DNA of 64,000 nt. Source: Pseudanabaena frigida. GTDB taxonomy: Bacteria > Cyanobacteriota > Cyanobacteriia > Pseudanabaenales > Pseudanabaenaceae. Every line of letters begins with the position of its first letter. Position 1 is the stretch's first letter. Of this stretch, positions 1 through 64,000 are shown piece after piece. The translations under genes were made by a program, and so were the position numbers. Under the pieces are notes generated by a model, which ran no database searches, was not told where the DNA came from, and was given only the letters and a program-made list of their open reading frames with translations. The stretch lies in NCBI GenBank assembly GCA_003242085.1, contig QBML01000001.1:1-64000 (forward strand), given 5' to 3'.

Positions 1-4
1 TATT

Positions 5-69
5 TTTGCAAGAACCAAATAAAGAAAGGCGGCGCTTCGCGCCGCCTTTCTTTATTTGGTTCTTGCAAA
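5..69. repeat. 31-bp perfect palindrome, TTC loop
   Basis: Arms at 5-35 and 39-69 are exact reverse complements around a TTC loop, with a GGCGGCGC core. It belongs to the intergenic hairpin family of this window (GC-NNN-GC loop). It may terminate a gene lying to the left; there is no pronounced T-tract. Confidence 0.85.
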
Positions 70-186
70 GTAAAGCTTTTAACAAAAATATTATTTTTTG
101 CCTCATCCCAAAGCGCTGTAAGTGCATAATTAAATTTGCAGGCATAATCGGAAACTGTGCTTTCAAAATTTACGTCCTAGCAATTT

Positions 187-2448
187 ATGAAATCGCCACA
201 ACCTCCTTCACCACAATCAAAGCCCAAGCCCCCTAAATCCAAGTTGATGACTCAGCTCAATCAACTTACGCAGGTGGTTAACGGGGTATTAAAAATTAAT
301 CCCAAAGAGCGTGTTCCAAGGCTAGAAGTGCGCCGATCTCAAAAGGATAAGCCCGAAATTTATGACTTGGTAGGCGATCGCTACATATTAGGACGTAGTA
401 CAGGTAAATGCGATATTGTCGTGCAAACCCCATTGGTAAGCCAAGTTCACGCGCAACTAGTTCGCGATCGCACCCAGAAGAAAGCACAATTTATTTTGCA
501 AGATCAAGACTCGACTAATGGCATTTATCGAGATAAGCAGCGTTTAAAATCAGTGCCATTGCGTCACAAAATGAAAATTACGCTAGGTCCGCCAGAACTA
601 GCCGAAGCTGCAACGATTCGATACCTCGATCCGCCACCTTGGTACATTCGCACCGTTCAATACACGGGCATTGGCATTGGCGCGATCGCTGGGACGATCG
701 TTTTAGCGATCGGCATTGAGCTTGGACGCGTTCCCGACCTAAAACCCTTACCCGTTACTCAGCAAGGGCCAGTCGAAGTTTTGGCGGGTGATGGCATCAA
801 GCGACTCGATCCTACCGATATTGCTAACCATACTGAATATGGCACTTTTACTGAGTTTGGGAAATTCATTCCCGCCGCCGTAATTGCCTCTGAAGATACT
901 TCTTTTTATTGGAATATTGGTGTTGACCCCGTGGGCGTAGTACGGGCGATCGTCACTAATGTTCGCAGTCGTGGAGAACGCTTAGAAGGCGCTAGTACAA
1001 TTACGCAGCAATTGGCGCGAAACTTGCTAGGCAAGACTTATGTGGGCACTGATGACTCCGCAGGACGCAAATGGCGGGAAGCTGCGGCTGCGATTAAACT
1101 TAATTTCACCTATAACAAAGAAGAAATTCTCCGTCTCTATCTCAATCGTGCTTATACAGGTAATGGCGTGTATGGCTTTAAAGATGCAGCAAAACTCTAT
1201 TTTGGCAAAGAAGCTTCAGAATTGAATCTCTCAGAAGCCGCAACTCTAGTTGGGCTTTTGCCTTCACCAGAAACAATTAATCCATTTAAAAATAAAAATC
1301 TCGCGATCGAATATCGCGATCGCATTCTCAATCGCATGGCGGAATTGGGGATGATTACTGACAAAGATGCAGAAAGGGCAAGGCGATCGGTACTGATTCT
1401 CAATGAAGCTGCTAAGACTAAGCTGCAAGGCTCAGTAGCACCCTATTACTACAGTTATGTGTTTGAAGAGTTACAGGATATTCTCGGCGAAAACTTTGCA
1501 AGAGAAGGAAATCTGATCGTCGAGACCAATCTTGATATTGCCATGCAAAAGGCTTCTGATGATGCATTACGCGATGCCGTAGATCGCGATGGTGGCAGTT
1601 ATGGCTTCAGTCAAGGCGCGATCGTCACCCTGAATGCTAGCGATGGTTCGCTACTGGCAATGACTGGTGGTGTGGATTATAAAGCTAGCCAATTTAACCG
1701 CGCTGCCCAAGCATTGCGTCAACCAGGTTCAACTTTTAAGTTGTTTACCTACGCTGCTGCCGTCGATCGCGGAATTTCGCCAAGCAGTACCTATTCCTGT
1801 AGTGCTCTGTCAGGCGTTACGGGTTGTCATAACGGTGGCAGCGGATCGATTGACATGTATCGTGGCTTTGCTCTATCAGAAAATGTGGTCGCAGTAAGAA
1901 TTGCTGAGGCAACAGGTTTTGATAATATCGTCAAAATGGCAAGAACATTGGGCGTTACCGCCAAGCTGGATGCATCTAGCAATATGGTTCTAGGTGGAAA
2001 TGAAGTCAAAATCCTAGAAATGGCTGGAGCCTATGCCACAGTAGTCAATGAGGGCAAATACAACAAGCCTCACGCAATTAAACGCATTCTCGACAGTGCT
2101 GATTGCAAAAATCCCAAAGATCGTCAAACCTGTCGGGTCATTTTTGATGCTAGTACTTTTTTGAAACCACGTCAGGCGATCGATGCAGGGGTAGCTAGCA
2201 CTATGCTCGATATGATGCGCGGAGTTGTTCAGTATGGCACTGGTCGTGCTGCTGCCATTCCTCAAGGTACTGTCGTTGGGAAAACGGGAACGACAGACGA
2301 GGGACGCGATCTGTGGTTTATCGGAGCCGTGCCACGGAAAAATTTGGTTGCCGCTGTTTGGCTTGGTAATGATGAAGGAGTAACTAGTGGCTCAAGTGCA
2401 GTTGCAGCAAAGGTTTGGGGTGACTATATGCGCCAAGCAGTACGCTAG
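187..2448 (+). CDS. Class A penicillin-binding protein with N-terminal FHA domain
   Basis: Bifunctional peptidoglycan synthase acting at the outer face of the cytoplasmic membrane. An FHA-like domain lies at about residues 50-130 (YILGRS, then S-H-like and DSTNG motifs), followed by one membrane helix at about 155-180. The glycosyltransferase-51 domain follows, with catalytic Glu236 in ASEDTSFYW. The transpeptidase domain has GSTFK (nucleophile Ser about 515), SEN (about 564) and KTGTT (about 699). Class A PBPs with a cytosolic FHA domain are known from cyanobacteria; phosphothreonine recognition probably ties the enzyme to Ser/Thr kinase signalling. The ATG at 187 is used; an in-frame ATG at 247 (MTQLNQL) is possible. 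A terminator hairpin follows the stop. Confidence 0.93.
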   Translation: MKSPQPPSPQSKPKPPKSKLMTQLNQLTQVVNGVLKINPKERVPRLEVRRSQKDKPEIYDLVGDRYILGRSTGKCDIVVQTPLVSQVHAQLVRDRTQKKAQFILQDQDSTNGIYRDKQRLKSVPLRHKMKITLGPPELAEAATIRYLDPPPWYIRTVQYTGIGIGAIAGTIVLAIGIELGRVPDLKPLPVTQQGPVEVLAGDGIKRLDPTDIANHTEYGTFTEFGKFIPAAVIASEDTSFYWNIGVDPVGVVRAIVTNVRSRGERLEGASTITQQLARNLLGKTYVGTDDSAGRKWREAAAAIKLNFTYNKEEILRLYLNRAYTGNGVYGFKDAAKLYFGKEASELNLSEAATLVGLLPSPETINPFKNKNLAIEYRDRILNRMAELGMITDKDAERARRSVLILNEAAKTKLQGSVAPYYYSYVFEELQDILGENFAREGNLIVETNLDIAMQKASDDALRDAVDRDGGSYGFSQGAIVTLNASDGSLLAMTGGVDYKASQFNRAAQALRQPGSTFKLFTYAAAVDRGISPSSTYSCSALSGVTGCHNGGSGSIDMYRGFALSENVVAVRIAEATGFDNIVKMARTLGVTAKLDASSNMVLGGNEVKILEMAGAYATVVNEGKYNKPHAIKRILDSADCKNPKDRQTCRVIFDASTFLKPRQAIDAGVASTMLDMMRGVVQYGTGRAAAIPQGTVVGKTGTTDEGRDLWFIGAVPRKNLVAAVWLGNDEGVTSGSSAVAAKVWGDYMRQAVR

Positions 2449-2485
2449 AAAAAGAAAGAATACGCTCTGCATATTCTTTCTTTTT
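2449..2485 (+). terminator. Terminator after the PBP gene
   Basis: Arms 2449-2462 and 2472-2485 pair perfectly (14 bp) and the right arm runs into a T-tract. It starts directly after the stop codon at 2446-2448. Confidence 0.75.
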
Positions 2486-2637
2486 TAAAAACTTTTGCGA
2501 AAGTTTTGTCAAAACCGCTTGACGACTGCCATAGGTGCTGTAGTATTGATTCCGACTTATTAATTGAAACGGTGCTTTGCACCAATCCAATCCCCAAAAA
2601 TTACGACTCAATCCCAAGCGATATAGGAGCTACATCT

Positions 2638-2916
2638 GTGAATAAAGGTGAACTAGTAGATGCGATCGCCGAAAAGGTATCCGTCTCTAAAAAGAATATT
2701 GAAGTTATCGTTACTGCTGCCCTCGAATCCATTGTTGATGCTGTTGCTGATGGCGATCGCGTGACTCTAGTTGGATTTGGTTCATTCGAGCCTCGCGAAC
2801 GCCAAGAACGTGAAGGTCGTAACCCTCGCACTGGCGAAAAAATGGTCATCGCCGCTACCCGCGTTCCTGCTTTCTCTGCTGGCAAACAATTCAAAGAAAA
2901 AGTAGTTGAAGACTAA
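2638..2916 (+). CDS. hup: HU-family DNA-binding protein
   Basis: Histone-like nucleoid protein of 92 residues that bends DNA as a dimer. The sequence has the HU start (NKGELVDAIAEK), the hydrophobic helices, GFGSFE, and the beta-arm signature GRNPRTGEKMVI followed by PAFSAGKQFK. The start chosen is GTG at 2638, preceded by GGAG about 10 nt upstream and giving the normal HU length. An upstream ATG in the same frame (2506) would add 44 residues with no HU similarity. A perfect palindrome follows the gene and probably ends transcription. Confidence 0.93.
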   Translation: MNKGELVDAIAEKVSVSKKNIEVIVTAALESIVDAVADGDRVTLVGFGSFEPRERQEREGRNPRTGEKMVIAATRVPAFSAGKQFKEKVVED

Positions 2917-2932
2917 ACAAACTCTTTGAAAT

Positions 2933-2978
2933 CTACAAACGTAGACAAGGGGCTTAAGCCCCTTGTCTACGTTTGTAG
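2933..2978. terminator. 23-bp loopless palindrome after hup
   Basis: Positions 2933-2955 and 2956-2978 are exact reverse complements with no spacer, containing AAGGGGCTT. The location 16 bp after the hup stop suggests a terminator. The same AAGGGGCT core recurs at 50096-50117. Confidence 0.7.
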
Positions 2979-2997
2979 CAAAGTAAGTTTTGCTATA

Positions 2998-3044
2998 CAC
3001 AAAAGATGAGTTGCGGCGCTTCGCGCCGCAACTCATCTTTTGTG
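2998..3044. repeat. 22-bp perfect palindrome, TTC loop
   Basis: Arms 2998-3019 and 3023-3044 pair exactly around TTC, with core GCGGCGC. It is flanked by TTTTGCTATA on the left and GATTTGTCCTA on the right, sequences that also flank the palindromes at 45824 and 53166. Confidence 0.8.
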
Positions 3045-3101
3045 GTTTGATTTGTCCTAGTTATCTCTTGCGTTGCTATATATAGATCCTAAAATTGGTG
3101 G

Positions 3102-3143
3102 GGCTTCGCTCAGCCAGCAATCCAAGTTGGCTGAGCGAAGCCG
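3102..3143. repeat. Inverted repeat with GCTTCGCTCAGCC arms
   Basis: Arms of about 15 bp read GGCTTCGCTCAGCC and its complement, with a 12-nt spacer. The same TCGCTCAGCC arms border the element at 53125-53270, so this is a dispersed repeat. Confidence 0.7.
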
Positions 3144-3169
3144 AAGCTTGTACTATTTCCATAGATGAA

Positions 3170-3275
3170 TTACAGCGCTTTGCACTCAAACCCCAATCAA
3201 TAAAAAATTTGAAAGCTTTGCCTCGCAAAGCTTTCAAATTTTTTATTGTGGTTCGCTTAATCGGTAATTGCTGTA
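3170..3275. repeat. Dispersed palindromic element, TTACAGCGC type (copy 1)
   Basis: The element begins TTACAGCGCTTTGC and ends GGTAATTGCTGTA, so its ends are partly complementary. Inside is a 24-bp perfect hairpin (3198-3221 and 3225-3248, loop CTC). Ends are shared with copies at 4449, 17242 and 18100 while the hairpin arms differ completely. Confidence 0.75.
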
Positions 3276-3285
3276 CTAATGCTAT

Positions 3286-3334
3286 AGATAAAATTTAAAA
3301 AGCCTTGCTAAGCAAGGCTTTTTAAATTTTATCT
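3286..3334. repeat. 23-bp perfect palindrome, TAA loop
   Basis: Arms 3286-3308 and 3312-3334 are exact complements with the core CCTTGC-TAA-GCAAGG. It sits in the 467-bp gap between hup and the glycosyltransferase, which is filled almost entirely by palindromes. Confidence 0.8.
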
Positions 3335-3383
3335 GGGTTGAGTCTAAGCGCTATAATTTGGGCAAATGCTTAGGAGAAACTTT

Positions 3384-4325
3384 GTGTCGGAAATGTTTTG
3401 GTCAGTGGTTGTACCAACCTATAATCGCCTGCCAATTTTGCAAAAATGTCTTGCCGCATTAGAAAAACAGACCATAACTCAGCCTTACGAGATTCTCGTC
3501 ATTGATGATGGTTCATCCGATGGCACGGTGGAATTTTTGAGAGCAAATAGCGATCGCTATCCGCACCTCCGCCTCTTAACCCAAGACCACGCCGCCGCCG
3601 CGACAGCCCGTAACTATGGCATTGAATCTGCACTAGGCAAATATATTGCCTTTGTCGATAGTGATATTACCGTCAATCCTGAATATCTCCAAGCGCATAC
3701 CGAAACCCTAGCTCAGGGCGATAAAGTCTACAGCTACGGGAGAATTATCGATACTAGTAACCTTGAAGCCCCTGATTCCGAACCTGTGTCCACAGTTCCC
3801 TATTTCACTGCTGCGTTGTTTGATACTTGTAATTTAGCGATCGCCCGTAAATGGTTGATCGAGGCTGGAAAATTTGATACTGGTTTCTTCCAGTATGGTT
3901 GGGAGGATTTTGAGTTGGGAATGCGGGTTAAAAAGCTGGGGCTAAAACGCTTGACCTGTGCAGGTGCGATCGCTTTCCATTACCATGCTAAATTCTCCAT
4001 TGATAAAATGCCACGTTTGCTCGATCTAGAGGAACAACGCGGCAGAATGAGCATTATCTTCTATCAAAAACATCCCACATGGGAAGTCAAGTTAATGATC
4101 CAAAAAACTTGGCTACATTTAGCGCTCTGGGGCATTCTCACCCTGGGCGGTACGCTCAACGATCGCACGCTGAAGCCTCTATTAACATGGCTATGCGATC
4201 GGGGGAAATCTGAAATCGCAATGGAAATCTTTCGTATTTATATGAACTGGTACACCGTAATTTGGATGTATCGAAATTGGGATAAAGAAAGCAAATTACT
4301 TTTTGGTAATGCAAGTGCGCGGTAA
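3384..4325 (+). CDS. Family 2 glycosyltransferase
   Basis: GT-A fold glycosyltransferase that moves a sugar from a nucleotide donor to an unknown acceptor. It has the N-terminal SVVVPTYNR strand, IDDGSSDGT and VDSDI (the metal-binding DxD region), and QYGWEDFELGMRV, a typical ED acceptor-site motif. GTG at 3384 is preferred because AGGAGA lies 6 nt upstream; ATG at 3366 would put that sequence inside the gene. No strong transmembrane segment is visible. Neighbours give no pathway, so the product could belong to exopolysaccharide, glycolipid or protein glycosylation. Confidence 0.88.
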   Translation: MSEMFWSVVVPTYNRLPILQKCLAALEKQTITQPYEILVIDDGSSDGTVEFLRANSDRYPHLRLLTQDHAAAATARNYGIESALGKYIAFVDSDITVNPEYLQAHTETLAQGDKVYSYGRIIDTSNLEAPDSEPVSTVPYFTAALFDTCNLAIARKWLIEAGKFDTGFFQYGWEDFELGMRVKKLGLKRLTCAGAIAFHYHAKFSIDKMPRLLDLEEQRGRMSIIFYQKHPTWEVKLMIQKTWLHLALWGILTLGGTLNDRTLKPLLTWLCDRGKSEIAMEIFRIYMNWYTVIWMYRNWDKESKLLFGNASAR

Positions 4326-4364
4326 CTCGATTGGCGATCGCGTAATGATTATTGATACTCTTCA

Positions 4365-4417
4365 AAACCCAAATAAATAGAGGCGGCGCTTCGCGCCGCC
4401 TCTATTTATTTGGGTTT
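4365..4417. repeat. 25-bp perfect palindrome, TTC loop
   Basis: Arms 4365-4389 and 4393-4417 pair exactly, with core GGCGGCGC-TTC. Its sequence is nearly identical to the palindrome at 45824-45878, including AAACCC ends and the flanking CAAAACTTT-ATTG, so the two are copies of one repeat. Confidence 0.85.
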
Positions 4418-4448
4418 AATGTTCCAAACAAAACTTTTATTGCCATAC

Positions 4449-4540
4449 TTACAGAGCTTTGTGCTCAAACCCAAACCGAGAAAAAACTTAAAAGCGTTGC
4501 AAAGCAACGCTTTTAAGTTTTTTCTCGGTAACTACTGTAA
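4449..4540. repeat. Dispersed palindromic element, TTACAG type (copy 2)
   Basis: Ends TTACAGAGCTTTG and AACTACTGTAA enclose a 26-bp perfect hairpin (4475-4500 and 4504-4529, loop AAA). The outer sequence matches the element at 3170-3275 whereas the arms are unrelated. Confidence 0.75.
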
Positions 4541-4578
4541 TTAGGGACTAAATAAATTTGCGATCGCTATTGCATTCT

Positions 4579-4670
4579 TGTAGTACGTGTAGTATAAATG
4601 TAGTACAGCGTAGTTCAAGCGCGTAGAACGCCTAGCCTGATCGCTACTACAAGTACTACTCAAGTAGTTG
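4579..4670. promoter_or_regulatory. Cluster of TGTAGTAY sites upstream of the tRNA-like array
   Basis: TGTAGTAC at 4579-4586, TGTAGTAT at 4588-4595 and TGTAGTAC at 4599-4606 are direct repeats spaced 9 and 11 bp. Opposite-strand relatives follow: CTACTACA at 4644-4651 and GTACTACT at 4653-4660. The same octamer is clustered on the upstream side of the second tRNA array (18021-18049) and forms a palindrome before the RHH gene (19803-19820). An operator is the simplest reading; binding is inferred. Confidence 0.6.
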
Positions 4671-4689
4671 TATAGCAATTGGGAAAGGA

Positions 4690-4815
4690 GATGCAGCCTC
4701 GCAAACTGCTGAAATTCCTTTATGCATTGACTTGCCTTTATGGGCTGAAGCATTCAGGGTTATTGCTACCAACAGATGCTGCTTGTTCGCAAGTGGCATC
4801 TATCCACAAATCAGA
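4690..4815 (+). ncRNA. Possible degenerate fifth tRNA-like element
   Basis: AGGGTTATTG at 4756-4765 matches the AGGGTTATCG core of the four elements downstream. As in those, it is preceded by a short GC hairpin (GCC-TTTAT-GGGC) and followed by an anticodon-loop-like CTACCAA. A 10-bp stem with loop GTTCGC occupies the place of the variable or T arm. I cannot close an acceptor stem, so the ends are approximate and this may be a decayed copy. Confidence 0.35.
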
Positions 4816-4868
4816 ACTCCTAATAATTGTAATTTTGCCGTAAGCAAAATTACAATTCGATAAACTAT

Positions 4869-4992
4869 TGACGGGTAGCTCAGTGGTAGAGCATTGAAAA
4901 CATCCTTTTTCGTCACTTACCTGCAAAGGTCGCAGATTTAGGGTTATCGCCTGAAACGCCAAGTGTCGGGGGTTCGAGTCCCTCTCCGTCAA
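4869..4992 (+). tRNA. Interrupted tRNA-Phe(GAA)-like gene with 52-nt insertion (element A)
   Basis: Acceptor strands 4869-4875 and 4985-4991 pair over 7 bp. The D arm is 4878-4892, the T arm GGGGG-TTCGAGT-CCCTC is 4968-4984, and A4992 is the discriminator. Between D and T arms are 75 nt instead of about 23. Removing 4897-4948 joins TTG to GC, giving TTGGC-CTGAAAC-GCCAA: a perfect 5-bp anticodon stem, anticodon GAA, a 5-nt variable loop and a canonical 72-nt tRNA. The insertion contains an ACCT-GCAA-AGGT hairpin (4919-4930) and ends AGGGTTATC. No known bacterial intron class fits 52 nt. It may be a spliced tRNA or a tRNA-mimicking Y-type RNA. Confidence 0.65.
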
Positions 4993-5020
4993 TTGGGAGT
5001 TTGATTTTGAGCAATGTGTT

Positions 5021-5180
5021 GGAGAGATAGTTATGCGATCGCAATCGAAACTTCTCTTTACCCTAGATTACTATGTGGCGCTTTGCGCCATGAAGTAATT
5101 AAAGGGACGAATTGGCGAGGGTTATCGCTTTGGTTGCATCACTTCCATGAGGTGATTGGGTTCAATTCCCATCCCTTCCT
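5021..5180 (+). ncRNA. Interrupted tRNA-like RNA, degenerate (element B)
   Basis: The T arm (TTCAATT loop, 5161-5167), an 8-bp variable-arm hairpin (5138-5156) and AGGGTTATCG (5118-5127) followed by TTTGGTT, a proline-type anticodon loop, are clear. The acceptor pairs only about 5 of 7 positions with 5021-5027. The candidate D loop carries a HIP1 octamer (GCGATCGC). The GNRA hairpin of the other copies is replaced by a palindrome with GGCGC-TTT-GCGCC. The 5' half is uncertain. Confidence 0.4.
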
Positions 5181-5249
5181 AAACTAGATGTTTTGCCTGC
5201 TGGTTGCCATCTCTCCTTAACAAAGCCCAAAATCAAAATTCCAATCTTG

Positions 5250-5370
5250 GGGTGGATAGTTCAACTGGTAGAACACACTTTTGCCCGCAAGGGACGCAGA
5301 CTCAGGGTTATCGCTTCTAACGATCACACCCCTTTGTCGCGAGATGTGGGTTCGAGTCCCATTCCACCCC
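5250..5370 (+). ncRNA. Interrupted tRNA-like RNA (element C)
   Basis: GGGTGGA (5250-5256) pairs perfectly with TCCACCC (5363-5369). The D arm GTTC/GAAC is 5259-5274 and the T arm with TTCGAGT is 5346-5362. The central part has CCC-GCAA-GGG (5284-5293), then CGCAGA and AGGGTTATCG (5304-5313), followed by CTTCTAA inside an ATCG/CGAT hairpin, which would be a UCU anticodon loop. About 25 nt separate that loop from the T stem, so it is class II-like or rearranged. I cannot restore a full anticodon stem by simple excision. Confidence 0.5.
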
Positions 5371-5427
5371 CTCTAAAAGTTTTTAGCTGTTAGCAATTAG
5401 CAGTCAGCTTTTAGTTGTTCAAATTCT

Positions 5428-5564
5428 CGGCAGGTGGCGAAAATTGGTAAACGCACTTGAAAAACAACCTTTATAGAATCCCTTGTCTGCAAAGACCGAA
5501 CTGTAGAGGGTTATCGGGTTCAAACAGTCGAAAGATTTTGTAGGTTCGAGTCCTACCCTGCCGA
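5428..5564 (+). ncRNA. Interrupted tRNA-like RNA, class II (element D)
   Basis: CGGCAGG (5428-5434) pairs with CCTGCCG (5557-5563). The D arm is leucine-like (GCG/CGC, loop with GGTA), the T arm is 5540-5556, and a variable-arm hairpin with GAAA loop lies just before it. The insertion begins AAAACAACCTTT at 5461, like AAAACATCCTTT in element A. It contains GTCT-GCAA-AGAC (5485-5496) and ends AGGGTTATC (5507-5515). TTCAAAC with a possible CAA anticodon follows, but no clean spliced anticodon stem is evident. It ends 66 bp before the Ro60 gene. Confidence 0.5.
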
Positions 5565-5630
5565 TTCCTTCTCTTTGGTCGAGGCGAAGGAAGTTCTCTT
5601 TACTTTTTCCCTTACGGGACGGAGAATGTC

Positions 5631-7235
5631 ATGTCTTATAAATTTTTATTCCAGAAACCTAAAGGTACACCTCAAACTCAAGCGATCGCAGGTCGTGAAA
5701 CGGAAATGATCCAAGGGCGATCGGGTGGCTTTGCCTTTGATGCGGGTATCTGGCGCATGTTGCGTCGTTGCTTGCTGATTGGTACGGCTCAAAGCACCTA
5801 CTACGCTGGCAAGCATGAACTGTCCGCCGATTTCATCGATACGGTACAGAAATGTGTCGCCGAAGATGCCGATCGCGTGAAGAGCGAAATTCTCTATGCT
5901 AGCGATGGTCGTGCGGTGAATAACAGCGCTCCTATTCTGGCTCTAGTCTTGCTATCGATGGGCGACAGCCAAGCGGCGAAACGGAACTTTATGGAAATAT
6001 TTCCGCAAGTTGTCCGTACAGGTAGCCATTTCCATGAATGGATGAACTACACCAAGTCCATGCGTGGCTTCGGTAAAGTCATTCGTGAAAGCGGTAAGGC
6101 ATGGCTCTCCAATCCCGATACCAAGGCGCTCGCCTATCAATTGCTGAAGTACCAACAACGGCAAGGCTTCTCGCACCGTGATGCGTTGCGTTTGTTTCAC
6201 GTTAAGCCTGAAACCGACGATCAACAAGCGCTCTATCAATGGGTGGTCAAGGGTTGGGATGAACTTCCTTCGCAAGTACCTTCGGGAGCACTAGCGCAAA
6301 TCTGGTGGTATGAATGGCTGAAGCGCAATCCAGACAAGACCCATGAAGCGATCGCAAAGGGTAAACTCACCCATGAAATGGCGGCTCCCATCGGACAGAT
6401 GGATATGCGTGCATGGCAGTTGCTCTTTAACGAAATGCCCATTGGTGCATTGTTGCGAAACCTTGGCTCCTTGACGGAACTTGGTGTCTTGACGGCAAAA
6501 AACAAGGATAACTTGAAGCGTGTTGCCAATGTATTGAACAATCGCGATCGCCTGAAAAAGGGACGCATTCACCCCATTGATGTTTTGAAAGCCCTCAAGA
6601 CCTATCATTCTGGTGGTGCGCTCGGACGTAGCCAAAAGACTTGGGAACCAATTCCTCGCATTGTCGATATTCTGGAAACTGCTCTGGAAATGTCCTTCGA
6701 TGCGATCGCGCCTACGGGTGCGACTTTCCTCCATGCGATCGATGTGTCGGGTTCGATGGCTTACTACACCGTTAGTTCCATCGGCTTGACCTGCTGCGAA
6801 ATCGCGGCAACGATGGCTTTGGCAACGGTAAAGGCAGAAACCAACTATGCGATCCGTGGATTTGCGACCGACTTCCGCGATTTGGGAATTACCAAAAAGG
6901 ATTCCTTCACATCGGCAATGCAGAAAGCATCGAACCAAAACTTCGGTGGTACAGATGCGTCGGTGGCTTACGATTGGGCGATTAAGAATAAGTTCTATGC
7001 GGATGTGTTCTGCTTCTGGACTGATTCCGAATCTTGGGCAGGTCGTCGTCATCCTAGTGAAGCGTTGGCTGAATATCGCCGCAAGGTGAACGCTAATGCG
7101 AAGGCAATCTATGTGACCTTGGCTCCCTATAAGCTTTCGCTAGTCGATCCCAAAGATCCTAATTCTTGGGATATGGGAGGTTTCGATCCTGCAATGCCCC
7201 GTGCAATCCAAATGGTAGCAATGGGTGAAGTCTAA
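5631..7235 (+). CDS. rsr: Ro60-type TROVE domain protein
   Basis: Ring-shaped RNA-binding protein homologous to human Ro60 and Deinococcus Rsr. The N-terminal two thirds (about 1-350) is the helical TROVE domain (GRETEMIQGRSGGFAFDAG near the start). The C-terminal von Willebrand A domain has the MIDAS motif DVSGSM at 371-376, a Thr in FGGTDAS and the Asp of FWTDSE at 465. Family members bind misfolded RNAs and Y RNAs and can gate exonucleases; bacterial YrlA Y RNAs mimic tRNA. Here the gene directly follows four tRNA-like RNAs, probably its ligands or substrates. Length 534 residues is normal. No RtcB/RtcA RNA-repair genes are adjacent. The 3' end shares a bidirectional terminator with the next gene. 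Confidence 0.92.
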   Translation: MSYKFLFQKPKGTPQTQAIAGRETEMIQGRSGGFAFDAGIWRMLRRCLLIGTAQSTYYAGKHELSADFIDTVQKCVAEDADRVKSEILYASDGRAVNNSAPILALVLLSMGDSQAAKRNFMEIFPQVVRTGSHFHEWMNYTKSMRGFGKVIRESGKAWLSNPDTKALAYQLLKYQQRQGFSHRDALRLFHVKPETDDQQALYQWVVKGWDELPSQVPSGALAQIWWYEWLKRNPDKTHEAIAKGKLTHEMAAPIGQMDMRAWQLLFNEMPIGALLRNLGSLTELGVLTAKNKDNLKRVANVLNNRDRLKKGRIHPIDVLKALKTYHSGGALGRSQKTWEPIPRIVDILETALEMSFDAIAPTGATFLHAIDVSGSMAYYTVSSIGLTCCEIAATMALATVKAETNYAIRGFATDFRDLGITKKDSFTSAMQKASNQNFGGTDASVAYDWAIKNKFYADVFCFWTDSESWAGRRHPSEALAEYRRKVNANAKAIYVTLAPYKLSLVDPKDPNSWDMGGFDPAMPRAIQMVAMGEV

Positions 7236-7266
7236 AAAAAGGAGTCGCAAAGCGACTCCTTTTTTT
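7234..7266. terminator. Bidirectional terminator between convergent genes
   Basis: Arms 7234-7248 and 7252-7266 (15 bp, loop AAA) have A7 on one side and T7 on the other, so the hairpin works as a Rho-independent terminator in both directions. It includes the last bases of the Ro60 stop codon. Confidence 0.85.
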
Positions 7267-7267
7267 G

Positions 7268-8644
7268 TTAGGCAACCTCGGCTGCTTCCCTTGTTTCTAG
7301 CGCAAGCCCACCTGCACGGATTCCTTCCATTTCTTCTAGCACCCGCAAATATTTGCCTGTAATAATTCTCGCGCCACGTCGATGGGTGAAATAGTTCCAT
7401 CCCCATTGAATCATCACGATCAGTTTATTATCAAATTCAATCAGATAGTAAACATGGACAAATGTCCAGATAAACCATGCTAGCCAACCCTTCAGACGCA
7501 AGAACTTAAAGTCCACAACCGCTTCATGGCGACCAATTACAGCAAGACTTCCAAAATCCCAATACTTGAATTTTGCAGGTTCCTTTTCTTGCACCTTCGC
7601 CTCAATGTGGTGCGCGACATATTCACCCTGCTGCATCGCCACAGGCGCAACCCCCGGAAGTGGGCGATCGCCTTGGTGTGGATAGTTAGCCAAATCGCCA
7701 ATGACATAGACATTAGGATAATTGGCGATCGACAGATCGGGCTGAACAATTACCCGACCAACTCGATCTAGTTCGGCATTCAGGCAATCGCCTAATACTT
7801 TACCCATCGGTGAAGCCTTCACACCCGCCGCCCAGAGAATCGTTTGCGCTTGGATTTGCTCAACTTGATCGCCACATTTGAAGGTAACGACATGATTTTC
7901 AATATTTGTCACCATCGCGCTAGTTTTAACTTCCACTCCTAACTTCAATAGAGATTGCTTCGCCGCTTCAGAGAGTTCTACATGGTATGGAGGCAATACG
8001 CGATCGGTTCCTTCAATCAAGATGATTCGCGCTTTCTTGGTGTCAATATTCGTAAATTCACCACTGAGAGTGCGATGGGCAAGCTCAGCTAAAGTTCCGG
8101 CAAGTTCCACTCCCGTTGGGCCACCACCGATGACCACGAAGTTCATCAGAGCTTCTTTAAACTTAGGATCGTGGGTCTTTTCGGCAGCCTCAAAAGCGCT
8201 CAGGATGCGGCGACGCATATTAATCGCATCTTCAATGGTTTTTAATCCAGGGGCTTGCTCTGACCATTGATCGTTACCAAAGTAATGGTGACTAACTCCT
8301 GTCGCCACGATCAGCGAGTCATAGCTTATGTCTAAGTGATTTTTTAATTTAACTACCTGCGCTTGGGGATCGATATCTAGCACTTCGCCCATAACGACGC
8401 TGGTATTTTTACTTTCGGCGAGGACTGCCCGCAATGGTGAGGCGATATCGGCGGGAGAGAGGCTGCCTGTGGCAACTTGGTAAAGTAAGGGCTGGAAGAG
8501 GTGAAAGTTACGTTTGTCGATGAGGGTGACTTTAAGGGGAACCTTTGTTTTGCCTAGCTTTTGGGCGGCATATAGTCCCCCAAAGCCGCCGCCAATAATA
8601 ACAACATGATGGGGTACGCTTTCATTTTGAGTACTTAGAGACAT
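7268..8644 (-). CDS. Type II NADH dehydrogenase (NDH-2)
   Basis: Single-subunit flavoprotein that oxidises NAD(P)H and reduces quinone at the membrane without pumping protons. It has the FAD-binding GGGFGGLYAAQKLG near residue 16, the second nucleotide fold GGGPTGVELAGTLAEL near 170, and the DLANYP FAD-contact region near 318. A hydrophobic C-terminal part (WFIWTFVHVYYLIEF) likely anchors it to the membrane. Length of 458 residues is typical. It is monocistronic, convergent with the Ro60 gene. A fragment resembling this gene and its upstream region lies at 9.66-9.98 kb. Confidence 0.92.
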   Translation of the reverse strand: MSLSTQNESVPHHVVIIGGGFGGLYAAQKLGKTKVPLKVTLIDKRNFHLFQPLLYQVATGSLSPADIASPLRAVLAESKNTSVVMGEVLDIDPQAQVVKLKNHLDISYDSLIVATGVSHHYFGNDQWSEQAPGLKTIEDAINMRRRILSAFEAAEKTHDPKFKEALMNFVVIGGGPTGVELAGTLAELAHRTLSGEFTNIDTKKARIILIEGTDRVLPPYHVELSEAAKQSLLKLGVEVKTSAMVTNIENHVVTFKCGDQVEQIQAQTILWAAGVKASPMGKVLGDCLNAELDRVGRVIVQPDLSIANYPNVYVIGDLANYPHQGDRPLPGVAPVAMQQGEYVAHHIEAKVQEKEPAKFKYWDFGSLAVIGRHEAVVDFKFLRLKGWLAWFIWTFVHVYYLIEFDNKLIVMIQWGWNYFTHRRGARIITGKYLRVLEEMEGIRAGGLALETREAAEVA

Positions 8645-8846
8645 GGCAAGTTTTTAATTAGGTGTGCTTATTTTGCTGGTGGCATCTTTAAAAAATTATT
8701 ATATATGTAAACAAAAATATCTTTTTGTATCTTTTTATAAGTAAAGATAATTTCGCAACAGGAGCGTCAGTAATAAAGAACAACTTGCTACGATAAAGCC
8801 CAAAAAACCGTGTCAAAATAGTAATAACGTAAAGTACCAAAAAACT

Positions 8847-9584
8847 ATGGTTACTGTACCTTCTCAATACCGTTTGCCAACTGCGGAAGACCTACCCGAT
8901 TCCGATGAAATGCCTGTGGATAATGAACTCCAAAATGAAATCCCTAATATTCTATTAAACCTATTGCGAGAGATTTGGAGCGATCGCTCTGATTGGTTTT
9001 GGGGTGTGGATATGGGAGTTTATTACGAGCCAAACATTGAGGAGCCATCCAAGTCTAAGGCAATTGTTCCCGACGGTTTTCTCGCTTTGGGTGTACCGAA
9101 GCAAACTGTTGAAGGTGGACGTTTGAGCTATGTGGTTTGGCAGGAAAAAGTAATGCCAATTCTGGCTTTGGAGGTTGTTTCCAAAAAATATAATGGTGAA
9201 TACGACACAAAGTTAGCCAAGTATTCAGAGGTGGGAATTCTCTATTATGTGGTTTACAATTCCACAACTGGTCGCCGATTGTATCAGGAGCATCAATCTT
9301 TAGAGGTGTACAAGTTAGTCGATGGAAAATATCAACTTTTGCCTGCGGTAGTACTTTTAGCAGAGGGCGGGAGGATGGTATGGATTCCTGAGATTGGTTT
9401 GGGAATTGGTTGTGAGCAGGGTATTTATGATGGTTGGCAACGCGAATGGGTCTATTGGTACGATCGCTCTGGTAAGAGATATCTAACTTCTCAAGAACGT
9501 GCGAATCTAGAGCGTCAGGCTAGACTTGAGGCTGAGGCATTATTACAAAAGTATCGCGATCGCTTCGGTGATATCTCTGAATAA
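8847..9584 (+). CDS. Uma2 family (DUF820) putative endonuclease
   Basis: Member of the large cyanobacterial Uma2 family with a PD-(D/E)xK-like fold and no settled role. Visible features are VPDGFLALGV (acidic Asp), a central LALEVVSKKY strand with Glu and Lys, and the YVVYNSTT strand. The last 40 residues (SQERANLERQARLEAEALL) form a basic/acidic helix usual in long members. The 245-residue length is normal. It is bracketed by non-coding and decayed DNA, as is common for these multicopy genes. Confidence 0.85.
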   Translation: MVTVPSQYRLPTAEDLPDSDEMPVDNELQNEIPNILLNLLREIWSDRSDWFWGVDMGVYYEPNIEEPSKSKAIVPDGFLALGVPKQTVEGGRLSYVVWQEKVMPILALEVVSKKYNGEYDTKLAKYSEVGILYYVVYNSTTGRRLYQEHQSLEVYKLVDGKYQLLPAVVLLAEGGRMVWIPEIGLGIGCEQGIYDGWQREWVYWYDRSGKRYLTSQERANLERQARLEAEALLQKYRDRFGDISE

Positions 9585-9657
9585 TCAAAAAGGTGATCGC
9601 TGAGCAAGCAAAGTTAATTTTGCAACAGGAGTATCAGAAAAAAGAAAGACAGGCTGC

Positions 9658-9767
9658 ATACTGGTGATCGCTTGGCATCAATCCTGATGACATCTAATAT
9701 TTTGCCGTCAACCACACTGGTATTTTTTGTTTGTGATGATTTTGCTGGTGGCATTTTTAAAAAATTA
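9658..9767 (-). pseudogene. Remnant of a duplicated NDH-2 gene and its upstream region
   Basis: On the minus strand a short reading frame gives SVVDGKILDV, matching SVVMGEVLDI of the intact NDH-2 upstream. It is followed by GCTGGTGGCAT and TTTAAAAAATTA, matching the sequence just before the NDH-2 start (8672-8696). The match resumes at 9935-9975 after the MITE. The N-terminal coding part is deleted, so this is a collapsed duplicate. Confidence 0.5.
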
Positions 9768-9934
9768 GGTTCAATAGGTGTTTCGGGGAGGTGCTTTAGC
9801 TTAAAGTACTGAAATGCTTGATACACAATAGTTTTAGCTTCGCAGGTCTTCGATGTCTGAAACGCCTGTCATGAAAAGCATTGAGTTGTTTATGATGGTT
9901 GACCTCCCCGAAACACCTATTGAGACAAAAATTA
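9760..9934. mobile_element. 159-bp MITE with 22-bp inverted ends and 8-bp target duplication
   Basis: Element 9768-9926 has perfect inverted repeats at 9771-9792 and 9902-9923 (TCAATAGGTGTTTCGGGG inward). The flanks AAAAATTA at 9760-9767 and 9927-9934 are identical 8-bp direct repeats. It has no coding capacity. The empty site is inferable from the intact paralogous sequence upstream of NDH-2. An 8-bp duplication occurs in several IS families, so the parent transposase cannot be named. Confidence 0.8.
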
Positions 9935-9986
9935 CCATATATATAAATAGAAATATCTTTTTGTATCCTTTTGTTCTGGGTAAATA

Positions 9987-10049
9987 TTATTCGGACAGAT
10001 TCTGCCTAATATCCCACTTTAGGTAATTAGGCAGAATCTGTCCGAATAA
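9987..10049. repeat. 24-bp perfect inverted repeat
   Basis: Arms 9987-10010 and 10026-10049 (TTATTCGGACAGATTCTGCC inward) with a 15-nt spacer. It lies about 170 bp upstream of the small membrane-protein gene. It differs from the GC-NNN-GC hairpins in having a longer spacer and no GC core, and resembles ends of a vanished mobile element. Confidence 0.8.
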
Positions 10050-10221
10050 CTACCCTAAAAATGGTGTTTTAGACGAAATTTTCCGTATTAAGATCCCGTA
10101 TAGGCTATATAGAAAGAACCTTGACATTTAGCCTATATCGCTTATATTCAGATTAGACAGGATTTTTCTGTCCAAATCATTAGCTTAGACTGCTATTCAC
10201 TGGTGGAAATCCTGAGAAAAT

Positions 10222-10629
10222 ATGTTTAGTCAAGACCAACAACAGGCAGAATATAGCGAGCTTTGCTCTGCTTTCAGGCATTACAGTGGTCTTCGATTTG
10301 CTGTGCTAGCCGTATTTTTCGGATTATTAGGAGGTGCAGTTCAGGCTAACGTGAGTGCTGCACAAGCTAATCAGTTTTTTATGGCAATTGCTACAAAAGC
10401 TATAGGTTTACTGATGACATTAGCATTCTGGTTCTTTGAATACAGGGTGTCAAGCTACATTTTATATTTGGAAGAACAACTAGCACGAGTTGAAAAATCA
10501 TTGGGATATATTATTTATTCAGGGAGAAGGTCAAAATCACGCCTTCTCTTTATTAAAACGCCAATGATAACCACTGTGATTTATGGATTGGTTACTTTCT
10601 TCTGGTTATTCTCATTCTTTGCAACTTGA
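10222..10629 (+). CDS. Small three-helix membrane protein, unknown function
   Basis: A 135-residue protein I do not recognise. Predicted membrane helices lie at about 25-44 (VLAVFFGLLGGAV), 57-76 (IGLLMTLAFWFFEYRV) and 113-133 (VIYGLVTFFWLFSFF). A charged amphipathic stretch (YLEEQLARVEKSLGYIIYSG) between helices 2 and 3 would face the cytosol. No enzyme motif is visible. It stands alone between repeat-rich regions, which fits an accessory gene. Confidence 0.6.
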   Translation: MFSQDQQQAEYSELCSAFRHYSGLRFAVLAVFFGLLGGAVQANVSAAQANQFFMAIATKAIGLLMTLAFWFFEYRVSSYILYLEEQLARVEKSLGYIIYSGRRSKSRLLFIKTPMITTVIYGLVTFFWLFSFFAT

Positions 10630-10650
10630 TGAAAAAGCGATGCTTTCAAT

Positions 10651-11110
10651 GCAATCACCTATCTTGTAATTTACATTCATAAAATGAACCGCATCTTATT
10701 TTTATTTGAACGAGAGTAGTTTACTTGTAAATACCTAGATCTCCAACTTTTTGTATGACTAGCAAAACCTATCTGCGATCAATCAAAAGAATCGGAGCTT
10801 TTTGCATGAGGCTTCTTGCTACTGGACTGTTTTATCTAAAATAGTGCGATCGCCGATCTTGTAGGGTGCGTTAATGAAATGTAACGCACCTTTTTAGTGT
10901 CACCTATTTGTGCGTTACGCTCTGCTAACATACGCTACGAGGTTGATTATTTGTTTTAAATTTCTTGAGTGCGATCGCCACTCTTGTAGAGTGCATTCAT
11001 AAAATGTAACGCACCTTATTTTTATTTGAATGAAAGTAACTGACTTATAACTGCTAAGATCTCCGACTTTTGAATGACTAGTAGAAGCTATTTGTGATCG
11101 CTCAAAAACT
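10651..11110. repeat. Two imperfect tandem copies, period about 320 bp
   Basis: The stretch starting near 10651 recurs near 10971. Shared blocks include CATTCATAAAATG, CTTATTTTTATTTGAA, AGATCTCC and TGACTAG in the same order. A shorter third relative (GGTGCGTTAATGAAATGTAAC) lies at about 10864. No open frame spans them; this 680-bp gap is duplicated non-coding DNA. Confidence 0.7.
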
Positions 11111-11186
11111 TTGACTCTGCATCTTAACTGATAGACTGTCAAGCGATCGCGGCAAAATTTTATGAGCAGGCGATCGCCGATCCTGT

Positions 11187-11240
11187 AAGACATAATTCAT
11201 ACATATTGAACTTGGTTTCAATATGTATGAATTATGTCTT
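11187..11240. repeat. 24-bp perfect inverted repeat before the P450 gene
   Basis: Arms 11187-11210 and 11217-11240 (AAGACATAATTCATACATAT inward) pair exactly across a 6-nt loop. It sits 73 bp before the P450 start, so it may attenuate read-through or be a mobile-element trace. Confidence 0.8.
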
Positions 11241-11312
11241 TTGCTCTAAAAATAATGCGATCGCCTTGCAAGATATTATGAATTCACCTAAATTAAAGAT
11301 TAATGTGAATTC

Positions 11313-12884
11313 ATGCCCATATTATTGAGTCCTGCAATGATTTTTCTATCTACAGTATTCCCTTATTTATTTCCTACGACAATCATCATTATTGCAGGAA
11401 TACTTAGCTGGCAATATTGGGCAAAAAGAAAACGTTATCAATCTCTTAAAGCATTACCTTCTCCATTAGGACACTGGTTATTAGGAAATATTCCGCAAGT
11501 ATTGGCAGCAGTAAAGAAAAAACAATTTTTTCAACTAATATTTGATTGGAGTCGGCAATACGGTTCTACCTATGTTTATTGGGCGGGCGCTCCTGTTGTC
11601 ATTTTAAGTAAGCCTTCAGTCATTGAAAGCACAGTTATTAATGGCATGAGAGAGGGTAGTTTAATTCGGTCTCAAAACGCAACTCGTGCTTGGAATGATA
11701 TTAGTGGGGCGATTTTACTCGGACAAAGTGGAGCAGAGTGGCAATGGCGACGCAAAGCTTGGAATCCAGAATTTAGTCCAGTGGGAATTTCGGCATATAT
11801 CGGTGTTGTGGAGCAAGCTTGTTCTCAAATTACCGACAAAATTACAGCCGATGTCTCTTCAGAAGCAATTCCTGTCGATCACTTGTTTGTGGAATTGACG
11901 ATGCGGGTAATTGCTAGCTTATTGTTAGGCATTCCTGTAGATAGCAAAGTTGTTAGTCCTGAAGGAGCACCCCTCGATGTTCCCAAAGTCTACGAAGCAA
12001 TGTCAGTTCTTGGCTATCGATTTCTACGTGTCGCCACCAGCGAAAAGACTTGGATGAAATATTTACCTACACAATCATCCCGCGATTATTGGGCAGCCCG
12101 ACGATATATCGAACAATTTCTCACTCCTCGTGTAGACCTTGCTCTACAACTCAGAGATCAACAGGTTAAAGATTCCAGTTCAATTTCTACTCTATTCCAA
12201 GAGTCAATGTTGGTCAAAATTGCCTCTAAAGAACCTCGTTACACAAGGGAGACACTAATTGCTGAAGTAATTGAGTTAATGATTGCTGGGACTGATACCA
12301 CAGCGCATACTCTATCCTTTGCTGTTGGTGAATTAGCCGCTCATCCAGAGGTTTTCCAGAAGGCGCAAGCGATCGCCGATCAGGTATGGCAAAAGCATGG
12401 AGCAATCTCTATTGAAAGTCTGAAAGAACTCAACTATGTCCGCGCCATTGTTAAGGAAACACTTCGCCTTTATGCCGTTGCATCTGGTTCTACTTCGTTA
12501 CAAGCGGTCAAACCTAACACCATTGAGGGGATTACTATTCCTGTAGGTACGAAAATATTTTGGTCGATGCAGGCTGCTGGTAGGGATGCCGAAACATATT
12601 CCCAACCCGATAAATTTCTACCAGAGCGTTGGCTCGAAGAAGGTAATGGGAGTCCTTCCCTGCCGATGATTGATTTTGGGTCAGGTACTCATCGTTGTCT
12701 CGGTGAACATTTAGCAATGCTAGAAGCAACGATTATGTTGGCGCAGCTATTGAGAAATTTTGACTGGGAGTTAGTCAATGGTCGTGCATCCCTAGAAAAT
12801 CTCCAACAGAACCTATTGATTTATCCTTCAGATGGTATGCCTTTGCGATTTCGCTTGAGGGAAACTACATACGTTGAAGTATAA
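11313..12884 (+). CDS. Cytochrome P450
   Basis: Haem monooxygenase of 523 residues with an unknown substrate. It has an N-terminal hydrophobic helix (about 10-30), the I-helix oxygen-binding AGTDTT (about 330), the ExxR motif ETLRLY, the PERW region, and the haem loop FGSGTHRCLG with ligand Cys462. Architecture matches membrane-associated cyanobacterial P450s of the CYP110/CYP120 kind, which act on fatty acids or terpenoids. ATG at 11337 is an alternative start. No redox partner is adjacent. Confidence 0.92.
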   Translation: MPILLSPAMIFLSTVFPYLFPTTIIIIAGILSWQYWAKRKRYQSLKALPSPLGHWLLGNIPQVLAAVKKKQFFQLIFDWSRQYGSTYVYWAGAPVVILSKPSVIESTVINGMREGSLIRSQNATRAWNDISGAILLGQSGAEWQWRRKAWNPEFSPVGISAYIGVVEQACSQITDKITADVSSEAIPVDHLFVELTMRVIASLLLGIPVDSKVVSPEGAPLDVPKVYEAMSVLGYRFLRVATSEKTWMKYLPTQSSRDYWAARRYIEQFLTPRVDLALQLRDQQVKDSSSISTLFQESMLVKIASKEPRYTRETLIAEVIELMIAGTDTTAHTLSFAVGELAAHPEVFQKAQAIADQVWQKHGAISIESLKELNYVRAIVKETLRLYAVASGSTSLQAVKPNTIEGITIPVGTKIFWSMQAAGRDAETYSQPDKFLPERWLEEGNGSPSLPMIDFGSGTHRCLGEHLAMLEATIMLAQLLRNFDWELVNGRASLENLQQNLLIYPSDGMPLRFRLRETTYVEV

Positions 12885-13044
12885 GAAAGTAATGATTAAA
12901 TTGAGATCGCACAGCAATGAAATAAATTACGATGCTCATATCATATATCAAGAGAGAACAGCCATTTATTAACCACAGACTGAAAATTTGGTAAATTATC
13001 TATGTATTTTTAAAACATCACTTTAGATAAGGTTACTAAATACC

Positions 13045-14988
13045 ATGAAATTATCGTTTCTTAAGTCGTACAAATCAATAGACTCTTTACCAGATATAGA
13101 ATTACCTGATTTTGTAGTACTTACGGGGGTGAATGGTGCAGGAAAGAGTCATCTGCTTGAGGCAATTGAAAATGGCTTCATGCAAATTGACAATATAGGA
13201 GTAAATAATCAGACTCGACCTATTCAGCGATTTAATTGGACTAATCTAAATCCGCAAGACCAAGGGGCTTTTGCTCCTTATCAAATTACTCAAGAAAGAT
13301 TTGGATTTTGGACTGAAGTCTCTAAATATGTAAATGAATATCGTCCTCAGATTTCTCAAGTTCTTCAGCAATTTAATCTAGTTGACTTAGACAAACTTAA
13401 GATTCGTGAAATCATAGACCTTAAACCCGAAGACTTTATTGCAAGAGGGAATACCCCAGATCAAGCAAATCAAATTTTCCAAACTATTCAAAATGTAGCT
13501 TCCTCTGTAACTAATAGATTCATACAAAACGATCCAACTAGTAGACAACGATTAGTAAATCTCTTCCAGAGTGATACCAGTATGCCCTTAATGGCTTTTG
13601 AAGAAGATGATTTTTATAATTTTTTTCCTGCAAGTTGGCAACCTGTAGATATGTTTCAGCAGTCTTTTGGTCGTCTCTTTGCGGACTATCAAAGCAATTG
13701 GCTTAAGAATCGGATTAAATATGTTGCAAGTTGCGACGGTGAATCTGTTAGCTTCTTGTCTGAGGAGGAATTTTGGGATAAGTATGGAAAACCACCTTGG
13801 GATTTTGTAAATAGTGTTCTTGAAACAGCAAATCTTGATTTTAGGATTAATCAACCGCCAAAATACGAGGATCGCCCTTATGAGCCAATTCTTACCGATA
13901 AACTAAGGAAATCACAAGTAAAGTTCAATGATCTGTCTTCAGGTGAAAGGGTTTTAATGTCTTTTGCACTATGTCTTTATTATGCTGGGGATTGCCGTCA
14001 GATTGTAGATTATCTAAAGGTTCTATTATTTGATGAAATTGACGCTCCTTTGCATCCCTCAATGACTCAATCTCTTTTACGCACCATCCAAGATGTGTTA
14101 GTTAATCGACATGGGATTAAGGTGATTCTAACTACACATTCACCTTCAACAGTAGCTCTAGCGCCAGAAGATTCTCTGTATGCAATGTACAAGTCCGATC
14201 AAAAACGGATACAGAAAACCAAAAAAGATAAAGCCTTATCCATCTTAACTACAGGAGTCCCAACTTTAAGTATAGATTATGAAAATCGTCGTCAAGTATT
14301 TGTTGAGAGCCATTATGATGCTCAATTCTATGGACGATTATACGAGAAACTAAGGCAGCATTTGATACCCGAAGTGTCACTTAACTTCATTGCATCTGGG
14401 AAAGAAGGTAAAGGTAATTGTGATCAAGTAAAAAATGTTGTTAATCAACTAAAAGAAGGAGGTAACCGAACAGTCTATGGAATTATTGACTGGGATTTAA
14501 CAAATTTTGGTAACGAGCGTATTAAAGTCCTTGGAAAAGAAAAGCGCTACAGCATCGAAAATTATATTTTTGATCCAGTTCTTGTAGCTGCTTTTCTTTT
14601 GCGAGAAAAGTGGATAAAACGCAGTGCAATTGGAATCAGTGATGATGAAACCTATATTCACTTTGTTGATTTCGACGATACTCGGCTTCAAAGGATTGCT
14701 GATTTCGTGGTTGACAAGGTAAAGGCTCATATATCACCAGTATTAGAAGACGGCAATTTACCATGTAAATACCTCAGTGGACAAATCATCAACTTGCCTA
14801 AATGGTTTCTTAAGATTCAAGGGCATCAATTAGAGAAAGATCTAAAAGAAGTTTTCCAACAATTGAATCAGTTTCAAAAAGAATCTCAGTTGAAATTGGA
14901 AATTATTAACAAGGTAATTGATGATGTACCGTCTCTTATTCCTTATGATTTAGTGGAGTTATTTAAAGAAATTCAAAAAATTTCATAG
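13045..14988 (+). CDS. AAA ATPase with TOPRIM-like C-terminal domain (OLD/PARIS-like)
   Basis: The N-terminal half is an ABC-type ATPase of the AAA_15/OLD kind: Walker A GVNGAGKS (Lys34), signature LSSGER (about 296-301), Walker B LLFDEID (Asp330, Glu331), and TTHSPST (His near 366). After residue 410 comes a TOPRIM-like fold with FVES (Glu421) and IIDWD (Asp482, Asp484), then a helical tail. This resembles OLD nucleases, or a fusion of AriA-type ATPase with the DUF4435 AriB subunit of PARIS, whose target is tRNA-Lys. It stands alone, consistent with a defence gene between tRNA loci. The family assignment is by motif only. Confidence 0.72.
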   Translation: MKLSFLKSYKSIDSLPDIELPDFVVLTGVNGAGKSHLLEAIENGFMQIDNIGVNNQTRPIQRFNWTNLNPQDQGAFAPYQITQERFGFWTEVSKYVNEYRPQISQVLQQFNLVDLDKLKIREIIDLKPEDFIARGNTPDQANQIFQTIQNVASSVTNRFIQNDPTSRQRLVNLFQSDTSMPLMAFEEDDFYNFFPASWQPVDMFQQSFGRLFADYQSNWLKNRIKYVASCDGESVSFLSEEEFWDKYGKPPWDFVNSVLETANLDFRINQPPKYEDRPYEPILTDKLRKSQVKFNDLSSGERVLMSFALCLYYAGDCRQIVDYLKVLLFDEIDAPLHPSMTQSLLRTIQDVLVNRHGIKVILTTHSPSTVALAPEDSLYAMYKSDQKRIQKTKKDKALSILTTGVPTLSIDYENRRQVFVESHYDAQFYGRLYEKLRQHLIPEVSLNFIASGKEGKGNCDQVKNVVNQLKEGGNRTVYGIIDWDLTNFGNERIKVLGKEKRYSIENYIFDPVLVAAFLLREKWIKRSAIGISDDETYIHFVDFDDTRLQRIADFVVDKVKAHISPVLEDGNLPCKYLSGQIINLPKWFLKIQGHQLEKDLKEVFQQLNQFQKESQLKLEIINKVIDDVPSLIPYDLVELFKEIQKIS

Positions 14989-15016
14989 GTTAAAAGTCCT
15001 GCTAGAGCATTTCAGT

Positions 15017-16237
15017 TTAGACTTTGTCCTTTACTTCAAAAATAATGCGATTGCTTTGCAAAATGTTATTGATTTGATTGAGAACTGCAAAATCTTCTTC
15101 AGGCAGATTTGGACTATATGATAGCTGTGGGTTTTTCTCTAAAAAGCTAAAGGCTCGGCGAAAATCAGTAGGTGTTGCTGCGATCGCATTATCAAAGTGG
15201 CAAGGAACGATCCGCACAAAATTCCAGCTAGCAACCTTATCCGCCCATGCAATTACCGTTTGCGGATCGCGATTGAGAATGAGAGTCTGCAAGATTGGCG
15301 CGACGAAAATACGTCCATTGCCGCGTAGCGCTTCAAAGGATTGATACCAGTTATGTTTCCAGCGAAAAGGGTATAGACCGAACAAGGCTTTACGCGATCG
15401 TTCTGGTGCTTTGGCTATATCTAGTAAAGCTTGAAAAAAGGAAACAGTTTCCAAAACTTGGGGACGGAAATAGAATAGAAATAAAGCCGTTCTTTGCCAA
15501 CCACGAATCCGATTCACTTCTGTATCGACAATGGGTTCATCCGCACCATCTCTAGCATGGAATAACAATGGATAGGGATCAATTTGTAAAATTTCTGGTG
15601 GCTGTTCGGGAACAGAAACAATCGTATCCGTAACTAAAAGAGTCTGCGATCGCTTGTCCAATAGCGCTACCTCCGCAAATTTTCCTAAGCCCAGTTCAAT
15701 CGAACCCAGAATCGCATAGTCAAACTGATCGGCAAAGGGAACCTTCGAGCTATCCTCAGGTAACAGAGATGTACGTCCCCAAGGTAAACCCAACCAACTA
15801 AGCGGCAAATTAAATGGGAAGCTCCATTGGTGCGGCGAGACATAAACGTGAGCCTTGGGAAACTGCCGTGCAAAGGGTCCCACAAAAACCTTATGCTCAA
15901 TTCCTGATACCGTGGGCAAAATGATGTATTTGACCTCACCATGCTCGGCGACTAATTCATTAACGAGACGGATACATTCGGGAGTCGGAGCAACGGGGGC
16001 ATATACCAGCAGTCCGCCAGCCGACAACTTCACTACCGTCATTCCGATCGGTACGACTACATAAAAAATCCCCTGAATCTGCTCGAATGTCCAGATCGCA
16101 TCTTTGACAACTTCTTTGCGAATAGTGCGTCTCTGACCATAGGGATAAAGCGGCACAACCTGCCAAAATTTCCACGACCAGTCCTTTGGGCTATTTGGCT
16201 CATGCTCAGACTTGTGATGTGTTAATTGGGCAGTCAT
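15017..16237 (-). CDS. DUF4336 domain-containing protein
   Basis: A 406-residue protein of a family common in cyanobacteria and plants, unknown in function. The N-terminal part (WSWKFWQVVPLYPYGQRRTI, then a strand-rich core with LSAGGLLVYAPVAPTPEC and KYIILPT) resembles a metallo-beta-lactamase fold without the usual HxHxDH zinc motif. The C-terminal third (RGWQRTALFLFYFRPQ, RIVPCHFDNAI) keeps the late His-containing strand. It is convergent with the ATPase gene, with only 28 bp between the stops. Confidence 0.85.
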   Translation of the reverse strand: MTAQLTHHKSEHEPNSPKDWSWKFWQVVPLYPYGQRRTIRKEVVKDAIWTFEQIQGIFYVVVPIGMTVVKLSAGGLLVYAPVAPTPECIRLVNELVAEHGEVKYIILPTVSGIEHKVFVGPFARQFPKAHVYVSPHQWSFPFNLPLSWLGLPWGRTSLLPEDSSKVPFADQFDYAILGSIELGLGKFAEVALLDKRSQTLLVTDTIVSVPEQPPEILQIDPYPLLFHARDGADEPIVDTEVNRIRGWQRTALFLFYFRPQVLETVSFFQALLDIAKAPERSRKALFGLYPFRWKHNWYQSFEALRGNGRIFVAPILQTLILNRDPQTVIAWADKVASWNFVRIVPCHFDNAIAATPTDFRRAFSFLEKNPQLSYSPNLPEEDFAVLNQINNILQSNRIIFEVKDKV

Positions 16238-16360
16238 TAACCTCGCTCTCAGTACGCATACTATTTACAGTGCAAATATCATAATGCGATCGCTATCACC
16301 AATCAAACTTTCATTAAATAATCGCATGTTTTGCGTGAGCTGTAAGTACATCGGTTTAAT

Positions 16361-16417
16361 AAAACCAAAAGAAGCTGATTTGCCCGCTTCGCGGGCAAAT
16401 CAGCTTCTTTTGGTTTT
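16361..16417. repeat. 27-bp perfect palindrome, TTC loop
   Basis: Arms 16361-16387 and 16391-16417 pair exactly, with core GCCCGC-TTC-GCGGGC. It lies just past the 3' end of the tRNA-Arg gene and is a likely terminator for the tRNA array. Confidence 0.8.
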
Positions 16418-16429
16418 TAGTTGTCAAAA

Positions 16430-16501
16430 CAGGAATGGTAGGACTCGAACCTACACAGATCGATTTAGAAGATCGATGCCCCTCCATTAGGCGACATTCC
16501 C
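16430..16501 (-). tRNA. tRNA-Arg(UCU)
   Basis: Read on the minus strand: acceptor GGGAATG pairs with CATTCCT (one G-U), D arm GCCT/GGGC, anticodon arm TCGAT-CTTCTAA-ATCGA, T arm GTAGG-TTCGAGT-CCTAC and discriminator G. It is the last of seven tRNA genes, separated from the others by a protein gene. Confidence 0.9.
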
Positions 16502-16541
16502 AAATATTAATAGAGAGTGTGCAAAGCCCACTCTCTATTTT

Positions 16542-17012
16542 TTAAAGCAAGCGCTTTGCTTCACATAGCAACCCTGTTTCAGGATGAACATAAAATTCGT
16601 CATACCTTCTGCCAAAACAGCGATCGCCAAGGTAGCGAGGTTGATATGGCTTACGGCAGGGCTTACCATCGACGATTTCGACATAGCGTTCCACATACTG
16701 CCAGAGATGCGTAACCACATGCTGTCCAGTCACGGTTCTTTGGTCTAGGCGATCGCATAATTTGCTATACACCAAATCCCAAGGTTGACCAACATGCGAT
16801 CGCAAAAATCGCCGTAATGGAGCCAGATGATCGGAGAAATATTTGGTTTTCTGTCTCACCTTGATTAAGTAGGGACTGAGTAAACCATCTTCGCTAGCTT
16901 CAAGGGTTAGGCGATCGAGTTTCTTTCGCACACCTTTTAATCTGCGAGAACTTTGTCTCATACCACCACGCGGACGTTCGATCACAATTTCTTCTAGGCG
17001 ATGTTCGCTCAT
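16542..17012 (-). CDS. Conserved hypothetical protein inside the tRNA array
   Basis: A 156-residue basic protein lying between tRNA-Lys and tRNA-Arg, in the same direction. It has a regular LRRFLRSHVGQPWDLVYSKL segment followed by HVVTHLWQYVERYV and a tyrosine/arginine-rich end (YQPRYLGDRCFGRRYDEFYV). Proteins with this PLxxxLxxxxGxPWxxVY pattern occur in several bacterial phyla without an assigned role; that is recalled, not searched. The position suggests co-transcription with the tRNAs. Its Arg-rich composition would suit nucleic-acid binding, which is inference. Confidence 0.65.
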   Translation of the reverse strand: MSEHRLEEIVIERPRGGMRQSSRRLKGVRKKLDRLTLEASEDGLLSPYLIKVRQKTKYFSDHLAPLRRFLRSHVGQPWDLVYSKLCDRLDQRTVTGQHVVTHLWQYVERYVEIVDGKPCRKPYQPRYLGDRCFGRRYDEFYVHPETGLLCEAKRLL

Positions 17013-17160
17013 AATCTCAAATATCTAATAATGGAATTTTGAAAGTTGATAATGAAGTAAAAAAATTTCAAGGAATGTGGCGAGTAAAAATGCAACATGA
17101 TAGTTCTCCTGAGTTAATGAGTAATGGGTATGTCAACGAGTATATCCATCAAAGATCTGA

Positions 17161-17233
17161 TGCTGATGACGGGAATTGAACCCGTAACCCCCTGTTTAAA
17201 AGACAGACGCTCTGCCAATTGAGCTACATCAGC
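17161..17233 (-). tRNA. tRNA-Lys(UUU)
   Basis: Minus-strand cloverleaf: GCTGATG/CATCAGC, D arm GCTC/GAGC, anticodon arm TCTGT-CTTTTAA-ACAGG (four clear pairs), T arm ACGGG-TTCAATT-CCCGT and discriminator A. It is a complete tRNA without CCA encoded. Confidence 0.92.
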
Positions 17234-17241
17234 AAAATTGA

Positions 17242-17342
17242 TTTACAGCGCTTTGCGCTCAAATCTAGAAATTTTTTAAAAGTGTTGCGAAGCAACACTT
17301 TTAAAAAATTTCTAATGGATCGTTTGATCGGTAATTGCTGTA
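17242..17342. repeat. Dispersed palindromic element, TTACAGCGC type (copy 3)
   Basis: Begins TTTACAGCGCTTTGCGCTC and ends GGTAATTGCTGTA, as in the copy at 3170. The internal hairpin is 23 bp (17266-17288 and 17292-17314, loop GAA). It is inserted between the tRNA-Lys and tRNA-Met genes. Confidence 0.75.
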
Positions 17343-17350
17343 GAAATTGG

Positions 17351-17424
17351 TTGCAGAGGCAGGAGTTGAACCTGCCGATTTTGAGGTTATGAGTCTCAAG
17401 AGCCTCCCTTGCTCCATCCCTGCA
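17351..17424 (-). tRNA. tRNA-Met(CAU)-like
   Basis: TGCAGGG pairs with CTCTGCA (one G-U). The D arm is GGAG/CTCT, the anticodon loop CTCATAA gives CAU, the T arm is GCAGG-TTCAACT-CCTGC and the discriminator A. The position 1-72 pair is U-A and the initiator GGG/CCC anticodon stem is absent, so it is elongator Met or a CAU tRNA modified to read AUA. An A-C mismatch closes the anticodon loop. Confidence 0.8.
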
Positions 17425-17474
17425 TAGCTTTTCCAATTCAAGGAAAAACTGCATAGCTTTTCCTTGAATTGCTC
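17425..17474. repeat. Short direct and inverted repeats in tRNA spacer
   Basis: GCATAGCTTTTCC occurs twice here (from 17422 and 17450), and AATTCAAGGAAAA faces its complement TTTTCCTTGAATT. The first copy includes the 5' end of tRNA-Met, so part of the tRNA edge has been duplicated. Confidence 0.55.
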
Positions 17475-17492
17475 TCAGCGCTTAGCGCTGTA

Positions 17493-17564
17493 TCCAAGTG
17501 ATAGGGATTGAACCTATGACCTTCTGCTCCCAAAGCAGCCGCGCTACCTCTGCGCCACACCTGG
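17493..17564 (-). tRNA. tRNA-Pro(UGG)
   Basis: CCAGGTG pairs with CACTTGG, D arm GCGC/GCGC, anticodon arm GCTGC-TTTGGGA-GCAGA (outer pair broken, G-A), T arm ATAGG-TTCAATC-CCTAT and discriminator A. The anticodon is UGG. Confidence 0.88.
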
Positions 17565-17570
17565 AAAAGA

Positions 17571-17603
17571 GAATAAATGTAGTGCTTTGCACTGCATTTA
17601 TTC
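17571..17603. repeat. 15-bp hairpin in tRNA spacer, TTT loop
   Basis: Arms 17571-17585 and 17589-17603 with one G-U and core AGTGC-TTT-GCACT. Hairpins of this type occupy most spacers of the tRNA array and could guide processing or be insertions. Confidence 0.65.
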
Positions 17604-17605
17604 AA

Positions 17606-17678
17606 TACTCCTGAGAGGATTTGAACCTCCAACGCTTCGGTTCTAAGCCGAACGCCTCTTCCATTGGGCTACAGGAGC
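17606..17678 (-). tRNA. Class I tRNA with UAG anticodon (Leu codon CUA)
   Basis: GCTCCTG pairs with CAGGAGT, D arm GCC/GGC, anticodon arm TTCGG-CTTAGAA-CCGAA, variable loop only 5 nt (GCGTT), T arm GGAGG-TTCAAAT-CCTCT, discriminator A. The anticodon UAG would read the leucine codon CUA. Bacterial tRNA-Leu normally has a long variable arm, which is absent here. The body resembles the neighbouring Arg-type tRNA, so charging identity is uncertain. Confidence 0.75.
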
Positions 17679-17691
17679 AAAAAAAAATCAA

Positions 17692-17764
17692 CTGCCTTGG
17701 TAGGGATTGAACCTACGACCCCTCGCTTAACAGGCGATCGCTACTACCACTGAGCTACAAGGCA
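17692..17764 (-). tRNA. tRNA-Asn(GUU)
   Basis: TGCCTTG pairs with CAAGGCA, anticodon arm ATCGC-CTGTTAA-GCGAG (outer pair broken), T arm GTAGG-TTCAATC-CCTAC and discriminator G as usual for Asn. The D arm reads GGTAGTAGC in place of the common GGTAGAGC, leaving a 3-bp D stem; tRNA-Phe of the same array shares this. Confidence 0.88.
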
Positions 17765-17772
17765 ATAGTCCC

Positions 17773-17805
17773 AGTTTCAAAAATGGCTTTGCTATTTTTG
17801 AAACT
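17773..17805. repeat. 15-bp hairpin in tRNA spacer, TTT loop
   Basis: Arms 17773-17787 and 17791-17805 (AGTTTCAAAAATGGC, one G-U) around TTT. It lies between tRNA-Asn and tRNA-Phe. Confidence 0.65.
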
Positions 17806-17830
17806 TCAAAACCTTACTGGGTAATGATTT

Positions 17831-17866
17831 TAATCATGTGAAGTGTAGCTACACTTCACATGATTA
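17831..17866. repeat. 36-bp perfect palindrome without loop
   Basis: Positions 17831-17848 (TAATCATGTGAAGTGTAG) are followed immediately by their exact reverse complement at 17849-17866. It is just 3' of tRNA-Phe on the transcribed strand. Confidence 0.8.
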
Positions 17867-17875
17867 TGGGATAAG

Positions 17876-17949
17876 CCCCTTAGGTCAGAATTGAACTGAC
17901 GACCTCCTGTTCTTCAGACAGGCGCTACTACCAACTGAGCTACTAAGAG
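17876..17949 (-). tRNA. tRNA-Phe(GAA)
   Basis: CTCTTAG pairs with CTAAGGG (one U-G), anticodon arm CCTGT-CTGAAGA-ACAGG, T arm GTCAG-TTCAATT-CTGAC. The discriminator is G where A is usual for Phe. The D arm has GGTAGTAGC, giving a 3-bp stem as in tRNA-Asn. It is the first gene of the array, with the TGTAGTAY cluster 72-100 bp upstream. Element A at 4869 would encode a second Phe tRNA. Confidence 0.88.
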
Positions 17950-18020
17950 TAATGTTTTTACAGTTTTGAACTAGTGATGATTATTTAGTTGTCAAGGTTC
18001 AGAGGCTTTTGTGATTACCT

Positions 18021-18049
18021 TGTAGTATACTTGTAGTACGCATACTACA
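18021..18049. promoter_or_regulatory. TGTAGTAY operator-like cluster upstream of the tRNA array
   Basis: TGTAGTAT (18021-18028), TGTAGTAC (18032-18039) and the inverted ATACTACA (18042-18049) lie within 29 bp, upstream of tRNA-Phe on the minus strand. The outer two form an inverted repeat. The motif also occurs as a perfect palindrome before the RHH gene at 19864. Confidence 0.6.
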
Positions 18050-18099
18050 CAATTGTCAAGTGTTTTTTCAAAATAATTCTGACTCTCTTTGAAAAGTTC

Positions 18100-18206
18100 T
18101 TACAGCAATTCTCGAACGAACGAACCACAAGAAAATTTTTAAAAGCGCTGTGAAGCAACGCTTTTAAAAATTTTCTTGTTTTGGGTTTGAGCGCAAAGCG
18201 CTGTAA
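18100..18206. repeat. Dispersed palindromic element, TTACAG type, inverted (copy 4)
   Basis: Reads TTACAGCAATT at one end and GAGCGCAAAGCGCTGTAA at the other, the reverse orientation of the copy at 3170. Its hairpin is centred near 18153 with TTTTAAAAGCG arms and is slightly imperfect. Confidence 0.7.
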
Positions 18207-18283
18207 TAGCAGGAAATTTAATATCTTTTTTTCAAGAAAGATGACATGCATTACCAAGGCGATACATGTCATCTTTCTATATG

Positions 18284-18670
18284 TCAATTTGCGAATGTCA
18301 AGGTGGACTCGCTGATCTTCCAGAGCTTGTGCAAATAGAACTCAACGCGATCGCCTAAAGCAGTCACCAGAGTTCCTTCCTCCGCACAAAGATCGCTAGA
18401 GATCCAAGTACCGCTAAAGCAAACCTCAACATAGCGATCGTCAACTCTATCCACACTAAGCTTATTAGAGAGGCGATCGGACATGACGGACTTGAGTAAC
18501 AATAAATCCACAACATCCGCAGTTAATAGAAATGCTGCTCGACTGGATTCGATATGGATTGATAAGCCAGAACGCAAGCTGAGCAACATCCGATTGGTGA
18601 CAAACTCCTCTAAGGAGATATCTAATCTCTCTAAGTGCAATCCAGCTTCAGTGTAAGTGAGTTTCAACAT
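18284..18670 (-). CDS. Conserved cyanobacterial hypothetical protein
   Basis: A 128-residue soluble protein beginning MLKLTYTEAGLHLERL. The start at 18670 is preferred to an upstream ATG at 18697 because GGAGA lies about 9 nt before it. The sequence is beta-rich with a central hydrophobic helix (LLTADVVDLLLLKSVMS). It resembles short proteins widespread in cyanobacteria with no assigned function. It lies in the gap between the HNH endonuclease and the tRNA array, all on the minus strand. Confidence 0.7.
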   Translation of the reverse strand: MLKLTYTEAGLHLERLDISLEEFVTNRMLLSLRSGLSIHIESSRAAFLLTADVVDLLLLKSVMSDRLSNKLSVDRVDDRYVEVCFSGTWISSDLCAEEGTLVTALGDRVEFYLHKLWKISESTLTFAN

Positions 18671-18698
18671 TGGGATTGATTCTCCAGAATATACCACT

Positions 18699-18736
18699 CT
18701 ATATAGGGGGCGATTTTCAAGCTGCCTATGACAACT
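18699..18736. terminator. Inverted repeat between the HNH gene and the next gene
   Basis: GCGATTTTCAAG faces CTTGAAAATCGC with a 13-nt spacer. It is 22 bp downstream of the HNH gene's stop, so it may act as its terminator. Confidence 0.5.
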
Positions 18737-18757
18737 TGAAAATCGCGATATGGATCG

Positions 18758-19291
18758 CTATCCACTGTTTATTTCTTGTTGCGATCGCCAGAATTGTTCA
18801 GCAAAGGCAACAGTAGGATGCTTCGGGGCTTTGGGCTTAGTTCGCAAAGTCATATTGGCTTCGTGAGGCGTGCGATTTCCCTTACGGTTATTGCAAGGTT
18901 CACAAGCAATGACGACGTTTTCCCAAGTGTTCAATCCACCCTTAGCGCGGGGAATGACGTGATCGATCGTCAGTTTTTTGGTACTGCCGCAATATTGGCA
19001 AGTGTGATTGTCGCGACGCAAAATTTCTCTACGGGCAACGGGTGGAACTCGCCAAAATCGTTCTGATTTTGTCAGCGTCAGACGAATATGTTCTGGCACT
19101 TGCAGGACGAGTTTCGGAGAAACAACTTGCCAAGTTTGTTGGCTCATTAGTTCCAAGGGTTCGGCACGACCTGTGACTAGCAAAGCGATCGCCCGCTTGA
19201 TATTGATACGGCTCACAGGCAAATAGTTTTGCGAAAACACCACTACCGATTGCCTCAATACTTCTGGTTCATATTGGTTGATAGATTGCAC
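18758..19291 (-). CDS. HNH endonuclease
   Basis: Metal-dependent nuclease-fold protein of 177 residues. The beta-beta-alpha HNH site is CQYCGSTKKLTIDHVIPRAKGG followed by NVVIACEPCNNRKGN: two CxxC pairs bind structural zinc, His of DHV is catalytic, and Asn completes the motif. The N-terminal domain (VFSQNYLPVSRINIKRAIALL) is the form found in a very common, mostly chromosomal cyanobacterial family whose function is not established. It lies 573 bp from the RHH gene on the opposite strand. Confidence 0.9.
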   Translation of the reverse strand: MQSINQYEPEVLRQSVVVFSQNYLPVSRINIKRAIALLVTGRAEPLELMSQQTWQVVSPKLVLQVPEHIRLTLTKSERFWRVPPVARREILRRDNHTCQYCGSTKKLTIDHVIPRAKGGLNTWENVVIACEPCNNRKGNRTPHEANMTLRTKPKAPKHPTVAFAEQFWRSQQEINSG

Positions 19292-19314
19292 TGGCTTCTC
19301 CTCACGATATAGCT

Positions 19315-19345
19315 GGTTTCATGTTGCCTACGGCAACGTGAAACC
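19315..19345. repeat. 14-bp hairpin, TAC loop
   Basis: Arms 19315-19328 and 19332-19345 with one mismatch and core GTTGCC-TAC-GGCAAC. It is 24 bp upstream of the HNH start. Confidence 0.65.
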
Positions 19346-19372
19346 TCAAAACTCTTACTAAGATTGATTTTT

Positions 19373-19406
19373 GGTTTTCCAATGAGTATGGACTCATTGG
19401 AAAACC
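19373..19406. repeat. 15-bp perfect hairpin
   Basis: Arms 19373-19387 and 19392-19406 (GGTTTTCCAATGAGT) around ATGG. Together with 19315 and 19419 it makes three consecutive hairpins in the HNH upstream region. Confidence 0.65.
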
Positions 19407-19418
19407 GTTATAAAAAAT

Positions 19419-19450
19419 GCCCCCGCTTTCTTAGGTATGAAAGCGGGGGC
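19419..19450. terminator. GC-rich 12-bp hairpin
   Basis: GCCCCCGCTTTC at 19419-19430 pairs exactly with 19439-19450, 8-nt loop. An A-rich stretch lies on its left, so on the minus strand it has a U-run: a plausible terminator for a minus-strand transcript. Confidence 0.6.
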
Positions 19451-19472
19451 GAAAGACTTGATTGTCTAATCG

Positions 19473-19772
19473 TTATGTGGGTACGGCGGTCTGCCTATAC
19501 CTCCCGCTTGGGTATGTCTCTGGATTAATTACACTAATAAATCTGCTAACGCTGGTGAGAGCATCTCTCCGCGAGCCTTGTTTGACCGAATGTTTGGGAG
19601 ATTCTAAGTTCCTGCGATCGCCTGAAATATCACCATAAATATCGCCACAAATCCCAATTGCATCTCTGCCCAAAATGGTCATCGCAAAGCCAGATATTGC
19701 CAAAGAATTGGCTCGCTGCCAAACTTGGGGATATCCGATCTGATGCTGACCGATGGACAAATAGGATTTCAT
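19473..19772 (-). CDS. Doubtful 99-residue reading frame
   Basis: An open frame without a visible ribosome-binding site and with no domain I recognise; the C-terminal half is Arg/Ser-rich low complexity. It is divergent from the RHH gene and would share the TGTAGTAY palindrome, and a terminator-like hairpin follows it at 19419. That context is the only support; it may well be non-coding. Confidence 0.2.
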   Translation of the reverse strand: MKSYLSIGQHQIGYPQVWQRANSLAISGFAMTILGRDAIGICGDIYGDISGDRRNLESPKHSVKQGSRRDALTSVSRFISVINPETYPSGRYRQTAVPT

Positions 19773-19802
19773 GGGAATGTACTTGGAATTTCTTAGATAG
19801 TC

Positions 19803-19820
19803 ATACTACACTTGTAGTAT
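19803..19820. promoter_or_regulatory. Perfect TGTAGTAY palindrome upstream of the RHH gene
   Basis: ATACTACA-CT-TGTAGTAT is a perfect 8-bp inverted repeat with a 2-bp spacer, ending 43 bp before the RHH start codon. Position and symmetry suit an autoregulatory operator for a dimeric RHH repressor. The same octamers cluster before both tRNA arrays. Confidence 0.65.
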
Positions 19821-19863
19821 AAACATAGATATCGAACTTTGTAAACTAACTAGGAGAAAAATT

Positions 19864-20199
19864 ATGCAGACACTACACCAAATGCCTGCGACCACAGACA
19901 TGGAAGTTACCAGCATTCGCCTAGAGCGTGAGTTAAAGGAAAAGCTCAAAGAATTGGCTGGAGGACAAGGCTATCAGGCTCTAATCCGAGGTGTTTTGTG
20001 GGATTACATCGATCAAAGGCAAACATCACCGACGCAGAAACGGATCTCACCTGAACAAATTCGCGCCAGTGTCACAGCAACAGCTCAGAGAAATGAGTCT
20101 TGCGCCCTCACTGGTAAATCGATCCGATCGCAAGAATCTATGCTTTTAGGCTTAACCACCAATGGCGATTGGGTTCCCCTGAGTGTGGGTAGTTTTTAA
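19864..20199 (+). CDS. Ribbon-helix-helix (CopG/Arc-like) DNA-binding protein
   Basis: A 111-residue protein. Residues 13-52 read EVTSIRLERELKEKLKELAG then GYQALIRGVLWDYID, the strand-helix-helix pattern of the RHH fold, where paired strands contact the major groove. The C-terminal half (ISPEQIRASV, then CALTGKSIRSQE, GLTTNGDWVPL) is a cyanobacterial extension. A good Shine-Dalgarno (AGGAGAAAA) precedes ATG 19864. It could be a stand-alone repressor or an antitoxin-like protein, but no toxin gene adjoins. The operator palindrome upstream suggests autoregulation, and the shared motif suggests control of the tRNA arrays. Confidence 0.75.
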   Translation: MQTLHQMPATTDMEVTSIRLERELKEKLKELAGGQGYQALIRGVLWDYIDQRQTSPTQKRISPEQIRASVTATAQRNESCALTGKSIRSQESMLLGLTTNGDWVPLSVGSF

Positions 20200-20202
20200 G
20201 CG

Positions 20203-20235
20203 CTAAGAAAGGGGCACGAAGTGCCCCTTTCTTAG
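20203..20235. terminator. Hairpin between the convergent RHH and HD genes
   Basis: Arms 20203-20217 and 20221-20235 (CTAAGAAAGGGGCAC, loop GAA), 15 bp perfect. It overlaps the final codons of the HD gene, whose stop is at 20232-20234, another arm that enters a coding end. Confidence 0.75.
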
Positions 20236-20684
20236 TTAGCAGTTAATTCTTGGAGAACTTTTTTATATTTTTCTAAACGTTGAAAATCTTTTTCTGTAGG
20301 ATTAGCAATTCGACTGATATCCATGTTGTGAGTAACATCGGCAATCTTGACTTTACGGGCGATCGCATTCGATTTCACCCGCAAAATATAATCTTCATAT
20401 TGCTCGCCCTCAAGTTTGGTAATCGCGGCGATCGCCTCAGTAATAAATTCAGGAAAACCTTGCTTGACCAAGTCCTCAATTTTCAGCTCGGAATCCTCGA
20501 TCGCGTCATGTAAAACCGCCACAATCTTACCTTCAAGCCTATCCATTTGCGCCATTACTGCTAACGGATGCAAAATATAAGGCTTTCCCGCTTTATCCAG
20601 TTGTCCTTCATGGGCTTGATTGGCAATCGCGATCGCTACTGCTAAAAACCTCGTATAGTCGATACCACTTTCTGCTTGAGCCAT
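20232..20684 (-). CDS. HD-domain (p)ppGpp hydrolase-like protein
   Basis: A 150-residue HD phosphohydrolase of the short RelA/SpoT hydrolase type (Mesh1/SAH-like). Key motifs are AHEGQLDKAGKPYILHPLAV, the metal-binding HD pair in VLHDAIED, and KIADVTHNMD, which matches the conserved (K/A)xADxxHN of the family. It would remove the 3'-pyrophosphate of ppGpp and relax the stringent response. No synthetase or TGS domain is present. It is convergent with the RHH gene. Confidence 0.85.
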   Translation of the reverse strand: MAQAESGIDYTRFLAVAIAIANQAHEGQLDKAGKPYILHPLAVMAQMDRLEGKIVAVLHDAIEDSELKIEDLVKQGFPEFITEAIAAITKLEGEQYEDYILRVKSNAIARKVKIADVTHNMDISRIANPTEKDFQRLEKYKKVLQELTAN

Positions 20685-20792
20685 AAATTTTAGCCATAAC
20701 TATTAAAAACACAAAATTAGTTAGAAGAAAGACTTTCAACCAATTTTGTATTCATAATTTTCGATCTCGCAAATACTCGATACAAATAACAA

Positions 20793-21683
20793 TTAAGAAC
20801 TATAGTAGCGAATGCAAGTAAGGGCGATCGCCACTTCATCAGCACATTGCTGAATTGCCGCAATATCTCCAATAGTCAAAGCATTTGCACTTTGCCAACG
20901 CATAGACAATATTCCCAAAACTTGTTCTCGGAAAGTAATTGCAATCGCTAGGTTAGTTTTACATTCTTCATCGCCATTTAGATTAGCTTGCGATCTACCT
21001 GACGCGATCACAGTTTGTACTAAAGGATCTTGAGCTAGATCCCAAATATAGTTGCCACATATAGCTTGAGTATCGATCAGAGCCCCCTTCTCAACCAATT
21101 GCAACATTACACCGTTAGCACCAAAGTTCCGCCAAAACGCATCCGCTAACGGTAGTACACAATCAGATAACTGGTTAGAGTTCTGAGCAATCTCCACAAT
21201 TACTGACAATAGAGCATTCTGAGCTTGCGATCGGATTAACTCTTCAGAACGCTGCTTTAATAAGTCGTAGATTTGAGTTGCCTCAGACACAACTACCTTA
21301 AGTTCATCAGGCTCCCAAGGTTTGGTTATATATTTATGGACTTGTCCTGAATTTATCGCCTCGATCAAATCAGTAATATCTGTAAATCCAGTTAAGACGA
21401 TCCGCATCGTATCTGGGAAATCTGACACAGTGCGGCTGAGAAACTCAGTGCCTTTCATTTCAGGCATTCTCTGATCGGAGATGATCGCTGCCATCTCCCC
21501 CTCTTTGGCGAGGATTTCCAGAGCCTTAACTCCACTGTCTGCACGAAATACCACAAATTCTTTACGAAAAGTGCGATATAGCAAATCAAGATTATCCTGC
21601 TCATCATCAACCACTAAAAGCTTGAGCTTTTTGGGTGGATTTAAGTTGTTTGACTCAGAAGAAGAAATCAAAGAAGAAATCAT
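20793..21683 (-). CDS. Response regulator with C-terminal GAF domain
   Basis: Two-component receiver protein of 296 residues from the chosen ATG (21683); an upstream in-frame ATG at 21761 would add a hydrophobic leader unlike a receiver. The receiver domain (LKLLVVDDEQDN, phospho-acceptor Asp in AAIISDQRMPEM, T in VLTGF, K in YITKPWEP) spans about 20-140. After a linker helix a GAF-like domain follows (VMLQLVEKGALIDTQAICGNY to the end). No output enzyme or DNA-binding motif is visible, so it probably works through partners. Confidence 0.85.
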   Translation of the reverse strand: MISSLISSSESNNLNPPKKLKLLVVDDEQDNLDLLYRTFRKEFVVFRADSGVKALEILAKEGEMAAIISDQRMPEMKGTEFLSRTVSDFPDTMRIVLTGFTDITDLIEAINSGQVHKYITKPWEPDELKVVVSEATQIYDLLKQRSEELIRSQAQNALLSVIVEIAQNSNQLSDCVLPLADAFWRNFGANGVMLQLVEKGALIDTQAICGNYIWDLAQDPLVQTVIASGRSQANLNGDEECKTNLAIAITFREQVLGILSMRWQSANALTIGDIAAIQQCADEVAIALTCIRYYSS

Positions 21684-21737
21684 GAGCAAAAGGTTAGTTG
21701 AATACTGATGGCATCTATAGCAAATATATGTTACTAG

Positions 21738-21775
21738 AAAAAATGTGAGAGAGTGACTCACTCCTCACATTTTTT
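21738..21775 (-). terminator. Hairpin downstream of fba
   Basis: AAAAAATGTGAG at 21738 pairs with CTCACATTTTTT at 21764-21775, with a further inner GAGTGACTCACTC. The A-tract makes it a terminator for the minus-strand fba gene. Confidence 0.6.
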
Positions 21776-21834
21776 GCGATTACTTTATTATTACTAAGGA
21801 GCTTTGCTTGACAAAGCCCCTTTTTAAAAACGAT

Positions 21835-22914
21835 CTAAGCGCCAACAACTTGACGGCTAACTTGCTTCAATTCGCCTTTAGCATACTTAGCAGCAAACTC
21901 ATCAAGACCAACTTGCTTGATCTTGCTAGCTTGACCAGCAGCTTCAAACTGGATATAGCGATCGGCACATACTTTTTGCATGTACTTGATCGATGGCTTC
22001 AAGAAGTGGCGAGGATCGAATTCTTTAGGATTCTTGAACAATGCTTCACGTACAGCAGCAGTAATTGCAAGACGACAATCGGTGTCGATATTGACCTTAC
22101 GTACACCACACTTAATGCCCTTTTGAATTTCTTCAACAGGTACACCATAGGTTTCGGGAATTGCACCGCCGAACTCATTGATCATTGCAAGCAAATCTTC
22201 AGGAACTGAAGAAGAGCCATGCATGACGAGGTGAGTATTAGGCAAGCGGTTATGAATTTCTTCAATGCGGCTAATGGCAAGGATTTCGCCAGTAGGCTTG
22301 CGAGTAAACTTATAAGCACCGTGGCTAGTACCAATCGCTACTGCCAAAGCATCAACTTGAGTACGCTCAACAAAGTCAGCAGCTTCATCAGGATCGGTCA
22401 AAAGTTGTGAATGATCCAAAGCACCTTCAAAACCGTGACCATCTTCAGCTTCACCCTTACCAGTTTCAAGAGAACCTAAGCAACCTAGTTCACCTTCGAC
22501 GCTTGCGCCGATCGCATGAGCAACTTTTACAACTTCAGCAGTTACAGCAACGTTATAATCGTAGCTAGCAGGGGTCTTAGCATCAGCTTCCAGTGAGCCA
22601 TCCATCATCACACTGGTAAATCCATTTTTGATTGCTGAGTAGCAAGTTGCAGGAGCATTACCATGATCTTGGTGCATCACGATGGGAAGATGAGGATAAG
22701 TTTCGGCAGCAGCCAAAATCAAGTGACGTAAGAAATTTTCGCCTGCATAATTGCGTGCGCCACGAGAAGCTTGTAGGATTACAGGGCTATTGGTTTCATT
22801 AGCAGCCTGCATGATCGACTGGATTTGCTCCATGTTGTTTACGTTAAATGCAGGGATGCCATATCCGTTCTCAGCCGCATGATCGAGCAGCAGACGCATT
22901 GGTACTAAAGCCAT
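21835..22914 (-). CDS. fba: Fructose-bisphosphate aldolase, class II
   Basis: Zinc-dependent aldolase interconverting fructose 1,6-bisphosphate with dihydroxyacetone phosphate and glyceraldehyde 3-phosphate; in cyanobacteria it also makes sedoheptulose bisphosphate for the Calvin cycle. Motifs are [10 protein letters not shown], the zinc-ligand [23 protein letters not shown] and VMHGSSS. The ATG at 22914 gives the usual length of 359 residues and is preceded by AGGAGA; the upstream frame extension to 23016 is non-coding. It follows apcF with a hairpin in between. Confidence 0.96.
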
Positions 22915-22988
22915 ATTTAAATTCTCTCCTAGACGAAATCGAGCTTGTCCGATTATTAACAATCTTAAATCATTTTGAAGAATTAAAT

Positions 22989-23033
22989 AAATCAAAAAAA
23001 GAGGTGTGATAAACACACCTCTTTTTTTGATTT
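22989..23033 (-). terminator. Hairpin between apcF and fba
   Basis: Arms 22989-23008 and 23014-23033 (20 bp perfect) with A-rich and T-rich outer parts. It lies 9 bp past the apcF stop codon and would end the apcF transcript. Confidence 0.8.
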
Positions 23034-23041
23034 AGCGATCG

Positions 23042-23539
23042 CTAAATATTCTTTTCGCTGAGTTCGCGAGACATATAATCAAAAGGTGCTGCCAACCAAT
23101 CAGAGCTATCACCCACTAAGTCCATAACAGCCTGTTTCATGATTTGAATACCTTGAACAGTTGGGCCAATTGGCACTCCCAGAGAGCTGTAAGTATCACG
23201 GAGACCTTGCAACACTCTTTCGTCTAGGACATCATTGTTACCTGCAACTAGAGCATAGGAAGCATAGCGCAAGTAATAGTCCATATCACGCAAGCAAGCT
23301 GCAAAACGACGAGTCGTATAAGCGTTACCACCTGGACGGATTAGATCGGGGACTTCTTCAAATAATTGTGAGCCAGACTTGCGGACAATTGATGCAGCAT
23401 TAGCTGTGATTGCTGAAGATGCTGCAAGCCTTGCGTTGCCTGTGGCAAAGTAAGATTTGAGGGTATCTAGTGCATCGCGATCAAAATATTTACCAGTTGC
23501 GTCATAAGCACCAATCAGGCTGGTAATTGCATCCTGCAT
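23042..23539 (-). CDS. apcF: Allophycocyanin beta-18 subunit
   Basis: Phycobilisome core protein of 165 residues that joins the terminal-emitter trimers with ApcE. It has the bilin-attachment region AACLRDMDYYLRYASYALVAG with the conserved Cys near 82, and RPGGNAYTTRRFAACL. ApcF rather than ApcB is indicated by YFDRDALDTLKSYF, LFEEVPDLIRPGG and the C-terminal PFDYMSRELSE. It is monocistronic, far from other apc genes, as usual for apcF. Confidence 0.95.
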   Translation of the reverse strand: MQDAITSLIGAYDATGKYFDRDALDTLKSYFATGNARLAASSAITANAASIVRKSGSQLFEEVPDLIRPGGNAYTTRRFAACLRDMDYYLRYASYALVAGNNDVLDERVLQGLRDTYSSLGVPIGPTVQGIQIMKQAVMDLVGDSSDWLAAPFDYMSRELSEKNI

Positions 23540-24002
23540 GTTATTTTCTCCGTTAATTTGTCTTTAATAAATGTATCGGTAAGGTATTTGTAAAGTTTGT
23601 AAACTATATATAACTTAAACTTGGCAACCTATCCCTTGGACAGTTACCGAAATTATTTTACTGTGATTTCAGCGTCTAACCAAGTTTTGATTTATCAAAT
23701 GCCACGCTAGGTAACTTTAATAAGCAAATATTAGGGTAGTAAAAAGATTGGTATTCAATTTTTTACATTACTTTATGCCACAACCAACAATAGAAGAAGC
23801 ACCTTGCGATGCTTCTTCTATTGTTGGTTGTGGCGAAGTCTATATTTTTTGAGAATAGCTGCAATATTGTAGGAAATGTAGGAATTATGTCGCTGCAAGG
23901 TAAGCTTAGATACTAAGCTTAAATATAAGGTGCTTATTTAAGCCCCTTGCAAGCAGTTTATAAAGAAATGTCTGGAAGTGAACTTGATGTAGGGCTAGGT
24001 GT
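23540..24002. other. Upstream region of apcF and the FIST gene
   Basis: A 460-bp AT-rich gap between divergent genes. It must hold the apcF promoter and leader. A 24-bp perfect palindrome sits at 23778-23833. No further open frame or RNA is recognised. Confidence 0.5.
23778..23833. repeat. 24-bp perfect inverted repeat
   Basis: Arms 23778-23801 (CCACAACCAACAATAGAAGA inward) and 23810-23833 pair exactly across an 8-nt loop. It lies between divergent promoters, so termination is not its obvious role. Confidence 0.8.
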
Positions 24003-25214
24003 ATGAAGTGGGTTACTAGTCTTTCGACAAAAATATCTTTGGAATCTGCGGTACAAGATCTATCGCAGCAAGTATTAACAGCGCTCGGTGATTTATCTCT
24101 TGATTTAGGCTTTTTGTTTGTTTCAACTGCTTTTGCTAGTGATTACCCTCGTTTGCTACCTTTGCTTGCCGAAAAATTGCCAATCCAAAAGTTAGTTGGT
24201 TGTTCTGGTGGTGGCATTGTCGGCAATGGTCAAGAGTTTGAAGATAAGCCTGCGATCGCTTTATTGGTAGGACATTTACCGAATACTGAGTCCAAAGTAT
24301 TCCATCTCAATGATAATGATTTACCAGATCTTGACAGTTCGCCAGATCGCTGGGAAAAGCTGACCGATGTCGATCCAGCGGTTTCACCAAGTTTTGTTTT
24401 GGTTGGCGATCCGTTTTCCTTTCCAATTAACGATTTAATTCAAGGGCTTGATTTTGCTTATCCTCAGTCGGTAAAGGTAGGGGGATTGGCTAGCAGTGGG
24501 GGAATGGGTGCTAACTCTTTGTTCTGCTTCCATGAAGAAAACGAATATAAGCTTTATCGAACTGGTTTATTAGGTGTGGCAATTTGGGGAGATGTGACGA
24601 TCGATCCAGTTGTCGCTCAGGGCTGCCGACCAATTGGTAGAATTTTACAGGTTTCTGAGTGCGAACGCAATTTGATTTTAGGATTGGAAGGTAAGTCTCC
24701 GCTGAGCTTACTCCAAGATACCGTTGGTGATTTAAATCAAAGCGATCGCGAACTCGCTCAACATTCACTATTTATTGGTGTAGTGATGAATGAGTTTAAA
24801 GCGAATCCATCACAAGGCGATTTCTTGATTCGCAATATTATTGGTGTCGATCCGCGCTCTGGGGCGATCGCTGTTGGTGACAGAATGCGTCCTGGGCAAA
24901 GGATACAACTTCATTTGCGAGACGGCAAAGCCTCGGCTGAGGATTTAGAGGAAGCTTTGACTAATTATAGTAATCAGCTAAGCTTAGAAGCTCCAAACGT
25001 ATTTCCTACCGCTGCTTTAATGTTTTCTTGTATGGGCAGAGGCGAAAGGCTGTATGGGAAACCAAACTTTGACTCCGAGCTATTACAAAAACACATAGGA
25101 TTGATTCCATTTAGCGGCTTTTTCTGTTCTGGAGAGATTGGCCCTGTCGGAGGTACGACATTTTTGCATGGTTACACTTCCGTATTTGGGATTGTTAGGC
25201 CAAAGAAACAATAA
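24003..25214 (+). CDS. FIST domain sensory protein
   Basis: A 403-residue stand-alone FIST protein. The FIST_N part (about 20-210) has LFVSTAFASDYPRLL, KLVGCSGGGIVGNG and SVKVGGLASSGG. The FIST_C part (about 230-385) has NQSDRELAQHSLFIGVVMNE, FLIRNIIGVDP and ALMFSCMGRG, GLIPFSGFFCSGEIGP. FIST domains are proposed small-ligand sensors, possibly for amino acids, usually linked to signal transduction. No signalling partner adjoins. The last 18 coding bases and the stop form the left arm of a 32-bp palindrome. Confidence 0.9.
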   Translation: MKWVTSLSTKISLESAVQDLSQQVLTALGDLSLDLGFLFVSTAFASDYPRLLPLLAEKLPIQKLVGCSGGGIVGNGQEFEDKPAIALLVGHLPNTESKVFHLNDNDLPDLDSSPDRWEKLTDVDPAVSPSFVLVGDPFSFPINDLIQGLDFAYPQSVKVGGLASSGGMGANSLFCFHEENEYKLYRTGLLGVAIWGDVTIDPVVAQGCRPIGRILQVSECERNLILGLEGKSPLSLLQDTVGDLNQSDRELAQHSLFIGVVMNEFKANPSQGDFLIRNIIGVDPRSGAIAVGDRMRPGQRIQLHLRDGKASAEDLEEALTNYSNQLSLEAPNVFPTAALMFSCMGRGERLYGKPNFDSELLQKHIGLIPFSGFFCSGEIGPVGGTTFLHGYTSVFGIVRPKKQ

Positions 25215-25260
25215 AAAAGGGACGCAAAGCGTCCCTTTTTTATTGTTTCTTTGGCCTAAC
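25194..25260. repeat. 32-bp perfect palindrome extending into the FIST coding end
   Basis: Arms 25194-25225 and 25229-25260 (loop AAA, core GGGACGC-AAA-GCGTCCC) are identical complements. The left arm contains the last six sense codons and the stop (25212-25214), so the right arm is an inverted copy of the gene's 3' end. The run of T in the right arm makes it a terminator as well. Confidence 0.9.
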
Positions 25261-25300
25261 AAGTACTATTGTTGCTATAACAATGAAAGAGGTTACTCAG

Positions 25301-25343
25301 CTAAACAGAAGAAGCGGCGCAAAGCGCCGCTTCTTCTGTTTAG
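25301..25343. repeat. 20-bp perfect palindrome, AAA loop
   Basis: Arms 25301-25320 and 25324-25343 with core GCGGCGC-AAA-GCGCCGC. It lies 67 bp before the dxs stop on the opposite strand and is a possible dxs terminator. Confidence 0.8.
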
Positions 25344-25409
25344 ACCTTTAAGAGCAAGAAGCTTAAGCCACTTGCCTTGCCTTTATTTGCTTTTGTCTTT
25401 GGAGTTTAA

Positions 25410-27329
25410 TTAGCTACTAATCGCTGTTTCTTTATTAAATGCAAACTGTTTAAGAATGCGATCGCAGATTTGACCGCTAGATAGTCCAAGGGAATTGAAA
25501 GACTGCTCTGGGGAAGCGTGTTCAACAAGAATATCGGGAACACCAATGCGGTAAACAGGAGCCAGAACATTTGCATCATTCAAAGCTTCCAAAACAGCGC
25601 TACCAAATCCGCCCATCAAGCAACCTTCTTCAAGGGTGACAACCTTACCAATTTTTTGGGCTAGAGGCAAAATTAGCTCGGTATCTAAAGGCTTCGCAAA
25701 GCGGGCATTAACTACCGTGGCGCTAACACCATGCTCATTGAGGAGTTCCGCAACTTGTAAAGAAGGATAAACCATTGAGCCATAGGCTAAGAGCAACAAG
25801 TCTTTGCCTTCACGCAAGACTTCGGCTTTGCCGATAGGTAATGGTTCCCAATCTTCATCTTGCATGGGTACGCCGATGCCATTACCGCGAGGATAACGCA
25901 TGGCGCTCGGCCCATTGTGAGTTAATCCCGTGACAATCATATTCTGCATTTCCGCTTCATCCTTAGGAGCCATCAGCACCATATTCGGAATACAACGTAG
26001 ATAGGCAATGTCATACATACCTTGGTGGGTAGGACCATCGGCTCCAACGATACCCGCACGGTCTAAACAGAGGAAAACGGGCAAGTCTTGGATACAGATA
26101 TCATGGATGATTTGGTCAAAACCACGTTGGAGGAAGGTGGAATAAATTGCGGCAACGGGGCGCATTCCTTCACAAGCCATACCTGCGGCGACGGTGAGTG
26201 CGTGCTGTTCGGCAATACCAACATCGATAAATTGATTGGGCAATGCGGCTTGGAATTTATCTAAGCCTGTGCCCGTAGACATTGCCGCCGTAATCGCGAC
26301 GATACGCTTGTCATGCTCGGCAAGTTTGATTAGCGTATCGGCAAAAACTTTGGAATAGCTGGGGGGTTTAGGCTTACTGGATGATGATGGTTTCGCTTTT
26401 CCTGTAGCAAGGTCAAAGGAATTTTGGGCATGGTAGCCAACGCGATCGGCTTCAGCATAGCTATAGCCCTTACCCTTAGTGGTGCTAACGTGAACCATGA
26501 CTGGACCTTTGAGCGTATGCGCCATTTTGAAGGTGTCGATCAATTCTTTGAGATTGTGACCATCAACAGGTCCAATATAAGTAAAGCCGAGTTCTTCAAA
26601 TACAGCTCCTACCTTGTTTTGTACCATCGTCACAATCTTGAGATTGTCCTTGATGCGCTCAATCTCAGGGCTGATTTGTTCGCCAACAAAGGGGATATTG
26701 CGGATCTGTCCCTCTAGATTATTGGTGATGAATTTCATCGGTGGGCTGAGACGCATTTTATTCAGGTACTTAGGAATTGCGCCCACATTTGCCGAAATCG
26801 ACATTTCATTGTCATTGAGCACAACTAATAAATTAGTTTTGGGAAGATGTCCTGCGTGATTAATCGCTTCGAGAGCCATACCACCTGTCAAGGAGCCATC
26901 ACCAATGATCGCCACAGTTTTGTAATTTTCGCCTTGCAAGTCGCGGGCGATCGCCATACCAAGGGCAGCCGAAATACTGGTCGATGCGTGACCAGCACCA
27001 AAATGGTCGAATTCACTTTCCCGACGATTGAGGTAACCAGCAATACCATCTTTTTGTCGTAGGGTATGAAAACGATTGTAACGACCAGTAATTAATTTAT
27101 GTGGATAGGCCTGATGTCCTACGTCCCAAACGACTTTATCGCGATCCAAATCTAGAGTTTGATATAGACCGAGGGTGAGTTCAACTACACCTAGCCCAGG
27201 GCCTAAATGTCCACCTGTTGCTGCGATAGTTTCTAAATGTTTTTGCCGAATTTCCTTTGCTATAGACTCCAATTGCGAGATTGTCAGACCGTGCAATTGG
27301 TTAGGGTGGGTAATGTCACTTAACCGCAT
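25410..27329 (-). CDS. dxs: 1-deoxy-D-xylulose-5-phosphate synthase
   Basis: Thiamine-diphosphate enzyme that condenses pyruvate and glyceraldehyde 3-phosphate, the first step of the MEP isoprenoid pathway feeding carotenoids, phytol and quinones. The 639-residue length is normal. Motifs are [12 protein letters not shown], the GAGHASTS region, the ThDP motif GDGSLTGG...[15 protein letters not shown], the catalytic TYR region [12 protein letters not shown], and [10 protein letters not shown] hairpin precedes the gene and another follows. It is monocistronic. Confidence 0.97.
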
Positions 27330-27417
27330 ATATACTTATTTTTATAAAATAACTCCCTTTAGTTTAACTGAAGCGCACCCCACAAACATTCATCGCGATC
27401 GCAGTTCTTAAAATCGC

Positions 27418-27450
27418 AAAAAGAAAGGACGCAAAGCGTCCTTTCTTTTT
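27418..27450. terminator. Hairpin with T-tract, AAA loop
   Basis: Arms 27418-27432 and 27436-27450 (core GGACGC-AAA-GCGTCC) followed by nine or more T. It points as a terminator on the plus strand although genes on both sides run leftward, and on the minus strand it ends with T5. It shares its core with the hairpin at 25194. Confidence 0.75.
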
Positions 27451-27485
27451 TTTTAAGTAGCAAAGTAGCTTGAGGTTAGTTTTGT

Positions 27486-27779
27486 CTATTTTGATACAAG
27501 TGACAAAACTGCTTGACGACAGCCCATACAGTCACATCCCAGTTTACTAATGGCAAGGTCACCTATGCGATCGCTGGTCAGAATATTAGCGCGATCGTTG
27601 AGAGCTGTATTATTTTGAGCGCTATCTCGATCTTCTCTAGTAATCACCACCGATGTGCTAAAAGAATTAACGTCTTTATTCACATCATTGTTAGGATTTG
27701 CTTGTGCAGGATTGCTTGACAGCAAAAAGGCTGCTAATAACGCAGGGCTACTCAAAAGCGTTAGTGAAGATTTTTTCAT
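27486..27779 (-). CDS. Small secreted protein, unknown function
   Basis: A 97-residue precursor with a clear signal peptide (MKKSSLTLLSSPALLAAFLL) and a likely AxA cleavage after NPAQA near residue 27. The mature part is Asn/Asp-rich and ends with GCDCMGCRQAVLSL, three cysteines in a CxCxxC arrangement that could bind metal or form disulfides. It resembles short exported proteins common in cyanobacteria. The function is unknown. Confidence 0.65.
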   Translation of the reverse strand: MKKSSLTLLSSPALLAAFLLSSNPAQANPNNDVNKDVNSFSTSVVITREDRDSAQNNTALNDRANILTSDRIGDLAISKLGCDCMGCRQAVLSLVSK

Positions 27780-27897
27780 AGGTTAAAAGAATGTCAAGTT
27801 ACATTCATTAATTGCTTGAGATACTAGCATTAACTTCTAGTGATGGCACAAAAAATCTTACGAAATAGATATGGAAAGCTCCCCTACAGATGCGAGT

Positions 27898-27951
27898 TAT
27901 ACTGTGATCTAGGTCGTGCTTAGCATTAGTACGGTCTAAATCACAGTATAA
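27898..27951. promoter_or_regulatory. Dyad in the promoter of the histidine kinase gene
   Basis: TTATACTGTGAT (27898-27909) faces ATCACAGTATAA (27940-27951), 12 bp perfect, ending 11 bp before the kinase start. The 30-nt spacer and the position suggest a leader hairpin or operator. Confidence 0.5.
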
Positions 27952-27962
27952 ATGTTCCTTCT

Positions 27963-29081
27963 ATGCTTGTTGCGAGTCCCGATCTGATAGCCTTAGCGCG
28001 ATCGCAAATTATTTTACTGACCCAGAGTTTGGGGGCAGTTGCCAGTGCTATTTACATCACCGAAAATGTGGCGGACGGGATGCCACCTAATTTGGTGGAG
28101 GTAGCAGTATTTCCTGAAGAAGGAACGATTGCTTTACCAGAGGCTTTTCCGATGTTGTCGATGAGCAGTGGTGGTTTGGTAAAACAACGACGTTTTGTGT
28201 TGCCTTTAATTTATGAAGATGCAATTTTAGGTTTTTTAATGACAGGACGAGACGATCGCGACTGGATCGAATACGAACAATCACAAATCCAACAAATTGC
28301 GAATACTTTGGCGATCGCCTGTGCTATTGACCGTCGCAATCAATGGTTAGCAGCAAATCAGCAACGCAATTACGAGCAACAAAGTAATTTTTTAGCTTCA
28401 CTGCTGCATCAACTTCGCAATCCCCTCACGGCAATTCGTACTTTTGCTCAGCTATTATCAAGACGAATAGTTGCTGAAGATCCCAATCAAAAGTTTGTCG
28501 TAGGGATTTTACGCGAAACTCAACATATCCAAGATTTACTCAGCGAAGCCGATCGCCCTATACCACTTTTACTATCTCAAGCCGAAAGCGAAAAAGCTTT
28601 ATTACCTGCGGCAAAAATGGAACTCGCAGCCGTCGATTTGAATGGGATTTTGGAGGCAATTACAAGTTTTGCCAGTGCAATTGCCCAAGAACGCAACATT
28701 AAGTTTTTATCAAATATTCCTTCTCATTTACCGACAGTTTTAGGCTATGAATCATCGCTAAGAGAAGCGATCGGCAACTTAGTGGAGAATGCGCTCAAAT
28801 ACACTCCAGAGAATGGTTACGTCTTATTAGGTGTAGACGTTAAACCCGACACAGTTTATATTTACGTCCAAGATACAGGTGTGGGAATTCCTGAATCCGA
28901 TCTACCCCGTCTATTTGAACGTAGTTTCCGTGGCAGGCAGGCAGAAGGTAATATTTCTGGGACTGGTCTTGGGCTGGCGATTGCCAATGAATTAGTCCAA
29001 CAAATGGAAGGTAGCATTCACGTGATCAGTCAAGTTGGGAAAGGAAGTACTTTTGCAGTTACCATTAAACGAGCGATTTAG
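27963..29081 (+). CDS. Sensor histidine kinase with GAF-like input domain
   Basis: A 372-residue soluble kinase. The N-terminal 130 residues look like a GAF domain (QSLGAVASAIYITEN, LPLIYEDAILGFLMTGR). The H box is LLHQLRNPLTAIRTFAQLL with the phospho-acceptor His near 147. The ATPase domain has N box AIGNLVENALKYTPENG, G1 DTGVGIPESD, F box FERSFRG and G2 GTGLGLAI. No membrane segment is seen, so the signal is cytosolic. No response regulator is adjacent; cognate partners in cyanobacteria are often unlinked. Confidence 0.9.
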   Translation: MLVASPDLIALARSQIILLTQSLGAVASAIYITENVADGMPPNLVEVAVFPEEGTIALPEAFPMLSMSSGGLVKQRRFVLPLIYEDAILGFLMTGRDDRDWIEYEQSQIQQIANTLAIACAIDRRNQWLAANQQRNYEQQSNFLASLLHQLRNPLTAIRTFAQLLSRRIVAEDPNQKFVVGILRETQHIQDLLSEADRPIPLLLSQAESEKALLPAAKMELAAVDLNGILEAITSFASAIAQERNIKFLSNIPSHLPTVLGYESSLREAIGNLVENALKYTPENGYVLLGVDVKPDTVYIYVQDTGVGIPESDLPRLFERSFRGRQAEGNISGTGLGLAIANELVQQMEGSIHVISQVGKGSTFAVTIKRAI

Positions 29082-29199
29082 GGTTGAATTAATGCGAAGC
29101 GCTGCTTTCAAATAAGCACTACAGCGATCTTTATATCTAGGTATAAGATAGTAGGAATACTCTATAATTGAATAGTAATCATTCATGGTTTAGATCTAG

Positions 29200-30324
29200 G
29201 TGGCACTTAAGTTTAAATTTGCGATCGCCTCCGACTTGCACATTGCATTGCCCCACACGATTTGGCAACATCCTGCGCGATTTCATTTGGTCGAGTACAG
29301 CATTCCCGTATTTGAAGAGGTGTTGTCCGAACTTGCTAGCCTAGATTTAGACTTTCTACTCTTACCAGGCGATCTGACTCAACATGGTGAACCTGAAAAC
29401 CATCAATGGCTATCCGAGAGACTGGCAAAGCTTCCTTATCCCGTTTATGTGATTGCGGGAAATCATGATGTACCAAGGATAGAAACTTTTGATCGATTTA
29501 CGCCGCACTATACCAAGTTTGGGTTTAAGTCTGGGATTAGAGACCCTCAAAAGCTCTATTATGAATGCGAAGTATTACCTAACGTCCGATTAATTGGATT
29601 GAACTCGAATCAGTTTGATGCTGAAGGTAAACAGATTGGCTGGATTGATGAAGAACAATTAGTATGGTTGCAATCAATTCTTGAACGCCGAGAATACGAG
29701 TTGAACTTAGTGACAATTCATCATAACGTACTCGAACATATGCACGATCAGTCCAGCAACGCTCTAGGAAAGCGTTATATGCTTGCTAATGCTGAGAAAT
29801 TGTGTGAAATTTTGCATCAAGCAAAAGTGAAGTTAGTATTTACAGGTCATCTTCACGTACAAGATATTGCCTATAGCGATCGCTATGATTTTTATGACAT
29901 CACTACAGGCTCTTTAGTTAGCTATCCTCATCCTTATCGCGTTCTCAATTACATATCGGATGCATCAGGCGATCGCCTAGAGATTGAATCATTTCGAGTA
30001 AAATCAATCCCAGAGCAACTAGATTTATTACATTTTTCGCGGGAATGGATGGGCGATCGCGCTCATCCATTTGTTCTAAAGTTATTAACTCATCCTCCCC
30101 TAAATTTACCTTTAGCAATTGCGGAATCTCTCACTCCCGATCTCCGCTATTTTTGGGCATATATTGCTGATGGTGATGCTCAATTTCATTTTCCAAACTT
30201 CCCACCACTAGCTAAAGCATACTTTGAAGCGTTCAGCGATATTCCCCCCAAAGACAATAACGTCACTTTAACTCTCAAGCGATCGCCTGCAATTCAACTT
30301 CCTGAAATTTCGCATCGTCGATAA
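29200..30324 (+). CDS. Metallophosphoesterase (calcineurin-like)
   Basis: Binuclear metal phosphoesterase of 374 residues, starting at GTG 29200. The motif series is complete: SDLHI (DxH), LPGDLTQHGE (GDxxxxG), AGNHD (GNHD), TIHHN, and FTGHLHVQ (GHxH). The first 250 residues resemble cAMP phosphodiesterase CpdA; the extra C-terminal 110 residues (FSREWMGDRAHPFVLKLL onwards) are unassigned. The substrate is unknown. A terminator hairpin at 30381 follows. Confidence 0.9.
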   Translation: MALKFKFAIASDLHIALPHTIWQHPARFHLVEYSIPVFEEVLSELASLDLDFLLLPGDLTQHGEPENHQWLSERLAKLPYPVYVIAGNHDVPRIETFDRFTPHYTKFGFKSGIRDPQKLYYECEVLPNVRLIGLNSNQFDAEGKQIGWIDEEQLVWLQSILERREYELNLVTIHHNVLEHMHDQSSNALGKRYMLANAEKLCEILHQAKVKLVFTGHLHVQDIAYSDRYDFYDITTGSLVSYPHPYRVLNYISDASGDRLEIESFRVKSIPEQLDLLHFSREWMGDRAHPFVLKLLTHPPLNLPLAIAESLTPDLRYFWAYIADGDAQFHFPNFPPLAKAYFEAFSDIPPKDNNVTLTLKRSPAIQLPEISHRR

Positions 30325-30380
30325 TGTCTGTTCCCTTCTTTTGCTTTCTCGTTCTTACGCCCTTCCCAGTCAAAAAATAG

Positions 30381-30407
30381 TGGTGCGTAGCTTAGCCACG
30401 CACCACC
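30381..30407 (+). terminator. Hairpin after the metallophosphoesterase gene
   Basis: GTGGTGCGTAGC (30381-30392) and GCCACGCACCAC (30396-30407) pair with one mismatch around TTA, followed by ATTTCTTATTAT. Confidence 0.6.
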
Positions 30408-30505
30408 ATTTCTTATTATAGTGCCTATTTATTGGGTGGGAAGAGCGTAATCTATAAGGACTGTAAAAAATGCCATATAATCAACCTTAAGTTAGTATTT
30501 CTGAT

Positions 30506-31789
30506 ATGTCACCTAAACTTCTCCAAAATATCAATCGCCGTAGGTTTATTGGGCTTTCCACGTTGTTTTTGCTGGGAGCTTGCGGGGCGCAAACCACTCA
30601 AACAACAGCTTCAGGTAAAAGTAAAATTGTCTTTTGGACGATGCAGCTAAAGCCCCAATTCGATAAGTATATGGCTGATTTAATAGCTGCTTTTGTAAAA
30701 GAAAATCCAACCACAGAAGTAGAATGGGTTGATATCCCTTGGGGAGAAATGGAGACGAAGATTTTAAGCTCAGTAGCAGCAAGAACAGCTCCTGATGTCG
30801 TCAATCTCAATCCACAATTTGCATCAAAATTAGCTGAGAAAAAAGCGCTCGTCGATTTAGGTTCTGTAATATCAGAATCGGATAAGGCTAGTTATTTCCC
30901 AAATATATGGAAAGCCAACCAGTTAGACAACATTACATTTGGCTTGCCTTGGTATGTTGCCACCGATATCACAATTTACAATCGTTCCCTATTTGAGAAG
31001 GCGGGATTAGATCCTGCAAAACCGCCAACAACTTTTGAAGAACTTGCGAAAGTTTCGGAACAGATCAAGTCTAAAACTGGCAAGTATGCCTTCTTGCTGA
31101 CAATGGATGGTGGGCAGGTTCTCGAAGCAATGGTTCAGATGGGTATGCAGTTGCTTGATGATAGCGGTAAAGCGGCTTTCAATAATGCTATTGGCATATC
31201 TGCGTTTGAATATTGGGTAAATCTATTTGACAAGCAACTAATTCCTCGCGAAATCTTAACAGAGGGACATCGCAAGGCAGTAGAACTCTATCAAGCAGGT
31301 GAATTGGCAATTTTATTGACAGGTCCACAATTTTTGCAAACTGTCGCTCAGAATGCCCCAGAGACAGCCAAAGTTACCGATATTGGTGCTCAAATTACAG
31401 GCTCAACGGGCAAAAAAAGCGCGGCAGTAATGAATGTTGCAGTTCCAAACACTTCGATAAATCAAGCGCTAGCTATAAAATTTGCACTGTATCTAACTAA
31501 TGCCGAGAATCAGTTAGCTTTTACCAAGGTGGAGAATCTTTTACCTTCGACTGTCAAAAGTTCTAGCGATCGCTACTTCACCGAAGCCGCTAAAGATGCC
31601 CCACTTCTCGATCGCGCTAGAGTAATCAGTGCATCACAGCTTCCTCAGTCCGAAGTTTTGATTCCACCAGCTAGAGATATTGAGAAGCTCCGCAAGATTA
31701 TTTATGAAGAATTGCAGCTAGCGATGCTCAAGGAAAAGCCGAGTGATAAAGCGATCTCTTCTGCCGCAGAACGGTGGAATTCACTATAG
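30506..31789 (+). CDS. ABC transporter substrate-binding lipoprotein (sugar type)
   Basis: Family 1 extracellular solute-binding protein of 427 residues. The N-terminus has INRRRFIGLSTLFLLGAC: a twin-arginine-like motif plus a lipobox with Cys near 25, so the mature protein would be lipid-anchored. The mature part has IVFWTMQLKPQF, VEWVDIPWGEME, LPWYVATDITIYN and an ALAIKFALYLTN segment typical of maltose or glycerol-phosphate binders. No permease or ATPase genes adjoin, so it is an orphan. The ligand cannot be told from the sequence. Confidence 0.87.
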   Translation: MSPKLLQNINRRRFIGLSTLFLLGACGAQTTQTTASGKSKIVFWTMQLKPQFDKYMADLIAAFVKENPTTEVEWVDIPWGEMETKILSSVAARTAPDVVNLNPQFASKLAEKKALVDLGSVISESDKASYFPNIWKANQLDNITFGLPWYVATDITIYNRSLFEKAGLDPAKPPTTFEELAKVSEQIKSKTGKYAFLLTMDGGQVLEAMVQMGMQLLDDSGKAAFNNAIGISAFEYWVNLFDKQLIPREILTEGHRKAVELYQAGELAILLTGPQFLQTVAQNAPETAKVTDIGAQITGSTGKKSAAVMNVAVPNTSINQALAIKFALYLTNAENQLAFTKVENLLPSTVKSSSDRYFTEAAKDAPLLDRARVISASQLPQSEVLIPPARDIEKLRKIIYEELQLAMLKEKPSDKAISSAAERWNSL

Positions 31790-31937
31790 GGAAATACTTA
31801 GAACTCTGTAAAATCTCTGTACGAGTCAGATGACTGAATATTTTTAAGATTTGCCTTGTTAATTTTCTTAGTGGATTTTGAGTATTTCCTGATAACTACG
31901 CTAGATTAGCAGCAGTTCTGAATGTGGGGTTTTACCC

Positions 31938-33962
31938 GTGAAAAGATCGATTAGTAATCGGGATATTTGTCAAAATCCTAGTAAGAAGTTTTGGCAGCGA
32001 TCGCTTATCTCAGGTGCTGTAATCGCAATGCTTAGCGCAGTCGCAACATTACCTGTTGGAAGCGGGAATAACATGGCGATCGCTCAACAAAATTCTCAAA
32101 AGATTTCCCAGCAAGATGTTCTAAAAGATATAGATCGAACGCGATCGCAGCCTTTACAAACGATGCAGGTAGGCGATCTTAATTTCCCCATTTGGGTATG
32201 GGCGATTGGCGGCGTTGTGGTTGTATTTATCTTTTTGCCACAGTTAGGTTGGATTTTAGGACTAATTGTAATTGGCGAGCGTGAAGTTGGAATTGTGGTC
32301 AAGAAATTCTCATTAAAGGGAGACTTACCACCTGGACAACTAGTCGCTCTCAACGGCGAAGCAGGTTATCAGGCGGATACTCTCGCCCCTGGTTGGCACT
32401 TTGGCTTTTATCCTTGGCAGTATGGCATTCGTAAGGAAACTGTAGTAGTAATTCCTCAAGGTGAAATCGGGTTGATTATTGCTAACGATGGCAAATCAAT
32501 TCCACCCGATCGCATTCTTGGCAAAACCGTACCCTGTGACAACTTCCAAAATGCGAGAGAATTCCTCTTGGCTGGTGGTGAAAAAGGAAGACAACTTGGT
32601 ATCTTGACCGCAGGAACCTATCGGATAAATACAGCTCTGTTTACAATTATTACTTCCGTAAATGCTGCTCAAAATGGAATGTCACCATCAGAATTAAAAC
32701 TCTATTCCGTAGCAACAGAAAAAGTTGGTATTGTCACCGCCTTAGACGGAATTCCTATTGAAGCAGGGGCGATCGCAGGGGCAATCATTCCCGAACATGA
32801 CAACTTTCAAAATGCTCAGCTATTCATCAATGGCGGCGGTCGTCGTGGCTTACAGGAACAGGTAATTCTATCAGGGTCATGGAATCTCAATCCTTGGTTT
32901 GCCCAAGTAGAACAGGTAAAAATGACCGAGATTCCTATAGGCTATGTTGGGGTAGTGATTTCCTTTGTTGGGGGTGCTCAGGACGATGTTAGTGGCGCTC
33001 TATTTACGCACGGACATCTGGTCAATGTTGGCGATAAAGGTGTATGGATTGAGCCGCTTTATCCCGGTAAGCATCCTCTAAATACACATATTATGAAAGT
33101 AGAACTAGTTCCTACTACCAATATCGTGTTGAACTTTAGCGATCGCACTGAAGAACATGGCTATGACTCCAAACTCAGAGCTTTAAATGTGCGCTCTATT
33201 GATGGTTTTGCCTTCAATTTGGAAGTAGCGCAGATTATTCATGTGGGTTCGCTTGATGCTCCTAGAGTGATTTCGCGAGTTGGTTCGATGCAAAATCTCG
33301 TCGATCATGTACTCCGACCCACGGTGGGTAATTACTTCCGCAATTCAGCACAGGCCTACACAGTTCTAGATTTCTTGATTGCCCGTAGCGATCGTCAAGC
33401 CGAAGCTGCTGATTTTATTCGCTCAGCGATGCAGTCTTATGACGTGCAAGCAGTCGATACATTATTAGGTCAAATCGAGCCGCCTGAAACTCTGATGCAG
33501 ACCCTCACCGATCGCAAAATCGCCGAAGAACAGCGCAAAACCTATGAAGTGCAAAGAATCTCTCAAACGCAACGTCAGGAACTAGTGCGCGAAACTTCTC
33601 TAGCTGACATCCAAAGAGATGTCGTCACTGCGGAGCAAGGCGTACGAATTGCCGAACTCCAAGCCAATGCTAAAGTCAAGGAGGCAAGTGGCGAAGCCGA
33701 AGCAATCAGAGTTACTGGTGAAGCTAAAGCCGATGCCTATCGCGCTGGGGTCGATGCTCTAGGTGGTAACTCCTATGTTGCTCTGCAACTGATGCAAACC
33801 ATCGGCGATCGCAATGTGCGAGTTGTACCTGATGTTGCTGTCAATGGTGGCGATCGCGGCGGTGGGTTACTTGATGGGGTATTAGGAATGTTGCTCTGGA
33901 ATCAAAACAAAGAAGCAAAAGAGGGCAAGGTAGATAGTCTTTCACATCTACCACCCAAGTAA
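31938..33962 (+). CDS. SPFH/band 7 (flotillin-like) membrane protein
   Basis: A 674-residue protein starting at GTG 31938. A hydrophobic N-terminal segment (about 27-50) and a second membrane helix (about 88-112, IWVWAIGGVVVVFIFL) precede the SPFH region. Two similar modules carry DNFQNAREFLLAGG (about 195) and DNFQNAQLFINGGG (about 290), an apparent internal duplication. The C-terminal coiled coil (about 530-620) has flotillin-like EASGEAEAIRVTGEAKADAY. Such proteins form large membrane scaffolds. It is probably monocistronic, with a hairpin at 34004 downstream. Confidence 0.85.
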   Translation: MKRSISNRDICQNPSKKFWQRSLISGAVIAMLSAVATLPVGSGNNMAIAQQNSQKISQQDVLKDIDRTRSQPLQTMQVGDLNFPIWVWAIGGVVVVFIFLPQLGWILGLIVIGEREVGIVVKKFSLKGDLPPGQLVALNGEAGYQADTLAPGWHFGFYPWQYGIRKETVVVIPQGEIGLIIANDGKSIPPDRILGKTVPCDNFQNAREFLLAGGEKGRQLGILTAGTYRINTALFTIITSVNAAQNGMSPSELKLYSVATEKVGIVTALDGIPIEAGAIAGAIIPEHDNFQNAQLFINGGGRRGLQEQVILSGSWNLNPWFAQVEQVKMTEIPIGYVGVVISFVGGAQDDVSGALFTHGHLVNVGDKGVWIEPLYPGKHPLNTHIMKVELVPTTNIVLNFSDRTEEHGYDSKLRALNVRSIDGFAFNLEVAQIIHVGSLDAPRVISRVGSMQNLVDHVLRPTVGNYFRNSAQAYTVLDFLIARSDRQAEAADFIRSAMQSYDVQAVDTLLGQIEPPETLMQTLTDRKIAEEQRKTYEVQRISQTQRQELVRETSLADIQRDVVTAEQGVRIAELQANAKVKEASGEAEAIRVTGEAKADAYRAGVDALGGNSYVALQLMQTIGDRNVRVVPDVAVNGGDRGGGLLDGVLGMLLWNQNKEAKEGKVDSLSHLPPK

Positions 33963-34003
33963 AATTTAGCTCCTATAGCGATCGAGTAAGCGAGTTACAC
34001 AAG

Positions 34004-34038
34004 GTTATGTCCCCTACATTGGCGGGGGGACATAACCA
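34004..34038 (+). terminator. Hairpin after the SPFH gene
   Basis: GGTTATGTCCCC (34004-34015) pairs exactly with 34027-34038 across an 11-nt loop. It lies 42 bp downstream of the stop codon. Confidence 0.6.
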
Positions 34039-34084
34039 TCTACTTCATTAGACTGGGAAACGCTACAAGTAAAATTGAACCCCT

Positions 34085-34116
34085 AAAACGAGAAGTGTTG
34101 TAACACTTCTCGTTTT
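34085..34116. repeat. 15-bp perfect palindrome
   Basis: AAAACGAGAAGTGTT at 34085-34099 pairs with 34102-34116 around GT. With A4 and T4 ends it may be a second terminator. Confidence 0.65.
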
Positions 34117-34893
34117 CTATCTAGAGCGAATTACGAACAAAATCATTCCGAATGTGCTATCTAAGACGCTTAAAACCCATACTAAATGATGGAAGTAGTT
34201 GCGAGCATTGAGCATTATCTTCAGTTATTAAATCCATGGCATTATGGCATCGGTCTTGATTTATTAATATTAAGGAGAAATTTTGTAAAATTTAGATTAC
34301 TTACTGTGTAAAACAAAATCATAAACGAAGCTTAACTTAAAGTTAAATCTTCAAAGATGACATGAAAGTATGATCTTTTTATTGTGAGGAAAATACGTTA
34401 TGTTTTATCTACAAGGACTTGCTATACAACCACTTGCGATTTCTACAGTTCTTTTAACGCCGTTTAGTATTAGAAGTGTAGATACAAATGAAACTATCAT
34501 CTAATTTCACTCCCCAGAGTATCAGTAAACTGTTAACAACTTTACAAAAAATCAAGAAGAACATTCAGTCCGAATCTTCATCATTATAGGCTGAGAAGAT
34601 AGCCTAAAAAGTAACTTCTGACTCGTAGATCTCTAATATCAAAACGACTAATTTAATATTCCTATTTAGTCAAGATCTACGAAGTAATTTCTCCTAATTC
34701 AACAAATGAAATATTCCTGAAGTTGAATATCTCAAACCCAGTGACAAATATTCAACGACTATTCGCGATCGCGATTATATTCAGTTGGAATAGATAGAAA
34801 TCTGAACAGAAGCCTATGTCCTCTTCTATTGAGATTCCCGAACAAATAAACGCTCTCTCTTAAACAAGATTTTTATACCGTAGGTAACTAATT
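34117..34893. other. Long upstream region of the phosphonate cluster
   Basis: About 780 bp without a convincing gene. A 34-codon frame at 34400-34504 follows a GAGGAAA sequence but has no recognisable product. An inverted CGTAGATCT/AGATCTACG pair lies around 34625-34683. The Pho-box candidate at 34331 is reported separately. Confidence 0.5.
34331..34351 (+). promoter_or_regulatory. Candidate Pho box
   Basis: CTTAACTTA, a 3-bp spacer AAG, then TTAAATCTT. The first unit fits the cyanobacterial consensus YTTAAYYTW fully and the second fits 8 of 9. It would be bound by the phosphate-starvation regulator SphR/PhoB. It lies 543 bp before the phosphonate transporter gene, far for a direct promoter site. 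Confidence 0.45.
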
Positions 34894-36021
34894 ATGTCGA
34901 TTGGCAAAAAGTGGCTGCGCTTTACACTCAGTTTATTATCAGCATTTCTGCTAACTTTAGTGGTCACGGCTTGCGTCCAGACTCAGACTCCTGAGAATAA
35001 ACCTGAAGCCGCTTCTACTCCAAAAGCAACTTCAGCATCGACTGAGGCTGCTAAGCCTGCTTCTGGTGGTATCACAATCTATACCGCTCTTGAAGACGAC
35101 CAATTGTCAGAATATATGCCCTTGTTCCAGAAGGCATATCCAGATATTAAAGTGAATAAAGTGCGGGACTCTACGGGTGTAGTAACTGCTAAATTGCTTG
35201 CTGAGAAAGACAATCCAACTGCTGATGTAGTTTGGGGACTTGCAGCATCTAGCTTGCTCGTTGCCGAAAAGCAAGGAATGCTTGAGCCTTATGCACCCAA
35301 AGGACTCGAAGCAGTTCAGCCTCAGTTTAGAGATAGTGAAAATCCTCCTAAATGGGTTGGGATTGATGCTTGGGAATCGGCTTTCTGCGTTAATACCGTT
35401 GAAGCTGGCAAGAAGAACCTCCCAATTCCTACATCTTGGGCAGATTTAATTAAGCCTGAATACAAGGGTCAGATTGTCATGTCTAATCCTGCCTCTTCAG
35501 GAACTGGTTTCCTCTCGGTATCAGCGATCCTGCAAATGATGGGAGATGCTGACGGTTGGAAATATCTTGATGCGCTCCATGAAAATATTGCTCAGTACGT
35601 TCACTCAGGCTCTAAGCCTTGTAAGCTAGCTGGTTCTGGTGAATATGCGATCGGTATTTCCTTCGGCTATCGCGCTGTGAAGCAGAAAAATGGTGGCGAA
35701 CCAATTCAACCAGTATTCCCTAAAGAAGGTTCGGGTTGGGATATTGAAGCCAATGCTTTGATTAAGAAAGCAAACATCAATCCTGCGGCTAAGACCTTCT
35801 TGGATTGGGCGATTTCTCCAGAGATCTCTAAGAAGTATGCAAAGAATTTCCCCATAACTGCGGTGAAGACAGACGTACCCGTTCCTGCTGGTTTCCCTGA
35901 AGATCCGATCAAGCAGTTGTATCCCAAAAATGACTTCAAATGGGCGGCAGCTAATCGTGATGCAATTTTGGCGGAATGGACAAAGCGTTACGATTCCAAA
36001 TCAGAAGCGAAGAAGAAGTAA
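34894..36021 (+). CDS. 2-aminoethylphosphonate-type ABC transporter substrate-binding protein
   Basis: Periplasmic binding protein of 375 residues, a family 1 binding protein related to ferric-iron binders. The N-terminus has a signal with lipobox-like VVTAC (Cys near 27) and an Ala/Pro/Thr linker. The mature core shows [47 protein letters not shown] and [19 protein letters not shown]. Together with the ATPase and fused permease that follow, it matches the PhnS2/PhnT2/PhnU2 type described from phosphonate operons. A close relative could import iron; the downstream enzymes favour phosphonate. Confidence 0.82.
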
Positions 36022-36026
36022 TACCA

Positions 36027-36057
36027 AAACACAAAATGGCTACGCCATTTTGTGTTT
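36027..36057. repeat. 14-bp perfect hairpin, TAC loop
   Basis: AAACACAAAATGGC pairs with 36044-36057 around TAC, directly after the binding-protein stop. It may attenuate transcription so the binding protein exceeds the membrane components. Confidence 0.7.
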
Positions 36058-36084
36058 GTGAAACCTTTACTGGGTTTGGTTGTT

Positions 36085-36118
36085 AATTCACAAAAGTGTG
36101 AAAACACTTTTGTGAATT
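36085..36118. repeat. 15-bp perfect hairpin, GAAA loop
   Basis: AATTCACAAAAGTGT pairs with 36104-36118. It is the second hairpin in the 174-bp gap between binding protein and ATPase. Confidence 0.7.
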
Positions 36119-36195
36119 GGTATAAAAGCATTTTTGTAGAGGTAGCGCGCCCATGCCTACCCTTTTCTCCCGAATGTTGTATCTAGTAAAAAATT

Positions 36196-37383
36196 ATGAC
36201 AAATTTTCCAGACGGGACAGAAGCGATCGCCAACCAATCTAGTTCCAGCAACCAAGGAATATCAGCTTCAGTTGGCACTTCGACATATCAGCCAGATTTA
36301 GGTCAGCCCTATCTACAAATTGAAAATGTACATAAGTCATTCGGTCAATTTACGGCACTTAACGATATCAATCTCAATGTCTTTGCTGGAGAATTTGTCT
36401 GTTTGCTAGGACCTAGTGGCTGCGGTAAAACGACATTGCTGCGAATTATTGCAGGATTGGAACAACAAACTAGTGGGCGCATAATTCAAGGCGGCAAAGA
36501 TGTCTCGCGGTTGCCACCAGCAAAAAGAGATTTTGGAATTGTTTTTCAGTCTTATGCACTGTTTCCTAATCTGACGGCGGCGCAAAATATTGCCTATGGG
36601 TTAGAAAATACACCTATGCCCAAGCGACAAATTGAGCAACGGGTAAAAGAATTACTGGAAACAGTTGGTTTAGAAGGATTCGGGCAAAAATATCCTTCGC
36701 AAATGTCTGGTGGACAACAACAGAGAATTGCTTTAGCTAGAGCTTTAGCGCTTTCGCCCAGTTTGTTACTTTTAGATGAGCCGCTCTCTGCTTTGGATGC
36801 AAAGGTGCGAAATCGGTTGCGCGTGGAAATTACACAATTACAGAAGCGTTTGGGCGTAACGACGGTAATGGTCACGCACGATCAAGAGGAAGCGCTCACT
36901 ATGTCCGATCGCGTGGTGGTCATGGATAAGGGCGTAATCGCGCAGGTGGGAACGCCGCGTGTAGTCTATCAAAGTCCCAAAACGCCTTTTGTGGCAAATT
37001 TTATTGGCTCGACAAATCTGTTGATCAGTGAAGTGGTTTCGTCAAATCAGGTGCGTTGCGGCAACATCGTTCTTGAAGCAAGGATTGAAGATTTAGAAAT
37101 CAATAGTCAAATTGCGATCGCCATTCGTCCCGAAGCAATTCAGCTATTAGATGATAGCGAACAAAATGATAATTTGCCAAATGTTCTATCTGCTGAAATC
37201 GAAGGCATCGAGTTTCTCGGTTCTGTATATCATCTGACCTTGCGTCCCGATGGCAATGCTAAAGCAGCAGTGACGATTGAAGTGTCGATTCACAAGGCAA
37301 GACAAATCGATCTGAATTTAGGAACTGTATTAAAAATCCAACTTCCTACTGAAGAATTGCAAATCTTTCCGAATCGCGCTTGA
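36196..37383 (+). CDS. ABC transporter ATPase, 2-aminoethylphosphonate type
   Basis: A 395-residue ATPase of the spermidine/iron/phosphonate importer class. Walker A is GPSGCGKTT, Q loop FQSYALFP, signature MSGGQQQR, Walker B LLLLDEPLSALD and H loop VTHDQEEAL. A C-terminal TOBE-like domain (about 270-390, IAIRPEAIQLL and GIEFLGSVYHLTL) completes it. The N-terminal 40 residues are a Ser/Gln-rich tail. It is followed by the permease gene after 14 bp. Confidence 0.9.
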   Translation: MTNFPDGTEAIANQSSSSNQGISASVGTSTYQPDLGQPYLQIENVHKSFGQFTALNDINLNVFAGEFVCLLGPSGCGKTTLLRIIAGLEQQTSGRIIQGGKDVSRLPPAKRDFGIVFQSYALFPNLTAAQNIAYGLENTPMPKRQIEQRVKELLETVGLEGFGQKYPSQMSGGQQQRIALARALALSPSLLLLDEPLSALDAKVRNRLRVEITQLQKRLGVTTVMVTHDQEEALTMSDRVVVMDKGVIAQVGTPRVVYQSPKTPFVANFIGSTNLLISEVVSSNQVRCGNIVLEARIEDLEINSQIAIAIRPEAIQLLDDSEQNDNLPNVLSAEIEGIEFLGSVYHLTLRPDGNAKAAVTIEVSIHKARQIDLNLGTVLKIQLPTEELQIFPNRA

Positions 37384-37397
37384 TTAAGTAAAAAACT

Positions 37398-39170
37398 ATG
37401 ACATTAGTTCCTTCAAAGAAAAATATCTTTTCGTTTCAATCTCAATCGCAAGTCGAGCAAATTGCCACTAAGGAAGATTGGATATTACGAGTTGCGATCG
37501 CTTTAAGTACTCTCTGGCTTTTAGTCGGTGTGCTATTGCCGCTTTATCCGATGTTGATCCGCAGCTTTCAGGATACTGAAGGACAATGGATCGGACTAAC
37601 TAATTACGTTCGCTATTTTCAGACACCAGCGCTTTCGGTCTCAATTTTTAATACTTTTTACATTGCGATCGCCAGTTCGGCAATTTCCGTAGTTTTAGGT
37701 TTTATCTATGCCTACGCCCTAACCCGCACGGCGATGTTTGGCAAACCAATTTTTCGGATTCTCGGACTATTGCCACTATTCATCCCCCCCCTCGCTCACA
37801 GCATTGGTTTGGTTTATCTATTTGGCAACAAAGGATTAGTTACCACTGGTTTCTTATCATTACTACCAAGTTGGAACATCGACCTTTACGGATCTCACGG
37901 CATTATTATTGGCGAAGTTCTCTATTGCTTCCCACAAGCAGTAATTTTGATGATGACGGCGCTGAATATTACCGATGCGCGTCTTTATGAAGCTGCTGCT
38001 GCATTGCGAACACCTGCCCATCGCGTATTTTTTACGGTGACTTTGCCTAGCGTGAAGTACGGACTCATGAGTGCGATTTTTGTATGCTTTACCCTTGCTT
38101 TTACCGATTTCGGTGTACCCAAAGTTGTCGGCGGTAGTTTTAACGTGTTGGCAACTGACATTTATAAGCAGGTAATAGGACAGCAAAATTTCTCAATGGG
38201 CGCGACAATTGGGGTGTTTTTGTTGTTGCCAACCGCGATCGCCTATATTCTAGATCGCCTTTTTCAAGGTCGCCAGAGTGCTTTGGTCAGTAGTCGCTCA
38301 GTTCCATTTCAACCAAGTCCTAACCTCAAGCTCGATTGGCTAATGTTTTGCTTTTGTAGCTTTATCGCCAGTTTTATTCTCTTAGTATTCGGCACGATTA
38401 TTCTCGCTTCTCTAGTCAAGGTGTGGCCCTACAATTTTGAACTTACCACCAAGCATTACGACTTCAATGCAGTCGGTGGCGGCGGGCTTGATGCTTACTG
38501 GAATAGCATCCAAGTTTCTCTCTATACCGCAGTTTTTGGCACGATCGCTGTTTTTCTCGGTGCTTATTTAGTCGAGAAAGGTAAAGCATTTAAAGCGATG
38601 CGTTCCTTTAACTATTTCCTATCAACAATTCCCCTAGCATTACCGGGGCTAGTATTGGGGCTTTCCTATGTCTTTTTCTTTAACAAGCCATTATGGAACA
38701 TTCCCTATACAAATTTAGCGCTAGTCAATCCTTTTAATGGACTATACGGCACGATCGCTTTACTAGTGATTTGCAATATCGTTCACTTCTATACAGTGGG
38801 CTTCCTCACTGCAAGTACGGCGCTCAAACAAATCGATCCAGAGTTTGAATTGGTATCCGCTTCAATGGGCGTTCCCTTTTATAAGACATTCTGGCGCGTG
38901 ACAATTCCCTTAACGATTCCTGCGATTTTGGAACTAGGCAGCTACTTTTTTGTCAATTCGATGGTGACGATCTCGGCAATCATCTTTTTGTATCCCCCAA
39001 ATGCTCCTTTAGCTGCGGTAGCGATCGTGAATATGGATGATGCGGGTGATGTTGCTCCTGCGGCGGCGATGTCTACGGCGCTAGTTTTGACAAGTATTGG
39101 TGTGAAAATTCTCTATTGGCTGTTGACGAAAGGTCTATCTAAGCGAACGCAAACTTGGCTGAAGCGATGA
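37398..39170 (+). CDS. ABC transporter permease, fused two-domain, 2-aminoethylphosphonate type
   Basis: Inner-membrane permease of 590 residues with about 12 helices in two similar halves, each with a binding-protein-dependent transport loop: EAAAALRTPAHRVFFTVTLP (near 195) and ELVSASMGVPFYKTFWRVTIP (near 490). A single fused chain replaces the usual heterodimer, as in PhnU2-type and iron importers. It is translationally close to the ATPase gene and followed by the catabolic genes. Confidence 0.9.
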   Translation: MTLVPSKKNIFSFQSQSQVEQIATKEDWILRVAIALSTLWLLVGVLLPLYPMLIRSFQDTEGQWIGLTNYVRYFQTPALSVSIFNTFYIAIASSAISVVLGFIYAYALTRTAMFGKPIFRILGLLPLFIPPLAHSIGLVYLFGNKGLVTTGFLSLLPSWNIDLYGSHGIIIGEVLYCFPQAVILMMTALNITDARLYEAAAALRTPAHRVFFTVTLPSVKYGLMSAIFVCFTLAFTDFGVPKVVGGSFNVLATDIYKQVIGQQNFSMGATIGVFLLLPTAIAYILDRLFQGRQSALVSSRSVPFQPSPNLKLDWLMFCFCSFIASFILLVFGTIILASLVKVWPYNFELTTKHYDFNAVGGGGLDAYWNSIQVSLYTAVFGTIAVFLGAYLVEKGKAFKAMRSFNYFLSTIPLALPGLVLGLSYVFFFNKPLWNIPYTNLALVNPFNGLYGTIALLVICNIVHFYTVGFLTASTALKQIDPEFELVSASMGVPFYKTFWRVTIPLTIPAILELGSYFFVNSMVTISAIIFLYPPNAPLAAVAIVNMDDAGDVAPAAAMSTALVLTSIGVKILYWLLTKGLSKRTQTWLKR

Positions 39171-39233
39171 GATAATTCTCTCGGTTAGTTTTCAACACTG
39201 TAATGTTTATTTAATAATTATTGGAGAAAAAAA

Positions 39234-39641
39234 ATGAAACTCAATCCATATTTACATTTCAACGGTCAAGCAGAACAAGCTTTACATTTCTACGCAGAAG
39301 TGTTTGACGGAAGCATTGGCACGATCAGCCGATTTGGAGAAAGTCCGATGGAAGTTCCCGATTCGCAAAAAGAGCTAGTTATGCACGCTCAACTAGAATT
39401 TGATGGTAATACCCTAATGCTTTGCGATTCTCTTCAACAACCTGTAACTAGTGGAGACAACCTTTCTCTTTCAATTAATCTCATACAAGACGTAGAAACT
39501 GCAAATAGAATATTCAACTCCCTTTCAAAAGACGGTACAGTGATTATGCCTTTAGCGAAAGCGTTCTGGGGAGCTGTTTTTGGTATGGCGATCGATCGCT
39601 TCGGCGTTCGTTGGATGGTTAATTGCGAAGTTTCTAGCTAG
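39234..39641 (+). CDS. PhnB-like VOC family protein
   Basis: A 135-residue glyoxalase-fold protein. LNPYLHFNGQAEQALHFYAEVFDG and the closing WGAVFGMAIDRFGVRWMVN are hallmarks of the PhnB/YjdN group. Members are often found near phosphonate genes but have no proven phosphonate activity. GGAG about 10 nt upstream supports the ATG. It sits between the importer and the hydrolase in the same direction. Confidence 0.88.
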   Translation: MKLNPYLHFNGQAEQALHFYAEVFDGSIGTISRFGESPMEVPDSQKELVMHAQLEFDGNTLMLCDSLQQPVTSGDNLSLSINLIQDVETANRIFNSLSKDGTVIMPLAKAFWGAVFGMAIDRFGVRWMVNCEVSS

Positions 39642-39686
39642 GAGCACTTTATTAACTAAATTTAAACCAAATTTAAAAGCAAATCA

Positions 39687-40412
39687 ATGAACAAGATTAA
39701 ATTGGTAGTTTTTGATATGGCTGGAACCACAGTCAGAGACGATCGCGAAGTCGAAAGGTGCTTCATGCAAGCAGCCGCAAATACGGGATTAAAGGCTCCA
39801 ACCGATCGAGTGATCGCCATGATGGGAATTTCTAAGAAATTAGTTTTCCAAACCCTATGGGCGGAACAGATTGACAAAGAAGATCCTCGCTATTTATCAA
39901 ATGTAGACTCCTCCTTTATCGAATTCAAACAGATTTTGGAAAACCACTATCGCACTCAACCAGTTGAGCCAACAGAGGGATGCTTGGAACTATTTGATTG
40001 GTTGCGATCGCAAAAAATTAAAATTGCTCTAACCACTGGCTTTTATCGAGAAGTTACCGATATCATTCTGAATCGACTTGGTTGGGATCGCGGACTAAAT
40101 GCGAATTATATCGGCACAGAAGACTCGTTAATTCAAGCTTCGATTACCCCGTCAGAGATTTATAATCAAGAAGGTCGTCCTGCCCCCTATATGATTCAAA
40201 AAGCCATGTATTTACTCGGAATCGTCGATCCGAAGCAAGTAGTTTGCATTGGCGATACTCCTTCCGATCTTGCCGCAGGAAAAAATGCTGGCTGTCTCTA
40301 CACTTTCGGTGTCACAAATGGAACCCATACCGAAGCGCAATTAGCTGCATATCCTCACGATGGACTAGTTTCATCATTGGTAGAACTTCAAAGTAAACTA
40401 GTAAGCCTCTAA
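39687..40412 (+). CDS. Phosphonatase-like HAD hydrolase
   Basis: HAD-superfamily enzyme of 241 residues resembling phosphonoacetaldehyde hydrolase (PhnX). Motif I DMAGTTVRD supplies the nucleophile Asp10 and Asp/Thr14-type residue; SKK near 50 is placed like the Schiff-base lysine region of phosphonatase; motif II is TTGFYRE; motif III/IV is CIGDTPSDLAAGKNAG. Relatives (TIGR03351 type) occur with a FAD oxidoreductase such as the next gene. The expected reaction is C-P cleavage of an aldehyde phosphonate. Confidence 0.85.
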   Translation: MNKIKLVVFDMAGTTVRDDREVERCFMQAAANTGLKAPTDRVIAMMGISKKLVFQTLWAEQIDKEDPRYLSNVDSSFIEFKQILENHYRTQPVEPTEGCLELFDWLRSQKIKIALTTGFYREVTDIILNRLGWDRGLNANYIGTEDSLIQASITPSEIYNQEGRPAPYMIQKAMYLLGIVDPKQVVCIGDTPSDLAAGKNAGCLYTFGVTNGTHTEAQLAAYPHDGLVSSLVELQSKLVSL

Positions 40413-40424
40413 ATTAATACAATC

Positions 40425-41555
40425 ATGAGCAATAAAAATCATACAGAAATTGCGATCATCGGTGCGGGGATAGTTGGGCTTGCCCATGCCCTTGCGGCGG
40501 CTAAACGCGGCTATAAAGTTACGGTATTTGAGCGTAATTTAGCGGCTATGGGAGCATCTATTCGTAACTTTGGGATGGTTTGGCCAGTCGGTCAGCCCTC
40601 AGGAAAATTACGCGATCGCGCTCTAAGATCTAGAGAAATTTGGCTCGAAGTTATCGAAAAAGCAGGACTATATCATGATGCCAGTGGTTCTCTCTTACTC
40701 GCCTATCGTCAGGACGAACTAGACGTACTTGAGGAATTTATTGCCACCAATGAAGGTGTTGATACGATCGCTTTATTAAATGCCGATGCCGTTGCCCAAA
40801 AGAGCGAAGCTGCAATTACAGAGGGCTTACTCGGCGCTCTATGGAGCAGCACTGAAGTAACTGTCGATCCGAGGGAAGCAATCCAAAAGTTACCAGCATT
40901 TTTAGCTAGTAATTATCCGATTGAATTTCAATTTGGCAAAGTTGTAAATGCGATCGCACATCCTAATCTGCAAGTGGGTAATGAGACTTGGACTGCTGAG
41001 CAAATTTTTGTTTGTAGCGGTGCAGATTTTGAAACTCTTTATCCAGAAATTTATGCAGAGAGTAATATCACCAAAGTGAAGTTGCAAATGATGCGGACTG
41101 TGCCTCAACCTGCAAATTGGAGATTAGGCCCTTCACTCTGTGCGGGATTGACGCTAACTCACTATGGGTCTTTCGGTCATTGCGAAACCCTAGACGCTTT
41201 GAAAGCAAGAATTGAACTGGAAACTCCGCATTTTCCAGAATGGGGAATTCATGTCATGGTTTCACAAAATGGTTTGGGTGAGTTAATTCTGGGTGATTCC
41301 CATGAATATGGATTGACTCCCGATCCCTTCGATCGCGCCCAAATTAATAACTATGTTCTTGATTACTTGCAAACATTTGCCAAATTTCCAGAACTCAAGA
41401 TCGCCGAAACATGGCATGGAGTCTATGCAAAGCTTGCTGGTAAAACAGAATTTATTGCCGAACCAGAACCCAATGTTACCATCGTTAACGGGCTTAGTGG
41501 TGCAGGAATGACTCTATCCTTTGGCTTAGCCGAAGAAAATATCTCTTTGCTTTAG
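40425..41555 (+). CDS. FAD-dependent oxidoreductase of phosphonate clusters
   Basis: DAO-family flavoprotein of 376 residues. The dinucleotide motif GAGIVGLAHALAAAKRGYKV lies at about 10-30, followed by FERN and SIRNFGMVWPVGQPSG; the C-terminal GLSGAGMTLSFGLAEE contacts FAD. It resembles TIGR03364-type enzymes found with phosphonatase-like hydrolases. A likely role is oxidation of an aminoalkylphosphonate (such as AEP or its N-methyl form) to phosphonoacetaldehyde for the preceding HAD enzyme. Spacing to both neighbours is 12 bp. Confidence 0.87.
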   Translation: MSNKNHTEIAIIGAGIVGLAHALAAAKRGYKVTVFERNLAAMGASIRNFGMVWPVGQPSGKLRDRALRSREIWLEVIEKAGLYHDASGSLLLAYRQDELDVLEEFIATNEGVDTIALLNADAVAQKSEAAITEGLLGALWSSTEVTVDPREAIQKLPAFLASNYPIEFQFGKVVNAIAHPNLQVGNETWTAEQIFVCSGADFETLYPEIYAESNITKVKLQMMRTVPQPANWRLGPSLCAGLTLTHYGSFGHCETLDALKARIELETPHFPEWGIHVMVSQNGLGELILGDSHEYGLTPDPFDRAQINNYVLDYLQTFAKFPELKIAETWHGVYAKLAGKTEFIAEPEPNVTIVNGLSGAGMTLSFGLAEENISLL

Positions 41556-41567
41556 GTACAGATCTTT

Positions 41568-42209
41568 ATGACCTTAGACTATCTCAATCCTAATATTCCT
41601 AAAGATCTCATGCGTGTTGCCATGCCTGTAGTTGATGCAACCGACGCAAATCTAGAAGGATATGGATACTTAGTAAGCGATCCCGATAATGTTCGGGTGG
41701 AAATCGTGCGCTGGCGATCGCAGGGTTGGCGAGCTGTCGATCCCGATAGTGGCGACGGAGGTGGCACTACAGAAGGAGTGTTTTTAAGCGAATGGAAAGG
41801 AGAGATTCTCTTTGGGCATAACGAAGCGGTAGATGGTCATTACATTTTGGCTTATGCCAATGAGCCATACTTAGCTGATGTGGAAAGCGATCGCATTCCA
41901 GAAAAAATGCTTCTGTGGCACGCTAATTATCATCCCGATGGCGGACAGTTATTTTTCCCTTTCGACAAAAATCCTTTCTTTGTACCGCTAGCCTTAGCAG
42001 GCGATGACGTTAAGCCTGAAGATTTTGTTTGCTTTCGGTTTGATGGAAGTTGCGGTTTGTATATTCATCCTAATGTTTGGCATGAAGGTGTATTTCCCTT
42101 ATCTGGGAAGCAACGCTTTTTTGATAAGCAGGGAGCAGTTCATGCTCGCGTTTCTATTGATTTCGCGAGAGAATTTAATTGTTTACTGGAAGCTGAATTC
42201 AAGGAATAG
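41568..42209 (+). CDS. Ureidoglycolate lyase-like cupin in a phosphonate cluster
   Basis: A 213-residue protein similar in its second half to AllA: GGQLFFPFDKNPFFVPLAL, CFRFDGSCGLYIHPNVWHEGVF and SIDFAREFNC line up with the AllA GTQAFIP, NYHRNVWHHPLF and DRGG regions. AllA releases urea from ureidoglycolate, but no purine-catabolic gene is near. Tight placement (12 bp) after the oxidoreductase implies a step in phosphonate use, perhaps on an amine or ureido adduct. That is inference. The last 19 coding bases enter a 29-bp palindrome. Confidence 0.65.
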   Translation: MTLDYLNPNIPKDLMRVAMPVVDATDANLEGYGYLVSDPDNVRVEIVRWRSQGWRAVDPDSGDGGGTTEGVFLSEWKGEILFGHNEAVDGHYILAYANEPYLADVESDRIPEKMLLWHANYHPDGGQLFFPFDKNPFFVPLALAGDDVKPEDFVCFRFDGSCGLYIHPNVWHEGVFPLSGKQRFFDKQGAVHARVSIDFAREFNCLLEAEFKE

Positions 42210-42248
42210 AATGCACAAAGTGCATTCTATTCCTTGAATTCAGCTTCC
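42188..42248. repeat. 29-bp perfect palindrome extending into the cupin coding end
   Basis: Arms 42188-42216 and 42220-42248 (loop AAA, core ATGCAC-AAA-GTGCAT). The left arm holds the last six codons plus the stop TAG (42207-42209). The right arm ends 5 bp before the reading frame of the HD gene, so it is also inside the operon's translation-start region. Confidence 0.9.
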
Positions 42249-42271
42249 TTGAAATGATAAAGAGAAATAAA

Positions 42272-42814
42272 ATGAGATTAAATCTTGACGAAATCTTTGA
42301 TATATTCGCAACTAGAGGTCACGCTCAATATGGAGGCGAACCAATCACCCAGTTAGAGCATGGGCTGCAATGCGCTACCCTTGCCAAGGAACATGCAGCT
42401 ACTCCCGAACTAATTACCGCTTGCCTCTTCCACGATCTCGGACATTTACTGCACGATCTTGGCGAAAATCCTACCGAACAGGCGATCGACGATCGCCATG
42501 AATACGAGGGCACAAAATGTTTGGAACAGATTTTCTCTCCTGCTGTGACCGAGCCGATAAGATTGCATGTAGAGGCGAAGCGCTATCTTTGTGCGGTCGA
42601 TCCTAATTACCGCGCTAGTCTATCCGAAAATTCTGAAAGCAGTCTGATTTTACAAGGTGGTCCTTTCTCTAGTGAGGAAGCCGCCATGTTTATTGCTAAG
42701 CCCTATGCTAAATCTGCCGTCAAACTTAGAATCTGGGACGATCGAGCCAAGGTTGTGGGGCTAGAGACTCCAGATTTAAGTAGCTTTGTAGCGATCTCGA
42801 AAAGTTGTCTGTAA
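42272..42814 (+). CDS. PhnZ-like HD-domain oxygenase
   Basis: HDIG-type protein associated with phosphonate operons (TIGR03276 type), about 180 residues from ATG 42272 (MRLNLDE); an upstream ATG at 42254 is also possible. HAQYGGEPITQLEHGLQCA contains the Tyr-x-x-Glu substrate-gating pair of PhnZ, and CLFHDLGHLLHD with HVEAKRYL supplies the HD metal ligands. PhnZ is a mixed-valence diiron oxygenase that cleaves 1-hydroxy-2-aminoethylphosphonate. The hydroxylase PhnY is not present here. The palindrome at 42188 lies between it and the preceding gene. Confidence 0.82.
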   Translation: MRLNLDEIFDIFATRGHAQYGGEPITQLEHGLQCATLAKEHAATPELITACLFHDLGHLLHDLGENPTEQAIDDRHEYEGTKCLEQIFSPAVTEPIRLHVEAKRYLCAVDPNYRASLSENSESSLILQGGPFSSEEAAMFIAKPYAKSAVKLRIWDDRAKVVGLETPDLSSFVAISKSCL

Positions 42815-42844
42815 CTAATCTGTAATTAAATAGAAGTATCCGCA

Positions 42845-43291
42845 ATGACTTTAGAAACTAGATTAAGAGTAACGGTTAATGGATTATTTATAGATTCAGA
42901 CGAAGTATTGCTGATTCATCAAATGACATTGCCTGAAATAGACTGTTGGGACTTGCCAGGTGGCGGATTAGAGCCACAAGAGCCAGTCCTTGATGGACTA
43001 CGACGGGAAATTCAAGAAGAAACAGGTATTACTAGTTTTGAGATTATTCAGCTTTTAACAGTTACTGATAGTTTTTTCCCCGATCCTCTTATGGAAGGAA
43101 GAATACTTCATAATGTGAATATTATTTATCTATGCTCAGTCGATCGCCAATCTTGCGTTTTGAGCAGTTCCGATCCAGAAATTGGGGCAAAGGGAATTCA
43201 GTGGATTCCAATTAATAGAATTACTGCTGATATTTGTTCAGTGCGATGTTGGCAATCGCTGAAGGTATCTGCAAATCTTGACAGCCAATGA
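42845..43291 (+). CDS. NUDIX hydrolase
   Basis: A 148-residue hydrolase of nucleoside diphosphates linked to another moiety. The NUDIX box is complete: GGGLEPQEPVLDGLRREIQE followed by ETGI, matching Gx5Ex7REUxEExGU. Substrate specificity cannot be read. It follows the HD gene by 30 bp in the same direction and might be the last gene of the phosphonate operon or independent. Confidence 0.88.
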   Translation: MTLETRLRVTVNGLFIDSDEVLLIHQMTLPEIDCWDLPGGGLEPQEPVLDGLRREIQEETGITSFEIIQLLTVTDSFFPDPLMEGRILHNVNIIYLCSVDRQSCVLSSSDPEIGAKGIQWIPINRITADICSVRCWQSLKVSANLDSQ

Positions 43292-43564
43292 CTACATTTC
43301 TGGCTAAAAGCTTAAGGCTTTTGAAACAGACTAGACTAATTTAAGGAAATCAATCTAGGTGCTAATTTCTTGATTTGCAGACCTAAAGATGAAAGGTTAA
43401 AAACTATTGGGGAACTTTGGCTAGGTAGCAGCTACAGGCAGTCCATTTACCCTGAACTGGCACTGATATTAAATTGTAGTATCCGCCATTTCGACCAACT
43501 CGATCGCAATTTTTTATAGAATCGGCAGCTCATATTTACAGCCTGTTTTATGCTTTATGTAGTA

Positions 43565-43643
43565 CAAGAAATTTTTTGAAAGTTTTGCTTCGCAGCACTT
43601 TCAAAAAATTTCTTGCGTTTTGAAAATGCACAAAGCGTTGTAA
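43565..43643. repeat. Degenerate TTACAG-type palindromic element (copy 5)
   Basis: CAAGAAATTTTTTGAAAG pairs with its complement ending at 43614 around a GC-TTC-GC core, followed by GCACAAAGCGTTGTAAT, which matches the GCGCAAAGCGCTGTAA end of copy 4. Only one outer end is recognisable. Confidence 0.55.
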
Positions 43644-43820
43644 TCCCATGCACCTTAATTGCACCTAAGTTACCTTCGACTGTGTTGCCATCAAAATATG
43701 CCCTCGAGAATTTTTTGCGATCGCGCTTGCTAGCAAAGGGCTACCCAAAACATTTCATGAAATGAATCTGAAGCTCATCCTAATCTCACAACTTCGTTAG
43801 CATTATTAGTAAGTTTTTTG

Positions 43821-43861
43821 GTAGTTCGATCTGCCGCGCTAAGCGCAGCAGATCGAACTAC
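43821..43861. repeat. 19-bp hairpin, TAA loop
   Basis: Arms 43821-43839 and 43843-43861 with one mismatch; core CGCGC-TAA-GCGCAG. It is about 100 bp upstream of nadK. Confidence 0.7.
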
Positions 43862-43960
43862 TGTATGTAGATATTGAAAACAAAAGCTAATCGCTAAAAG
43901 CATATTGCTAAAAGCTATAATTACCAGACGGACAAAATATTTGAATAGTCTAGGTAGTCA

Positions 43961-44884
43961 TTGAGCGTGCCAAAGGTCGGTATTGTCTATAACGACGCAA
44001 AACCTGTCGCTGTGCGAGTAGCGTTGGAGATGAAGTTGTGGCTAGAAAAACGTGATATCGAGACCGTTCTAGCAACAGGAAATGGAGGTATTCTAGGCTA
44101 TGGAAAGCCAGATGCACCCGTTTGCCATACTCCGATCGAAAGCTTGGTGCCATTAGGATTCGATCGTGATGTGAGTTTTGTCGTGGCTCTTGGTGGTGAT
44201 GGCACGGTATTATCTGCCTGCCGCCAAATTGCTCCACTTGCGTTGCCATTGCTGAATGTGAATACTGGTCATATGGGTTTTTTAACTGAAACCTATTTGA
44301 CCGACTGGGAAGAAGCGATCGCGCAAGTCGTTGATGGCAAGTATGTAGTCGAGCAGAGATCGATGATGGCTGTACGGGTTTACGACAGTAAAGGGCTGCT
44401 GTGGGAAGCTCTATCCCTAAATGAGATGGTATTGCATCGTGAGCCATTGACTAGCATGTGCCATTTTGAAGTGCAGATAGGTCAGCATCCACCCGTTGAT
44501 ATTGCCGCAGATGGTGTAATCGTCTCAACTCCAACAGGTTCGACAGCCTATGCCCTCTCTGCGGGTGGGCCAGTCATCGAGCCAGGGATTCCTGTATTTC
44601 AACTGATTCCCATTTGCGCTCATTCGATGGCATCACGGGCATTAGTATTTGCTAATACAGAAAAAACAATTGTTACACCTGCTAATCGTCATCGTTTGGT
44701 GTTGGTTGTCGATGGTAACGCTGGTTGTTATGTCTATCCTGATTATCGGGTTGAAGTCGAACGATCGCAGTATCCAGCAAGGTTTATCCGCTTGCAGAAA
44801 AGTGAATTCTTTAAAGTACTGCGCGAAAAGCTGGGTTGGGGTCTACCACATATTTCTAAACCAAATGCAGCCGAGTTACCTTAA
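43961..44884 (+). CDS. nadK: NAD kinase
   Basis: Phosphorylates NAD+ to NADP+ using ATP. The 307-residue sequence has the GGDGT motif ([13 protein letters not shown]), [10 protein letters not shown], the NE/D motif [10 protein letters not shown], and the glycine-rich [15 protein letters not shown]. No ATG is available at the start: TTG 43961 (43961-43963) or GTG 43967 is used, the latter giving [10 protein letters not shown]. Cyanobacteria usually carry two NAD kinase paralogues; only one is here. Confidence 0.93.
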
Positions 44885-44958
44885 GATCGCTTACCATTTG
44901 AGAGCCACACAAGGCATGGCTCCTAAAGAAAATAAACTCAAAGAATATTAAAAGCTCT

Positions 44959-45738
44959 ATGAGTCAAAGTCTCAACTTTGCAAACCAAGATTTGCGCGAT
45001 CGCTCCTTTAAAGGTAAAAATCTCGTTGGTGCTGACTTTAGTGGTGCAGACATTCGCGGATGTAACTTTTGCCGCTCTCAACTTAAAGCTGCTAATTTTG
45101 CCAATGTACGAGCTGGTAAGAGCCAACGTCAAACAGCGATCTCTAGTTTGCTGTCGTTTGTGATGGCGTTGATGTTTGCTTGTACTGCTACAATTGCCAC
45201 GATTTTGGCGATTACCTTTATACTTTCATTTATCTTTGGGATGTCGATTGTTAATCGCGAGACGATTTATTGGGTTGCCATCGTGTCGATTGTGGTGTTT
45301 GCAGTTGGCTTTGCAATTACTTTCACTGGTAGCTTTGCGATCGCAGGAGTGAAAGGTAATTTTGTGGCTATTCCCATCTCCCTAATTACAGCTTTTGCTT
45401 CAGGATTCTTTGGCTCAACATTCATTAAAATTCTGGTGTCTGGCGCTTTCAATGTGATCGCTGGTTCGCTGAGGTTTAATAGTTTGGTGGCGCTTCTAGG
45501 ATTTTTAGCGATCGAGCCATTACAAATTTTTGGCTGTCTCTATTTATTCCGTTTAGCAATTAACTCGGCTCGAACGATCGTAGGTACAAAATTTCAGTAT
45601 GCAGATCTCTCCAAAACCTCATTTCATAATGCAACCTTAGTTAATTGTGATTTTTCCCATGCCGTCATGCAAGATGTTAACTGGCAACCAGCTCAAATCT
45701 CCCGTTGTAAATTACCTCCCAACTTCAATTCTCTATAG
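44959..45738 (+). CDS. Pentapeptide-repeat protein with central membrane domain
   Basis: A 259-residue protein. Pentapeptide repeats (NLVGADFSGADIRGCNF, LKAANF) occupy residues 5-48, about four or five hydrophobic helices follow from 60 to 205, and pentapeptides return at 213-250 (YADLSKTSFHNATLVNCDF). The membrane domain is thus inserted within the beta-helix sequence, or two short repeats flank it. The function is unknown. Its start codon is 75 bp downstream of the nadK stop. Confidence 0.8.
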   Translation: MSQSLNFANQDLRDRSFKGKNLVGADFSGADIRGCNFCRSQLKAANFANVRAGKSQRQTAISSLLSFVMALMFACTATIATILAITFILSFIFGMSIVNRETIYWVAIVSIVVFAVGFAITFTGSFAIAGVKGNFVAIPISLITAFASGFFGSTFIKILVSGAFNVIAGSLRFNSLVALLGFLAIEPLQIFGCLYLFRLAINSARTIVGTKFQYADLSKTSFHNATLVNCDFSHAVMQDVNWQPAQISRCKLPPNFNSL

Positions 45739-45759
45739 GTTTTGTAGACCGTTAATGCA

Positions 45760-45798
45760 AAAAACAGGGGAAATCACTTCGTGATTTCCCCTGTTTTT
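45760..45798 (+). terminator. Hairpin after the pentapeptide gene, TTC loop
   Basis: Arms 45760-45777 and 45781-45798 (18 bp, core ATCAC-TTC-GTGAT) ending in T5. Confidence 0.75.
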
Positions 45799-45823
45799 GC
45801 TAGCACTTGAATTGAAACAAATC

Positions 45824-45878
45824 AAAACCCGAATAAATAGAGGCGGCGCTTTGCGCCGCCTCTATTTATTCGGGTTTT
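45824..45878. repeat. 26-bp perfect palindrome, TTT loop
   Basis: Arms 45824-45849 and 45853-45878 with core GGCGGCGC-TTT. Nearly the same arms occur at 4365-4417, differing by compensated changes such as G for A opposite C for T. Confidence 0.85.
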
Positions 45879-45929
45879 ATGTCCTAAGCAAAACTTTCAT
45901 TGAGCCACTTGGATTGAGACAAATCAAAG

Positions 45930-45974
45930 CCCAAAAAAGAGATGCGCCGCTTTGCGGCGCATCTCTTTTTTGGG
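45930..45974. repeat. 21-bp perfect palindrome, TTT loop
   Basis: Arms 45930-45950 and 45954-45974 with core GCGCCGC-TTT-GCGGCGC. The context GACAAATCAAAGCCC matches that of the palindrome at 45824. It lies 35 bp from the pdhA stop on the opposite strand. Confidence 0.8.
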
Positions 45975-46008
45975 TTTACCAGACTGGGAATATTTATGGC
46001 TAAATTTT

Positions 46009-47037
46009 TTATTCGTCTTCAGCAAACTGATAGCGGAATAGATCCTTAGGATCTGGCTCAGGAGAAGTTTCGGCAAAACGTACACATTCTTCGACTACGT
46101 CGCGAATCTTCTTATCGATCTCTTTTAATTGACTTTCAGTTACTAATCCATGCTCAAGAACCCGACTAGCAAATATTTTAATCGGATCTCGACCAAACCA
46201 CTTGTCTTTATCTTCTTTGCTACGTAGTTCATCGGGGTCAGCTAGAGAGTGACCTCTAAAACGATAAGTCATGCATTCCAAAACTGTGGGGCCTTCGCCA
46301 GCGCGACCGCGACGAATCGCTTCTTGAGCGCGCTCGCGTACGGCCAGCACATCCATGCCATCAACTTCAAACCCTGGCATTCCAAAGGCTTCAGCTTTCT
46401 TATGAATCCGCACATCAGAAGTAGCCCGATGATGCTTCATGCCGATCGCCCAGTCATTATTCTCGATTACAAAAATAATTGGCAACTTCCACAAAGCCGC
46501 CATGTTTAGGGTCTCGAAAAACTGACCATTGTTGCTTGCGCCATCACCAAAGAAACAAGCTGTAACTTGGTCAGCATTGGGATCGCCCATTACTTCACGA
46601 CGATATTTTGATTGGAATGCCGCACCAGAAGCTACAGGAATTCCTTCAGCAACAAAGGCATATCCGCCCAAGAAGTTATTCTTAGAAGAGAAAATATGCA
46701 TTGAGCCACCACGACCCTTGCTACATCCTGTCTCTTTACCAAATAGTTCTGCCATAACTTCGTTAGCAGTAACACCTGCACTTAGAGCATGGACGTGGTC
46801 GCGGTAAGTACTACATACATAGTCATCAGGACGCATTGCCTTAATAATGCCACTTGCTACAGCTTCTTGACCATTGTACAAATGCACAAAACCGAACATT
46901 CTTCCGCGATAGTACATCTCGGCGCATTTGTCCTCGAAAGTACGGCCCAGTACCATATCTTCGTAAATAGTTAGGGCTTCGGCTGAGGTAATATTGGGTG
47001 CAGAAGTCGAAACAGTCGCAACGGTGTCTTGAGGCAT
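46009..47037 (-). CDS. pdhA: Pyruvate dehydrogenase E1 component, alpha subunit
   Basis: ThDP-dependent alpha subunit that with PdhB decarboxylates pyruvate for acetyl-CoA formation. The 342-residue sequence has [39 protein letters not shown], the ThDP motif [20 protein letters not shown]...NN and the phosphorylation-loop-like [15 protein letters not shown]. The beta subunit is elsewhere, as in other cyanobacteria. An inverted repeat lies about 200 bp upstream. Confidence 0.95.
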
Positions 47038-47469
47038 CGATTCAGTACTAGTGCTAATCGTTAAAAAAATTTCTTTTGCTAGTCTAGCAGCGAATGTCCA
47101 TTGCAGTACAGCGATCGCAAAGGCAAGTAAATAAAATCAAAATAGCTTTCTAATCAGATTTCTCAGGAGGAATTCGTAATTTCAACTCTGCGATCGAATT
47201 AGGTATTTCTGTTGAGATGAAGTTCCAAACAATATTTAACGTGAGTTCGGGCTAAGCTTGCAAATTTTATAAGCCCAGAAGCAAATTATCCCGAACTCAC
47301 GTTAAGTCTATATCTCTCTGGGAGAGCGTTTTTAATTCGTCCTGCATTTTATCTAAGCTGCTAAAAGTGGGATGAGGCTCTGATTGAAATTGCACCTTCC
47401 TTAATCTCTTGAACTCGCATAATTGTGAAACGTAAATCGCCTCATGAGTATTTATGCTAAATGAGCTCG
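47038..47469. other. Gap between pdhA and the GTPase gene
   Basis: A 430-bp stretch with no convincing gene. A 16-bp inverted repeat (47236-47251 and 47290-47305, TTAACGTGAGTTCGGG) encloses 38 nt. The AGTTCGGGxTAA part recurs near 59687, so a dispersed repeat is likely. Confidence 0.5.
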
Positions 47470-48891
47470 CTAGATATTTCTTAGTCGACGCAGATCGATT
47501 TTGGCGCGGAGTTCGTCTTTGATTCTTGCCAAAATTGAGTCTTCGTCAATAGTTTCTAAAATGCGCTTGACAACTGCCTTAGGCCCATCGGCTCCCCATG
47601 ATGCCCCATTAGCAAGATATTCTTTAGTCACAAGTCCGAGGGCATACGTGGAAAAGCCTGCCACACCAGCTTGAGCGATCGCCACAGATACATATCCTCC
47701 CAAAGTTAAACCACCAGTTACGGGCGCAGAAATACCCAATAAACCTTTGAGGGAACTTAAACCAAAAGTAGCAATAAAATCACTTGCTCCGATGCCACCC
47801 ATACCGATCGCAATTTTTTGCATGAGAGAAACTGCACCGCGATTGCTCATGTTAATGCCATAGAGTTTAGATAGCGCCACGATCATCGATACATCAATAA
47901 TGGCACTGGTGATCACATCAACAACTGTGAAGGGATTAACAGCGATTGCCACGGCTTGAGTAATTACGCAGTTCCAGATAATTCGATTGGCTTGGCGATC
48001 GCGCACAAACATTTTGCGTTGCACCACCCGCTCTTGCACCATATCGGCAAACATCATTGTATTTAGAGCAATTAAAGACTTGCCTTCGCGATCGAGCACT
48101 TCAAGAATTTTTAATTTGAGATCTTCGATTTGGGGCTTACCTGCAACTAGCTCCGCCTCGAATGAACCATCGGGCTGACGGACTGCTTTTGCCACTAGGG
48201 GAGAAGCAGCCGTCATCACAATTTCATCTTTTGTGAGTAATTCGCGCACCCGCTCATCGCGAATCTTGGCATAAATCGCCAGACGATCTTCGGGCGGATA
48301 TTGATCGATTTTATTGAATACTAACAAAATTGGCTTGCTAGCACCCCTGAGTTCCGAAAGCGCATCGTACTCAACCTTTGTGATATCTCCCGCCACCACA
48401 AATAAAATTAAATCCGATTGCTGGGCGATTCGTTTGGCGAGTTCTGCTCTCCCCTCGCCATCAACCTCATCAATTCCAGGTGTGTCAACCAATTCGATGC
48501 GCGCCTCACCTCTACCCTGAAATGACGCTCTGAGAATCGTGCGATCGCCGTTAGTTTGCATTGCCTCACGCGAGATTTGCCACTCTGCTGCCTGTCTGCT
48601 CGTGGTTACACCATGCAAAGGACCAGTTTCAAAGACTTGCCCTCCCATTAGGGCATTCAATACCGACGACTTGCCACGCCCTACCATACCAAATACTGCT
48701 ATTTGCAGAACTTGGCGCTCCAATTTATCTAGCATCTGTTGAAGCTCTTCTAGCTCATCTTCTAGTCCACGGCGCTCCCTCTCTGACAAGTCAAGATTTG
48801 CCACAATATCTCGCAAGGTACGCTTTGCTTGGCGATAATTTAGCTCTTCAAAAATTTCATCAAAGCTAAGAAAGTTTTCATCTTGTGGCAT
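47470..48891 (-). CDS. Dynamin/Era-like GTPase with DUF697 domain
   Basis: Membrane-associated GTPase of about 473 residues. G1 is GMVGRGKSSVLNAL, G3 VDTPGIDEV, G4 LVFNKIDQ. After residue 300 hydrophobic helices appear (IIWNCVITQAVAIAVNPFTV and GVAGFSTYALGLVTKEYL) as in DUF697 proteins. The start at ATG 48891 (MPQDENFLSFDEIFEELNYR) suits the family; earlier ATGs up to 48972 would add a short hydrophobic lead. Family members are common in cyanobacteria with no settled role, perhaps membrane remodelling or transport. Confidence 0.83.
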   Translation of the reverse strand: MPQDENFLSFDEIFEELNYRQAKRTLRDIVANLDLSERERRGLEDELEELQQMLDKLERQVLQIAVFGMVGRGKSSVLNALMGGQVFETGPLHGVTTSRQAAEWQISREAMQTNGDRTILRASFQGRGEARIELVDTPGIDEVDGEGRAELAKRIAQQSDLILFVVAGDITKVEYDALSELRGASKPILLVFNKIDQYPPEDRLAIYAKIRDERVRELLTKDEIVMTAASPLVAKAVRQPDGSFEAELVAGKPQIEDLKLKILEVLDREGKSLIALNTMMFADMVQERVVQRKMFVRDRQANRIIWNCVITQAVAIAVNPFTVVDVITSAIIDVSMIVALSKLYGINMSNRGAVSLMQKIAIGMGGIGASDFIATFGLSSLKGLLGISAPVTGGLTLGGYVSVAIAQAGVAGFSTYALGLVTKEYLANGASWGADGPKAVVKRILETIDEDSILARIKDELRAKIDLRRLRNI

Positions 48892-49227
48892 AACGTCGCT
48901 AGGCATAACTTTTTGGCATGATATAACAGTCATTTCGGCAAATGCACAATTTACAGACAAATTGAATGGCACTCAATTCGCCCCAATTATGGATTTGCAG
49001 GAACTATACTTATGATATTCGAGTCCTGAAGGACAAGAACGCATCCACGATCTGCTACAAAGCTGGTATAAAAAGGTTGTCTTTTTGCGTGAGATGTTGC
49101 TAAAGTTGCCTGCAAGTAACTTTCGGATAATTATTACCTTTTTAAGGTTTGTTAATGCAGTAGTTTCTTGCAGTTCTATTTCATAAAAATGCCGAAAAAC
49201 CCAATAAATATTGTAGCTAGGAGAAAT

Positions 49228-50055
49228 ATGTCCGTATTTAAGTCGTTGGTTAAACTAGCAGCCACCGCAGGTGTCGCAGGGGCGATCGCTGTTAGTCCCA
49301 TATTTACTCTCAAAGCTGAAGCTCTAACTGAAGCGCAAGTTTTGGAGCGCTTGGGTAGTATTCCCATTTTCACAATTACCGATGATAAAGGTTCGCCTCT
49401 ACTAGGTGCAGTACCACAACAACCAAATGCAAAGCCTGATGAAAGTCAGCTTTTGTTTTTCTTCCTTGGTCCCGATGAAGCTCAAATGATGCTCACTCAG
49501 GTGCAAAAATCTAATCCTGAAGTTGGTAAAAAAGCGCAGATCATCGTGCGATCGATGAATGATGCTTATAAGGTAATTCGTGAAAACAAAGACAAAAAAG
49601 TTGTTTTTCAGTTTATCCCCTCAAAAGCCAGTGTTGAATCAGCAAGGACAATTTTAACTGCTCAGGGAGTTGCGGCTGACAAAATCCCTAATGTACCTGT
49701 GTTCTTTGCGATCGGCGGTCAAGCTAATAACCAAGGCTTGTTGACCATGAGCATCGATCAAAATGGTAAAAAAGAACAAGTTGTGCCTTTCTTCCTTGAT
49801 AAAACTGATTTGCAAAACTTGCTCGATCGCGCCAGCAAAGACCAACCTGATGTTACCAAAGCTACTAAAATCCAAGTTGCGTCATTGTTTCAAGTCTTAG
49901 ATTCAATGGTTTCCAAGGACAATAAGCCTAACCCTGAAGTCGAGCGCTTCCAGTTTGTCCCATCACGTACTTCTTTTGAGTACATTCTCAAAAATAGTAA
50001 GCAATCTGCTACACCACAAGTTGCACCTGCAACAACTCCAGCAAAACCTAAATAA
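49228..50055 (+). CDS. Tic22-like protein
   Basis: Exported protein of 275 residues homologous to chloroplast Tic22, a chaperone-like periplasmic factor for outer-membrane biogenesis. GGAGAAAT just before ATG 49228 fixes the start; a longer frame to 49168 lacks such a site. The N-terminal 30 residues form a signal (LVKLAATAGVAGAIAVSP) ending near AEA. Two similar halves follow with VFFAIGG, VPFFLDKTDLQNLLDRA and FQFVPSRTSFEYIL. The Ala/Pro/Thr tail is low complexity. A terminator follows. Confidence 0.87.
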   Translation: MSVFKSLVKLAATAGVAGAIAVSPIFTLKAEALTEAQVLERLGSIPIFTITDDKGSPLLGAVPQQPNAKPDESQLLFFFLGPDEAQMMLTQVQKSNPEVGKKAQIIVRSMNDAYKVIRENKDKKVVFQFIPSKASVESARTILTAQGVAADKIPNVPVFFAIGGQANNQGLLTMSIDQNGKKEQVVPFFLDKTDLQNLLDRASKDQPDVTKATKIQVASLFQVLDSMVSKDNKPNPEVERFQFVPSRTSFEYILKNSKQSATPQVAPATTPAKPK

Positions 50056-50058
50056 CTC

Positions 50059-50117
50059 AAAAGGGGGCATGAAATGCCCCCTTTTTGATTTTTGTACAAG
50101 GGGCTAAAGCCCCTTGT
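50059..50117. terminator. Two adjacent hairpins between convergent genes
   Basis: AAAAGGGGGCAT pairs with 50074-50085 around GAA. ACAAGGGGCT (50096-50105) pairs with 50108-50117 around AA. The first follows the Tic22 stop and the second precedes the stop of the opposite gene. Confidence 0.75.
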
Positions 50118-50126
50118 TTTCGTTTT

Positions 50127-51590
50127 TTACCAATCCCAATCAGAATCTTGATTATTTCTACCTCGATTACCATAGCCAGTATCGCGTTGTTCGCGAGAGC
50201 CATACTCGCGGCTTGAATAATCGCGCGAACCATAATCTCGATTGTCGCGTTCTTTCGGCACATAATCGCGATTGACATCCCGTGAATAGTCTTTTGGCGC
50301 TTCACGGATATAGTCGCGATTGTTATCGCGATTGTTATCGCGATTTATATATGCAGAAGGAGCGGCAGGTTTAGGCTCAGGTGCGCCGCCGAAGGCAATT
50401 AGGAGGGGGAAACGCAATAAATCTACAGAGATTAGCTCTTCCGATTCATCGATGACAACTAATGGCATTAACCCCTCTTTTACAAGGCGATCGCCTTTTG
50501 TTGCTAGAGGCTCTGGATCTTCAAATAAGGCAATTCCCTTGTCAGAACCAAAATGTTCTCTAGTCAAGCCTAAACAATCTTGAAATCCACGTCGCCACTC
50601 ACCAAGGCGTTCGGGGGAAGTTGCTAATACCAAAACCCGCAATTTTTCACCGTAAACAGCTTTGAGGACAGAAATTGCCGCCGACGTAACCAAAATATTT
50701 TGTAAACGGGTTCCCATTGTGCGAATTGCGCCACGTCCTGACTGCTCGAAGAACCACTTGGAAACGCGATCGGCATGAACCTGCTCAAATGTACGTCTTA
50801 GTTTCCATGCTGGCCCGTAATAGTCTGGCAAAGTGCGATAACGATCTAGAAGTTGATCGACTCGTTGTTTATATTCTGTAAAAGTTTGCGCGGATAGTAG
50901 TAACGGCTCAGCTTCTTTTGTCGGTTTCTTTTCAGTAGCTACGGCTGCTTCGACTTCAGGCATTACTGGTGGCGCTACAAGGTTGAGCTTTTCAGCACTA
51001 GCGACCAAATCTTGCAAGCTACCAACAAGATAGTCTTTAAATCCCTGCACTCTCACAGCAATATCTTGAGACGCTCCCGCGTAGGTACTGGTCATTTCTT
51101 TGTCAAGGCGTTCTTTCCGCTTTTCTAAGACCGCGATCGCTGCTTGAAGTTCTTGCTTTTGATATTCTAATCTTGCAACATCAGCTTGAGCTAGACGTAT
51201 AATTCCCGCCTGTAAATCGTCTATTTGTTCTTGTAAAACTTTAGACTTTATATTCTTAAGGCGATCTACTTCTGCCTTAAGCTCGGATTCTTCCTGTTTT
51301 AATTGGTCAATAATTGCCATTTTTTCCGATGTTTCAGATATTTCTTGGGTGTCTGATTTATCTTCTGGTTTGGATTCTGACTTAATTTTTGAAATAACAG
51401 CATCCTCAACGCGATCTTCAACGATCGCGATCGCCTCATCCATAATTTTATCGGTATCAATAGGCGATTGTTCGGAAATATTATCAGTGATAGATTCATC
51501 TAAAGCTAATGATGGGGCGCTCTCTTCGAGAATATCTCCTTGGTCAGATGGATTTAAATTGGCTTCTACAGGCAGTTGATCGGACTCCAT
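50127..51590 (-). CDS. DUF3086 protein with coiled coil and RDY-rich tail
   Basis: A 487-residue cyanobacterial protein. Residues 1-85 are acidic and disordered, 90-185 form a coiled coil (DQLKQEESELKAEVDRLKNI), and the DUF3086 core spans about 235-410 (YRTLPDYYGPAWKLRRTFEQ, LRVLVLATSPERLGEWRRGF, PLVVIDESEELI). The last 75 residues repeat NRDY, SRDY and SREYGSRE units, a basic low-complexity tail resembling RNA-associated sequences. No function is known. Confidence 0.8.
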   Translation of the reverse strand: MESDQLPVEANLNPSDQGDILEESAPSLALDESITDNISEQSPIDTDKIMDEAIAIVEDRVEDAVISKIKSESKPEDKSDTQEISETSEKMAIIDQLKQEESELKAEVDRLKNIKSKVLQEQIDDLQAGIIRLAQADVARLEYQKQELQAAIAVLEKRKERLDKEMTSTYAGASQDIAVRVQGFKDYLVGSLQDLVASAEKLNLVAPPVMPEVEAAVATEKKPTKEAEPLLLSAQTFTEYKQRVDQLLDRYRTLPDYYGPAWKLRRTFEQVHADRVSKWFFEQSGRGAIRTMGTRLQNILVTSAAISVLKAVYGEKLRVLVLATSPERLGEWRRGFQDCLGLTREHFGSDKGIALFEDPEPLATKGDRLVKEGLMPLVVIDESEELISVDLLRFPLLIAFGGAPEPKPAAPSAYINRDNNRDNNRDYIREAPKDYSRDVNRDYVPKERDNRDYGSRDYSSREYGSREQRDTGYGNRGRNNQDSDWDW

Positions 51591-51834
51591 AAAGTTCTCA
51601 TTGCATCGGGCTCATCTATTTTATACTAATTTCTTATCATCAAGGTTTTGATATTTTAAAGGTCTCCATATTAAGGTAGGCATTGATTTATGAAGCAAAT
51701 CTAAATAGGTAGTAAAATAATATTTAATTTGCGAAAAATTCTTAATCTCGTAATACAAAAGCTATACATTTAGTCTTGAAAATTTAAGAAATCCTATATA
51801 ATTTTCATTTACTACTTTAAATAATTTGTTACTG

Positions 51835-53112
51835 ATGAATAAAAATAAGGCTACTATTCTTGTTGTTGATGATACTAGATATAATCTCCAAATCCTTTCA
51901 GATATGCTAGCTAATCAAAACTATCATGTGTTAGAAGCAACTAGTGGAAGCATCGCTATTAATCTTGCTCAAGAATACATACCGAAATTAATTTTGCTGG
52001 ATATTAAAATGCCAGATATGAATGGTTATGAAGTTTGTACTAATTTAAAAAGCAATCCAATAACTCAACAAATTCCGATTATTTTTATTAGTGCTATTGA
52101 AGATGTAGAAGAAAAGATTGAAGCTTTTGCAGTTGGGGGCGTTGACTTTATTAACAAGCCATTTCACTTAATAGAAGTACTCGCGAGAGTAGAAACTCAT
52201 CTACGAATAAGTTCTTTACAAGCACAGCTTTTAGAACAGACTAAACTTTTGGAAATGCAAAATCATAGCTTGCAAAAAGAACTATCGAATTTGACAGGAT
52301 TTGATTGGGCTTTATATGCAGAATTACAAAAAGCTAATGATTGCGGAGAGTTTATACTTTTCTATCAACCAATTGTTAATTTAAAAACTGATTTAATTAC
52401 TGGTTTTGAAGCGTTAATTCGATGGCATCATCCAGAAAGAGGAATTGTCTATCCCGATCTATTTGTGCCACTAGTTGAAACAACAGACTTGATTTATCCA
52501 ATAGGCAGATGGGTGCTTAAGAGTGCTTGCGAACAATTGAGAATTTGGCAACAGCATTTCCCTAATTATATTGATTTGACGATGAGCATAAATGTGTCAA
52601 CAAAACAGCTTACAGAATTTAATATAGTGGAATTTATTAGTGAGATTTTATTTGATTATAAAATCAAGCCTCATTGCTTAAAGCTAGAAATAACTGAAGG
52701 CACAGTGATGGGCGATCGCGAACATACTTTACAAATTTTGTATCAACTTAAAGAGCTAGGAATTCAGTTTTGTATTGATGATTTTGGTACTGGTTATTCA
52801 TCGCTAAGACGACTCACAGATTTCCCAATTGATATTCTTAAAATAGATCGCTCTTTTATCAATAATGATGAGTGGGTAATTGTTAAAGCTATTGGTTCAT
52901 TGGCTTTTGTACTGGGTAAAAGTATTGTGGTTGAAGGGATTGAGACTATTGCTCAACTAAACATGCTTAAAAGTTTATTTAGTTCTTCTTTAAGAGATTG
53001 CTACGGTCAAGGATATTTGTTTGCTAAGCCGCTTAACTCTGAACTAGCCTTTGAACTTTTGGCAGGTAATCAATCATTTACACTTGACATAGCAACTGGC
53101 AATGAGTTGTGA
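51835..53112 (+). CDS. Response regulator with EAL (c-di-GMP phosphodiesterase) domain
   Basis: A 425-residue protein from ATG 51835; a TTG three codons earlier is less likely. The receiver domain (ILVVDDTRYNLQIL, Asp acceptor in LILLDIKMPDM, K in INKPFH) spans 1-125, followed by a short coiled linker. The EAL domain has the intact signature EALIRWHHPERG, NVSTKQL, KLEITEG, DDFGTGYSSL and KIDRSF, and ends GQGYLFAKP, so it should hydrolyse c-di-GMP. The upstream region is very AT-rich. No kinase is adjacent. Confidence 0.92.
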   Translation: MNKNKATILVVDDTRYNLQILSDMLANQNYHVLEATSGSIAINLAQEYIPKLILLDIKMPDMNGYEVCTNLKSNPITQQIPIIFISAIEDVEEKIEAFAVGGVDFINKPFHLIEVLARVETHLRISSLQAQLLEQTKLLEMQNHSLQKELSNLTGFDWALYAELQKANDCGEFILFYQPIVNLKTDLITGFEALIRWHHPERGIVYPDLFVPLVETTDLIYPIGRWVLKSACEQLRIWQQHFPNYIDLTMSINVSTKQLTEFNIVEFISEILFDYKIKPHCLKLEITEGTVMGDREHTLQILYQLKELGIQFCIDDFGTGYSSLRRLTDFPIDILKIDRSFINNDEWVIVKAIGSLAFVLGKSIVVEGIETIAQLNMLKSLFSSSLRDCYGQGYLFAKPLNSELAFELLAGNQSFTLDIATGNEL

Positions 53113-53124
53113 ATGTATTTTGCT

Positions 53125-53270
53125 TCGCTCAGCCACCGAATCTATAGCAATGAAATAGATAGCTAGGACAAATCAAAACCCAAAATGCAAATAGCGGCAC
53201 TTCGCGCCGCCATTCGCATTGGATTTTGTGTCCTAAGTCCCCCTTTCATTGCTATAAGGTGGCTGAGCGA
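53125..53270. repeat. Nested inverted-repeat element, TATAGCAATGAAA ends
   Basis: Outer arms TCGCTCAGCCACC (53125-53137) pair with 53258-53270. Inner arms TATAGCAATGAAA (53143-53155) pair with 53244-53256. Between them is an imperfect GC-core hairpin with CAAATCAAAACCC on the left and TGTCCTAAG on the right, as around 45824. This looks like the most complete copy of that family. Confidence 0.75.
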
Positions 53271-53382
53271 TGGCGACACCACAAGTTTACACATATTTTT
53301 TGGACTTTTAAAAGCCAGAAAGGAAAGACTGAACAAAGACTCCCTTTGATTTCTTTTTGTGTCCTAACAAAACTGGCAGTAT

Positions 53383-54636
53383 CTACAAATCTTCAAGATT
53401 GAAGTTCTCAAGCGCGATCGCTAGATGCGTCCAATGTGTACCTCCTTGCAGAAATACAGTATAAGGTTCGCGTAATGGACCATCAGCAGAGAGTTCTAGC
53501 GTACTGCCATCAATAAAGGTTCCACCTGCCATAACTAACTGGCTGACATATCCAGGCATTTCGCCAGGGACGGGATCGACATAGGAATCAATAGGTGAGA
53601 ATCGTTGAAGATTACGACAAAACTCAATTAATTTCTTAGGATCTCCAAGCTGAATTGCTTGAATAATATCGCGTCTTGGTTCCAAGGGAAGTGGTTTTAC
53701 TTTATAACCTAGCTTATCGAACACATAGGCAGCGAGATGGCTGCTTTTCATCGCTTCACCTACCATCTGCGGTGCAAGGAATAAACCTTGAAATAGAAGT
53801 CGATTGAGATCGAAGGTTGCGCCACCTTCACGCCCAATCCCAGGAGCAGTAAGTCTCTGGGCAGCAAGTTCTACATATTCAGCTTTACCTGCTACATATC
53901 CCCCAGCAGTGGCGATTGTGCCACCAGGATTCTTGATTAGTGAGCCTGCAATGATATCGGCTCCAACCGCTGTTGGTTCGCGATCGCTAATAAATTCTCC
54001 ATAACAGTTATCGACAAAACAGACCGTGCTGGGATTTTGCTGTTTTACCAATTTGATGATTTTTTCAATATCTGCGATTGATAAACTTTGCCGCCATGCA
54101 TAGCCGCACGATCGCTGAATCAAGACCATGCGAGTTTGAGGCTTAACTGCCTTCGCCAAAGCTTCCCAATCGACAGAACCTTCTTTAGTCAGTTCTACTT
54201 GGCGGTAGGTAATACCAAAATCTTTGAGCGAACCTGCATAATTAGTTCCCTTACTGTCAGAGGTTAAGGGATAACCAATCACTTCTTCGAGAGTGTCGTA
54301 AGGTGCTCCGACAACTGATAAAAGTTCGTCAAGGGGGCGCAAAATACCAAATAGGCAACAGGCGATCGCATGGGTTCCTGAGACAAATTGCACGCGCACG
54401 GCTGCAGACTCTGCGCCCATAACCTGTGCAAAGACTCGATCGAGGACATCACGCCCCATATCACCATGCCCGTAGCCAGACACACTAGCAAAATGATGCG
54501 CTCCCACACGACAATCTCGAAAAGCTTGTAAAACCCGCTCCAAATTATCTTTTACATGTAAGTCGATTTTGGTAAAAGTTGGTGCGAGTGCTGTAACTGC
54601 CTCTGAAACTAGCAGTTTCATTTTGTCAGATGTCAT
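53383..54636 (-). CDS. Methionine gamma-lyase family protein (aluminium resistance type)
   Basis: PLP-dependent fold-type I enzyme of 417 residues, of the group annotated as aluminium resistance or cystathionine beta-lyase-like proteins. The substrate pocket segment FASVSGYGHGDMGRDVLDRV, VDNCYGEFISDREPTAVGAD (cofactor Asp and Tyr) and AGSLIKNPGGTIATAGGYVAG (PLP lysine in SLIKNPGG) are present. The C-terminal third has YVSQLVMAGGTFIDGSTLEL. The natural substrate is uncertain. It is monocistronic and divergent from pdxJ. Confidence 0.88.
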   Translation of the reverse strand: MTSDKMKLLVSEAVTALAPTFTKIDLHVKDNLERVLQAFRDCRVGAHHFASVSGYGHGDMGRDVLDRVFAQVMGAESAAVRVQFVSGTHAIACCLFGILRPLDELLSVVGAPYDTLEEVIGYPLTSDSKGTNYAGSLKDFGITYRQVELTKEGSVDWEALAKAVKPQTRMVLIQRSCGYAWRQSLSIADIEKIIKLVKQQNPSTVCFVDNCYGEFISDREPTAVGADIIAGSLIKNPGGTIATAGGYVAGKAEYVELAAQRLTAPGIGREGGATFDLNRLLFQGLFLAPQMVGEAMKSSHLAAYVFDKLGYKVKPLPLEPRRDIIQAIQLGDPKKLIEFCRNLQRFSPIDSYVDPVPGEMPGYVSQLVMAGGTFIDGSTLELSADGPLREPYTVFLQGGTHWTHLAIALENFNLEDL

Positions 54637-54696
54637 TAGTCTTATTTTTTATCGGTTCACGATCCTACGTGAATTTGATTGATTTTGTCCAGCTAA

Positions 54697-54741
54697 ATAC
54701 GAAAGGTTTTTCCTGCCAAAGACGGGAAAAACCTTTCGTAT
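54697..54741. repeat. 19-bp hairpin between divergent genes
   Basis: ATACGAAAGGTTTTTCCTG pairs with 54723-54741 with one G-U. It lies in the pdxJ promoter region, so it is not a plain terminator. Confidence 0.7.
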
Positions 54742-54816
54742 GCCTTATCAACCTGCGAAACGCTATAAAGTATAGAGAGAGATAAATACTTTTTTAAAAT
54801 TCTTGAGGAGAAAGCC

Positions 54817-55533
54817 TTGCCTACACTTGGGGTAAATATCGATCACATTGCCACGATTCGCCAAGCTCGTCGAGGAGTTGAACCCGATCCCGTTGCTGCC
54901 GCAGCGATCGCTGAACTAGCAGGTGCGGATGGGATCACTGTTCATTTGCGCGAAGATCGTCGCCATATCCAAGAACGAGATGTTCGATTACTACGACAAA
55001 CTATTCGTACGCGGCTGAATCTAGAAATGGCGGCAACACCTGAGATGGTGGCGATCGCCCTTGATGTCAAGCCCGATTACATTACACTCGTACCCGAGCG
55101 TCGTGAGGAAATTACTACTGAGGGCGGCTTAAATGTCCAAGCCCAATGCGATCGCTTAGGTAAATTTGTAAATCAATTACAAGGTGCAGGCATACCAGTT
55201 AGTTTATTTGTTGATGCTGAAGCAGAACAATTGCAGGCTTCGGCAAGAACTGGCGCAAAGTTTGTGGAATTACATACGGGAACTTATGCCAATGCCAAAG
55301 ATGAAACGGAGCATAAGCGAGAATTAGAAGTACTAACTAAAGGTGGAGAGTTAGCAATTAGACTAGGGCTAAGGTTAAATTCAGGACATGGTTTAACCTA
55401 TTGGAATACTAAACCTGTAGCCCAAATTTCAGGAATGGAGGAGTTAAACATCGGGCATAGTATCATCAGCCGTGCTGTGCTTGTCGGTTTAGACCGAGCT
55501 ATTCGTGAAATGAAAGTACTAATTAACCCATAA
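54817..55533 (+). CDS. pdxJ: Pyridoxine 5'-phosphate synthase
   Basis: TIM-barrel enzyme joining 3-amino-2-oxopropyl phosphate and deoxyxylulose 5-phosphate to give pyridoxine 5'-phosphate. The 238-residue sequence has [66 protein letters not shown] and the phosphate-binding LNSGHGL and [11 protein letters not shown]. The start is TTG 54817, with GAGGAG about 8 nt upstream. The stop lies inside a hairpin. Deoxyxylulose phosphate comes from Dxs at 25.4 kb. Confidence 0.96.
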
Positions 55534-55569
55534 AGAAGAGGCGGCATAAAATGCCACCTCTTCTTTATG
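55529..55569. terminator. 19-bp hairpin overlapping the pdxJ stop
   Basis: Arms 55529-55547 and 55551-55569 (loop AAA, one mismatch) begin 2 bp before the stop codon TAA at 55531-55533. It separates pdxJ from the convergent RND gene. Confidence 0.75.
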
Positions 55570-55591
55570 ATGAAATGAATCTCAAAAAATT

Positions 55592-58500
55592 TTAAGACCG
55601 TGGTTTGCTCTCTTCCTGTGAATCCTCTGACGTATGACTTTCAGGACGATTGCCGTTTAAGATTTCTCCTTTTTCTCCATAAGCAGTAGTTACGATCGCT
55701 ACTTCTAGCTCTTGATTGTCTTTATGCTTGGGTTTATATAAGCCTATCTTCATTCGCTCTTCAATATTCTTGACAACTATATAAAGAATGGGAACGATGA
55801 ATAAGCTCAAGAGTGTTGCCACGCACATACCGCCCATAACAGCCGTACCGATTGATTGACGCGCGGCGGCTCCTGCACCTGTGGCAATCACAAGCGGAAA
55901 AATACCGATAATAGTCGCAAAGGCAGTCATCAGGATTGGACGTAAACGTTGTTGGGCGGCCTCGATCGCAGCTTGGGGAATACTCAAACCCCTCTCTCGC
56001 AACTGATTCGCAAACTCCACAATCAAAATCGCGTTTTTGCTTGCCATACCAATCAGCATTACTAAGCCAATTTGGGTATAAACATCATTGGAAAAAATGG
56101 GGCTACTGAGACCACGCAATAGAACTGCCAACAAAGCACCCAGCACCGCAAGCGGTACTGTGAGCATGATAATCACAGGATCGAGGTAATTTTCGTATTG
56201 AGCAGCAAGTACTAAAAATACAAATACAATTCCCAATCCAAAGATGAAGAAAGCACTGTTACCAGAGCCGATTTCTTCAAGAGATAAGCCCGACCACTCA
56301 TAGCCAAAGCTCTTAGGCAGAACTTCTTTGGAAATCTTGCTCATGATGTCGATCGCCTGTCCAGAACTAACCCCAGGAGCAGTATTGCCAGTAATCTGCA
56401 CGGAACGGAACAGATTGTAGTGATTGATGATCGAGGGGCCAACTGTTTGAGTAACCTTTACCAAATTGCTAAGCGGGATAACTACGCCTGTGCTCGATCG
56501 CACGTAGAGTTTATTAATGTCATCAGGATTAGAACGGAACTTGGCATCAGCTTGGACATAAACGCGATAAGTCCGACCAAAACTGTTGAAGTCATTTACA
56601 TATTGCGAACCGAGTAAAGTCTGCAAAGTACTGTAAATATCTTGCAAAGAAACCTTCAAGGCATTGGCTCTGACCCGATCAACCTCTACGGTCAACTGAG
56701 GAGTATTGCCGCTAAAGTTCGGACGCAAACCTGACAACATGGGACGACTTGGATCGGGATAAGTACTTGCTCTACCCAATAAAGCACCCATTGTCTGCTC
56801 GATCACTGGGAATCCTTGATTAGCCTTATCCTGCAATTGAAACTCAAATCCACCGTAGTTACTTAAGCCCTGAATCGCTGGCGGTGGAAAGGGAACTACA
56901 AAAGCTTCTTTAATTGAAATCAATGAGGGCAATAGACCAAATGGCTTTGGGGCAAATCCGCCGATAATGTTATCAGCCGATCTCGCTCGCTCTTTCCAAG
57001 GCTTGAGGGTGGAAAATATAATGCCATTATTGGGCGTGTTACCGCTAAAACTAAACCCTGCGATCGCAAAGATATTGGCAATTTCAGGATAGACAGGTTC
57101 GCCTTTATCATCTTTACTTCGCATAATCCCTTCAATCTTTTCAAGGACTTTTTCGGTGTAATTAAGAGAGACGCCTTCTGGAGCCTGAACAATCGTAATA
57201 AAATATCCCTGATCCTCTTGAGGCAGGAAGCCTTTGGGAACAATCGTGTATACCCAATAGGTTAAGAAAAGTGAGATGGCAAAGAGAATCATCACAATTC
57301 CTTTGATTTTCGTTGACTTAGTAACTACCCACTGATAGCGCTGTCTCGTACCATCAATCACCCAATTTACGCGATCGAAAAACCAATTGCCATGGGAATG
57401 CTCTTGCTTGAGCAATAGAGCCGCTAAGGTAGGCGAAAGCGTCAAAGCATTAAAAGTGGAAACTGCAATCGAAAAAGCGATTGTCAGCGCAAATTGTTTG
57501 TAAAGTTGTCCAGTTGTGCCTGGAAAAAAAGCAACAGGGACAAACACAGCAATAAGAACTAACGAACTGGCAATTACCGCACCTTGCAATTCATTCATTG
57601 CGTCGATCGCAGCCTGTATTGGCGATTCGCCTTTTTCTTGAATGCGCCGAGTCACATCCTCAACCACAATAATCGCATCGTCAACTACTAGCCCTGTAGC
57701 GAGAGTTAACCCAAATAAAGTCAGGGTATTAATATTAAAATCTAGCAGTTTAATGAAAATGAACGTGCCGATTAGGGAAACAGGAATAGCGATCGCAGGG
57801 ATGAGCGTAGATCGCCAGTTTTGCAGGAATAAAAAGATAATTACAATTACTAGGGCGATCGCAATTAAGAGTGAAATAAGTACTTCTTCCGAACCAGCTT
57901 CAATAAAAGTAGTTGTATCGAAAGCAACCTCATAATTTAACCCTGGTGGAAAACTAGGCTTCAATTCCTCCAGAGCTTTCTTGACTGCATGGGCAACATC
58001 CAAGGCATTAGCATCAGGCAACTGTGACACACCTAAACCAATACCTCTAGTTCCGTTAAAACGAAGTGATGAACCATAGTTTTCTGCACCTAACTCCACC
58101 CTGCCGACATCACTCAGCTTGATCGGTGAACCATCACTAGCCGTTTTTAGAACAATTTCTGAAAATTCTTCAGTACTTTTGAGTCTTCCTGTTGCTGAAA
58201 TCGATAGTTGATATTGCTGATCTGGCAAATTGGGCTGTTGTCCGATTTGCCCAACGCCTACCTGCAAGTTTTGCTGCTGAATTGCCGCTACAACGTCCTG
58301 AGCAGTCAAGCCTCTTGCCGATAGACGATTGGGGTCAAGCCAAACTCGCATGGCATATTTGCGCTCGCCAAAGATAATGACATTACCAACGCCTTTGACT
58401 TTCTTAATTGCGTCAACAATATAAAGATCCGCATAGTTACTTAAATACAGATCGTCATATTCTCCCTTCTCAGAATAAACTCCGATCGCAAATAGAAAAC

Positions 58501-58915
58501 CTGAGGATTCTTTACTAACACGTACTCCAGTTTGTTGAACTGGTCCAGGTAATTGGGACTCCACCGAAGAGACGCGATTTTGGACATCAACGGCAGCGAT
58601 ATCTTTGTTTTTGCCAAGGTCAAAGACTAGATTAAGGGAACTAGTTCCATTATTAGCACTAGTCGAAGTGATATAGCGAACTCCTTCAATTCCATTTAAT
58701 TCTCTTTCGAGAATATTTGTAACTGTAGACTCTACAACTTCTGCATTTGCACCAACATAGTTAGCCGTAACAGTGACTTTGGGCGGTGTAATTTCAGGAT
58801 ATTGAGCAACAGGCAAAATAAAGATACAAGCTGTTCCCAATAATGTGATCACAACAGAACAGACTGTTGCAAACACGGGTCGTCTGATAAAAAAGTCAGA
58901 GATTGATAGCAGCAT
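55592..58915 (-). CDS. RND efflux transporter, HAE1/AcrB family
   Basis: Proton-driven inner-membrane pump of 1107 residues for hydrophobic compounds. It begins MLLSISDFFIRRPVFATVCS, has 12 helices with two large periplasmic loops, and carries the TM4 motif GLVVDDAIIVVEDV with the proton-relay aspartates. NFSGNTPQLTVEVDR and QYENYLDPVIIMLTVPLAVLG are typical. The open frame continues to 59179 but that part overlaps dgkA and lacks RND similarity, so ATG 58915 is chosen. No membrane-fusion protein or outer-membrane gene is adjacent. Confidence 0.93.
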   Translation of the reverse strand: MLLSISDFFIRRPVFATVCSVVITLLGTACIFILPVAQYPEITPPKVTVTANYVGANAEVVESTVTNILERELNGIEGVRYITSTSANNGTSSLNLVFDLGKNKDIAAVDVQNRVSSVESQLPGPVQQTGVRVSKESSGFLFAIGVYSEKGEYDDLYLSNYADLYIVDAIKKVKGVGNVIIFGERKYAMRVWLDPNRLSARGLTAQDVVAAIQQQNLQVGVGQIGQQPNLPDQQYQLSISATGRLKSTEEFSEIVLKTASDGSPIKLSDVGRVELGAENYGSSLRFNGTRGIGLGVSQLPDANALDVAHAVKKALEELKPSFPPGLNYEVAFDTTTFIEAGSEEVLISLLIAIALVIVIIFLFLQNWRSTLIPAIAIPVSLIGTFIFIKLLDFNINTLTLFGLTLATGLVVDDAIIVVEDVTRRIQEKGESPIQAAIDAMNELQGAVIASSLVLIAVFVPVAFFPGTTGQLYKQFALTIAFSIAVSTFNALTLSPTLAALLLKQEHSHGNWFFDRVNWVIDGTRQRYQWVVTKSTKIKGIVMILFAISLFLTYWVYTIVPKGFLPQEDQGYFITIVQAPEGVSLNYTEKVLEKIEGIMRSKDDKGEPVYPEIANIFAIAGFSFSGNTPNNGIIFSTLKPWKERARSADNIIGGFAPKPFGLLPSLISIKEAFVVPFPPPAIQGLSNYGGFEFQLQDKANQGFPVIEQTMGALLGRASTYPDPSRPMLSGLRPNFSGNTPQLTVEVDRVRANALKVSLQDIYSTLQTLLGSQYVNDFNSFGRTYRVYVQADAKFRSNPDDINKLYVRSSTGVVIPLSNLVKVTQTVGPSIINHYNLFRSVQITGNTAPGVSSGQAIDIMSKISKEVLPKSFGYEWSGLSLEEIGSGNSAFFIFGLGIVFVFLVLAAQYENYLDPVIIMLTVPLAVLGALLAVLLRGLSSPIFSNDVYTQIGLVMLIGMASKNAILIVEFANQLRERGLSIPQAAIEAAQQRLRPILMTAFATIIGIFPLVIATGAGAAARQSIGTAVMGGMCVATLLSLFIVPILYIVVKNIEERMKIGLYKPKHKDNQELEVAIVTTAYGEKGEILNGNRPESHTSEDSQEESKPRS

Positions 58916-59085
58916 GGGCAGAGATATAGGAATGAAGTGTTTGAAAAGTAAGCCTAGCCACTGACTGCTGAAATCATCTGTAAGAAGAGCGTAAATCGCT
59001 TTTTCTAATTTTTTTCTAATTTTTAGGGATAATGCCGTCAAACAAGAACATCTGCTGAAGAGCTGTGTCACAGCTGATGTAGTTT

Positions 59086-59517
59086 TTAAGAGAGTGCCAT
59101 CAAAATATTGGGCAATAATAACACACAAGCAATGATTAAAGCGGCGATCGCCGCAATTAGTACTGCCCCAGCCGCACAATCCTTAGCAATTTTGGCTAAT
59201 TGATGAAATTCTCGTCCCACAGTCAAATCAACGACTGCCTCCAATGCTGTATTCAGCAACTCTAAGACTAAAACTAAGGCGATCGTCAGACTGATAATCG
59301 AGCAAGCAATGGCAGACAATTGAAAATAAATGCTTAAAGATAAAGCGATCGCGCCGATGATTAAATGAATGCGGAAATTTCTTTGTGTTCGAAAAGCATA
59401 GCCAACACCTTGCCCAGCATATTTAAAACTAAGTAGCAAATTTGTCGCAATTTGAAAAGAATCACTACGTTGACTAGCATTCTGTTCGGATTTTTCAAAC
59501 TCATCTATCTGTGTCAT
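59086..59517 (-). CDS. dgkA: Diacylglycerol kinase (prokaryotic, DgkA-type)
   Basis: Small integral membrane kinase of 143 residues that phosphorylates diacylglycerol or undecaprenol. LLLSFKYAGQGVGYAFRTQRNFRIH starts the domain, and the signature LELLNTALEAVVDL with catalytic Glu and the later DCAAGAVLIAAI metal/active-site helix are present. Three membrane helices are evident. In many bacteria dgkA follows ybeY, as here (ybeY at 60028, same strand), but a 510-bp gap separates them. Confidence 0.92.
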   Translation of the reverse strand: MTQIDEFEKSEQNASQRSDSFQIATNLLLSFKYAGQGVGYAFRTQRNFRIHLIIGAIALSLSIYFQLSAIACSIISLTIALVLVLELLNTALEAVVDLTVGREFHQLAKIAKDCAAGAVLIAAIAALIIACVLLLPNILMALS

Positions 59518-60027
59518 TTACTCGGATTTCAAGAAGGCGATTTGACTGAGAAGTACTCTTGGTAGCGATAAATCATTGTTCGTGGATTTTCTTCCAAGCA
59601 AACCTTGCTAATTAATTGCCAAGATTTTAGCGTTAGGAAATAAGTTTACCCAAATTACGCACTCAATTACTTAATGTTAGTTCGGGTTAATTAACTTTAA
59701 ATTATGTACTAAAGATGGAAAAAGTCTTGTAATGCAAAACTGTTTACATCTTTAGTGCTGTGAGTCAGTGCGCATCGTAAATTCACTCTCAGTAACAGTT
59801 TAAAAGTATATCAAGCCAAGGAAATTGCTGTAATTAAATGCCTCTGCGACTTCAACATTTCGGTAAGCTCAGCGTATCACTATGCTCAACCAACGTTAGT
59901 TGAGCGGAGTCAAATCTATATAACTTGATAGGATTTTGATATTTTTTCTCCGCAAGTACGTAACGGTATCTAAGCTGTTATTGTTGGGGTTTTATCGGGA
60001 AAGTTTCACAAATCAGTTTCTCATAAG
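59518..60027. other. Gap between ybeY and dgkA
   Basis: About 510 bp without a gene. ACTAAAGATG (59709) faces CATCTTTAGT (59757), and GCTCAAC faces GTTGAGC (59884-59905). AGTTCGGGTTAA near 59687 resembles a repeat arm at 47236. Nothing coding is recognised. Confidence 0.5.
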
Positions 60028-60519
60028 CTAAAGTGAAATTTGCCGCAACATTAGTTCTTGTTGATTCAGCATTTTTTCTAGACTTTCTTCGTCAGGATGA
60101 TCCCAGCCAAGCAAATGTAACAATCCATGAGCTGCAAGCCAAGCTAGCTCATAAGTTAATGAATGGTCGCGCTCTTCAGCCTGACGTGTAGCTGTGGTCT
60201 GAGAAATAATGATATCACCCCAATAAATTGGCTCAACGTAGCCAGATATCTGCATCGGAATTTCTGGCACAACAGACTCCAAGGCAGCAAATGACAAAAC
60301 GTCGGTTGGTCGATCTTGCTGACGATATTGCAAATTTAGTTGTTGCATCTTCAAGTCATCAGTAACTAGTAAAGACAGTTCATACTCCCCTTCAGCGATC
60401 GCCCCCTCTGATAGAAGATATCTTTCCCAGCTTTCAAACCAATCTTGCCACTGATGCAAGGCGATCGGGTGGCTTTCTGCTATTTCAGAATGGAATTCAC
60501 AATAAAGATCGATACTCAA
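60028..60519 (-). CDS. ybeY: Endoribonuclease YbeY
   Basis: Zinc-dependent endoribonuclease for 16S rRNA 3' maturation and ribosome quality control, 163 residues. The metal site HGLLHLLGWDHPDEE gives the three histidines (HxxxHxxxxxH). The N-terminal fold has YELSLLVTDDLKMQQLNLQYR and the conserved PTDVLSF. It is upstream of dgkA on the same strand. Confidence 0.94.
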   Translation of the reverse strand: MSIDLYCEFHSEIAESHPIALHQWQDWFESWERYLLSEGAIAEGEYELSLLVTDDLKMQQLNLQYRQQDRPTDVLSFAALESVVPEIPMQISGYVEPIYWGDIIISQTTATRQAEERDHSLTYELAWLAAHGLLHLLGWDHPDEESLEKMLNQQELMLRQISL

Positions 60520-60855
60520 TGATTTTCAATCCTCAAGTTTTAAAAGGCAATAAATGATAAAAAATTGTATAATTGTGGAACACTTTGACATATATTTAAT
60601 TTAAAAATAAATCAAGTAGTATAGGAAGAATTACTCATTAGTAGTGTCTGCTTTTGAATAAAATTTTGATAGAGTCTAAAATATAATACTAAGTTAAAAT
60701 ACAAAATATCAACTGATAAAATCCAAACGATCTCGTATTAAGATCCGCATTGACAAATTCGGAAACATCCAAAATATTCGTCAAAGATTGTCGTATAGAA
60801 ATCATTAAAAAATTTAGTTGACAATTTTATACTTAGGGGATTTTGTTTGGATGCT
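60520..60855. other. AT-rich gap upstream of ybeY
   Basis: A 336-bp very AT-rich stretch between ybeY and the DUF3285 gene, both on the minus strand. No hairpin, RNA or further open frame stands out. Confidence 0.5.
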
Positions 60856-61083
60856 TTAATGAAAAGCGATCGCTAATCCTAGTAAAGCACCAACCACTCC
60901 AAGAACCGTTAAAAACAAATGAAACAAAGATGTGCTGCCTTTCTTTACCATATTGCGCATCGCAAGCTTAACAAAGCTATTTTGCTCTTTAGGATTACTA
61001 GCATTTGAAGTTTGGTATTTACCAGCAGCATCAATACTATCTTTTTGGTTGAAGTTAGACTGATGATTTAAATTATCATTCAT
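60856..61083 (-). CDS. DUF3285 single-helix protein
   Basis: Short membrane protein of the cyanobacterial DUF3285 family. The core NSFVKLAMRNMVKKGSTSLFHL and a single C-terminal helix (LTVLGVVGALLGLAIAF) are diagnostic. ATG 61083 gives 75 residues, near the family's usual size; a frame start at 61134 would add 17 residues, and neither has a strong ribosome-binding site. The function is unknown. Confidence 0.75.
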   Translation of the reverse strand: MNDNLNHQSNFNQKDSIDAAGKYQTSNASNPKEQNSFVKLAMRNMVKKGSTSLFHLFLTVLGVVGALLGLAIAFH

Positions 61084-61397
61084 TGTTTTAGGTTTATGTA
61101 ATTGACAAAGATATAAACGGTCATTTTCAGACATTTAAATTATATGCAATTTAATCTATTAAATTAGTCTATTTCCTTAAAATATTGCTTAGCCTAATCC
61201 CAAAAATTGTATCAGGGTTACATTCTCTTAAAGAAAGTTTATAATCCAAAAACGTTATATCTTATAAAATTGTGAAGTTATCATTTTTAAAGATGATAAG
61301 TGTAGAATTAAGTATAAGTAATTTTGCTGTTGTGTAGTACAGTCTGCACAGGCAGAATTTAAATGCCTAACATAGTTAACTCAAGGAGATCATTACT

Positions 61398-61616
61398 ATG
61401 GCAGTCGAAAAAGTCAACTCTTCCTCCAGCTTGGCGGAAGTTATCGATCGTATTTTGGATAAGGGCATTGTTATTGATGCATGGGTGAGAGTCTCTTTGG
61501 TGGGAATCGAACTATTATCAATTGAAGCTCGTGTTGTTATCGCTTCTGTAGAAACATACCTCAAGTATGCTGAAGCAGTTGGTCTAACGGCATCGGCGGC
61601 AGTACCTGCTGCTTAG
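61398..61616 (+). CDS. gvpA: Gas vesicle structural protein GvpA
   Basis: The main shell protein of gas vesicles, 72 residues. [42 protein letters not shown] is the invariant GvpA core, forming the helix-strand-strand-helix rib unit. CAAGGAGA precedes the ATG. Only one gvpA copy is in the window. A short hairpin at 61621 between gvpA and gvpC would leave gvpA more abundantly transcribed. Confidence 0.97.
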
Positions 61617-61620
61617 TAAA

Positions 61621-61650
61621 ATTTGCTATCTAGCTACGCTAGATGCAAAT
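61621..61650 (+). terminator. Attenuator hairpin after gvpA
   Basis: ATTTGC-T-ATCTAGC pairs with GCTAGATGCAAAT (61638-61650) around TAC, with one bulged T, followed by a T-rich stretch. Partial termination here would fit the high GvpA to GvpC ratio. Confidence 0.65.
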
Positions 61651-61883
61651 TATTTATTACTAAACAATAGACTATTAGCCTACCGAATTCTTTTCTACCC
61701 CCTTCTCACTAAAAGCTATCTTGATCGATTTAGTGTTGATAAAGCAATAGATTTTAGCAGGGTAGTTATACGGTGGGAAGAGGGATTATATATAATATTT
61801 GATGTTTGCAAATATTTTGACAAGTAGATATTGAAAAGCGATTTGATAACTTGATTTAGAAAGAGTGAATTGAGGGTACCTTT

Positions 61884-63026
61884 ATGGCTTCGTTAATGCA
61901 GGAATTTGCAGAAGCAAGGCAGCGACGGTTGCAGGAAAGAGCAGATTTCTTGGCAGATTGTCAGCTAGCACAGCAAGAGAGGGAAAGGAATTTACGGGAG
62001 CAGTCAGAAGCAACTTCGAAGTATTTGGCTCATGCAGAGCAAACACGCCTTGCTTGGGAGCAGGGAAGACAAGCGATCGCTGAGAATGCACTAGCATCAA
62101 GGCAAGAAGAAATAAAAGATCGTGCCGAACAAATGTCGCAGTATTTGCAAGATATCAATGTTGCTCGTACCGAACAGGCATTAGAAGATAACGATCGACG
62201 CGCTCAAGATGTTAGAACTCGTACTTTTAAAACGCGATCGCAGTTAAAGCACATCCATAAAGCGAGGATCAGGTCAGGGGAAGCCAATCGCTTACAGCGG
62301 CAGAGCCTAGTTCAAGAAAGAGCTGCTCTTACACAGATGCAAATAGAAGATCTCGCGAAAACCCGTCTTGCTAATGAAACTCTTGCCGCGCAAGAAAGAG
62401 CACAAGAGGTGCAGATCAGATCTGCTGCAACTGCAGAACAAATTCAAGCAATTTCCGAGCAACGCCTCGCTCAGGCAGAGCAGGATGCATCAACTAGAGC
62501 TCAAGAATTTAGCGATCGCGCTGTAAATGTTAAAGACTCTCTAGCGCAGATTAACGCTAATCGTTTGGCTGAGAGTGAAGCACAATCACTCAAGCTGAAA
62601 GATTTTCGCGCTAATTTAAGTGCCTCGGTTTGGGCAGGCTCGCGCTCTGTAGTGGCAACTCAGGCTACTACTACACCAGCTAAGCCGATTGTTAAGACCA
62701 CTGCTGATAGCTCTAGCAGCTCTAATAGATCCAAAAAGAAGAGTGCTAAGTCTGAAACTGTTGCCTTACAAACTACAGAACCAGTTATCTCCAAACCAGT
62801 TGAGCCAAAGGAAGTTCTTAAAGAAACTCCTAAGGCTACTGGCAAAATCGAACAATTTGTTGTTGACTATGTTGCCCAGTTATCTACAAACTCTAGCTTG
62901 TTAGAAGTTGTCAACGATCGCGATACCGTGAGAGATTTACTCGCGCAAGGCGCAAATACTCTTAAAGTCGATCCTTCTGATATCCTTAATACCCTGCTGC
63001 AAATGGCAGAAGGCTCAACAACATGA
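61884..63026 (+). CDS. gvpC: Gas vesicle protein GvpC, long form
   Basis: Outer reinforcing protein of gas vesicles, here 380 residues, much longer than the roughly 190 of Anabaena GvpC. Residues 1-250 are helical repeats of about 33 residues (register LAQINANRLAESEAQ, IQAISEQRLAQAEQD, YLQDINVARTEQALE). A Ser/Thr/Lys/Pro-rich linker follows at about 255-310. The last 70 residues (IEQFVVDYVAQL, DRDTVRDLLAQGANTL, DPSDILNTLLQMAEG) look like a separate folded helical domain. The stop overlaps the gvpN start (ATGA). Confidence 0.88.
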   Translation: MASLMQEFAEARQRRLQERADFLADCQLAQQERERNLREQSEATSKYLAHAEQTRLAWEQGRQAIAENALASRQEEIKDRAEQMSQYLQDINVARTEQALEDNDRRAQDVRTRTFKTRSQLKHIHKARIRSGEANRLQRQSLVQERAALTQMQIEDLAKTRLANETLAAQERAQEVQIRSAATAEQIQAISEQRLAQAEQDASTRAQEFSDRAVNVKDSLAQINANRLAESEAQSLKLKDFRANLSASVWAGSRSVVATQATTTPAKPIVKTTADSSSSSNRSKKKSAKSETVALQTTEPVISKPVEPKEVLKETPKATGKIEQFVVDYVAQLSTNSSLLEVVNDRDTVRDLLAQGANTLKVDPSDILNTLLQMAEGSTT

Positions 63027-63904
63027 CCACAGTTCTCCATGCCAATGCACGTCAGTTTATTAGTACTGACTTTACCAAACAAATAGTCCGCCGAGCATTA
63101 CGATACCTACAGTCAGGTTTTGCAATTCATTTGCGCGGACCTGCTGGTACTGGAAAAACGACATTGGCAATGCATCTTGCTGGCTTAGTTGGCAGACCGA
63201 TGGTTTTAATCTATGGAGATGAAGATCTGCGATCGTCTCAACTGATTGGATCTAATTCAGGCTATACCCGTAAAAAAGTTGTTGATAACTATATCCACTC
63301 AGTTTTAAAAGTTGAAGATGACCTGCGCCAAAGTTGGACAGATTCGCGCTTAACTCTAGCGGCGAAGGAAGGCTTCACATTAATTTATGACGAGTTCAAC
63401 CGATCGCGCCCTGAAGTTAATAATGTCTTGCTCAGCGCTCTTGAAGAAAAGCTGATTGTTCTACCTCCTGACAGTTCGCAATCAGAGTATGTGCGCGTGC
63501 ATCCGATGTTTCGGGCGATTTTTACATCTAATCCTGAAGAGTATGCAGGTGTACATCCTACACAGGATGCACTGCTCGATCGGATGATTACGATTAATAT
63601 CGGTGAAGCGGATGTAGAGACCGAGAAGCAAATCTTGGTAAATAGAGTTGGTTTAGATCGCACGGAGGCTTTGAAATTAATCAATTTAATTCGTGGTTTT
63701 CGCCGTCAAGTACAATGCAGTAAAGCTTCGAGCTTACGAGCTTGTTTGCTGATTGGCAAAATTTGTCACGAGCATGAGATTGCTGTATCTGGGAAAAATG
63801 AGGATTTTCGAGATCTCTGTTTTGATGTGCTGATTTCTCGTTATGGTAATGGTGAGCCTGAGTCGGAACTCGGACTTGCTAAATTATTGGATCAAATACC
63901 TTAA
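63023..63904 (+). CDS. gvpN: Gas vesicle protein GvpN (AAA+ ATPase)
   Basis: MoxR-type AAA+ ATPase of 293 residues needed for full gas vesicle assembly. Walker A is GPAGTGKTT (about 40-48), Walker B LIYDEFNRSRPE (about 117-128), sensor region FTSNPEEYAGVH, and the C-terminal lid carries the conserved ASSLRACLLIGK. Start and stop both overlap neighbours (ATGA with gvpC, TAATG with gvpJ), so the three genes are translationally coupled. Confidence 0.95.
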   Translation: MTTVLHANARQFISTDFTKQIVRRALRYLQSGFAIHLRGPAGTGKTTLAMHLAGLVGRPMVLIYGDEDLRSSQLIGSNSGYTRKKVVDNYIHSVLKVEDDLRQSWTDSRLTLAAKEGFTLIYDEFNRSRPEVNNVLLSALEEKLIVLPPDSSQSEYVRVHPMFRAIFTSNPEEYAGVHPTQDALLDRMITINIGEADVETEKQILVNRVGLDRTEALKLINLIRGFRRQVQCSKASSLRACLLIGKICHEHEIAVSGKNEDFRDLCFDVLISRYGNGEPESELGLAKLLDQIP

Positions 63905-64000
63905 TGTCTCAAGCGATTAAATCTAGCACCAATGGTTCTTCCCTTGCTGATATTCTGGAACGAGTATTAGACAAAGGAATTGTTATTGCAGGTGATATTA
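63904..64000 (+). CDS. gvpJ: Gas vesicle protein GvpJ, 5' part
   Basis: The start of a GvpA-like protein, cut by the window edge: MSQAIKSSTNGSSLADILER followed by VLDKGIVIAGDI. GvpJ differs from GvpA in this N-terminus and in having IVIAGDI where GvpA has IVIDAWV. It is a minor component that helps nucleate vesicles. ATG 63904 overlaps the gvpN stop. Confidence 0.88.
   Translation, partial: MSQAIKSSTNGSSLADILERVLDKGIVIAGDI

What the first reader, a model, noticed from the sequence alone, without database searches (positions are those of the whole stretch)
4690..5564. Array of tRNA-like RNAs sharing an inserted RNA domain, next to a Ro60 gene
Four elements (4869, 5021, 5250, 5428), plus a probable decayed fifth (4690), combine tRNA arms with a central insertion of one type. 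The shared parts are AGGGTTATCG in front of an anticodon-like loop and, in three copies, a GCAA tetraloop hairpin (ACCT-GCAA-AGGT, CCC-GCAA-GGG, GTCT-GCAA-AGAC). The insertion's 5' AAC..CC can pair with its 3' GGGTT, suggesting an independent domain. The Ro60 gene starts 66 bp later. Known bacterial Y RNAs (YrlA) mimic tRNA and lie near Ro genes, but their layout differs: here the acceptor stem is complete and the extra domain replaces the anticodon region. Either these are a new Y RNA class or tRNAs with a new small insertion.
Basis: partly seen in the sequence, partly recalled or inferred. Interest (0 to 1): 0.92.

Follow-up and report, generated by a model that had tools for sequence, protein, structure and literature searches.

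The report
Inside-out Y RNA–tRNA hybrids beside Ro60
Cyanobacteria carry, directly in front of the gene for the RNA-quality-control protein Ro60, an array of small RNAs that join a tRNA body to the Ro60-binding Y RNA stem but are opened at a different point from the known bacterial Y RNAs, a circularly permuted version of the partner RNA found from bacteria to humans.

Summary
Five RNA elements (4690-5563) precede a Ro60 gene (5631-7235; TROVE plus Ro60 vWA) in a Pseudanabaena-like cyanobacterium. GGGTTAT-bearing elements, 1-6 per locus, precede Ro60 in nearly all of 80 cyanobacterial Ro60 loci. Across 53 diverse copies 95% of proposed pair cells form and 24 of 31 pairs show double changes (0/500 shuffles). 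A covariance model finds the RNA in 24 of 27 Ro60-bearing and 0 of 265 Ro60-less genomes of the phylum. The 'insertion' looks like a Y RNA: a Ro60-type stem with one bulged base and the GGGUUAUC upper stem. Ordinary bacterial Y RNAs (YrlA type) are open at this stem and have a closed acceptor stem; here the stem is closed, usually by a GNRA tetraloop, and the ends lie at a tRNA acceptor stem. Rotating the RNAs at that tetraloop doubles their alignment score to canonical Y RNAs. A deep-branching relative appears to carry both forms. Ro60's own leader copies the stem hairpin over its ribosome-binding site. Best reading: circularly permuted Y RNAs that dock tRNA-like modules onto Ro60. Binding, transcription and RNA ends are untested. 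Prior description in Y RNA papers I could not read is not excluded.

The parts
4580..4605 (+). Three direct GTAGTA repeats upstream of the array: putative promoter-proximal operator
   Evidence: Only such triple repeat in the genome, though the reversed control pattern also matched 4 times; conserved in other Pseudanabaena, and related ACTACA repeats behind TTGACA in several other cyanobacteria, 21 of 81 loci in all. Role inferred.
4690..4802 (+). Element 1: Y-type core with weak tRNA-like arms
   Evidence: R1 29.4 bits, E 8e-5; conserved about 87-94% in more than 20 Pseudanabaena loci
4869..4991 (+). Element 2: class A permuted Y RNA-tRNA hybrid
   Evidence: R1 105.6 bits, E 1.6e-24 (it is in the training alignment); structure and covariation in A1
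4899..4908 (+). Upper-stem 3' strand (strand 2, AACATCC) of element 2
   Evidence: Pairs with AGGGTT in alignment A1, helix 3, 89.9% of cells paired
4917..4934 (+). Probable Ro60-binding stem of element 2: UUACC-UGCAAA-GGUCGCA, closed by a GCAA loop
   Evidence: Helix 4, 96.2% of cells paired; resembles GGUCCG/UUGACC of the Y RNA/sbRNA consensus
4940..4949 (+). Upper-stem 5' strand with invariant GGUUAUC (strand 1) of element 2
   Evidence: Invariant columns in A1; UGGGUUAUC in the nematode sbRNA consensus RF01656
5021..5179 (+). Element 3: variant with a long hairpin on the Ro60 stem
   Evidence: Conserved 87-98% in Pseudanabaena; R1 only 17.8 bits, E 0.08
5250..5370 (+). Element 4: class B (Ro60 hairpin, then strand 1, loop, strand 2, inside one tRNA scaffold)
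   Evidence: Rfam tRNA 42.7 bits; class B alignment A4 and consensus fold
5428..5563 (+). Element 5: class A on a tRNA-Leu-like scaffold with a long variable arm
   Evidence: R1 93.5 bits, E 2.1e-21 (in the training alignment); D-arm type goes with longer variable region; fold
5604..5624 (+). Ro60 leader hairpin UUUCCC-UUAC-GGGACGGAG over the Shine-Dalgarno: mimic of the Ro60 stem
   Evidence: Pattern in 58 of 62 distinct leaders versus 4.3% of random windows
5631..7235 (+). Ro60 (Rsr) gene
   Evidence: PF25045 and PF05731; homologous to 2nvo, 9nen and 1yvp
7234..7267 (+). Terminator-like hairpin with T run after Ro60
   Evidence: Direct reading of the sequence

Best explanation
These are the Y RNAs of cyanobacterial Ro60, in a circularly permuted form. 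In canonical bacterial Y RNAs of the YrlA kind the 5' and 3' ends pair to make the Ro60-binding stem, and a tRNA-like module whose acceptor stem is closed by a loop sits at the far end. In cyanobacteria the cyclic order of modules is the same (D arm, strand 2, Ro60 stem, strand 1, T arm, acceptor), but the Ro60 stem is closed, usually by a GNRA tetraloop, and the molecule is open at the acceptor stem, so it has the ends of a real tRNA. Proposed working: one transcript of array plus ro60 is cut by tRNA-processing enzymes (inferred); Ro60 binds the closed stem (inferred from the motif and linkage); the tRNA-like module then gates Ro60 or recruits tRNA-handling enzymes or a nuclease, as YrlA recruits PNPase (inferred by analogy). 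Several tRNA scaffolds in one array would present several kinds of mimic. A copy of the stem over the Ro60 ribosome-binding site would let surplus Ro60 shut off its own translation until more Y RNA is made (inferred). Shown here: structure, covariation, linkage, and permutation at the sequence level. Not shown: transcription, processing, binding.
For: Motif array upstream of Ro60 on the coding strand in nearly all of 80 cyanobacterial loci. Class A: 95.4% of cells paired, 24 of 31 pairs with double changes, 0/500 shuffles; acceptor helix 100% paired with all 7 pairs covarying. Co-occurrence: 22 of 23 Ro60-positive relatives versus 0 of 35 negatives, and 24 of 27 versus 0 of 265 in the phylum sample (Fisher p 4e-15 and 3e-32; genomes are related, so these p-values overstate independence). 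Sequence identity of modules: the nematode sbRNA (Y RNA homologue) consensus GGUCCGG..UGGGUUAUC...CAACUUGACCG matches an actinophage Y RNA at E 9e-5, and YrlA matches the same RNA at E 3.4e-8. Circular alignment against ten canonical Y RNAs: mean 188 when cut at the tetraloop, 95 in natural order, 146 with a shuffled core; 76% of best cuts fall within 6 nt of the loop. The cyanobacterial model aligns across the junctions of tandem canonical Y RNAs with the core pairs kept (E 8e-11 and 2e-9). A deep-branching genome (G096) holds what read as canonical and permuted RNAs near its Ro60 gene. tRNA features: in the 27 of 68 class A copies with a 3-bp, 7-nt-loop hairpin, U33 in 26 and R37 in 26. A cyanobacterial TROVE transcript rises sharply with erythromycin (PMC6424891), and TROVE and RtcB rise together in coculture (PMC11423583).
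Against: A model of the de-permuted core alone (R2) finds no canonical Y RNA at significance even with filters off. Rfam YrlA has no match above its cut-off in 20 relatives. Single-sequence folding of the window copies is only modestly better than shuffles (z -0.9 to -2.1). No transcript, pull-down or end-mapping data were available. The canonical set was delimited by eye, and the ten canonical and 24 cyanobacterial sequences in the circular alignment are not independent. The bulged base can be read at either of two neighbouring positions in class A.
Confidence: 0.85

Rival explanations
1. They are decoding tRNAs interrupted by a small new intron or insertion that is spliced out to give working tRNAs.
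For: Complete acceptor, D and T arms; about 40% of class A copies keep a 7-nt anticodon-type loop with U33 and purine 37; 25 of 197 copies encode CCA at 74-76.
Against: The genome has 44 further tRNA matches covering ordinary isotypes. No Rfam intron family matches. The insertion is found only with Ro60 and resembles Y RNA. Class B lacks the anticodon hairpin.
Confidence: 0.05
2. The RNA elements are mainly cis-acting parts of the ro60 mRNA leader (operator or attenuator) that control Ro60, not free RNAs.
For: Always on the Ro60-sense strand and close upstream; the leader carries a mimic hairpin at the Shine-Dalgarno.
Against: Full covarying acceptor stems and a median spacer of 62 nt between copies suggest separate processed units; some copies lie downstream of ro60 (L031 7681-7787) or in a tRNA cluster 2.5 kb away (G096).
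Confidence: 0.07
3. They are tRNA decoys whose main role is to absorb anticodon nucleases or other tRNA-attacking enzymes, with Ro60 serving only to stabilise them.
For: Several scaffold and anticodon types per array; TROVE and RtcB induced together (PMC11423583); competitive inhibition of a tRNA nuclease was proposed for YrlA (PMC7790460).
Against: Many copies, and all class B copies tested, have no intact anticodon hairpin.
Confidence: 0.15
4. Untranscribed remnants of a tRNA-targeting mobile element.
For: Multiple scaffolds; variable copy number.
Against: Compensatory changes throughout, strict Ro60 linkage, and conservation of the supposed decayed copies.
Confidence: 0.01

Closest known systems
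Bacterial Y RNAs of the YrlA type (Rfam RF02553; Salmonella, mycobacteria, actinophages)
   Same: Encoded beside Ro60; Ro60-type stem with a bulge; GGUUAYC motif; D and T arms; often in tandem; sequence alignable after rotation
   Different: YrlA ends pair to form the Ro60 stem and its acceptor stem is loop-closed; here the Ro60 stem is closed and the ends are at the acceptor stem, sometimes with an encoded CCA. No Rfam YrlA match over cut-off
Metazoan Y RNAs and nematode sbRNAs (RF00019, RF01656)
   Same: GGUC-CG..GGGUUAUC strand and UUGACC partner with a bulged C (sbRNA consensus shown; vertebrate Y RNA from own knowledge)
   Different: No tRNA module; ends at the Ro60 stem; cyanobacterial strands are in swapped order
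Deinococcus Y RNA (RF01053)
   Same: Ro60 (Rsr) partner RNA; scaffold between Rsr and PNPase according to the literature (PMC4726728)
   Different: No match to the window array above cut-off in Rfam; different topology
tRNA (RF00005) and intron-bearing tRNAs
   Same: Acceptor, D and T arms, and in many copies an anticodon loop
   Different: Insertion interrupts the anticodon stem; not called by ARAGORN; not needed for decoding

Membership tests
Y RNA (general) | Encoded next to, and co-occurring with, a Ro60 gene | tested here: met
   22/23 versus 0/35; 24/27 versus 0/265
Y RNA (general) | Ro60-type helix with a single bulged base, and the UUAUC-type upper stem | tested here: met
   Covarying helices 3 and 4, bulge in the class B fold, comparison with the sbRNA consensus
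Y RNA (general) | Binds Ro60 | not testable with these tools
   Needs pull-down or gel shift
YrlA (RF02553) | Scores over the Rfam gathering cut-off of 69 bits | tested here: not met
   No match over cut-off in 20 relatives including the window genome
YrlA (RF02553) | Ro60 stem formed by paired 5' and 3' ends (definition as in PMC8394870) | tested here: not met
   Stem closed by a GNRA loop in 40 of 53 copies and by other short loops in the rest; ends inferred at the covarying acceptor stem
YrlA (RF02553) | tRNA-like module with D and T arms | tested here: met
   Helices 2 and 5, 92.9% and 99.6% paired
YrlA (RF02553) | Same modules in the same cyclic order | tested here: met
   Circular alignment peaks at the Ro60-stem loop; tandem-junction alignments. 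The core-only de-permuted model failed
tRNA | Acceptor, D and T arms of normal size | tested here: met
tRNA | Uninterrupted anticodon arm | tested here: not met
   Y domain inserted in the 5' side of the anticodon stem
tRNA | Aminoacylated and used in translation | not testable with these tools
   Needs acid-gel or charging assays

The most novel reading that the evidence does not exclude
Cyanobacteria turned the Y RNA inside out by permutation in a tandem array, so that it acquired true tRNA ends and could be processed, CCA-tailed and perhaps charged as a tRNA. Each array would then present Ro60 with a panel of different tRNA mimics, acting as a sensor or bait for damage to the translation machinery, with Ro60 translation controlled by a copy of the same stem in its mRNA.
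Probability: 0.3. Interest if true: 0.92.

Novelty: new variant of a known kind. Interest (0 to 1): 0.8.

Why it matters
It would supply the RNA partners of Ro60 for a large part of a phylum in which current RNA family models find none over cut-off, and show that a Y RNA can be circularly permuted while keeping both functional ends, a natural test of which parts matter. It makes several questions directly testable in a tractable cyanobacterium: what the tRNA module is for, whether Y RNAs can be made by the tRNA pathway, and whether Ro60 controls itself through a stem mimic. Because Ro60 and Y RNAs are major human autoantigen components, a minimal closed Ro60-binding hairpin would also be useful.

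Tried and rejected
Group I, group II or other known intron: no Rfam match. De-permuted core model R2 as a homology test: no significant match in 12 non-cyanobacterial loci, filters on or off; the failure is reported, and replaced by whole-molecule circular alignment. Pseudogene reading of the 4690 copy: rejected by conservation. Reading the cyanobacterial arrays in the canonical register (T arm to next D arm): not favoured, because acceptor stems pair 100% with covariation within each D-to-T unit, some loci have a single unit (for example L038), and the Ro60 stem is closed by 3-5 nt. Other AGGGTTATCG places in the genome: 3 besides the array, against 13 and 8 for the reversed control pattern, so not enriched; not examined further. 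RtcB is present in the genome but on another contig. Literature: Chen et al. 2014 (RNA 20:1715) is not held; searches for cyanobacterial or permuted Y RNAs found nothing relevant; one look-up by DOI returned an unrelated paper.

Full report
What is there. The window comes from a Pseudanabaena-like cyanobacterium: its Ro60 protein is 94-98% identical to Pseudanabaena proteins. The gene at 5631-7235 is Ro60 by Pfam (PF25045 E 6.5e-39; PF05731 E 1.8e-16) and by similarity to solved Ro60 structures (2nvo, 9nen, 1yvp). Upstream, 4690-5563 holds five RNA-like elements on the same strand. ARAGORN calls none of them; Rfam calls only 5250-5370, as a tRNA with a 64-nt gap in the anticodon region.

It is not chance. 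In 80 cyanobacterial Ro60 loci GGGTTAT occurs 1-6 times on the Ro60-sense strand within about 1.6 kb upstream in nearly every one, and only rarely elsewhere or on the other strand. I delimited 251 motif places, 197 of them with a detectable acceptor and T stem. Fifty-three diverse class A copies align well (A1). With the proposed structure 95.4% of cells pair, 24 of 31 pairs show changes on both sides, and none of 500 shuffles reaches any of the five measures. The acceptor helix is paired in 100% of cells with all 7 pairs covarying, so these are maintained structured RNAs.

Linkage. A covariance model of class A (R1) was searched in whole genomes. Among 58 relatives, 22 of 23 with Ro60 have it and 0 of 35 without Ro60; the exception, G044, has only a fragment of Ro60 (199 residues matched, in a 3.5-kb contig). 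In 292 genomes of the phylum, 24 of 27 with Ro60 have it and 0 of 265 without. The three exceptions have distant Ro60 proteins (32-35% identical), and by eye they carry ordinary Y RNA forms just upstream (L158, L159, L160). Fisher p-values are 4e-15 and 3e-32, but the genomes are related, so these overstate independence.

Anatomy. Class A: acceptor strand, D arm, strand 2 (AACATCC-TTGTTCA), UUGCC-[GNRA]-GGCCGA, strand 1 (GAATGAGGGUUAUCG), anticodon-type region, T arm, acceptor strand. The small hairpin loop is GNRA in 40 of 53. Class B (5250 in the window; A4) has the same hairpin followed directly by strand 1, a loop and then strand 2; its consensus fold gives a stem with one bulged base, GG-N-CG against UGCC. 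Two further window copies deviate: 4690 has weak tRNA arms, and 5021 has a long hairpin in place of the tetraloop. Both are conserved in more than 20 Pseudanabaena loci.

It looks like a Y RNA. An actinophage Ro60 locus (Cashline, L118) gives an Rfam YrlA match at E 3.4e-8 and a match to nematode sbRNA ceN72-3, a Y RNA homologue, at E 9e-5. The sbRNA consensus reads GGUCCGGaGucgaUGGGUUAUC ... UUCCCAucgaCACCAACUUGACCG. The cyanobacterial core holds the same two strands in the opposite order, joined by a tetraloop: (AAC..UCC..CUUGCC)-GNRA-(GGCCGAAGAAUGAGGGUUAUC).

It is a circular permutation of the whole molecule. In canonical YrlA RNAs the order is Ro60 stem, strand 1, T arm, loop-closed acceptor, D arm, strand 2, Ro60 stem (sequence of L118, L121, L125, L126, L122). 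I aligned 24 class A RNAs in every rotation with ten canonical RNAs. The mean score is 95 in natural order and peaks at 188 when the cut is at the tetraloop; with a shuffled core the same cut gives 146 and a flat profile. In 76% of pairs the best cut is within 6 nt of the loop, although the sequences are not independent. R1 also aligns across the junctions of neighbouring canonical Y RNAs with the core pairs kept (Nonomuraea E 8e-11, Cashline E 2e-9), because in a tandem array the junction reproduces the permuted order. That suggests the route: tandem duplication followed by a shift of the unit boundary (inference). G096, in another class of the phylum, carries RNAs that read as canonical and as permuted near its Ro60 gene, the permuted ones inside a tRNA gene cluster (69.2 and 47.5 bits; assignment of the canonical ones is by eye). 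A negative result must stand beside this: a 60-position model of the de-permuted core alone (R2) found no canonical Y RNA even with filters off, so the homology of the core rests on the consensus motif and the whole-molecule alignment.

The tRNA half. G18-G19, T8, and T-loop landmarks are nearly invariant. In 27 of 68 non-redundant class A copies a 3-bp, 7-nt-loop hairpin follows UUAUC (control loop sizes average 3.0), with U33 in 26 and a purine at 37 in 26, and many different anticodons. Copies with a tRNA-Leu-type D arm have a longer variable region (p 1e-8). So the scaffolds come from, or imitate, several tRNA types. The genome has 44 further tRNA matches, so decoding does not need these RNAs. 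CCA is encoded in 25 of 197.

Leader mimic. Just before the Ro60 start codon a hairpin UUUGCC-N4-GGCYGGGAG overlaps the Shine-Dalgarno; a loose pattern for it fits 58 of 62 distinct leaders and 4.3% of random windows. It resembles the Ro60 stem. Translational self-control by Ro60 is the natural inference; it is untested.

Expression clues from papers. In Chlorogloeopsis fritschii PCC 9212, transcripts of a TROVE gene rise dramatically with erythromycin (PMC6424891); in a coculture, TROVE and RtcB rise together (log2 4.5 and 3.5; PMC11423583). These suggest a response to translation or RNA damage, but say nothing about the RNAs themselves.

Mechanism and novelty. The most likely working is that of YrlA: Ro60 holds the stem, and the tRNA-like end gates Ro60 or recruits a tRNA-handling enzyme or nuclease (PNPase in the YrlA literature, PMC8394870). 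Two defining features of YrlA as a family (ends at the Ro60 stem; Rfam score) were tested and not met, so I do not file these as YrlA but as a permuted variant of bacterial Y RNA. No Rfam 15 family other than tRNA called the elements over its cut-off in the loci scanned. I could not read Chen et al. 2014, which from memory reports likely Y RNAs near Ro60 in many bacteria and phages, so prior notice of this form cannot be excluded.

Noticed in passing
window 4370-4430 and 4474-4530: Two long, nearly perfect palindromes just upstream of the array (AAACCCAAATAAATAGAGGCGGCGC... and ACCGAGAAAAAACTTAAAAGCGTTGC...).
   Followed up: no
L031 7681-7787 (downstream of Ro60): A further copy of the RNA without a D arm, downstream of Ro60; GGGTTAT at about +1653 in many Nostoc loci suggests it is common there.
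   Followed up: partly
L157 (G096), whole locus: In a genome of another class of the phylum, Ro60 lies beside a large tRNA gene cluster that also holds the Y RNA forms and an HNH-endonuclease-like reading frame.
   Followed up: partly
L122 1930-2420 (Vibrio phage BONAISHI): Apparently canonical Y RNAs beside a jumbo-phage Ro60; of the ten canonical RNAs compared, this one aligns best with the rotated cyanobacterial RNAs (232).
   Followed up: partly
window 4580-4605: Triple GTAGTA repeat, unique in the genome, with related ACTACA repeats behind TTGACA upstream of arrays in other genera: possible operator of an unknown regulator.
   Followed up: partly
L113 3542-3943 (plasmid pAQ7 of Picosynechococcus PCC 7002): The array and Ro60 sit on a plasmid in a laboratory strain, convenient for experiments.
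   Followed up: yes
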